A stretch of DNA of 32,108 nucleotides from Patescibacteria group bacterium (GTDB taxonomy: Bacteria > Patescibacteriota > Minisyncoccia > Phycocordibacterales > UBA12079), in assembly GCA_018817595.1 (NCBI GenBank), contig JAHITU010000001.1:1-32108 (forward strand), given 5' to 3'. Shown here piece by piece: positions 1-32,108 of the stretch. A program made the translations under genes and the position numbers. The notes beneath the pieces were generated by a model. That model made no database searches. It had not been told where the DNA came from and saw only the letters and a program-made list of their open reading frames with translations. Within the stretch, counting starts at the first letter, position 1, and every line of letters begins with the position of its first letter.

Positions 1-1497
1 ATTTGAACTTGGAGAGATATTTCTGGAACCTCCAGAAATACTTACGCCTCCGATGCCTTGATTAATACTCATACTTGAAGCATTAGTTGTTGACCAAGAC
101 ATTGTAGCACTTCCTCCATTCATAATAGAAGACGGTGAAATAGATATAACACAGGTGGGAGCAAGAGTTACTGTTGGCGGAATGTATGGTGGAATATATG
201 GTTGAGTTACTACAACAGTTGCAGAACAAACATTATTACCTCCTGAACCATAAACCATAGCATCATAAGCTGTTGTGACAGACGGAGAAACAACCCTAGA
301 GCCATTAACAGGAACAGGTCCAATACCATTTATATTAAAAGAATTAGCATTAGTGGTTGTCCAAGTCAATGTTGAACTTCCTCCACTAACAATTGAAGTC
401 GGTGTAGCTGTTATGACACAATTTGCAACAGGGGTAGGAGGAGGAACACAAACAACACCCCTAGGAGATCCTGGAAGAACTGGATTTACACCACCAGCAG
501 TATCAATAGCATATACAGTTATACTGTGAGTTCCGTCTGAAATATTCGGCACATTACAAGAATAACCATGATTACCTGATACTCCATAGGCATTATTTAC
601 ATCTACACGAGGTAAATTTGCAACACAACTACCACTTAAACCATTAGAACCTTCATAAATATGAATTCCGATACTTTGTGAAATACTATCAGGATCAAAG
701 GCCCAACCATTTAATGTTATTGTTCCACTACTACAAGATGCAGATTCAAAATTACCTACAGGAGTATAATTTTGAACTACCAATGGACCAGAAGTCTGAT
801 CTGGATTAGGGGTAGAACCGATCCCTGAATCACCACCTGCGGCTCCTCCAATTCCACTATCACCCCCAGCAGGTCCACCAATTCCTGAATCACCACCAGA
901 ACCTCCACCAATTCCTGAATCTCCTCCTTTATTATGAACCAAAACACCTTCAGCAAAGAAAGAATTATTGTTAGTTACATGTTTAAAATTGTAAGTTTGA
1001 ATTTCCTCAGAAATATTAAAAATAGAAACCACTTGAGTTAATTCCTTATTTTCTGTTTTTAGATAATCTCCTGATTGTAATTGAGATACTTCCATTCCCC
1101 AACCACTGTTTTTGAAAGTAGCTTGTGGGTCGATGGATCCCCAGCCTTTATAACCATTTTCTTTTTCTATATAAATAGGGTGATCATCTGTTGTTTTTAA
1201 TATAGTATTATTATCTAAAATAATAATAAACCATTCCTTTCTAATAGGATTTTCTAATTCTAAAACTGTATTAGTTAAATATTTATCATTTATAAAATCA
1301 TAACCTAAAACCTTATCCCCAACTTTTACGTCCTCGATTACTTTCTTAGATCCGTCTTTCATAGTTATTTGAGTTCCAGCTAGAAAACAAGAACCTCCAC
1401 CATCTCCTCCACCTCCCCAAGCACTAACAGAAAAAACACCTGAGAAAAAAACCAGAGTCAAAGTAGTTATGATTGTTATTTTTGTTAATTTTTTCAT
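1..1497 (-). CDS. Secreted Hint-domain protein with Gly-rich decapeptide repeats and Ig-like repeats (C-terminus beyond window)
   Basis: 499 residues are visible and the frame is still open at the window edge. Residues 1-26 are a signal peptide (KKLTK, hydrophobic core, SVSA). A short Gly-rich stretch leads to Cys37 of a Hint (intein/hedgehog-like) domain: SCFLAGTQI, the TxxHP block (TTDDHP, His106), and the terminal VHN at 187-189. Residue 190 is Lys rather than Cys/Ser/Thr, so full protein splicing is unlikely. N-terminal or Asn189-mediated C-terminal cleavage is possible, as in bacterial intein-like (BIL) proteins. Four GGDSGIGG-type decapeptides follow (191-230), then a region with paired Cys (255-350), then two Ig-like modules (about 359-430 and 448 onward) of the type SPSSIxxGGSxTxxWxTTNA that is frequent in Parcubacteria exoproteins. 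Probably exported and autoprocessed, with the repeats as the mature surface or secreted part. No Shine-Dalgarno is visible; a promoter lies just upstream. Confidence 0.85.
   Translation of the reverse strand, partial: MKKLTKITIITTLTLVFFSGVFSVSAWGGGGDGGGSCFLAGTQITMKDGSKKVIEDVKVGDKVLGYDFINDKYLTNTVLELENPIRKEWFIIILDNNTILKTTDDHPIYIEKENGYKGWGSIDPQATFKNSGWGMEVSQLQSGDYLKTENKELTQVVSIFNISEEIQTYNFKHVTNNNSFFAEGVLVHNKGGDSGIGGGSGGDSGIGGPAGGDSGIGGAAGGDSGIGSTPNPDQTSGPLVVQNYTPVGNFESASCSSGTITLNGWAFDPDSISQSIGIHIYEGSNGLSGSCVANLPRVDVNNAYGVSGNHGYSCNVPNISDGTHSITVYAIDTAGGVNPVLPGSPRGVVCVPPPTPVANCVITATPTSIVSGGSSTLTWTTTNANSFNINGIGPVPVNGSRVVSPSVTTAYDAMVYGSGGNNVCSATVVVTQPYIPPYIPPTVTLAPTCVISISPSSIMNGGSATMSWSTTNASSMSINQGIGGVSISGGSRNISPSSN
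808..927 (-). repeat. Four tandem 30-bp repeats encoding GGDSGIGGxx
   Basis: Within the Hint protein, residues 191-230 are four copies of a ten-residue unit: GGDSGIGGGS, GGDSGIGGPA, GGDSGIGGAA, GGDSGIGSTP. They form a flexible linker between the Hint domain and the extracellular repeats. The unit is a 30-bp tandem array, so copy number may vary by slippage. Confidence 0.9.
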
Positions 1498-1535
1498 AGA
1501 CGACAAGTATGTAATTAATTTGATTTATCATACAG

Positions 1536-1564
1536 ATGATACAATAAATGTGATATTTTGTAAA
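1536..1564 (-). promoter_or_regulatory. Predicted promoter of the Hint-domain gene
   Basis: On the minus strand, a TTTACA -35 (1559-1564) is followed after 17 bp by a TATCAT -10 (1536-1541). It lies about 40 bp upstream of the ATG at 1497. Inferred from consensus match only. Confidence 0.5.
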
Positions 1565-1572
1565 GAGTTTTG

Positions 1573-1610
1573 TAAACAAAAACAGCCGAGCAGAAAGATC
1601 TGCTCGACTG
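1573..1610 (-). terminator. Rho-independent terminator of the secreted-protein operon
   Basis: Arms 1583-1593 and 1600-1610 (cagccgagcag / ctgctcgactg) form an 11-bp stem with one G-U pair and a 6-nt loop. On the minus strand a T-rich tract (TTTTTGTTT) follows. It sits directly after the stop codon at 1621. Confidence 0.85.
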
Positions 1611-1620
1611 GGTTAAAATA

Positions 1621-2874
1621 TTAAAAAGAAATTATTTCCTCAAACTCAACTTGGGGTTTTAAAGTCCCCTTATTTGAGTCTTTTGGAAAATGAAAGATCT
1701 GGACAAGATATTCTCCTGAAGGAATATCTTTCACTGTAAATACCCCCCCTCGAGCAACTGCTCGCCAGCTCTTTAGACCTTCAAAAGAGGTAATCTCAAT
1801 AAGCCGGTCATGAACAAAAATTCGAGAACCAAGATCTCCAGTCAAAATATTGTTTTGAAAAGATGTCATAAGACTCTTAACTTTCACAACTTCCTTTTTA
1901 TCAAACAATTTTGAATAATGGACTTTCCAAGGAATAAGTAGCGAATTAATATCAGGATATTCTTTAACAGAAACTTTAATTATACCGCTGTCCAATAGGA
2001 CATCTTCAGCTTTATGAAGTTTCCCTCTTAAAGAGCCCCCTACTCTATCCCACCATTTTATATGGTAAATAGAGCAATTATTAGGATCAAAAAGAGGGAC
2101 AAGATAATTAACCTCACTTTTTCCCTCCTTATTGACATCAGTAAAAATAATTTCAGATAAAGGAATATATACCTTTTTTCCATCAACATCCTCAAGCCAA
2201 AGAAGGAGAATCTTTTTTTGTCTTTGTTGAGTGAGAACAATAGTTTCGTTCTCGTAATTAGACCGCAGAACCAATGGTCCTTCCAAGGGAATCTCTTTCC
2301 TATCACAGCCACAGAGCCAGCCTTTTTGAGAAGACATCACTGGTTCTTTACTTTCAGTTTCAAGAACTTTCTCACCATCGAGAATTACATTCATACAATT
2401 CGCGGTGATGACCAGAGCACCTGTTTTTGGATCAGCAAAGGCTATTTCTTTTCCTCCATTCCTGTTAATTGGTCTTTTAAATCCAAAATCGACAATCTTT
2501 TTTCCATCACCTTTTACGATGAATCTAGAAAGACTATAAACTCGAGATCTATCAAAATCATAGGCAGGCACCAATGTTCGCAAATAATTTGGAAAATCAA
2601 CAAGCTCACCTTTATAATGCCCAGATTTTTTGAAAGCGGTATAAAGATAAATGGGAGCAGAACCATAAAATGATTCTGTTTTTGGAAAAGGAGTTTTCCC
2701 AGAAGAATCTTTTATAAGACTTTCCTGAACAATTTTTACCAATTGGATTATGGCTTTATCTCCGTAGAGAGTGCCGTAATCTTTATCTATCATTTTATGA
2801 GCTGTACCAGCCCATGCAGTTATAGCACCTAAACAAAAAAGTCCTATAAATATCATAAAAAATATCTTTTTCAT
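1621..2874 (-). CDS. Secreted protein of unknown function
   Basis: 417 residues, not recognised. Residues 1-22 are a signal peptide (KK, FFMIFIGLFCLGAI, AWA). The rest is soluble. Two Cys-containing stretches are visible (ANCMNV near 164 and WLCGCD near 187). The last about 50 residues (GGVFTVKDIPSGEYLVQIFHFP) resemble the beta-sandwich modules of carboxypeptidase-regulatory or SpaA-like domains, but this is only a resemblance. The start is supported by a strong Shine-Dalgarno (AAGGAAGG) upstream. It lies 13 bp after the lipoprotein gene and in the same orientation, so the two are probably one operon ended by the hairpin at 1583-1610. Strong ribosome sites and somewhat higher GC than the neighbours suggest the pair may have been acquired by transfer. 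Confidence 0.7.
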   Translation of the reverse strand: MKKIFFMIFIGLFCLGAITAWAGTAHKMIDKDYGTLYGDKAIIQLVKIVQESLIKDSSGKTPFPKTESFYGSAPIYLYTAFKKSGHYKGELVDFPNYLRTLVPAYDFDRSRVYSLSRFIVKGDGKKIVDFGFKRPINRNGGKEIAFADPKTGALVITANCMNVILDGEKVLETESKEPVMSSQKGWLCGCDRKEIPLEGPLVLRSNYENETIVLTQQRQKKILLLWLEDVDGKKVYIPLSEIIFTDVNKEGKSEVNYLVPLFDPNNCSIYHIKWWDRVGGSLRGKLHKAEDVLLDSGIIKVSVKEYPDINSLLIPWKVHYSKLFDKKEVVKVKSLMTSFQNNILTGDLGSRIFVHDRLIEITSFEGLKSWRAVARGGVFTVKDIPSGEYLVQIFHFPKDSNKGTLKPQVEFEEIISF

Positions 2875-2887
2875 TGAATACCTTCCT

Positions 2888-3379
2888 TTATTTATAAAGT
2901 TTTACTGGAATTTTAATTTTCAAATCAGTTTTATATAAACTGACGAAAGCCTTAACTTCCATATCATTTTGCATCGGACCCCATTGACTCTTTCTTGTAG
3001 AAATAGAGTTAGGCAAAGCCCCAACAGGTTCCCAAAAAACAACCACTCCTAATTTATCAGTTTTTTGAATCTGCGTGTTATTGTCACCTACCGTCCTCCA
3101 AATCAGATTTTTGCCAACTGCCGGTTTACCCTCTGAATCAATCAAAGAAATCCTGAAATCAAGGTATTCACCATTATTTCCAAAAATCTCCTGATCAGGT
3201 TTCATTTCCCGAATTAAAGATTCATCTACCTGAGAACGGGCCTCAACCTTAATTAGGTTAAGTTTTAATTTTTCATTCTTTGCCACATTAACCGGATATC
3301 CTGAAACACAGGACGAAAGAGACAGACTTACCAAAGTCATCATCATCAAAAACATCTTTACAGATAAATTCTTTTTCAT
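2888..3379 (-). CDS. Predicted lipoprotein with Ig-like (Big_1-type) fold
   Basis: 163 residues from the ATG at 3379. I chose this start over the in-frame ATG 57 bp upstream because AAAGAAAGGA lies at the right distance, and because it leaves a clean lipoprotein signal peptide: KKNLSVK, a Met/Leu-rich core, then the lipobox LSSC. Cys should be lipid-modified after signal peptidase II cleavage. The body (DSEGKPAVGKNLIWRTVGD, TDKLGVVVFW) follows the pattern of bacterial Ig-like group 1 domains, where a conserved GxPxxGxxxxW strand is followed by TDxxGxxxF; this is inference. It is the first gene of a two-gene operon with the secreted protein downstream. Function unknown; perhaps a surface partner of that protein. 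Confidence 0.7.
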   Translation of the reverse strand: MKKNLSVKMFLMMMTLVSLSLSSCVSGYPVNVAKNEKLKLNLIKVEARSQVDESLIREMKPDQEIFGNNGEYLDFRISLIDSEGKPAVGKNLIWRTVGDNNTQIQKTDKLGVVVFWEPVGALPNSISTRKSQWGPMQNDMEVKAFVSLYKTDLKIKIPVKLYK

Positions 3380-3415
3380 TTTGAAATCCTTTCTTTTAAA
3401 TATTTTATTGTCAAA

Positions 3416-3444
3416 ATTACAGTCTACCTCAAACAATACAACAA
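3416..3444 (-). promoter_or_regulatory. Predicted promoter of the lipoprotein operon
   Basis: Minus strand TTGTTG (3439-3444), 17-bp spacer, TGTAAT (3416-3421). The -10 lies about 37 bp upstream of the ATG at 3379. It is arranged divergently to the sortase promoter at 3477-3505. Confidence 0.4.
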
Positions 3445-3476
3445 AATATTAATAAAATCAATAGTATCTTAAACTA

Positions 3477-3505
3477 TTGACATCAATCTTTCATTATGGT
3501 AGCAT
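3477..3505 (+). promoter_or_regulatory. Predicted promoter of the sortase gene
   Basis: A perfect TTGACA (3477-3482), a 17-bp spacer and TAGCAT (3500-3505). This would give a leader of about 120 nt that contains the repeat pair 3531-3590 and the palindrome 3594-3613. Confidence 0.5.
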
Positions 3506-3530
3506 TACAAAGTATTAAAGATTAATAATA

Positions 3531-3590
3531 AAAGTCTAAAATCCATAAAATAATAAATTTCTTCAAGACTTTTGACTTTATGGACTTTAG
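3531..3590. repeat. Inverted pair of the GACTTTATA-type repeat, no gene inside
   Basis: CTAAAATCCATAAA (3536-3549) and TTTATGGACTTTAG (3577-3590) are inverted copies with one mismatch, separated by 27 bp that contain further GACTTTTGAC units. This is the same repeat family as at 17968-18003, 20486-20520, 20859-20888 and 20938-20972. Here the two arms enclose no gene. Confidence 0.7.
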
Positions 3591-3593
3591 AGA

Positions 3594-3613
3594 CCTGCCT
3601 GCCGGCAGGCAGG
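3594..3613. repeat. Perfect 20-bp GC-rich palindrome (CCTGCC family)
   Basis: CCTGCCTGCC followed directly by GGCAGGCAGG, a perfect palindrome in an AT-rich intergenic region, 18 bp upstream of the sortase start codon. A second, slightly diverged member is at 5655-5675. In the transcript it would form a hairpin close to the ribosome-binding region. Confidence 0.8.
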
Positions 3614-3630
3614 CTTTTAACTAAATTATC

Positions 3631-4995
3631 ATGCCCCCAGAAAATTTACCCACAATGGAAACAGAAATAGAAAACAACAGCTACCAAGGAGATTGGTGGT
3701 TGCTTAAAATGTTGCATCAAAGCGATATAAAGCATTCTGATTTTATCCAAAAAATTAAAAATCACCCTTCAATTAGCTGGTGGAAACTTTCTTTATCTTC
3801 TACTCTATTATTATTATTAATGTTAGTAGGCTTAAATTATAGTTATAAAAATAGAGAAAATATAATTGCACTTTTCCCTACTACTAGCGAATATGCTCTT
3901 GCTACTATTCATAGTGTCAATATTTTCCCTGAATTCTTTAGTAATATAGCTAATAAATATGATTTAGCAGCAGCAATGATTTACTTAAAGAGAATTGGCT
4001 CAAGAGACGATGGAAATACTATTATAATAAATGAAGGGCGAGAAGAAACGGTCTTAGAAAAACCTTTGAGAATTAAAATTTCAAAAATAGGAGTTAACAC
4101 CCTAGTTAACAACCCTACAAAAAATGATTTAGATACATTGAATGAATCTTTAAATCTTGGAGCAGTAAGATATCCTAACTCAGGTTTATTAGGAGAAAAT
4201 AAAAATGTATTTATTTTTGGACATAGCACTAGCTTAGAAACAGAAAAAGACTACTATAAAACATTCAACGGATTAGACACATTATCTAAAGGAGATGAAA
4301 TTATTGTTGAATCTTTAAATAATTCATATGTATATAAAGTTACATCTATAAAAGAAACAAATACAGCTGATGGAGCTATTCGAATTGATTCAGAAACTCA
4401 AAAACTAACCCTTTCAACTTGTAATACTTTAGGAGCTAAAGAAGACAGACATGTTATAGAAGCTGATTTTGTTAAAATTACACCTCTAACAAATACTCCG
4501 ACTACTCCTATTATTGGAGGAAATACAGTTTCCCCTACTCCTATAACCCCTAATGCAGGAGTTGAAGAAAATAGAGTTTACAGAACAGACCCAGTTACTC
4601 CTATCATAAATAATCTTTATGGTTCTGTGGATCTAGAAGCAACTATTGATGAAGTTGGATATTTAAATAGTAACAATGACCTAGTAGCTACAAGCACATT
4701 GGTAGTAGGAAAAATTGGTGCAGTTAAATTCACTGTAAAAAATATCGGAAATAAAACTTCTGATGGATGGACATTTAATGCAGTTCTACCTACATCCCCT
4801 TCTCATATTTTCCATTCCGAAGGACAAAAAATATTAGCCCCTGGAGAAAAAATTGAATTCACTCTTGGGTTTGATAAACTAAGAATTGGTGAACAAATGC
4901 CAATCATTATCAATGTTGACCCAACAGGAGGAATGAAGGAATCAAATAAAACAAATAACATTGTAAAAGCCTTTATTAATATTCTAGAAATATAA
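3631..4995 (+). CDS. Sortase family transpeptidase fused to a C-terminal CARDB-like domain
   Basis: 454 residues. A cytoplasmic N-terminus of about 50 residues precedes a membrane segment (about 53-70). The sortase domain follows (about 143-285): catalytic His198 in FIFGHST, Cys264 in TLSTC and Arg273 in AKEDR. Sortases cut a sorting signal on secreted proteins and join it to an amine acceptor on the outside of the membrane. After a Thr/Pro-rich linker (286-330), residues about 335-452 look like a CARDB module (VKFTVKNIGN, then DPTGGMKESNKTNN), a fold known from adhesion proteins. A sortase carrying an extra C-terminal CARDB domain is unusual. No substrate with an obvious LPxTG signal is visible nearby; the Hint exoprotein's C-terminus is outside the window. 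No clear Shine-Dalgarno; Met9 is an alternative start. Confidence 0.88.
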   Translation: MPPENLPTMETEIENNSYQGDWWLLKMLHQSDIKHSDFIQKIKNHPSISWWKLSLSSTLLLLLMLVGLNYSYKNRENIIALFPTTSEYALATIHSVNIFPEFFSNIANKYDLAAAMIYLKRIGSRDDGNTIIINEGREETVLEKPLRIKISKIGVNTLVNNPTKNDLDTLNESLNLGAVRYPNSGLLGENKNVFIFGHSTSLETEKDYYKTFNGLDTLSKGDEIIVESLNNSYVYKVTSIKETNTADGAIRIDSETQKLTLSTCNTLGAKEDRHVIEADFVKITPLTNTPTTPIIGGNTVSPTPITPNAGVEENRVYRTDPVTPIINNLYGSVDLEATIDEVGYLNSNNDLVATSTLVVGKIGAVKFTVKNIGNKTSDGWTFNAVLPTSPSHIFHSEGQKILAPGEKIEFTLGFDKLRIGEQMPIIINVDPTGGMKESNKTNNIVKAFINILEI

Positions 4996-5004
4996 CCTAA
5001 AAAG

Positions 5005-5039
5005 AAAAAACCGTAGGGGTTCCACCCCTACGGTTTTTT
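5005..5039 (+). terminator. Rho-independent terminator after the sortase gene
   Basis: Stem arms 5005-5020 and 5024-5039 (aaaaaaccgtaggggt / acccctacggtttttt) are perfectly complementary around a 3-nt loop and end in a T run. It starts 10 bp after the stop codon. Confidence 0.92.
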
Positions 5040-5108
5040 CTTTACTTTTTAAAAAAGTAGTATATTATCAAGATAGAGTTATTTAATTTATATCAAAAGA
5101 GGTGAAAG

Positions 5109-5363
5109 ATGGAAACAAGACCTGCAACAAAAGAAGAAGTTAAGGCTTTTTTAGAAACAAATTGTGGAACCCCAATTTTAAATAATAATTTTATTTCAAA
5201 GCTACTTGGCGACACAACTTTGTGTTTATCTTTTGATTTTAATAAAGATACAATAGGAATCGAATTTAATACTTGTGGCGAACCCAGTTACTTCACCTCT
5301 GAAATCACAACCAAAAACGAAAAAGGTGTTTGGGTAACAATCCCAGTTAGTTTTTCATACTAA
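5109..5363 (+). CDS. Small orphan protein, unknown function
   Basis: 84 residues, not recognised. There is no signal peptide and no membrane segment. The N-terminal third (METRPATKEEVKAFLETNCG) is charged and probably helical. The rest is beta-like, with Cys at 19, 38 and 56. An unusually good Shine-Dalgarno (AGAGGTGAAAG) fixes the start. The gene is flanked on both sides by strong terminators (5005-5039 and 5392-5420), so it is its own transcription unit. In these features it resembles the small gene at 12479-12709, although the proteins are not similar by eye. Real coding is supported by the ribosome site and terminator; function unknown. Confidence 0.7.
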   Translation: METRPATKEEVKAFLETNCGTPILNNNFISKLLGDTTLCLSFDFNKDTIGIEFNTCGEPSYFTSEITTKNEKGVWVTIPVSFSY

Positions 5364-5391
5364 ATTTTAAATAAAAAATCCTAAAAATAAA

Positions 5392-5420
5392 AACGGAACG
5401 AGATTTATTCTCGTTCCGTT
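5392..5420 (+). terminator. Rho-independent terminator after the small orphan gene
   Basis: Twelve-bp perfect stem, aacggaacgaga (5392-5403) with tctcgttccgtt (5409-5420), 5-nt loop, then an AT-rich tail. It starts 28 bp after the stop codon. Confidence 0.85.
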
Positions 5421-5437
5421 ATTTATTTAATTAATTT

Positions 5438-5604
5438 TTCTGGACTGCTTTTGAAACTTATCAGTTCCAACTCGTAGAGACGATTAGCTAAAGCTAATCG
5501 TAACGAATATCATAGATTTTCGTCTTTGCGAGAAGAAAAATTTTAAAATAGTATATATCATAGTATATACTATTTTAAAATTTTCTCGACGAAGCAATCC
5601 AGAA
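5438..5604. repeat. MITE-like palindromic element with terminal inverted repeats
   Basis: The ends TTCTGGACTGCTT (5438-5450) and AAGCAATCCAGAA (5592-5604) are inverted repeats with one mismatch. Inside are a hairpin cgattagct/agctaatcg (5481-5489 and 5492-5500) and a perfect 21-bp inverted repeat (5537-5557 and 5564-5584) with a 6-nt loop, flanked by TTTGCGAG and CTCGACGAAGC. The outer part matches the widespread bacterial repeat GTCATTGCGAG...GAAGCAATCC. No transposase is encoded, so it would be non-autonomous. Confidence 0.65.
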
Positions 5605-5610
5605 TTATAA

Positions 5611-5642
5611 AAACAAGCAGTTGCTTTAGCAACTGCTTGTTT
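5611..5642 (-). terminator. Terminator of gyrB (bidirectional shape)
   Basis: Perfect 15-bp arms aaacaagcagttgct (5611-5625) and agcaactgcttgttt (5628-5642), with a 2-nt gap and A/T tracts on both sides. It lies 60 bp after the gyrB stop codon on the minus strand. Confidence 0.85.
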
Positions 5643-5654
5643 TTTGTTTTAATG

Positions 5655-5675
5655 CCTGCCTGTCCGGTAGGCAGG
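5655..5675. repeat. CCTGCCT/AGGCAGG palindrome, second member
   Basis: CCTGCCT (5655-5661) and AGGCAGG (5669-5675) around gtccggt. It is a diverged copy of the perfect palindrome at 3594-3613 and also lies in a gene-free stretch. Confidence 0.7.
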
Positions 5676-5702
5676 TTCTAGTGTTTTAAGGCTTTAATGA
5701 TT

Positions 5703-7796
<2,094 letters not shown>

Positions 7797-7847
7797 CTAT
7801 ATTTTTTAATCAAAATTAAAACTGAACCCTAAGGCTTTTATACCTAA

Positions 7848-7876
7848 ATTATAACAAATTAGAGTGATTCTTACCA
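7848..7876 (-). promoter_or_regulatory. Predicted promoter of gyrB
   Basis: Minus strand TATAAT -10 (7848-7853) with a weak TGGTAA -35 (7871-7876), spacer 17 bp. This gives a leader of about 50 nt. The -10 is perfect; the -35 is poor. Confidence 0.4.
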
Positions 7877-7900
7877 CCTATTTTCGAACCTTTTTGTGAA

Positions 7901-7940
7901 TAAAAAACAGTTAAAAATAATTATTTTTAACTGTTTTTTA
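7901..7940 (-). terminator. Terminator of the toxin-antitoxin operon: perfect 40-bp palindrome
   Basis: Arms 7901-7920 and 7921-7940 are exact inverted copies (core AACAGTTAAAAATAA) with A runs outside on one strand and T runs on the other, so it could stop transcription in either direction. It lies 12 bp after the toxin stop codon. Confidence 0.8.
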
Positions 7941-7951
7941 TTATTTAATTT

Positions 7952-8275
7952 CTACAAATTAAAAACTTTTTTAAGACTAGTGTTTATTTTTTCCTTTAAA
8001 GAATTATCTACTTCTCCCAACTCTCCTAGAATTATTTTTTTGTCTAATGTAGCAATTTTAGAAATTTTTATAACAGAATCTTTTTTTAATCCATTTATTT
8101 CTGTTTTTTTAATTTTAATATCTTGATTAAATGTTTTTTTAATCTCAGATGATATAAAGGAAACAACAACATCGTCAGAGGATAAATTCGATATAATAAC
8201 CGCTGGTCGAACTTTTAATGACGATAAATCAGTGAAAGGAAATGGGGTTAGTATTATTTTATATTTTTTATACAT
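7952..8275 (-). CDS. PemK/MazF-type toxin
   Basis: 107 residues, typical for the family, whose members cut mRNA as sequence-specific endoribonucleases. The N-terminal pattern YKKYKIILTPFPFTDLSSLKVRPAVIIS fits the MazF/PemK strand order with the conserved K-x-RPAVIIS. The middle VVSFISSE matches the strand that carries the Thr/Ser near the active site, and DSVIKISKIATLDKKII corresponds to the V-R-x-x-K-I-x-T-L region. The start codon overlaps the end of the antitoxin gene by 8 bp, which implies translational coupling. Lysine-rich overall, like much of this genome. The fold assignment is confident; cleavage specificity cannot be read. Confidence 0.85.
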   Translation of the reverse strand: MYKKYKIILTPFPFTDLSSLKVRPAVIISNLSSDDVVVSFISSEIKKTFNQDIKIKKTEINGLKKDSVIKISKIATLDKKIILGELGEVDNSLKEKINTSLKKVFNL

Positions 8276-8516
8276 ATTTCACTTTTAAATCATCAATTGA
8301 ATAAATATCAGGTTCTTTTTTTAGAAAATCAAAAGAAGTAGAATTTGCGTTGAAATTAGTGATATCAGAAACCTTCTTATTTAAATTTTCAGGAAATTTA
8401 ATAATGATCACTTCTGGTTTATTTCTTCTTCCAACAATTATAGGTTTATTAGAAACAACCTCTTCTAAAAAAGAAGGTAAGTTTTTTCTAAAATTTGTAG
8501 TAGATAAAATATTCAT
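8268..8516 (-). CDS. Phd/YefM-type antitoxin
   Basis: 82 residues. The N-terminus MNILSTTNFRKNLPSFLEEVVSNKPIIVGRRNKPEVIIIK follows the Phd/YefM DNA-binding fold, with a short strand, the FRKNLPSFLEEV helix and the VGRRNKPEVIII hairpin. The C-terminal half (SFDFLKKEPDIYSIDDLKVKYV) would be the disordered part that wraps and inhibits the toxin. It is the first gene of the pair, as usual. Such antitoxins repress their own promoter. Two TGTACA palindromes upstream (8521-8526, 8545-8550), one on the predicted -10, are good operator candidates. Confidence 0.8.
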   Translation of the reverse strand: MNILSTTNFRKNLPSFLEEVVSNKPIIVGRRNKPEVIIIKFPENLNKKVSDITNFNANSTSFDFLKKEPDIYSIDDLKVKYV

Positions 8517-8520
8517 AATT

Positions 8521-8571
8521 TGTACACTTTAATTATGCTCATATTGTACAAAACTATTATTTAAAAATCAA
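8521..8571 (-). promoter_or_regulatory. Promoter and putative operator of the toxin-antitoxin operon
   Basis: Minus strand TTGATT -35 (8566-8571), 17-bp spacer, TACAAT -10 (8543-8548). Two TGTACA palindromes lie at 8521-8526 and 8545-8550 within a wider TTTGTAC/GTACAAA inverted repeat (8519-8525 and 8546-8552). The upstream one overlaps the -10 and the other lies near the start codon. This layout suits autorepression; it is inferred. Confidence 0.55.
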
Positions 8572-8598
8572 ACTTAATTGAAACAAAAATAAAATTAC

Positions 8599-11007
8599 CT
8601 AACGCACTTCCCAAGCATTTAGTTCAATTTGGGCTGTGATTTTATTCATAATTATATTTATTTCTTCGTCCGTTAGGGTTTTTTCTTTTGATTGAAAAAC
8701 TAAATTAAAGGCATAAGATGTTCGATTTTCTCCTTCAGGAGCATAAGTATCAAATAATTTTGTTTGGACTAATAGTTCTCCTGCATTTTCCTTGATTAAA
8801 TTCAGCAAATCATCAGAAGTATTTTCGTTAGAAACCCACACCGCAATATCTCTCAACATATATGGGTAGAGTGAAATTTGTTTAAAGATAATATCTTCTT
8901 TAGAATCAACTTTCAAAACATCATTATAACTTTCAGGGTTTGGTAATTTTTCGATTAATTTATCTAGGTTTATTTCAAGTATTCCTTCCAGTGATTTTTC
9001 TTTTATTTCTATATTTAATTCTTTCCCCAAGATATCTTTAATTCTCTGGATTGCCTCGTCCCTCGCAATGACGGACTTTTTATTTTTCTTAACGATTTCA
9101 ATTCCGATAGCCAATGACAAATATTCCCCATCTATATCAGGAAATACTTTTCCGATTTCAAATATTTTGATTTCATCTAATCCTAATACTGGAGCATTTT
9201 TTGAATTCAACTCTAAAGCTTTTGTAATTCCATCATTTAAATTAGTTCTCAAAAATCCTAAATTAGAAGCCAAAGGTTTCTGTACTTCTACATTTCCCTT
9301 GTCTCCAAAAGTATAAGTATAGACTTCTGTAAAGCCTTCCCTTGTTAAAATATTTTTTATTTTATTTATGTAATAAAAATCTTTGTTAATTTTTGGTTCA
9401 AATATTCTCCCCACAGAAACTGGTTTAATATTTCTATAACCATAAATTCTTCCAACTTCTTCAATTAAATCTTCTTTAATTCTTAAATCTAATCTCTCGT
9501 GAGGCGTTGTAATTACATATCTTTCATTATTTCCCGTATTTGTCTGTGTCTCATCTGCATTATTTCGCGATTTTACTATTCTTCGATAACCTACAATATT
9601 CTCAAACAATTTATAGTCACTTAATTTCTCTAATGAAACTTCTCCATTCTCTCCGTTTTTTCTAGAAGCGTGAATCATTTTATCTTCACCTAAATACAAA
9701 GCAACATGATCAACTCCTTCTACTACTTTAGTCCCTTTCAGAAACTCCAAAGTTTCAAAATAAATTTTTCCAACATTACTGTTAAAGAAAATTAAATCTC
9801 CAGCCTTTAAATCTTGCTTTTGTACTTCTTCTCCCCAAACATACTGATCGACAGAAACTCTTGGAATTCCAATCCCAGCTTGAGCAAAAAGATAAGCTGT
9901 AAATGAAGAACAATCAAACTCATTAGGGGCATCAAATGTTACAGAAGCTCCCATCTTATATGGTTTTCCTATAAATTCAGTGGCTAATTCCAAAACCTTA
10001 TCAAGAGGATTTATTTTCTCATATTCAAAACCTAATCGTTTAAAGATATTTTCAACTTCTTCACTTGATAAATCTGTCCCCAAAACTCTGTTAATTTCTG
10101 AAATAGAAACCCCAACTTTAAACGGATTGGCCTTTCGAGGATAAATATCTAAAATATCTTCAGAAGCCTTTCCTCCTGTGATTTCAACTATTAATTGAGT
10201 TAATCTTTCCATAGCCTCCATTACTTTTTCAGGACTAATATTGTTTTCAAATCTAATAGAAGCATCAGTTCTTAATCCCAATTTTCTAGAGGTTCGTCGA
10301 ATATTGGTTGAGTTAAAATTACACACAGACAAAACCACATTTTTTGTGTTTTCATCAATACCTGAAATACTACCACCTTTAGTTCCTGCAATGTCCAAAG
10401 CTTTTTCTTTGTCAGAAATAACAACCACAGTCTCATCCAATTCAAAGTCTTGCCCATCTAGAGTGGTAATTTTTTCTCCTAACTTAGCTGTGCGAATATT
10501 AAATTCTTTAACTCCGTTTTCGTTTTTAGCTATTTTATCAAAATCAAAAGCATGAACTGGTTGTCCAGTCTCCCACATTACATAATTAGTGATATCTACA
10601 ACGTTATTGATAGACCTTTGACCAATAGATTCTAATTTTTCTTTTAACCAGTCTGGAGAAGCTTGTATTTTTACTTCTTGTACTAATCTCTTGGTTGCTC
10701 GAGGCACTAAATTACTATCGTCTATTGAAAGAGCAATAAAATCAGAAGATATTAATCCTTTTTCAGTAATATATTCTTTTTTAATATTTTTTAATTTTAA
10801 CCCTGTCAAAACAGAAATTTCTCGAGCAATTCCTGAGTAACACAAACAATCGTGAGAGCGGTTTGGTAAAACATCGATATCAATTAAATCATCCTTTTCT
10901 ACCCCTTCAATTTCAAAAGAATGAAAAGTCAAAGTCTCCACCAAGTCTTTAATCTCTGGTAAGTCTTCTTCAAAATATTCTTGTAACCATTTGTATGAAA
11001 ATTGCAT
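8599..11007 (-). CDS. pheT: Phenylalanyl-tRNA synthetase beta subunit with an NlpC/P60 peptidase domain inside the B5 domain
   Basis: 802 residues. With PheS it charges tRNA-Phe and edits mischarged Tyr. The N-terminus MQFSYKWLQEYFEEDLP is normal, but SFEIEGVEKDDLIDIDVLPNR (30-50) passes straight to the B3/4 part: the EMAP-like tRNA-binding domain of about 110 residues is absent. B3/4 spans about 60-290. The first half of B5 ends at FKRLGFEYE (322-330). Then comes an NlpC/P60 domain (about 334-478) with FDCSSFTAYLF (Cys366), VDHVALYLG (His434) and MIHAS (His446), the expected Cys-His-His triad. A polar linker leads back into the second half of B5, ITTPHERLDLRIKEDLIEEVGRIYGY (499-524). The core-like domain and C-terminal FDX-ACB domain (about 711-802) follow. 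Residues 645-656 come from a dispersed repeat. The frame is uninterrupted. Confidence 0.93.
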   Translation of the reverse strand: MQFSYKWLQEYFEEDLPEIKDLVETLTFHSFEIEGVEKDDLIDIDVLPNRSHDCLCYSGIAREISVLTGLKLKNIKKEYITEKGLISSDFIALSIDDSNLVPRATKRLVQEVKIQASPDWLKEKLESIGQRSINNVVDITNYVMWETGQPVHAFDFDKIAKNENGVKEFNIRTAKLGEKITTLDGQDFELDETVVVISDKEKALDIAGTKGGSISGIDENTKNVVLSVCNFNSTNIRRTSRKLGLRTDASIRFENNISPEKVMEAMERLTQLIVEITGGKASEDILDIYPRKANPFKVGVSISEINRVLGTDLSSEEVENIFKRLGFEYEKINPLDKVLELATEFIGKPYKMGASVTFDAPNEFDCSSFTAYLFAQAGIGIPRVSVDQYVWGEEVQKQDLKAGDLIFFNSNVGKIYFETLEFLKGTKVVEGVDHVALYLGEDKMIHASRKNGENGEVSLEKLSDYKLFENIVGYRRIVKSRNNADETQTNTGNNERYVITTPHERLDLRIKEDLIEEVGRIYGYRNIKPVSVGRIFEPKINKDFYYINKIKNILTREGFTEVYTYTFGDKGNVEVQKPLASNLGFLRTNLNDGITKALELNSKNAPVLGLDEIKIFEIGKVFPDIDGEYLSLAIGIEIVKKNKKSVIARDEAIQRIKDILGKELNIEIKEKSLEGILEINLDKLIEKLPNPESYNDVLKVDSKEDIIFKQISLYPYMLRDIAVWVSNENTSDDLLNLIKENAGELLVQTKLFDTYAPEGENRTSYAFNLVFQSKEKTLTDEEINIIMNKITAQIELNAWEVR
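9044..9075 (-). repeat. Dispersed GTCATTGCGAG...GGCAATCCAG repeat inside pheT
   Basis: Read on the minus strand, GTCATTGCGAGGGACGAGG is followed directly by CAATCCAGAG. This is the common bacterial repeat also found, with an AT-rich centre, at the right half of 5438-5604. Here it is in frame and encodes SVIARDEAIQRI, residues 645-656 of PheT, between two conserved regions. Confidence 0.75.
9523..10006 (-). other. Region of pheT encoding the inserted NlpC/P60 domain
   Basis: Codons 334-495. The nearest normal PheT would join GFEYE directly to the ERYVITTP strand. The inserted segment carries a helix (DKVLELATEFIGKPYKMG), the catalytic FDCSSF, the strand AGDLIFF that is typical after the second helix in NlpC/P60 proteins, the His strand VDHVALYLG, and HAS. 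The last 16 codons form a polar Asn/Thr-rich linker that contains two near-identical DNA stretches (cgcgaaataatg and cgggaaataatg). Confidence 0.85.
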
Positions 11008-11055
11008 ATTGCTTTTTTTTTAATTATTGTTATTATATCTATATAACCATGAAGA

Positions 11056-11090
11056 GGGCCCTTGTAGGAGTTAGTTTCTACCGGGGGCCT
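11056..11090. other. GC-rich imperfect hairpin between the NYN gene and pheT
   Basis: ggcccttgtag and ctaccgggggcc flank a 10-nt loop and overlap the NYN stop codon. As plus-strand RNA it pairs over 11 bp with G-U pairs and one bulge and is followed by TTTTCC, but no plus-strand gene precedes it. On the minus strand it is weaker and lacks a T tract. It may pause or process the transcript entering pheT; the role is unclear. Confidence 0.35.
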
Positions 11091-11572
11091 TTTCCTTTTA
11101 GTAACTCCTTTAAATCTTTTAAATAAACAGTTTTTACATATAATCTTCTTATTAAATAAGAAAGTTTTTGAGAAGGAGAAACAACAAAAACTTCTTTATT
11201 CTCACTTTTGGCAAATTCCAACAAACAAGAAAAATCTCCATCACTCGAAACTAAAACTATTTTACTCATATCTTTTCTAATAATATCCTCTGCTGATTTT
11301 AAAACTAGTTCAGCATCACAATTACCTTTTATCTGTCCTTTTGATTTTAAGGTTTTTTTAAAAACTATTTTATATCCGATTTTTTCTAGGAAATCATATA
11401 GATCTTTATTTTCTTCAACAAAACCTATAAACAAATAAATCTTTTCTGTTTTAAAATTCTCACTAAGCCAAACATAAAGCCTTTTATAATCCAATTTCCA
11501 ATCAAAAAATATAGAAGCATTATATAAATTTGCTCCATCTATATAAACCCTAGTTTTATTGTCAATTTTCAT
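11078..11572 (-). CDS. NYN-domain protein (PIN-like nuclease fold, LabA/DUF88 type)
   Basis: 164 residues, all one domain. The NYN family shares the PIN nuclease fold, and its members usually cut RNA using a cluster of acidic residues with a metal ion. Visible here are VYIDGANLYN (Asp12 and Asn15), GNCDAELVLKS (Asp86), and VLVSSDGDFSCLLEFA (Asp111 and Asp113), which is the full set of the LabA/Limkain-type active site. The C-terminus (SYLIRRLYVKTVYLKDLKELL) is basic. It lies between pheS (44 bp away) and pheT (70 bp away) on the same strand, so it probably shares their transcript. Its target is unknown; an RNA-processing role is inferred from the fold only. Confidence 0.85.
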   Translation of the reverse strand: MKIDNKTRVYIDGANLYNASIFFDWKLDYKRLYVWLSENFKTEKIYLFIGFVEENKDLYDFLEKIGYKIVFKKTLKSKGQIKGNCDAELVLKSAEDIIRKDMSKIVLVSSDGDFSCLLEFAKSENKEVFVVSPSQKLSYLIRRLYVKTVYLKDLKELLKGKGPR

Positions 11573-11616
11573 AATAATTTTTTGACACTAATTCCGCATT
11601 TAGTCCGCGTAGTTCC

Positions 11617-12363
11617 TTAAAACTGATTAACTAATCTTAAATCTCCTGAATAAAATAATCGGATGTCGTCTACATTATGTTTTAGCATAGTAATTCTATC
11701 TACCCCCACGCCAAAAGCGAACCCTTGGTATTTCCTAGAATCAATTCCAACAGTATTTAAAACTTTTGGATGAACCATACCCGCTCCAAGAATTTCTATC
11801 CAACCACTGTGAGAACATGAGGGGCAACCTTTTCCCTTACATTTAAAACAAACCATATCTACTTCAATCCCTGGCTCTACGAAAGGGAAATATCCTGGAC
11901 GAAGTCGAATAACCACGTCATCTCCAAACAATTTTTTCAAAAATGTTTCTAGGGTGCCTTTTAGGTTAGCTAAAGAAATATTCTCCCCTACCACAAGACC
12001 CTCACATTGGTTAAACTGAGCATCATGAGTAGCATCAGTGGCTTCATTTCTAAATACCTTTCCAGGAACTACAATCGCGAAAGGTGCCTTGTTTTTTTCC
12101 ATATAACGAATCTGTACATCTGAAGTCTGAGTTCTTAAAAGTCTTTTAAGGTTTTCAGGTTTTAACCAAAAAGTATCCTGCATATCTCTAGCGGGGTGAT
12201 CCAGAGGAACATTTAGAGCATCAAAGTTGTGATATTCATCTTCTAGTTCTGGTCCACTAGCAATCTCAAAACCTATCTCAGAAAAAATCTGAGAAACCCG
12301 ACGAATAGTTTGGGTTAATATATGTAAGTGTCCTTTTTCATTTAAATTTTCTTCATTTGTCAT
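11617..12363 (-). CDS. pheS: Phenylalanyl-tRNA synthetase alpha subunit, short form
   Basis: 248 residues against about 330-350 for most bacteria. The catalytic core is complete: [24 protein letters not shown] (37-60), motif 2 [17 protein letters not shown] (101-117), a Zn-like CxxC-x4-CxxC (Cys172, 175, 180, 183) and motif 3 [14 protein letters not shown] (214-227). What is missing is the N-terminal coiled coil that holds the tRNA in other bacteria: the protein begins only a dozen residues before the core helix [12 protein letters not shown]. The upstream frame is open for only 13 codons to a TGA, with no further ATG, so the short form is real rather than a misplaced start. A TATAAT ends 7 bp before the ATG, so the mRNA may be leaderless. 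Confidence 0.93.
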
Positions 12364-12370
12364 GATATCA

Positions 12371-12398
12371 ATTATATAGTAATTATAAGAGTTTTCAA
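12371..12398 (-). promoter_or_regulatory. Predicted promoter of pheS, probably leaderless
   Basis: Minus strand TTGAAA (12393-12398), 16-bp spacer, TATAAT (12371-12376). Transcription should start within one or two bases of the pheS ATG at 12363. It lies back to back with the promoter at 12407-12436. Confidence 0.55.
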
Positions 12399-12406
12399 CA
12401 ATTCAT

Positions 12407-12436
12407 TTGACATTTGTAGTATGTTTATTATATAAT
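12407..12436 (+). promoter_or_regulatory. Strong predicted promoter of the small orphan gene
   Basis: Perfect TTGACA (12407-12412) and perfect TATAAT (12431-12436) with an 18-bp spacer. It is the best consensus match in the window and drives only a 76-residue gene. Confidence 0.7.
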
Positions 12437-12478
12437 ATACGTAGATTTAGATTCTTTAATTTAAAAAAGGAGCCAAAA

Positions 12479-12709
12479 GTGAGCGAAGTAATTGTAGGAA
12501 AAGTCAGTAGTGATAAAGAAGTTGCTCAGTTTCTTGTCGGAGATAAGACCTTTATAGGTTATTACCATCCTGACAACAAGCAAATTCTTTTTGAATATCA
12601 AGAAAATCGCCAATTTCTTGATAAAGAAAGAATGCGGCTTGATAAAAAAGATTATGCCGAGCTCATGAAAAAAGCTTCGGCAATCTTGGCGAAAAGAACT
12701 CCACGTTAA
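12479..12709 (+). CDS. Small orphan protein, unknown function
   Basis: 76 residues starting at GTG 12479, chosen because AAAAAAGGAG lies just before it; the longer frame upstream would begin inside the -35 box. The protein (MSEVIVGKVSSDKEVAQFLVGDKTF...) is not recognised. The N-terminal half looks like a small beta structure (VIVGKV, TFIGYYHP, QILFEY) and the C-terminal half like a charged helix (KERMRLDKKDYAELMKKASAILAKR), which could bind nucleic acid; that is a guess. It has a very strong promoter, a good Shine-Dalgarno and its own terminator, so it is probably well expressed as a single-gene unit between pheS and the RSH gene. Confidence 0.7.
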   Translation: MSEVIVGKVSSDKEVAQFLVGDKTFIGYYHPDNKQILFEYQENRQFLDKERMRLDKKDYAELMKKASAILAKRTPR

Positions 12710-12710
12710 C

Positions 12711-12738
12711 CTCCCGAAATCCAATTGGATTTCGGGAG
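12711..12738 (+). terminator. Rho-independent terminator after the small orphan gene
   Basis: Perfect 12-bp stem ctcccgaaatcc (12711-12722) with ggatttcgggag (12727-12738), 4-nt loop AATT, then TCCTTTATTT. It starts at the second base after the stop codon. Confidence 0.9.
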
Positions 12739-12750
12739 TCCTTTATTTCA

Positions 12751-12779
12751 TTGCTCTATTCAAAAATAAAACATATAAT
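12751..12779 (+). promoter_or_regulatory. Predicted promoter of the RelA/SpoT homologue
   Basis: TTGCTC (12751-12756), 17-bp spacer, TATAAT (12774-12779). The start of transcription would be near 12786, a few bases before the structured leader. Confidence 0.55.
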
Positions 12780-12792
12780 AAAATACAAATGA

Positions 12793-12875
12793 ATCCCGTT
12801 AGAGATTTGGCGGGATTAAAAAATTACCAGTTAAATTAAGATTATTTACTTTTTGTAAATTATCTCTAACGGGAT
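12793..12875 (+). promoter_or_regulatory. Candidate cis-regulatory leader of the RSH gene with alternative hairpins
   Basis: ATCCCGTTAGAGAT (12793-12806) is perfectly complementary to ATCTCTAACGGGAT (12862-12875), giving a 14-bp stem that includes the A and T of the start codon and everything just upstream of it. The same left arm can instead pair locally: AATCCCG (12792-12798) with CGGGATT (12811-12817). The two structures exclude each other, so the leader could switch between an open and a closed start codon. No known riboswitch class is recognised. Inferred by eye; not folded by program. Confidence 0.55.
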
Positions 12876-14415
12876 GAAAACAGTAAAAGACATAATTTCC
12901 TTTATGGAAAATCCATCAGACGAGTCAAAAAAAATGGTTGAAAAAGCCTTTAATTTTGCTGTGACTGCTCACTCAGGACAAAAACGCTATTCTGGAGAGC
13001 CTTATTTTAACCATGTTTATGAAACTGGAAAAATTTTAGCTAAATTAGGAATGGGAGCTACTGTTGTTTCGGCAGGGCTTTTGCATGATGTAGTAGAAGA
13101 CGGAATTAGTACAAAAGAAAATTTAGAAAAGGAATTTGGAAAAGATATCGCTTTCCTAGTAGAGGGCGTTACAAAATTAGGAACTATTAGATTCCAAGGT
13201 TTAAAAAGACATACAGAATCTTTAAGAAAATTATTTATCGCATCTTCCCAAGACATCCGTGTTTTGATAATTAAATTTGCCGACAGAATCCACAATATGG
13301 AAACATTGGATTATGTCCCTAAAGAAAAACAACTTAGAATAGCCACAGAAACTCTAGAACTTTTTGCACCCCTTGCCTATCGTTTAGGAATTGGAGTTTT
13401 GAATAGACAATTAGAAGATTTATCTTTTCCTTATGTTTATCCTAACGAATATAAGAAAGTGGAAGAAATAGTAAGAGAGGAAACTAAAGATTCTATTATC
13501 TCTCTTAAAAAACTAGACCGCTCTCTGAAAAAAAGATTGGCTAAAGAAGGTATTACCAACATACAATCCAGCTCAAGAATAAAGGGAATGTACAGTTTAT
13601 ATAAAAAATTAGAAAGAAAGCATTGGGATGTTGATAAAATTTATGATATCGCTGCTCTAAGAATTATCGTACCCACCCAAAATGACTGTTATAAAGTTTT
13701 GGGAATTATTCATGCTTTTCGCCGACCTATGCCTGGAAGAATCAAAGATTATATTGCCTTTCCTAAACCCAATGGTTATCAAAGTTTACATACCACGATT
13801 TTCACTCGCTATGGTAATGTAGTAGAAATCCAATTAAGAACAGCTGAAATGCACAGAGAAGCCGAATACGGTATCGCTTCTCACCTTTCTTATAAAAACA
13901 ACATTAATTACGGAGGAAATGAAGAAACAAAAATTTGGTTAAAACGACTTCTTCCAAGTATCAACAAGACAAATAATCTTAACCCGAATAAAAGAATAAG
14001 TGGAGCGGAAGAAATTCCTGATTGGATTAAAAAATTAGCTAATGAAACAGAAGATGAAGAATCCCAAGAATTTATTGGGGATTTGAAAAAAGACTTTTTT
14101 GAACACCGAGTTTTTGTCTTTACCCCTAAAGGGGATGTTATTGATTTACCCGTAAATTCAAGCCCTGTTGATTTTGCTTTTGCTATCCATTCAGATATCG
14201 GAAGTCATATGCACGGAGCCAAGGTTCATGGAAAATTAGTTTCTCTAGACACCAAATTAAAAAACGGAGACATAGTAGATATTATGACCAAAAAAGAAAT
14301 CACTCCAACTAAAAAATGGTTAGACTTTGCTAAAACCACAGACGCTCGTAGACACATAAAAAATATCCTTAAAAAAACCGAGGATAACAATAAAAAAAAT
14401 ACTTGGACCTTCTAG
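12874..14415 (+). CDS. RelA/SpoT homologue: (p)ppGpp synthetase/hydrolase, lacking the C-terminal ACT region
   Basis: 513 residues; full-length bacterial Rel/SpoT proteins have about 700-750. The HD hydrolase domain has its metal ligands His47, His71-Asp72 (LLHDVVED) and Asp137 (FADRIHNME). The synthetase domain shows SSRIKGMYSLYKK (Arg235, Lys237), YDIAALRIIV (Asp258), GRIKDYIAFPKPNGYQSLHTT (288-308) and VEIQLRT (317-323). A TGS domain spans about 408-470. The protein then stops 40 residues later (KWLDFAKTTDARRHIKNIL), so the helical, zinc-finger and ACT domains that sense the ribosome and amino acids are missing. By sequence it could both make and degrade (p)ppGpp. No obvious Shine-Dalgarno; the start codon lies in a leader stem. 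Confidence 0.93.
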   Translation: MKTVKDIISFMENPSDESKKMVEKAFNFAVTAHSGQKRYSGEPYFNHVYETGKILAKLGMGATVVSAGLLHDVVEDGISTKENLEKEFGKDIAFLVEGVTKLGTIRFQGLKRHTESLRKLFIASSQDIRVLIIKFADRIHNMETLDYVPKEKQLRIATETLELFAPLAYRLGIGVLNRQLEDLSFPYVYPNEYKKVEEIVREETKDSIISLKKLDRSLKKRLAKEGITNIQSSSRIKGMYSLYKKLERKHWDVDKIYDIAALRIIVPTQNDCYKVLGIIHAFRRPMPGRIKDYIAFPKPNGYQSLHTTIFTRYGNVVEIQLRTAEMHREAEYGIASHLSYKNNINYGGNEETKIWLKRLLPSINKTNNLNPNKRISGAEEIPDWIKKLANETEDEESQEFIGDLKKDFFEHRVFVFTPKGDVIDLPVNSSPVDFAFAIHSDIGSHMHGAKVHGKLVSLDTKLKNGDIVDIMTKKEITPTKKWLDFAKTTDARRHIKNILKKTEDNNKKNTWTF

Positions 14416-14423
14416 GTCCAAGT
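14401..14423. terminator. Bidirectional terminator between the RSH and KTSC-like genes
   Basis: Perfect 10-bp stem acttggacct (14401-14410) with aggtccaagt (14414-14423), A run before and T run after. The stem includes the last RSH codons and its stop codon, and lies a few bases from the stop of the convergent gene. Confidence 0.9.
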
Positions 14424-14428
14424 GTTTT

Positions 14429-14656
14429 TTATTCCATCTTCATTTCGTATTTTTTCTTCACATTGTCATTAATAAAATTATTTAAACCAATACCCTTATC
14501 GGCTAATAATTTCATTTCCTCAACATTTTTTTCTCCAGCACTTTTATAAGTGTATTTATAGGAATCACCATCTCTAAATCCCACAACAATATAATCAGGT
14601 CCATAATTATAACCAAGTACATTGGAAACACCACTCAAATTTAAATAAGTATTCAT
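14429..14656 (-). CDS. Small KTSC-like protein
   Basis: 75 residues. The pattern SGVSNVLGYNYGPDYIVVGFRDGDSYKYTYKSAGEKNVEEMKLLADKGIGLNNFINDNVKKKY fits the KTSC domain: an N-terminal Ser before a short hydrophobic strand, a strand ending in F-x-DG-x-x-Y-x-Y, a helix over the next residues, then G-x-x-x-N-x-x-I. KTSC domains are small and of unknown biochemical role; some are fused to RNA-modification or other enzymes. It stands alone, convergent to the RSH gene with which it shares a terminator. A TATAAT lies about 35 bp upstream, without a good -35. Confidence 0.6.
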   Translation of the reverse strand: MNTYLNLSGVSNVLGYNYGPDYIVVGFRDGDSYKYTYKSAGEKNVEEMKLLADKGIGLNNFINDNVKKKYEMKME

Positions 14657-14745
14657 AATTATTTATTATTAATTAATAATAATCATTTTAATTATAATAC
14701 AGAGAACATGAAGAAAAGATAAAGTTTTTATAAAAATTAACCTTC

Positions 14746-14775
14746 CTCGCAAAGACGATTGGCTAGAGCCAATTG
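14746..14775. repeat. Hairpin repeat related to 5471-5500
   Basis: This 30-bp stretch (CTCGCAAAGACG, then ATTGGCT-AG-AGCCAAT) differs at six positions from 5471-5500 in the MITE-like element. Two of the six are a compensating pair in the stem (A-T in one, G-C in the other) and one keeps a G-U pair, so the hairpin is preserved. It lies in the 170-bp gap between the KTSC-like gene and the RND pump gene. Confidence 0.6.
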
Positions 14776-14827
14776 TTCTTAATTCCTAATTCTCAAATCT
14801 TAATTCTGAGTTAATTTTTATTAAAAA

Positions 14828-17800
14828 TTATTTCGTATAGCGAAGATATAGAATCGGTACTAAAATCAAGGTAATTACAGTAGCAAAAGAAAGTCCGAAA
14901 ATAATTGAATAAGCTAAAGGATTCCATGTAGCTGAAGCAAACAATAAAGGAACCATTCCAATAACTGTTGTAATAGTTGTAAGCAAAACTGGTCTTAAAC
15001 GAATAGAGGCTGATTCAATCACAATATTTTTAATTGAAACTTCAGGCTTGTTCTTTCTCATAACATTCATAGTATCGATTAAAATAATAGCATTATTTAC
15101 TACAATTCCAGCCAAAGCAATGACTCCAATAAATGATGGGAAAGAAAAGGCATTCCCAGTAAGAGTTAACCCAACCAACACTCCAATTAAAGAAAATACA
15201 ACTCCTACCACTATAAATGATGTTTGTCTAAATGAATCGAATTGTAATATTAAAACTACAATTACCAATATCATACCAGCGATTAAGGCCATTAACATTT
15301 CTGTAAAAGTTTGAGCAATGTCTTCATTCTCCCCTCCTGTTTTCAAAGATACTCCTTGAGGTAAGCTTAGGGTTCCATCGTCAATCTTAGATTGAAATTC
15401 TTTGTTAATTTCTAAAGCATTAGCTCCTTTTTTCAGTTGCGCAGAAACTGTAGCAATTCTTTCTCCATCTTCATGACTAATAGAAGAATTACTTTTTTGT
15501 AGATTGATATCTACTAAGGAACCTAGAAGAACAATTCCATTTTGAGTAACAATCTCCATTTGTCTTATTGAATCTATTGTTGTTCGGGAAGTTAAAGAAG
15601 GATCCACATTTTCAGGATTAAGATTTAACTTAACCAAAACATCAATATCTTCACCACCTGTTTTTATCGTGGTAGCATCTACTCCATAAACAGCAGTTCT
15701 TAAAACCTGTGCTATCATTGTAGCTGATAAATTATTATCAGATAATTTCGCTCTGTCTATTTCTAGAACAAACTCAACAACATTTGATTTCATACTATTA
15801 GTCACATCAACAGTTCCAGAAATATCTTTCAATATAGATTCTGCTTTGAGAACAACTCTTTCCAAGTCATCTAGGTCTTCACTAAAAAATTTTATTGATA
15901 TCGGAGCTCCTGAAGGTGGTCCGTCGCTTGGTTGAGCTACTTTTATTTCAGCTGTTTTTATTCCAACTAAAGCGATTCTCAAGTCTTCAACTAATTCAGA
16001 GCTTGTTTTAGATCTTTTATCTTTAAGAAGAACTGTTATATTACCTAGTTTTTCTCCTGACCCAGAACCAGAATCACTAAAAGCATTAGAAGAGCCTACT
16101 GTAGTAGCAAAAGATTCTATATATGGTTGTGAATACAAAACCTCTTCAATAGCTCGAATAGACATATCTGTTTCAGCCAAAATTGTTCCTTGAGGCATTT
16201 CTGCATCAATATAAATAAAATCTAAATCATCAGTCGGAAACAAAGTTGTTTTCAATAGCCCACTCACAGGTAGAGAAAAAGAAAGAATTAAAGCCAAACC
16301 CATTGACCACAAGAATTTCTTTTGAAAACTTTTATTATCTAAAATATATTCTAATTTTTCTTGATACCACTGTTGCAACATATTGGTATATTTTGTTCTC
16401 ATTTTTACCATTATGTTATCGTCTAAAGCGCCTCTTTTTTTCAAGATCATTACAGAAATTAAAGGAACAATACCTAAAGCCACAAAAAGAGAAGCAAATA
16501 AAACAAAGATAAGTGTATAAGGAATTCCACTAACAAATTTCCCTATAATTCCAGATAAAAAGAATAGAGGAAAAAAGGCTGCGACTGTTGTCATTGTCCC
16601 TGATGTCAAAGACATATAAAACTCTTTTATGGTTTCTACTGCTGATTGTTGTCCATTCATTCCCCCCTTAATTTTTGTATGCATTGCTTCAGTAACTACA
16701 ATAGCAGAATCAACCAAAATACCTACAGCTAGAATCAATGCAAACAAAGAAATAAAGTTAATTGTATTTCCAGTGGCATACAAACCAACAAAAGCAATCA
16801 AAAAAGAAAAAGGAATAGCTAGACCAGCTATCATCGCTTCTCTCCAACCAATAGTAAAGAATAAAATTAAAATAACTAAAAATACTGTCCCTAATCCTGA
16901 CATAGAAAGGTTTTTTAAGTCTTCGTTCAAATATTCAGCCAAGTCTATAGATGTTAAAACTTCTGTTCCTTCAAGAATTCCGCCATCTTGCATTTCTGCT
17001 AATTCTTTTTTAACTCCGTTTACTATTTTAGTAATGTCTCCCCCTCTCTTTTTAAAAATAGATAAAGAAACTGCTTGTTGTGAAGGTTGCCCATTTACAG
17101 ATACTCTAGAAAAAGAAGTGTTTTGACTCACTCCATCAGAAATAAAAGCTAGGTCTCTCACATAAACTACTTCGCCTCCAATATTCAAAACGGGAATATT
17201 TTTTATTTCTTCTGGGTCAATAATATCTCCTTTAAATTTTAATGGATATTTAATCCCTTGCATTTCAATATCACCCACAGGCAAAGAGGAATTGGCTCTG
17301 GAAATAGCACCTACTAAGTCCGTAATACTTAAATTGAATTTTGATAGAGCTGATTGATTAGCAATTACTTGTACTTCTCTTTCTGAAATACCAGAAATAG
17401 TTATCTTCGAAACCCCATTGACTGATTTTAATCTTTCTTCTACATCTTCGGATAATTTTATAAACTCGGTTGCCGGCAAATCACTCGTAATAGATAACAT
17501 CAGAATAGGCTGATCAGCGAAATTGATATCTGAAATAATCGGATCTTCAGATTCGTTAGGTAATTCTGATTTTACTTTATCAATTTCGTCTTTTACTTTT
17601 TGAATAGATAATTGAATATCAGCATCAGCATTGAACTGAACTACAACGGATGAAAAGCCTTCCCCTGATGTGGAAGTAATACTATCTAAAGAATCTAAGT
17701 TGTTTATTAATTGATCCTCTATTTTATTAGTGATCAACCTTTCTGTATCTACAGCAGAAGCTCCTGGCAAAAAAGTAGAGATAATAGCCACTGGAATTTG

Positions 17801-17923
17801 TATTTCAGGAGCAGATTCTTTTGGGATAGAAACAAGAGAAAACAACCCAGTAACAATCAAGGCAAGAATTAATAGAATAGTGAAACTTTTTTTTCTTGTA
17901 AAAAATATCCAGAAATTTTGCAT
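14828..17923 (-). CDS. RND-family efflux transporter (AcrB/HAE-like)
   Basis: 1031 residues, the usual RND length. RND pumps use the proton gradient to export drugs, lipids or metals. TM1 lies at about 13-31. The first large porter loop carries IPKESAPEIQIPVAIISTFLPGASAVDTERLIT (33-65), a family hallmark. The TM cluster from about 343 includes LAVGILVDSAIVVTEAM (398-414): Asp405 is present but the second Asp of AcrB's pair is Ser. The second half has its own loop and TM10-12, with GIVVNNAIILIDTM. The membrane-fusion gene lies 43 bp upstream on the same strand. No TolC-type outer-membrane partner is in the window, which fits a cell without a classical outer membrane; the substrate is unknown. 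A heavy-metal (CusA) subtype is less likely, but cannot be excluded by eye. Confidence 0.92.
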   Translation of the reverse strand: MQNFWIFFTRKKSFTILLILALIVTGLFSLVSIPKESAPEIQIPVAIISTFLPGASAVDTERLITNKIEDQLINNLDSLDSITSTSGEGFSSVVVQFNADADIQLSIQKVKDEIDKVKSELPNESEDPIISDINFADQPILMLSITSDLPATEFIKLSEDVEERLKSVNGVSKITISGISEREVQVIANQSALSKFNLSITDLVGAISRANSSLPVGDIEMQGIKYPLKFKGDIIDPEEIKNIPVLNIGGEVVYVRDLAFISDGVSQNTSFSRVSVNGQPSQQAVSLSIFKKRGGDITKIVNGVKKELAEMQDGGILEGTEVLTSIDLAEYLNEDLKNLSMSGLGTVFLVILILFFTIGWREAMIAGLAIPFSFLIAFVGLYATGNTINFISLFALILAVGILVDSAIVVTEAMHTKIKGGMNGQQSAVETIKEFYMSLTSGTMTTVAAFFPLFFLSGIIGKFVSGIPYTLIFVLFASLFVALGIVPLISVMILKKRGALDDNIMVKMRTKYTNMLQQWYQEKLEYILDNKSFQKKFLWSMGLALILSFSLPVSGLLKTTLFPTDDLDFIYIDAEMPQGTILAETDMSIRAIEEVLYSQPYIESFATTVGSSNAFSDSGSGSGEKLGNITVLLKDKRSKTSSELVEDLRIALVGIKTAEIKVAQPSDGPPSGAPISIKFFSEDLDDLERVVLKAESILKDISGTVDVTNSMKSNVVEFVLEIDRAKLSDNNLSATMIAQVLRTAVYGVDATTIKTGGEDIDVLVKLNLNPENVDPSLTSRTTIDSIRQMEIVTQNGIVLLGSLVDINLQKSNSSISHEDGERIATVSAQLKKGANALEINKEFQSKIDDGTLSLPQGVSLKTGGENEDIAQTFTEMLMALIAGMILVIVVLILQFDSFRQTSFIVVGVVFSLIGVLVGLTLTGNAFSFPSFIGVIALAGIVVNNAIILIDTMNVMRKNKPEVSIKNIVIESASIRLRPVLLTTITTVIGMVPLLFASATWNPLAYSIIFGLSFATVITLILVPILYLRYTK

Positions 17924-17966
17924 AATTTAATTAATTATATCTGATAAAAAACCACAAAGTGATTTT

Positions 17967-19637
17967 TTACTTTATAGACTTTATAAACTTTAGACTTTCG
18001 ACTGTTTCCCCTTCTTTTAGCCCGCGAGCATCTATTACTATTTCCATTTCTCCAACTAGTCCTTCCTCGATAATTATTTTTTCTCCTAGAATAGGCCCTA
18101 AAATAACAGGGTGAGCAACTAGTTTGTTTTCTTCGTTTACAGTAAATACTACAACAGAATCAGCCCCAATTTTTACAGCAGAAATCGGTACAGAAAACTC
18201 AACCAATTCCCCTGTATCTTTTTTAGAAATTCTTTCTATTAATAGAGAAACAGATTGACCGTTAGTTAACACAGCACTTTTATCATCTACTTCTATTTCA
18301 ACTTTAATTTTCTTAGTTTTAGAATCTAGAGCAGGAGCTATATTTTTTACAGAACCTTTCCATTTCTTATTAATCAAAACACTGGCTCCTGTATTTATAC
18401 TTTCTCTATCTATTTCTGTAATATAGGAAACCACTTCTAATTTATTATTATTGGCAATTGTTACAATAGGTTCAAAGTTAGAAACGAAATCTCCTTTTTT
18501 AAAATTAAGTGAATTAATAGTTCCACTAATAGGAGCTCTCACAATCGTTTTTTCTAAAGCAGCTTTGGCTAAGTCCAAACCTCCTTCGGCCTGCCTTAAT
18601 TGAGCTTCAGCTCCAATAATATCTTCTGTTCTTTCCCCTGTTAAAATTTGATTGTAATTCAATTGGGCTATTTCATTAGCGGAAATGACTGAATTCAAAG
18701 AATTAACAGTTCCGGGGATAGCAGAAGCTGTCATATTTATAATTGAACGAGTTGAGCTTACTCCTGCTTTCCAAGTACTAATGGTTAACTCAGACAAGTT
18801 AGTAGTCGGAGTTAGAACATTTACAGCTAAAGCAATATTATCCAAAAACTTTCTTATTTGATCGATATTTTCTTTAGCTATTTCTAGGGCTTCAATTAAA
18901 TCATCTTCTGTTTCTAAAATAAACAAAGAGTCTCCCCATTTTTCTAACATTTGTTCTATCAGAAATCTTTCCCATTCTATATCAATTTCCAATTGTGAAT
19001 CATTCACAGGAAAGGTTATCTGTGGGTCTGAACCTCTAGGATCTCTGAACATTATATCGGTTTTATTTCGAATAGCATCATCGGCTTTGATATAGGCATC
19101 ATTTAATGTATTTATTACAGACACTTTTGTTTCGTTTAATGCATTTTCGCTATTATCTAGAGTAGATTTTAGAATAGAAACTTGTTCATCACGAGCTCCT
19201 GTTTTAATTTTATTTAAATAAGCGGTAGCTGATTCTACACTAGCCTCTGCTTGAATAAGAGAAGATCTTTGAGCCCAGTTATCTATTTCAGCAATTACTT
19301 GATTAGCCCAAACAGAATCCCCTTCTTTTTTATAAAGAGCTGTAATTTCTCCAGCTGATTGAGCATGAACAATTGCAGAGGATTGAGATTGTACTTTTCC
19401 CAACAACGGTAATGGAGTGTTATCTAAACTTAAATCTTCGACAGACATTATTTCTACCTGTCTTGCGTTAGAAACAACAGTATCTTCTTTTATAATATCT
19501 TTAATGATAAATTGTTGATAAACAACAAATCCTAGAATTATTAAAATAAGCACAATTAAAATCTGCTGATTACGTCGAAGGTCTTTTATTTTTTGGATTC
19601 TGCTTTGAACAGAATTTAGCTTTAATATATTGTTCAT
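17967..19637 (-). CDS. Membrane-fusion (HlyD/AcrA-like) subunit of the RND pump
   Basis: 556 residues, longer than the usual 350-450. A basic N-terminus precedes one membrane anchor (about 26-44, ILIVLILIILGFVVYQQF). The lipoyl-like domain is split as in the family: VHAQSAGEITALYKKEGDSVWANQVIAEID in the first half, TIVRAPISGTINSLNFKKGDFVSNFEPIVTI in the second. Between them an extended helical region (about 120-355) gives the protein its extra length. Beta-barrel and membrane-proximal parts follow. The last ten codons (SLKFIKSIK and the stop) are made of the GACTTTATA-type repeat, so the present C-terminus is repeat-derived. It is the first gene of the pump operon, with a promoter at 19732-19759. 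Confidence 0.88.
   Translation of the reverse strand: MNNILKLNSVQSRIQKIKDLRRNQQILIVLILIILGFVVYQQFIIKDIIKEDTVVSNARQVEIMSVEDLSLDNTPLPLLGKVQSQSSAIVHAQSAGEITALYKKEGDSVWANQVIAEIDNWAQRSSLIQAEASVESATAYLNKIKTGARDEQVSILKSTLDNSENALNETKVSVINTLNDAYIKADDAIRNKTDIMFRDPRGSDPQITFPVNDSQLEIDIEWERFLIEQMLEKWGDSLFILETEDDLIEALEIAKENIDQIRKFLDNIALAVNVLTPTTNLSELTISTWKAGVSSTRSIINMTASAIPGTVNSLNSVISANEIAQLNYNQILTGERTEDIIGAEAQLRQAEGGLDLAKAALEKTIVRAPISGTINSLNFKKGDFVSNFEPIVTIANNNKLEVVSYITEIDRESINTGASVLINKKWKGSVKNIAPALDSKTKKIKVEIEVDDKSAVLTNGQSVSLLIERISKKDTGELVEFSVPISAVKIGADSVVVFTVNEENKLVAHPVILGPILGEKIIIEEGLVGEMEIVIDARGLKEGETVESLKFIKSIK
17968..18003 (-). repeat. GACTTTATA-type repeat at the 3' end of the fusion-protein gene
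   Basis: Units of ACTTTATAG/ACTTTATAA/ACTTTAGACTTTCGAC follow one another. On the coding strand they supply the last codons of the membrane-fusion protein. Confidence 0.75.
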
Positions 19638-19731
19638 AATTTAATTTATTTATATTCATAAAATCACTCAAAGAGTAATTGTTTTCACTTTATAATTAAA
19701 TATACACCTATTTACAAAGTAAGACTTTCCT

Positions 19732-19759
19732 ATTATACCAAAATATTTACCTTAAACAA
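19732..19759 (-). promoter_or_regulatory. Predicted promoter of the RND pump operon
   Basis: Minus strand TTGTTT (19754-19759), 16-bp spacer, TATAAT (19732-19737), giving a leader of about 90 nt. It follows closely on the terminator-like hairpin of the upstream gene. Confidence 0.45.
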
Positions 19760-19770
19760 TCAAAAACAAC

Positions 19771-19806
19771 CCAGGACTTAGATTTTTAAAAAAACTAAGT
19801 AGCTGG
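19771..19806 (-). terminator. Probable terminator of the LOG-like gene
   Basis: CCAG..ACTTAG (19771-19781) pairs with CTAAGT..CTGG (19795-19806) with small internal mismatches. On the minus strand GTTGTTTTT follows. It lies about 35 bp after the stop codon at 19839. Confidence 0.5.
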
Positions 19807-19838
19807 ACTGTTTTGTTTATAATTTATTATTATTTTTC

Positions 19839-20471
19839 TTAATTATGTTTAATTTTAATATTTTTTTCAATATTTTCTAAATTAACTTTTTCATAATTTT
19901 TATACATTTCTTCTTTATCTTTTCTAACTAGTTCAAGAACTTTTTCTACTAATCTCTTAGGGTCAGAATCAAAAACTATTTTATCGTTAGGTCGGTTAGC
20001 TTTTTCAAGAATAGTTTCAATGATTTCATCAGTTGCCCAATCCCCTTGTAAAATCCCCATTGGTTTTTTATCTTCAAAAGCAATAGTAAATTCGTGAATA
20101 GTCCCTACCCTTCCTGCAGAAATAAAGACAGCATCAACAGATTTGGTCAAAATCAAATCTCTTCCTGGATAACCAAAACCAGTATAAATAATCAAATCCA
20201 TATATTCCGTAGGTAATTTGTAGAAATGTAAATGTTCCCCTTCAGTATCAGCAGGAGAAAATCCAATAGAAAAACCTCCTTCTGATTTTGCTCCTTTTGC
20301 TCCCCATAAAGGTAATCCAGTTGTTGCACCAGTTACGACAATACCTCCTTGTCGTGCAATCTCTTTTCCTAACTCTTCTGTTTTGACAATAGCATCGGGA
20401 GTAAGATGAGTAGTTTCAGCTGCTCCAGAGATACATAATTTCGGTTTTAAAATAAGTCCTTTTTCATCCAT
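19839..20471 (-). CDS. SLOG/LOG-superfamily nucleotide-binding protein (TIGR00725-like)
   Basis: 210 residues with a Rossmann-like fold. Visible are the first strand KLCISGAAET (11-20), the GGIVVTGATTGLPLWGAKGA turn (42-61), YTGFGYPGRDLILTKSVDAVFISAGRVGTIHEFTIAFEDKKPMGIL (96-141), with GRVGTxxE in place of the usual GGxGTxxE, and a charged helical tail. Family members bind nucleotides or related phosphates; plant LOG enzymes release cytokinin bases, but most bacterial relatives have no assigned role, so none is claimed here. Upstream the gene abuts the GACTTTATA-type repeat cluster. No Shine-Dalgarno before the ATG. Confidence 0.8.
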   Translation of the reverse strand: MDEKGLILKPKLCISGAAETTHLTPDAIVKTEELGKEIARQGGIVVTGATTGLPLWGAKGAKSEGGFSIGFSPADTEGEHLHFYKLPTEYMDLIIYTGFGYPGRDLILTKSVDAVFISAGRVGTIHEFTIAFEDKKPMGILQGDWATDEIIETILEKANRPNDKIVFDSDPKRLVEKVLELVRKDKEEMYKNYEKVNLENIEKNIKIKHN

Positions 20472-20485
20472 AATATAAATTAGTT

Positions 20486-20520
20486 AAAAGTCCATAAAGT
20501 CTAAAGTCTATAAAGTCTTT
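20486..20520 (+). repeat. Left inverted arm of the S23 cassette
   Basis: Contains AAAGTCTATAAAGTC (20503-20517), identical in reverse complement to GACTTTATAGACTTT at 20859-20873 and 20868-20882. It includes the last codons and stop (20508-20510) of the four-helix-bundle gene. Confidence 0.8.
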
Positions 20521-20828
20521 ATGAATCCTGATAATAGTTTTGAAATTTCAACTGACATTCCAAAGTGTTCTTTAAACTGTTCTGTTGATAAATAATTAAA
20601 TTCTAATGCTATATACAACATAGACCTTACTTCTCCACAAGAACCTTTTGTTATAAATAAAAAATGTTTAAATTCTTTATCTCCTCTTCTTTCAAAACCT
20701 TCGGCAATATTATTCATTATTGAAACCGAAGCTCTTTGAATTTGATCTCTAAATCCATAATCTTTACTGTCTCTAAATTCTTCATAAATATCAATAGTTA
20801 AATTTTTTGCTTTTTGCCATGAAATCAT
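20508..20828 (-). CDS. S23-type four-helix-bundle protein (23S rRNA intervening-sequence protein family)
   Basis: 106 residues from ATG 20828. Recognised from ISWQKAKNLTIDIYEEFRD, FRDQIQRASVSIMNNIAEGFERRGDKEFKHFLFITKGSCGEVRSMLYIALEFNYL, the hallmark of the family (R-A-x-V-S-I-x-x-N-I-A-E-G). Members form small helical bundles; the first were found in intervening sequences of 23S rRNA genes, but most occur elsewhere and their role is unknown. The codons just upstream of the ATG read KIEKFED, which matches the conserved start of homologues as I know them, and the frame continues open into the flanking repeat. The true start may be a non-ATG codon upstream, or may have been lost when the repeat was joined. 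The stop codon TAG also lies in the repeat, on the other side. Confidence 0.88.
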   Translation of the reverse strand: MISWQKAKNLTIDIYEEFRDSKDYGFRDQIQRASVSIMNNIAEGFERRGDKEFKHFLFITKGSCGEVRSMLYIALEFNYLSTEQFKEHFGMSVEISKLLSGFIKTL

Positions 20829-20858
20829 ATCTTCAAATTTTTCAATTTTTATTCTTTT

Positions 20859-20888
20859 GACTTTATAGACTTTATAGACTTTCGACTG
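20859..20888 (-). repeat. Right inverted arm of the S23 cassette
   Basis: GACTTTATAGACTTTATAG followed by ACTTTCGACTG: three units in the opposite orientation to 20486-20520. On the minus strand it stays in frame with the four-helix-bundle gene (KVYKVYKV). Confidence 0.8.
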
Positions 20889-20935
20889 TCCTTATTTTAT
20901 CAGTTATCCCTGTTTCTGCAACTCGAGAATTATTA

Positions 20936-21412
20936 CTAACTTTCGACTTTATAGACTTTCGACTTTTGACTCGTTTTTACTTTCTTTAAAAAAAGAAAGT
21001 AAAACACCCCCCAACCGACAGTATCCATAATCAAGTCTAAAATGGTATCGGATAAATAACCACCCCTTAAAGGAAAAGCAAAGAATAATTCAAAGACTTC
21101 CCATAGAATACTAATAGATAAAACGAAGGTTAAGGAAGTAACTATAAATGAATGCCTCTTGATAAAACCATAAAATCTTTTTTTTAATTTTGTAAACCTC
21201 AAACCGTTAAACCAGCCCGATAAATAAAATAAATAATAACTACATAGGGTCAGCCAAAAACCACCTAAGAAATGCATAATTATATCTGTCCACCAAAACC
21301 TCCAATAGAGAAAATAATAACTAGCCAATAAATCACAAAATAAAATAAACCAAATCAACACCGTAATCAATATTAAAAATTTATTTTTTTTCATCAGATT
21401 ATTATAACTCAT
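20936..21412 (-). CDS. Small integral membrane protein (DUF2238/YjdF-like)
   Basis: 158 residues with four predicted membrane segments (about 12-32, 43-65, 88-106, 130-146). The conserved look is DIIMHFLGGFWLTL (43-56), WEVFELFF (104-111) and LSDTILDLIMDTVGW (120-134), as in DUF2238-type proteins, where His, Glu and the two Asp lie near the membrane; the function is unknown. Two starts are possible: ATG 21412, or Met7 (MKKNKF), which has a more usual N-terminus; a TATAAT lies just before Met7. The last ten residues (SQKSKVYKVES) are encoded by the GACTTTATA-type repeat, so the C-terminus is not conserved sequence. Confidence 0.7.
   Translation of the reverse strand: MSYNNLMKKNKFLILITVLIWFILFCDLLASYYFLYWRFWWTDIIMHFLGGFWLTLCSYYLFYLSGWFNGLRFTKLKKRFYGFIKRHSFIVTSLTFVLSISILWEVFELFFAFPLRGGYLSDTILDLIMDTVGWGVFYFLFLKKVKTSQKSKVYKVES
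20938..20972 (-). repeat. GACTTTATA-type repeat at the 3' end of the DUF2238-like gene
   Basis: ACTTTCGACTTTATAGACTTTCGACTTTTGACTCG-type units in the same orientation as 20859-20888. They encode the C-terminal residues and stop of the membrane protein. Confidence 0.75.
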
Positions 21413-21460
21413 TTTTAAATAAATTTTTAGTTATTAAGATAAATATAAATTAATATTTTT

Positions 21461-21500
21461 TGTTGACACTTGTTGACACCATATGACACTTTTGTATAAT
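21461..21500 (+). promoter_or_regulatory. Promoter of the polysaccharide locus regulator with three 10-bp repeats
   Basis: TGTTGACACT (21461-21470), TGTTGACACC (21471-21480) and ATATGACACT (21481-21490) are three helically phased copies. The second gives the -35 TTGACA (21473-21478), and TATAAT (21495-21500) follows after 16 bp. The start of transcription would be within a few bases of the ATG at 21510. The repeats are good candidates for regulator binding sites. Confidence 0.6.
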
Positions 21501-21509
21501 ATAGATAAT

Positions 21510-21758
21510 ATGACAAAAGAAATTCAAAGAAATGCTATTTACACAACAGACGAAACTCAGGAATTATTGAAAATAAGTAATAGCACATTAAAAAGAATGT
21601 TGAAAAATGGCTTAATCCGAGCTAATAAAGTTGGGGGTCAATATCGTATTCTCGGAAAAGAAATTTTAAGGATAGTTTCTCCTGAATTAGAAAAAGAAGC
21701 GACTAAATCATATTTAGGAATAAAGAAAAAAATAATAAAAAATATAAATAAGTGGTAA
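21510..21758 (+). CDS. Small HTH protein (MerR/excisionase-like)
   Basis: 82 residues from ATG 21510. The longer frame upstream would begin inside the promoter, so it was rejected. Residues 9-50 (YTTDETQELLKISNSTLKRMLKNGLIRANKVGGQYRI) form the winged-helix pattern of excisionase/MerR-like DNA-binding proteins, ending in the wing GGQYRI and GKEILR. The tail is basic. It lies 9 bp before the ABC permease gene, on the same strand, so it could control the polysaccharide locus and perhaps its own promoter through the triple repeat; this is inferred. A phage-type excisionase is less likely because no integrase or attachment site is visible. The mRNA is probably leaderless. Confidence 0.75.
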   Translation: MTKEIQRNAIYTTDETQELLKISNSTLKRMLKNGLIRANKVGGQYRILGKEILRIVSPELEKEATKSYLGIKKKIIKNINKW

Positions 21759-21767
21759 AATTACAAA

Positions 21768-22586
21768 ATGAAAACTACAATAATAAAACCTAAAAAAACT
21801 TTTAATTGGAATGATTTCAAAGAAATATGGCAATACAAAGAATTGCTATATTTTTTAACATGGAGGGATATAAAAGTGCGCTATAAACAAACAGCTATTG
21901 GTATTCTTTGGGCACTTTTTCAACCATTTATGACAATGGTGGTTTTTACTATATTTTTCGGAGGATTGGCTAAAATGCCTTCAGATGGAATTCCTTACCC
22001 TATTTTTGTCTACACAGGTTTATTAATCTGGCAATTTTTTTCCTCTTCCCTTTCAGATGTAAGTAATTGTTTAGTTTCTAATAAAGGAATAATTACCAAA
22101 GTATATTTCCCGAGAATCATATTACCTATTTCTTCTACAGTTACAAAATTTGTTGATTTCTCTATTGCATCAACTATATTGATAGTAATGATGATATATT
22201 ACAAATACACCCCTAATTTATCAGGACTTTTAATTTTACCATTACTCCTTTTAATTACTTTTATGGCTTCTGTCGGAGGTGGCTTATTTTTAGCCTCCAT
22301 CAATGTCAAATATAGAGATGTTCGTTATGTTTTACCTTTTTTTATTTCAATAATGATGTATCTTACTCCTGTAATTTACCCAGCCAGTATTGTTGGAAAA
22401 TATTCTTGGATTTTAGCCATTAACCCAATGACAGGGGTTATTAAGGCTGCTCGTGCCGCTCTTTTAGAAACCGCCCCTGTTAATTGGACTCTTTTATTAA
22501 TATCTGGAGTAGCTTGTTTGATACTTCTATTAGTCGGTTTCTATTTTTTCAAAAAAACAGAAAGATATTTTGCTGATATAATATAA
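21768..22586 (+). CDS. ABC-2 polysaccharide exporter, permease (Wzm/TagG-like)
   Basis: 272 residues with about six membrane segments. WRDIKVRYKQTAIGILWALFQPFMTMVVFTIFFG (37-70) is the ABC-2 signature of O-antigen/teichoic-acid exporters, and LASINVKYRDVRYVLPFFISIMMYLTPVIYP (189-219) the second. It pairs with the ATPase gene starting 6 bp after its stop. Together they move a lipid-linked glycan across the cytoplasmic membrane. The specific polymer cannot be read. Confidence 0.9.
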   Translation: MKTTIIKPKKTFNWNDFKEIWQYKELLYFLTWRDIKVRYKQTAIGILWALFQPFMTMVVFTIFFGGLAKMPSDGIPYPIFVYTGLLIWQFFSSSLSDVSNCLVSNKGIITKVYFPRIILPISSTVTKFVDFSIASTILIVMMIYYKYTPNLSGLLILPLLLLITFMASVGGGLFLASINVKYRDVRYVLPFFISIMMYLTPVIYPASIVGKYSWILAINPMTGVIKAARAALLETAPVNWTLLLISGVACLILLLVGFYFFKKTERYFADII

Positions 22587-22592
22587 TTTAAT

Positions 22593-23822
22593 ATGAAACC
22601 TATAATTACAATCAAAAACATTTCAAAGAAATATAACATCACTCATCAACAAGGAGGATATATTGCTATGCGTGATGTTTTGACCGAAATAGCTAAAAAA
22701 CCATTTTCTTTTTTAAAACACAAAGCTAAAAAAATTATTGGAAAAACAACCAATGAAGTTTTTTGGGCTCTAAAGGATATCGATTTTGAAGTTCATAAAG
22801 GAGAAGCTATCGGAATTATCGGACCAAATGGATCTGGAAAATCAACTCTTTTAAAAATTTTAACAGGAATTACCCCTCCAACAACAGGAGAAATTAGAAT
22901 GCATGGTAAAGTAGCGTCTCTTTTAGAGGTAGGAACAGGGTTTCATCCTGAATTAACTGGACGTGAAAATATTTTTCTAAATGGAGCAATCTTGGGGATG
23001 TCTAAAAAAGAAATCGCTGAAAAATTTGATGCTATTGTGGAATTTTCTGGCGTTAGTAAATTTATTGATACCCCTATCAAAAGATATTCTTCTGGAATGT
23101 TAGTACGTTTAGGTTTCTCTGTAGCAGCTCATATGGAACCAGATATTCTTTTAGTGGATGAAGTTTTAGCTGTAGGAGATGCGGATTTCCAAAAAAAATG
23201 TATTGGCAAGATGGACGAAGTAACTAAGGAAGAAGGACGGACTATTCTTTTTGTCAGTCATGATATGACATCAATCCAAAAGCTTTGTAAAAAATGTGTT
23301 TTATTAAGAGACGGAAAAATAGAAATGATAGGAGAAACAAGAGAAGTAATAAGTAAATATTTAGAAAATTCACAAAAACCAAAGGAAAATATTGGTTTAT
23401 CTTTAACAAAAAATGAAAAAATAACTATAGATTCTTTAAGAATAAAAAAACATTTAGAAAAAAATCTATATTATGATGATCCCTTAAACTTTGAACTATT
23501 AATTACAAATAATTGTCTTTTAGAAAATTTACAAATTGGTATACAAATTATAAATAGTGAATTAAATAAGATAATGACTGCTACAGTTAAAATACCAAAA
23601 ATAGAAAATGGTAAGAATAAATTATCTATAATTATTGAGAAACCCCATTTACCTCAAGGGAATTATTATATTAATCTTGGAATTACAAATATTTTTTACA
23701 AGGAAAGAATATTATATTTTATGATTTCAACAAAAGAAACAGATGATGAATTAATGCTAATAAAAAAAGATACCTTAGGGGTGTATCCACCAACAAGTTA
23801 TATATTAAATAAAATAAAATAA
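22593..23822 (+). CDS. ABC polysaccharide exporter, ATPase with Wzt-like C-terminal domain
   Basis: 409 residues. The nucleotide-binding domain has an N-terminal extension typical of Wzt/TagH, Walker A GPNGSGKST (77-85), signature YSSGM (165-169), Walker B ILLVDE (185-190) and the switch His223. From about residue 262 a separate domain follows that, in Wzt, binds the finished polymer and sets export specificity. At that junction the base composition changes sharply: a hand count gives 23 G+C of 60 at 23161-23220 and 9 of 60 at 23401-23460. Codons after it are full of AAA, AAT and ATA, like the transferase genes that follow. This fits exchange of the specificity domain together with the glycan genes. 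Confidence 0.92.
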   Translation: MKPIITIKNISKKYNITHQQGGYIAMRDVLTEIAKKPFSFLKHKAKKIIGKTTNEVFWALKDIDFEVHKGEAIGIIGPNGSGKSTLLKILTGITPPTTGEIRMHGKVASLLEVGTGFHPELTGRENIFLNGAILGMSKKEIAEKFDAIVEFSGVSKFIDTPIKRYSSGMLVRLGFSVAAHMEPDILLVDEVLAVGDADFQKKCIGKMDEVTKEEGRTILFVSHDMTSIQKLCKKCVLLRDGKIEMIGETREVISKYLENSQKPKENIGLSLTKNEKITIDSLRIKKHLEKNLYYDDPLNFELLITNNCLLENLQIGIQIINSELNKIMTATVKIPKIENGKNKLSIIIEKPHLPQGNYYINLGITNIFYKERILYFMISTKETDDELMLIKKDTLGVYPPTSYILNKIK

Positions 23823-23827
23823 CATTC

Positions 23828-24829
23828 ATGAAAAAGTTCATAATAATAACTACTATTAATAAAAAAACAGAGGCTATCATAAAGTTTTCCAAAAAACTAA
23901 AAGATTGGAATATTATTTTAGTAGGAGATAAAAAAAGCAAGAATATTAAAAATGAAAAAAATATATTATTTTTGTCTTTAAAAGATCAAAAAAATCTTGG
24001 ATTTGAAACTTTTAACAAATGTCCATATAATCATTACACAAGAAAAAATCTAGGATATCTGTATGCAATAAAAAATGGAGCTGATATTATCTATGATACT
24101 GACGATGATAATTTACCTTATAATAACTGGTCTTTTCCTGATTTCAAAATTAAAATTGATCTTTTTTCTAATAAAAAAAGTTTTATAAACATTTATAATT
24201 TATTTACAAAGGAAAAAATATGGCCAAGAGGTTATCCGATAAACAGAATTAAAGAAAAAAATAAATGGACACAAACAAGAAAAAACATAAAAATAGGAGT
24301 GTGGCAAGGATTAGCTGACATAGAACCTGATGTCGACTCTCTTTATAGATTAATAATTGGAAAAAAGATAAAATTTAAAAAACGGAATCCACTAGCTTTA
24401 GATAAAGAAACTTATTGTCCTTTCAATTCACAAAATACATTATGGAATAAAGAGTTTTTTTATTATTTATACCTTCCCTCTACTGTAAGCTTCAGATTTA
24501 CCGATATATTAAGAGGTTATATAACACAAAAATTGCTATGGCTCGAAAATTACTACTTAGGATTTACAAATGCTAGTGTTTACCAAAAAAGAAACGAGCA
24601 TGACTTAATGAAAGATTTTTATGATGAAATATCAGTTTTTGTTAATGTAGAAAATATTATTAAGTTGTTTTCAATTATAAAATTTAAAAACAAAAATAAC
24701 AAAGCAGAGAATATAAAAAAGATATATAATTGTTTATATCAAGAAGGCTTTGTTAAAAAAGAAGAAATTATAAGATTAAATGCATGGCTTTATGACATCA
24801 AAAAGATAGAGTCTGAATTCAAAAATTGA
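23828..24829 (+). CDS. STELLO/DUF288-type glycosyltransferase
   Basis: 333 residues. KKFIIITTINKKTEAIIKFSKKLKDWNIILVGDKKS opens as in the DUF288 (STELLO) family. CPYNHYTRKNLGYLYAIKNGADIIYDTDDDNLP (60-92) carries the sugar-nucleotide-binding Asp cluster. It probably adds a sugar in the polymer of this locus; donor and acceptor are unknown. It follows the ATPase gene by 5 bp and is similar to the downstream genes in its very A-rich codons. Confidence 0.8.
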   Translation: MKKFIIITTINKKTEAIIKFSKKLKDWNIILVGDKKSKNIKNEKNILFLSLKDQKNLGFETFNKCPYNHYTRKNLGYLYAIKNGADIIYDTDDDNLPYNNWSFPDFKIKIDLFSNKKSFINIYNLFTKEKIWPRGYPINRIKEKNKWTQTRKNIKIGVWQGLADIEPDVDSLYRLIIGKKIKFKKRNPLALDKETYCPFNSQNTLWNKEFFYYLYLPSTVSFRFTDILRGYITQKLLWLENYYLGFTNASVYQKRNEHDLMKDFYDEISVFVNVENIIKLFSIIKFKNKNNKAENIKKIYNCLYQEGFVKKEEIIRLNAWLYDIKKIESEFKN

Positions 24830-24836
24830 AAACTAT

Positions 24837-25514
24837 ATGAATATCCAAAAATTTAAAAATTTTATAAACGAACACAACTACCTTAGGATTTTAAAGGACT
24901 TTATTAAAAAGATTTTATTTTGGATCTCCTTACAAAAAAAAATAAACAAATTAAATAAAACAAATACTTACTTAAAACAATTTTATGGAAATAATCAAAA
25001 AGTAAAGTTAAATCTTGGGTGTTGTGATAAACAAGACCGTGGGTGGATAAATATCGATATCGATAAAAAATTTAATCCTGATATTTTAGATGATGTAACA
25101 GTTCTTTCGTGTTTTAAAGATAATTGTGCGGACGAAATAAAATCAGCACACCTTATTGAACATTTAACTTATGAAGATACATTAAAAGCATTTAAAAACT
25201 GGTTCAGAGTCCTCAAAAAAGGAGGAATTCTTTCAATAGAATGTCCAAATTTAGACAAGTGTATAGATATGATACGATCTGAGGAAGACTCAGAAAAAAT
25301 AAGGTTAGGATTTGTGGGTATATTTGGTGACCCTTGGGCAATAAAAAAATATGGGATACTTCATTCCCATAAACATGGATGGAACCCTAAAACACTCAGA
25401 GTAGAACTCAAAAATATTGGTTTTGTAGATATAAAAGAAGTGAAAATCGAAGAAACTTATAGATATTGTAACCAAAAATATGAAAGGGATATGAGAATAT
25501 TAGCAAAAAAATAA
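24837..25514 (+). CDS. SAM-dependent methyltransferase
   Basis: 225 residues. KLNLGCCDKQDRGWINIDID (57-76) is a short form of motif I with the acidic end of strand 2 (D74 and D76). SAHLIEHLTYEDTLKAFKNWFRVLKKGGILSIECPN (104-139) is the Methyltransf_11 motif set. The first 50 residues are an extra basic helical region. It may methylate a sugar or lipid in this locus, for instance to cap or mark the chain; this is inference from context. Confidence 0.8.
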   Translation: MNIQKFKNFINEHNYLRILKDFIKKILFWISLQKKINKLNKTNTYLKQFYGNNQKVKLNLGCCDKQDRGWINIDIDKKFNPDILDDVTVLSCFKDNCADEIKSAHLIEHLTYEDTLKAFKNWFRVLKKGGILSIECPNLDKCIDMIRSEEDSEKIRLGFVGIFGDPWAIKKYGILHSHKHGWNPKTLRVELKNIGFVDIKEVKIEETYRYCNQKYERDMRILAKK

Positions 25515-25524
25515 AAAATATAAC

Positions 25525-26400
25525 ATGCAAAAAACAAAATTTTTAACAATTTACCCATCTTTTGAAAATCTTGAGGTTGTTAAGAAAACACTTCCTAGTG
25601 TAATAGAAGAAACAAAAAAAAATGATGCTAAATTAATTGTTCATGACTCAAGTATAAAAAATAAAGAGGAAAAGTGGAACTGGTTACAAGAATTAAATAA
25701 AAACAACGATTTTTTCTTAATTCTCAGTAATAATATATCTATGGCACATGCTCGCAACATGTGTCTTCAGCTAGGACAAGAATTATATGCTCCTGAATAT
25801 ATTTGCATGATAGAAGATGATCATGGTTTTAAAGAAGGATTAATACAAAATATAACAAAAGCTATGCAAAAGTATTATGGTGAAATATCACCGAATGGTC
25901 TTAGATACGGTTTATTTTCAGCATGTACTAAACACTTACATGCAAAAAAACTTTTAAAATTAAAAGATGGAAATTCTTACCCAGATAAAAAATCAATCCC
26001 GATAGGGATAGGAGGATCTAATAGCTGTTTCCGATGTGCACCAACTTCACACTGGAATAATGTTCTCAAAGGTTATGATACTGACGAATACTTAATTTCA
26101 ACTTTTCAAACAAAAAACTTAAACTTTAGAAATTACAACAAAGGTTTTACAACTATGTTTATCCAAGAAGGTAAATACACTTATGATATAGAAGCCATTG
26201 GAAGAGGAATGACAACAAATGAATCACTTAAGCTTTGGGATGAAACATACACAGCAAGTGATCATAGAAGTATATTCTTACATAAAGATATTTCAACAAA
26301 ACAATTTAAAAAAATAACAAATAACATAAAGGAAAATATATCATTAGTACAAAAAATTTTTAAAAAAATCACAAAAAATGAAGAAAAAATTAAAAAATAG
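25525..26400 (+). CDS. Glycosyltransferase, GT-A fold, unassigned family
   Basis: 291 residues. The N-terminus TKFLTIYPSFENLEVVKKTLPSVIEETKKNDAKLIVHDSS and then NNISMAHARNMCLQLGQELYAPEYICMIEDDHGFKEGLI (72-110) match GT2-like layout, with the EDD as metal-binding DxD equivalent. The C-terminal part includes a GIGGSNSCFRC segment (156-167). The exact family is not clear. It overlaps the next gene's start by 23 bp if the upstream ATG is used. Confidence 0.7.
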   Translation: MQKTKFLTIYPSFENLEVVKKTLPSVIEETKKNDAKLIVHDSSIKNKEEKWNWLQELNKNNDFFLILSNNISMAHARNMCLQLGQELYAPEYICMIEDDHGFKEGLIQNITKAMQKYYGEISPNGLRYGLFSACTKHLHAKKLLKLKDGNSYPDKKSIPIGIGGSNSCFRCAPTSHWNNVLKGYDTDEYLISTFQTKNLNFRNYNKGFTTMFIQEGKYTYDIEAIGRGMTTNESLKLWDETYTASDHRSIFLHKDISTKQFKKITNNIKENISLVQKIFKKITKNEEKIKK

Positions 26401-27316
26401 AATAAAAATGAATAACCCTTTTTTATGGAACCTTTCAAAAAAGGTTTATCAGAGTATTCAAAAAAATGAATTTACAAAAATGATAAAAAAACACCTTGAT
26501 AATTCAAAGTTATATTTACAATTGAATGATAAAATACATTTCAAAAATGAATCAATAGTACTTATTACTCTAGATTCTTTAAGATATGATGTAACACAAA
26601 TAGCTGAAACACCAAATTTTAATAATATTTTTAAAAAATATAAGAGTTCTGGTTGGCATAAAGTTGGGTCACACGGGACCTATACATTACCATCTCATAT
26701 ATCTATGTTTCATGCTGGTTTAATGCCTTGTGATAATAATGAAAATACACCAGCACCATTTAATAGAAATAAAGAAAAAATCTTTAAAGCACAGTTAGCT
26801 TGGGAAAGAACAACTGGGGCAAAATTTCCAACACCCGCTGCAAAAAATATTATAAAAGGTTTCGAAAAACTTGGTTTTAGAACTATTGGAATCGGTGGTG
26901 TTCATTGGTTTAATAATAAATTCCCAACCTCTAATATATGGTATAAAAAGTATTTTAAAGAATTTTATTGGAAAGAAAAATTCTCAGAGAATAATCCAAA
27001 TTCATTAACACACCAAATAGAATTAATTGAAAAATTAAAAATAAACCAGGAGAAGAAACCAGTATTTTTATTTCTTAATATATCTTCCACTCATAAACCT
27101 TATATGGGATTTGAAAAATCAATTTTAGGACAAAAAAAAGCCTTAGAGGAAGTTGATAAATTATTACCTAAATTATTACTGAATTTACCAAAAAGATACC
27201 ACTTAATGGTATTATCTGATCATGGTGAATGTTTTGGTGAAGATAATTTGTGGGGGCATGGCTTTTATCACCCTAAGATAATGGAAGTTCCTTTTGCTTG
27301 TGTAGATATAATTTAA
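26378..27316 (+). CDS. Sulfatase/alkaline-phosphatase-superfamily enzyme
   Basis: 312 residues from the first ATG; Met11 (26408) is equally possible and would avoid overlapping the previous gene. Motifs: LITLDSLRYD (62-71, metal Asp66), HGTYTLPSHISM (99-110), where Thr103 takes the place of the Cys/Ser that sulfatases convert to formylglycine, and VLSDHGECFGEDNLWGHGFYHP (278-299) with metal Asp281 and His282 and a further His294. A Thr nucleophile fits the phosphotransferase or LtaS side of the superfamily better than a true sulfatase. It has no signal peptide or membrane segment, so it may act inside the cell on glycan precursors; a role in phosphate or phosphoglycerol transfer is speculative. 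Confidence 0.75.
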   Translation: MKKKLKNRIKMNNPFLWNLSKKVYQSIQKNEFTKMIKKHLDNSKLYLQLNDKIHFKNESIVLITLDSLRYDVTQIAETPNFNNIFKKYKSSGWHKVGSHGTYTLPSHISMFHAGLMPCDNNENTPAPFNRNKEKIFKAQLAWERTTGAKFPTPAAKNIIKGFEKLGFRTIGIGGVHWFNNKFPTSNIWYKKYFKEFYWKEKFSENNPNSLTHQIELIEKLKINQEKKPVFLFLNISSTHKPYMGFEKSILGQKKALEEVDKLLPKLLLNLPKRYHLMVLSDHGECFGEDNLWGHGFYHPKIMEVPFACVDII

Positions 27317-27322
27317 AAAGTT

Positions 27323-28057
27323 ATGATCAAAAATCTTAAAAGAAATATTTATAATAATTTATATAAAATAAAATTATTTTATATTTTTAAAAATGATTAT
27401 TTAAAATTTGAAAAGCTATCTGCAAAAAAAAATAGATTTATCTTGTCTTGGAGAAATAAATACCCCTGCCTAAGTGATAATACAGAAAAAACAAAATTTG
27501 ATGCTCATTATATATACCACCCTGCTTGGGCATCCAGGATTTTATCAAAAACAAAGCCTACAAAGCATATAGATATTTCATCAACCTTACATTTTTGTTC
27601 AATGCTCTCAGCTTTTATTCCAACAGAATTTTATGATTTCCGACCAGCTCAACTAAATCTATCTAATTTAAAATCAAAAAAGGCAGATCTTTCTTCACTT
27701 CAATTCCATGACAATAGTATTGAATCATTATCTTGCATGCATACTATTGAGCACATCGGTCTCGGTCGCTATGGTGACTCTCTAGATCCTGATGGAGATT
27801 TAAAGGCAATAAAAGAATTAAAAAGGGTTTTAGCAAAAAATGGGAATCTATTATTTGTTGTTCCTATAGGAAAACCAAAAATTATGTTTAATGCCCACAG
27901 AATATATTCATATGATCAAATTATGGGATATTTTAATGATTTTCAATTAAATGATTTTTCCTTAGTAACAGATAAAGGTATTTTTTTAAGTAGTTCAAAT
28001 AAAAAAACAGCAGATGAACAAAAATATGGTTGTGGATGTTTTTGGTTTAAAAAATAA
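27323..28057 (+). CDS. DUF268-family methyltransferase-like protein
   Basis: 244 residues. CMHTIEHIGLGRYGDSLDPDGDLKAIKELKRVLAKNGNLLFVVPIG (132-177) with FNAHRIYSYDQ (182-192) is the clear DUF268 signature, a branch of the Rossmann methyltransferases. Asp-containing strand KKADLSSLQF precedes it. Substrate unknown; being in the locus, a modified sugar is the likely target. It ends one base before the next start codon. Confidence 0.78.
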   Translation: MIKNLKRNIYNNLYKIKLFYIFKNDYLKFEKLSAKKNRFILSWRNKYPCLSDNTEKTKFDAHYIYHPAWASRILSKTKPTKHIDISSTLHFCSMLSAFIPTEFYDFRPAQLNLSNLKSKKADLSSLQFHDNSIESLSCMHTIEHIGLGRYGDSLDPDGDLKAIKELKRVLAKNGNLLFVVPIGKPKIMFNAHRIYSYDQIMGYFNDFQLNDFSLVTDKGIFLSSSNKKTADEQKYGCGCFWFKK

Positions 28058-28058
28058 T

Positions 28059-28928
28059 ATGATTATAACAAAACTAACAGGGGGTCTAGGAAATCAAATG
28101 TTTCAATATGCTATTGGACGTTCTTTAGCAGAAAAAAACAACACTGAATTGAAACTTGATGTTTCATGGTTTAATAGCCAGAAAGGAACGCCACGTAAAT
28201 ATGGTTTAACCTTTTTTAAAATATTAGAAAACATTGCAACTGATAAGGAAATTAAAAAACTAGAATTATATAAAAAAAGAAGCGGAATAAAGTACTTTTT
28301 TAATAATTTATTTTTTGCGAATAATTCAATTTATATCACAGAAAATTCAAATATTTTTAACAAAAATATATTGAAAAATAAAAATAAAGACATTTATTTA
28401 AATGGCTATTGGCAAAACGAAAAATATTTTAATGATATACGAAAAATAATTTTAAAAGAATTTACTTTAAAAGATGAGTCATCTTTGCATAACAAAAAAA
28501 TAAAAAAACTCATTGAGGATACTAATTCAGTTTCCATTCATATTCGCAGAGGTGATTATATTGAGGACAAAAAAACGAATATAGTCCACGGTACCTGTTC
28601 TTTAGATTACTACCAAGATGCTATTAAAAAGATTTCAAAATATGATGATAATTTAAATATCTTTGTTTTTTCTGATGAGATTAAGTGGGTAAAAAATAAT
28701 TTAAAAACTATCCTCCCTATTATTTTTGTTGAAGGAAATAAAGATTACGAGGATATAATTTTAATGAGTTTATGCAAACATAATATTATCGCCAATAGCT
28801 CTTTTAGTTGGTGGGGAGCTTGGTTAAACCAAAATCCTAATAAAATGATCGTTGCTCCTAAAAAATGGTTTAATGATTTAGAAAAAAATAAAAATAATTC
28901 TATACCAAAAACATGGATAAAATTATAA
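28059..28928 (+). CDS. GT11-family fucosyltransferase-like protein (alpha-1,2-fucosyltransferase type)
   Basis: 289 residues from ATG 28059, which follows the previous stop (28055-28057) almost directly; the upstream frame extension reads through the end of the previous gene and was rejected. Hallmarks: KLTGGLGNQMFQYAIGRSLA (5-24), SIHIRRGDYIEDKK (about 161-174) with the GDP-fucose-binding HxRRGDY, and IANSSFSWWGAWL near the end. Family members transfer fucose from GDP-fucose to a galactose O-2. Whether fucose is available here is not known, as no gmd or wcaG is in the window. Confidence 0.88.
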   Translation: MIITKLTGGLGNQMFQYAIGRSLAEKNNTELKLDVSWFNSQKGTPRKYGLTFFKILENIATDKEIKKLELYKKRSGIKYFFNNLFFANNSIYITENSNIFNKNILKNKNKDIYLNGYWQNEKYFNDIRKIILKEFTLKDESSLHNKKIKKLIEDTNSVSIHIRRGDYIEDKKTNIVHGTCSLDYYQDAIKKISKYDDNLNIFVFSDEIKWVKNNLKTILPIIFVEGNKDYEDIILMSLCKHNIIANSSFSWWGAWLNQNPNKMIVAPKKWFNDLEKNKNNSIPKTWIKL

Positions 28929-29950
28929 AAGAAAATCCAAAAATAACAGTCCTGATGCCTGTTTTTAATGGTGAAAAATACTTAAAAGAAGCTATTGAAA
29001 GTGTTCTTAACCAAACCTTCACTAATTTTGAGTTTCTAATTATTAATGATGGTTCAACCGATTCAACTGAAAAAATAATCAAATCTTATTCTGATTCTAG
29101 AATTAAATTAATAAATAATAAAAAAAATATTGGGGTTATTAGATCATTGAATAAAGGTCTGAGTTTATCTAAAGGAGAGTATATAGCAAGAATGGATGCT
29201 GATGATATCAGTTTACCAAAAAGACTAGAAATTCAAGTTGAATTTATGGATAAAAACCCACAAATTGGGATTGCTGGGGCTTGGGCAAAAATAATAGGAG
29301 AGAAAAAGATAAGGTGTTCTAAACCTATAGTAAATCAAGAAAAAATTAAAATTGCTTTATTATTTAAATGTCCAATGATTCACCCCTCAGTAATTATTCG
29401 AAAAAACTTCCTAGTTAAGAACAATTTAAATTATAATATCAAATATAAACATGCAGAGGATTATGACTTATGGACTAGAGCAATTAAATATTTTCCAATT
29501 ACTAATATCAAAAAAACTTTAATTCAATACAGAATTCATGATTCAAATATCAGTAAAACTCAATCTAACAATCAAAATGAAACAGCTACTCAAATTAGAG
29601 TTAGACAATTAAAAGAAAATCTTAAAATTAACCCTACAGATGAAGATATAACAATTCATGAAAATATTTATAAACCAGAAAGTCATGAAATCAAAGATTT
29701 TCTAGAAAATGAAGAGAATTGGTTTAATTTACTTAAAAACCAAAACAAAATAACAAATTTCTACAAAGAACCAGAATTCTCACAAGTATTATCACAAAGA
29801 TGGTTACAAATATGTAGTGTCAATTCAAATAACGATTGGAAAATTTGGAAAAGATTCTGGAGGTCGTCTTTAAGAAAAAAACTAGATATTAAAGAGTGGA
29901 AAAACTGTGAGCTTTTAATTAGATTTTTTATTAAATGTACTTTCAAGTAA
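28913..29950 (+). CDS. GT2-family glycosyltransferase
   Basis: 345 residues. ITVLMPVFNGEKYLKEAIESVLNQTFTNFEFLIINDGSTDST (9-50) and KGEYIARMDADDISLPKRLEIQ (84-105) are the GT2 signatures, with MDADD as the metal-binding motif. HAEDYDLWTRA (about 179-189) is the probable catalytic region. It overlaps the fucosyltransferase gene by 16 bp and tails into the convergent gene by 36 bp. Substrate unknown. Confidence 0.9.
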   Translation: MDKIIKENPKITVLMPVFNGEKYLKEAIESVLNQTFTNFEFLIINDGSTDSTEKIIKSYSDSRIKLINNKKNIGVIRSLNKGLSLSKGEYIARMDADDISLPKRLEIQVEFMDKNPQIGIAGAWAKIIGEKKIRCSKPIVNQEKIKIALLFKCPMIHPSVIIRKNFLVKNNLNYNIKYKHAEDYDLWTRAIKYFPITNIKKTLIQYRIHDSNISKTQSNNQNETATQIRVRQLKENLKINPTDEDITIHENIYKPESHEIKDFLENEENWFNLLKNQNKITNFYKEPEFSQVLSQRWLQICSVNSNNDWKIWKRFWRSSLRKKLDIKEWKNCELLIRFFIKCTFK

Positions 29951-30838
29951 AGACAGATATAGATTTTTCAAAATTTGTTTAGGGAATCTAATGTCTTTTT
30001 TATTTAACTTCCAACCTCTAAAAAGCAATTTGTTTGATTTTTTAAAATTTTTATCCTCTTGATTTAATAAAGCTAAAATAAAAATATGTTTTTCTAAAAT
30101 TTTTGGTCTTATAATTAAATCTGTTATATGTTTATTTAATAATAATTCTCTTCCAGAAATCCTAAATTTCATATTTCCACTTAAATGACTTTCTTTTTGA
30201 ACACAAGAATTAACTCTGACTAAGACCTTCTTCATGAAAAAACCGCAACTATTCTTTGATAATCTTATAAAAAAATCCTTGTCTTCAGCACAGGATAAAC
30301 TTTCATCAAAATTACCTATCTCTAGTGCCTTTTCTCTTTTGCAAAAAACTGTAGGGGTTATCATTGATAACTTTAAAGATAAAGCTTCTTCAAAAAAAGT
30401 TTTCAAACCTTCTTGAAAATTGTATTTATGTGTATAAATAAGTTTTCCATTTTTTTGAGAATAAATATCTGCCAAACAAAAAGTAAAATCAATTTGTTTA
30501 TCAAACTTTTTCATTATTTCATATTGTTTTTCAATCTTTTTTGGATAAAACTCATCATCGTCATCCAAGAATGTAATAAATTCCCCTCTGGCTCTATTAA
30601 TACCAATATTTCTTGAAGCAGAGGCTCCTGAGTTTTTTTTATTTTGTACATAAATAATTCTATTATCTGAAAATTGACTAATAATTTTATCTGCCCGATT
30701 TTCCAAACCATCATCAATAACTAATATTTCAAAATCTTGAAATGTTTGTTTAAGAACGCTTTTTATTGCCAGCTTTAATAACATTGGTCTATTATAAGTA
30801 GGAATTATAACACTGACTTGTGGAATTGAATTACTCAT
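29915..30838 (-). CDS. GT2-family glycosyltransferase (convergent)
   Basis: 307 residues. VSVIIPTYNRPMLLKLAIKSVLKQTFQDFEILVIDDG (9-45), NIGINRARGEFITFLDDDDEFYP (77-99) and CAEDKDFFIRLSK identify GT2. It is transcribed against the previous transferase, and the coding ends overlap by 36 bp without a terminator. It overlaps the upstream DUF616 gene by 4 bp (ATGA), so the minus-strand genes form their own operon coming from beyond the window. Confidence 0.9.
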   Translation of the reverse strand: MSNSIPQVSVIIPTYNRPMLLKLAIKSVLKQTFQDFEILVIDDGLENRADKIISQFSDNRIIYVQNKKNSGASASRNIGINRARGEFITFLDDDDEFYPKKIEKQYEIMKKFDKQIDFTFCLADIYSQKNGKLIYTHKYNFQEGLKTFFEEALSLKLSMITPTVFCKREKALEIGNFDESLSCAEDKDFFIRLSKNSCGFFMKKVLVRVNSCVQKESHLSGNMKFRISGRELLLNKHITDLIIRPKILEKHIFILALLNQEDKNFKKSNKLLFRGWKLNKKDIRFPKQILKNLYLSLLESTFNKKSN

Positions 30839-31572
30839 AATTTTAAATTTGACTTTATTTTATGTTTAGTATGTAAAAAATATTTATTACTTCTCACATT
30901 TCCTTTCATATAAACAAAATCTAAATTATCCTTCCAGGCTATATAATTAAAACTCAACTGATCACGACGACTACCTTCCTTGATCTCCTTCCACCAATCC
31001 TCCATTACCTTTATAATATTAAATTCATTATGTTTTCTTAAAATAACCATACCGGCAATTAGACCATTATTTTTAGGATATCCTTGTCTACGATATTTTT
31101 CCATTTGTTTAATTATTAAATCAGAATTATCTTTAAATTTACCTTTTTTATTAAGACTTAAAATAAACTCAGCTTCATCATAAATACAATTTCGACAATC
31201 TTTTACATCTTTTATCCAAAAAAGTTTTTTCCATCTTTTCATTTGTTGATTATGATCATAAATTGCTAGATTGTATTTTCCTAAATACTTGTTAATTAAT
31301 TCATTAACATCTCCTCTGATATAAACATTTCCATCAACATAAATACTTATTTCATAATCTAACAAAAATTTATGTGGTAAAATCTTATAAACTTTTGCAC
31401 TTCTTACAGGATCCTTAAATAAAGGTTCTTCTTTTCTTATCTTCCAAATATCTGAAACAAGATCTTGATCAGTAAAACATACAAAATCGCATCCTTCAGG
31501 AATAAATTTTGGTTCAATTAGATTATCTTTTCCACCAAAAATAGCTGTGTAAATTACAATTTTATTTTTCAT
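30835..31572 (-). CDS. DUF616 (TOD1/MUCI70-like) glycosyltransferase
   Basis: 245 residues from ATG 31572, preferred over the ATG 12 bp upstream because it begins directly with KNKIVIYTAIFGGKDNL, the usual start. CDFVCFTDQ, DPVRSAKVYKILPHKFL, YEISIYVDGNVYI (with DxN in place of DxD), YDEAEFI, and NNGLIAGMVILRKH with RRDQLSFNYIAWK are the family pattern. The gene start overlaps the methyltransferase end by 11 bp. It probably adds a sugar in the same locus. Confidence 0.82.
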   Translation of the reverse strand: MKNKIVIYTAIFGGKDNLIEPKFIPEGCDFVCFTDQDLVSDIWKIRKEEPLFKDPVRSAKVYKILPHKFLLDYEISIYVDGNVYIRGDVNELINKYLGKYNLAIYDHNQQMKRWKKLFWIKDVKDCRNCIYDEAEFILSLNKKGKFKDNSDLIIKQMEKYRRQGYPKNNGLIAGMVILRKHNEFNIIKVMEDWWKEIKEGSRRDQLSFNYIAWKDNLDFVYMKGNVRSNKYFLHTKHKIKSNLKL

Positions 31573-32108
31573 TTTTTTTAGCAATTACAACAATATTTTC
31601 TATAAATTTATTTGTAAACAATCCTATAAATTTATAAAAAACATAGAGGATTTTTCTCTTTAAACTTTGTTTATATTTAGTCCAAACATCATCTAAATAA
31701 TTTTCTTCTACCACATTCCAACCATTTTTTTCCAATAATTTTCTTAAAACTATAAAATTTAAATAAATCGTATGGTCATTATTTACACTAGGTTCCCTTC
31801 TAAAGAATTTATCAAAAAAATTAAATATAGTAAAAGTATTAGGAGTTGTGATGATTAATCTTCCATTATCCTTCAAATTTCTCTTGCATGAATCTAAAAA
31901 TAAACCAAGATTAGAAAGATGCTCAATTAAATCACCAGCAAAAATCACATCAAATTTTTGTTCAAAATTGAAATTCTCAGCAGATTGTTTTTTATAATTT
32001 TGTGGTTTTTTTAATCTTTTTTCATCAAAAAATAAATCAACCCCCCAAACTTCTTTAGCTTGAAGTTTAAAAATATTATGGACCCAATTAGGATTTTCTA
32101 TATTTACA
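31562..32108 (-). CDS. SAM-dependent methyltransferase (N-terminus beyond window)
   Basis: The frame is open to the window edge and reads on upstream of the GTG at 31948, so that codon is not the start. Visible are EVWGVDLFFDEKRL (acidic strand 2), FDVIFAGDLIEHLSNLGLFLDSCKRNLKDNGRLIITTPN (motifs typical of Methyltransf_11/23) and a basic C-terminal region (KYKQSLKRKILYVFYKF). Role in the locus unknown. Confidence 0.8.
   Translation of the reverse strand, partial: VNIENPNWVHNIFKLQAKEVWGVDLFFDEKRLKKPQNYKKQSAENFNFEQKFDVIFAGDLIEHLSNLGLFLDSCKRNLKDNGRLIITTPNTFTIFNFFDKFFRREPSVNNDHTIYLNFIVLRKLLEKNGWNVVEENYLDDVWTKYKQSLKRKILYVFYKFIGLFTNKFIENIVVIAKKNEK

Follow-up and report, generated by a model that had tools for sequence, protein, structure and literature searches.

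The 32,108-nucleotide stretch of patescibacterial DNA analysed here (the window) carries a pheT gene, encoding the beta subunit of phenylalanyl-tRNA synthetase (PheRS), in which an NlpC/P60 domain lies inside the B5 domain (Table 1). PheRS is among the most conserved enzymes of life and the NlpC/P60 family normally cuts cell-wall peptides; an earlier sequence-only reading of the window was right to call the fusion surprising. It had described a complete NlpC/P60 domain between both halves of B5, a triad of Cys366, His434 and His446, and one continuous frame as opposed to two genes, and all three descriptions hold. In the Pfam search, NLPC_P60 matches aa 347-452 (9.6e-20, 71 bits versus a cut-off of 23) and B5 matches in two stretches that flank it (5.2e-17); the three codons are found where they had been placed, and the frame is uninterrupted. 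The range that had been given for the insertion, 9523-10006, does hold the insert but also includes a linker: the homologous domain is confined to residues 333-478, and B5 resumes at approximately residue 495.

The remainder of the protein is that of a bacterial PheT. It passes the equivalog cut-off of the NCBIfam model TIGR00472 (pheT_bact; 427.7 versus 402.65 bits), and B3/4, B5, CLM and FDX-ACB domains are all found, in the same order as in known bacterial PheRS beta subunits (T. thermophilus 1pys/2iy5 and E. coli 3pco). Fused PheTs differ from these in an enzyme domain of 140-160 residues in the B5 hairpin, and the window PheT also in the missing B2/EMAP-like domain and in a Ser at the position of the editing residue Glu334. 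Unfused PheTs of the window's order have a hairpin of 2-5 residues between the two B5 strands (e.g. FEYHKDGEMFVVTPP); in fused PheTs, the whole NlpC/P60 domain stands between 'GFEYEK' and 'ERFVVT', replacing the hairpin loop.

Table 1. Coordinates of pheT, its domains and selected neighbours in the window
Feature	Position	Strand	Basis
pheT, phenylalanine--tRNA ligase beta subunit with NlpC/P60 insert, 802 aa	8599..11007	(-)	Frame, Pfam, NCBIfam
B3/4 editing domain, aa 101-278	10174..10707	(-)	Pfam PF03483, 7.9e-62
Ser227, at the position of tyrosine-sensing Glu334 in known PheRS editing sites	10327..10329	(-)	Alignment to E. coli 3pco
B5, first half, about aa 295-332	10012..10125	(-)	Pfam; comparison with unfused PheTs
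NlpC/P60 domain in B5 hairpin loop, aa 333-478	9574..10011	(-)	Pfam PF00877, 9.6e-20; model; PDB match 7cfl_B
Catalytic Cys366 codon	9910..9912	(-)	Invariant, 84/84 fused PheTs
Catalytic His434 codon	9706..9708	(-)	Invariant, 84/84 fused PheTs
His446 codon, third triad residue	9670..9672	(-)	His in 81/84 fused PheTs
Flexible linker after insert, aa 479-494	9526..9573	(-)	pLDDT <50 at 481-492; alignment gap region
B5, second half, aa 495-524	9436..9525	(-)	Pfam B5 stretch 490-524
FDX-ACB anticodon-binding domain, aa 712-796	8620..8874	(-)	Pfam PF03147, 1.4e-23
pheS, catalytic core only, 248 aa, upstream partner of pheT	11617..12363	(-)	Pfam PF01409, 1.6e-97
gyrB, conserved downstream neighbour of pheT and of free B5::NlpC genes	5703..7790	(-)	Frame, synteny

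A gene for an NYN-domain protein (putative nuclease; 11078-11572, minus strand) lies between pheS and pheT. The window PheS is without the N-terminal tRNA-binding coiled coil, and such short PheS proteins are common in the order at both fused and unfused loci. A link between the insert and the shortened PheS was considered and rejected, as the number of residues before the PheS core is similar in the two groups (medians of 14 in fused and 20 in unfused loci). Just downstream of pheT are a PemK/MazF-like toxin gene (7952-8275, minus strand; PF02452, 4.6e-14) and an accompanying small antitoxin-like frame (about 8276-8516, minus strand); in sister genomes, the place of this pair is occupied by a C39-like peptidase gene.

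Fold, conservation and distribution of the insert

The AlphaFold2 model of the window PheT averages a pLDDT of 89.5; values exceed 90 in most blocks of the insert and fall to about 42 in the linker around aa 481-490. In a comparison with the PDB, residues 333-478 match 7cfl_B (Z 19.6; 1.4 Å over 121 residues; 40% identity) and the remainder of the model matches PheRS beta chains. Superposition on NlpC/P60 structures suggests that the geometry of the triad is intact. With C40-type NlpC/P60 enzymes such as Acd24020, CwlO and the YkfC-like BCE_2878, the insert shares its fold, the Cys-His-His triad and its spacing (12 residues from His to His), and the motifs GxPYxxGA and DCSS. It differs from them in its location inside a cytosolic tRNA synthetase with no export or wall-binding module (the Pfam scan of the window PheT found no wall-binding or SH3b domain, unlike in NlpC/P60 peptidoglycan hydrolases), in a segment of approximately 20 residues (xETxEFxxGTKVPEG) that precedes the catalytic His in most fused inserts, and in its partner genes, which are those for PheRS and a C39-like peptidase. 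The insert is the sole NlpC/P60 match in the source genome of the window (815 kb, 97% complete).

Conservation was assessed across a set of 84 distinct fused PheTs that spans many families of Paceibacteria and many assemblies. Cys366 and His434 never vary; the His446 position is occupied by E, E and Y in the three exceptions. The insert has a mean pairwise identity of 0.465, compared to 0.504 for B3/4, 0.465 for FDX-ACB and 0.351 for CLM, so the NlpC domain is conserved as well as the synthetase's own domains. Identities of the insert and of the PheT core are correlated (r 0.69; as high in 0 of 999 permutations), a pattern that fits vertical co-inheritance of the insert with PheT.

The fusion is widespread. 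PF00877 matches fall within PheT-sized frames in 10 of the 11 genomes of the window's family, one of which is a single contig, and a fused PheT is encoded by the complete Campbellbacteria chromosome CP011215.1 (locus L174). Across the order, 128 of 397 genomes carry some NlpC match, with PheT-sized frames in many families, and other orders of the class carry the fusion in frames of 795-860 aa. The same architecture recurs in other classes, where 8 genomes encode longer PheTs (929-970 aa) whose B5 loop likewise houses an NlpC domain. Among the named groups with relatives of the locus are Campbellbacteria, Yonathbacteria, Lloydbacteria, Nomurabacteria, Taylorbacteria, Vogelbacteria and Zambryskibacteria. 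This recurrence across family, order, other orders and classes excludes chance and chimerism: a chimeric assembly, which the sequence-only reading had allowed for, or an annotation artefact is refuted by 84 distinct fused PheTs from independent genomes, including a complete chromosome and a one-contig genome, and we give it practically no credence. In the other classes the domain may stem from the same insertion or from a separate one, the order of the groups in the NlpC tree being compatible with both. Loss of the insert, or exchange with an unfused pheT, has recurred (21 state changes). In a literature search of partial coverage, no description of a PheT-NlpC/P60 fusion was found; it may already figure in automatic domain listings, because the sequences have long been public.

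Free B5::NlpC proteins and the C39-like neighbour

Thirteen genomes encode free proteins of 206-257 aa in which an NlpC domain is framed by remnants of B5. In the NlpC tree these proteins nest within the fused group at 4 or more separate places on supported branches, which indicates repeated release from PheT. The Pfam B5 model barely detects the remnants (0.004, in one of three proteins), and their B5 origin therefore rests on alignment, purpose-built profiles and synteny. The model of a free B5::NlpC protein is confident (pLDDT 93.3).

In families f50, f16 and f30, all 10 free-gene loci adjoin a gene for a monomeric PheRS of approximately 384 aa, upstream of gyrB. The free gene holds the position of the fused pheT (elsewhere the order is pheS, pheT, C39-like gene, gyrB). 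PheT is gone from these genomes, no B3/4 match was found in them, and the monomer, which combines the PheS core with FDX-ACB, is their only full PheS-core gene. In genome G112 (f25), a 411-aa PheT remains that lacks B3/4 and has an ordinary B5, with the free B5::NlpC gene on another contig; this PheT (L332:984-2216) keeps B5, CLM and FDX-ACB and adjoins a 247-aa PheS. More distant single-domain NlpC proteins (approximately 150 aa, other orders) are encoded no more than 4 genes from PheRS genes at 9 of 20 loci, against an expected rate that we estimate at roughly 1% with about 800 genes per genome.

With trans-editing factors, B5::NlpC shares the form of a free protein that has a counterpart domain in a synthetase and is encoded beside one. 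Another PheT domain that also exists in free form is B3/4: the free protein CtdA acts as a deacylase on canavanyl-tRNA-Arg (PMC10018355). B5::NlpC differs from CtdA in fold and, as a predicted cysteine hydrolase, in chemistry.

Two further protein families were noted. The bacterial monomeric PheRS (L101:3770-4915, L312:3763-4911 and others), often with no other full PheS-core gene in the same genome, stands between mitochondrial PheRS and the 'mystery ligase' SrmL of NCBIfam: all have the PheS core and FDX-ACB in one chain, and the approximately 384-aa protein scores below the cut-offs of both TIGR00469 (mitochondrial type) and NF051887 (SrmL). A second free NlpC family (S2; approximately 220 aa, start M-YRAVGNRCAV, B5-like flanks) occurs in several classes (L087, L088, L090, L093, L095, L097, L106, L117 and L352-L356); it falls outside the fused clade in the NlpC tree, and a search for PheRS neighbours at its loci found none.

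Fused pheT genes are also coupled to a C39-like (PF13529) gene. At 49 of 76 fused loci it is the next gene after pheT, in the same orientation and in many cases overlapping pheT, as against 1 of 54 among unfused loci (Fisher p 7e-15). When independent pairs are drawn on the PheT-core tree, 7.0 on average agree with the association and 0.2 oppose it (median p 0.016); with a tree built in FastTree, this is a test of moderate weight. The gene is also present at 6 of 13 free-module loci. Its product is predicted to be a papain-fold peptidase: the Gln, Cys and His residues do not vary, and all but one of 30 members match Peptidase_C39_2. C39-like matches are absent from the genome of the window and from the surroundings of fused PheTs in other classes; sister genomes G003 and G004 each have one, located in G004 just downstream of pheT.

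Proofreading context and proposed function of the insert

His265, Gly315 and Gly318 (E. coli numbering) of the editing site are invariant in fused and unfused PheTs. The window B3/4 keeps the His265, Gly315 and Thr354 positions and has Ser for Glu334, a substitution seen in 13 of 86 fused PheTs (the window's clade and one other) and 3 of 72 unfused. Glu334 and Gly315 are critical for recognition of tyrosine (PMC12447630). No DTD deacylase match was found in the 11 genomes of the window's family; this absence and the Ser fit an altered need for proofreading, one that the NlpC domain would not necessarily serve. B3/4 is gone in 11 of the 13 free-module genomes, and 113 genomes of the order lack it; most of these are devoid of any NlpC match, and about 11 retain the free module. 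Loss of B3/4 editing was rejected as a general cause of the insert, since most fused PheTs keep B3/4. The earlier suggestion of a replacement for editing is possible, with the Ser of the window's clade and the free-module genomes in its favour and the largely intact B3/4 of fused PheTs against it.

We conclude that the insert is probably a working, undescribed enzyme tied to phenylalanyl-tRNA charging, because its catalytic residues are kept, it tends to co-occur with the C39-like gene and it survives beside the synthetase after loss of its host subunit. The frequent closeness of the distant single-domain NlpC genes to PheRS genes likewise speaks for a selected enzyme linked to PheRS. It is very likely to be catalytic, and its role likely concerns PheRS function. 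A substrate in the form of the aminoacyl group on tRNA-Phe or the adenylate is a tentative suggestion, more doubtful than either. Taken whole, the explanation that a cysteine hydrolase or acyl transferase module is kept for its own chemistry and works with PheRS is one that we hold while not quite expecting every part of it to stand.

Under this explanation, the B5 loop would accommodate the NlpC/P60-fold module, which would be retained for the reaction it carries out and not for a part in PheT architecture; the module would work with PheRS and, in Paceibacteria, also with the C39-like papain-fold partner. Cys366 would most likely attack the carbonyl of an acyl group that PheRS produces or encounters, whether in the ester of an amino acid with tRNA-Phe, in an aminoacyl adenylate or in a small Phe peptide. 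A thioester would form and the acyl group would be released to water, as proofreading or clean-up beside the B3/4 editing site. Our best guess is a hydrolase that removes an acyl group from a PheRS product, in preference to a peptidase that provides peptides or destroys peptide inhibitors and to an acyl transferase. Several observations count against it: most fused PheTs conserve B3/4, which leaves no evident need for a second editing site; most genomes of the order that lack B3/4 have no NlpC match, and the insert is repeatedly lost or exchanged; and the C39-like gene is missing in the window genome and around the other-class fusions, as is the third triad residue in 3 of 84 sequences. A new form of aminoacyl-tRNA quality control, with a cysteine-nucleophile NlpC/P60 deacylase in or beside PheRS across Patescibacteria, a C39-like partner and persistence beyond B3/4, is a speculative extension that we consider unlikely.

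Among the functions that the sequence-only reading had listed, an active peptidase or amidase is best supported, by triad invariance, repeated release and the C39-like coupling. Such an enzyme might act on a tRNA-free substrate, cutting small Phe-containing or cell-wall-derived peptides with the C39-like peptidase and so feeding phenylalanine to the synthetase of an organism living on host peptides, or it might destroy peptide inhibitors of PheRS. The nearest solved relatives are peptide hydrolases (autolysin 7cfl, YkfC-like 3h41, CwlO) and the partner gene encodes a second papain-fold peptidase, but this leaves unexplained why PheRS is the constant partner, and not another synthetase or a transporter, and the SH3b recognition modules of those relatives are missing; we regard it as a serious though unlikely alternative. 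Less probable still is an acyl transferase, in which the Cys would take Phe from Phe-tRNA as a thioester and pass it to an amine, giving a Phe-tagged peptide, lipid or protein for C39-like processing. Papain-fold relatives of NlpC/P60 include acyl transferases (one free relative has a weak LRAT Pfam match), a papain-fold gene adjoins, and papain-like BtrH transacylases occur in synthetase-linked clusters (PMC2922099), yet the neighbourhood holds no conserved acceptor gene. A structural or tRNA-binding insertion without catalysis, also listed earlier, would suit a site in B5, which is helix-turn-helix-like with no known catalysis (PMC3275996), and an insert that can be lost; it is contradicted by free copies that outlive PheT, and with catalytic residues invariant at 46% mean identity and a coupled peptidase gene it is inadequate as an explanation and highly improbable.

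An intact, selected second enzyme in PheRS would point to an unrecognised step in charging, proofreading or amino-acid supply in the Patescibacteria, a widespread branch with many uncultured, ultra-small bacteria, about which nearly all knowledge comes from genomes. The small, soluble free proteins encoded next to monomeric PheRS allow a direct test, and a partner protein is predicted from the link to the C39-like gene.

Elsewhere in the window, positions 21768-31584 hold polysaccharide-export ABC transporter genes followed by glycosyltransferase, methyltransferase and sulfatase-like genes, which from their translations constitute a predicted surface-glycan cluster.
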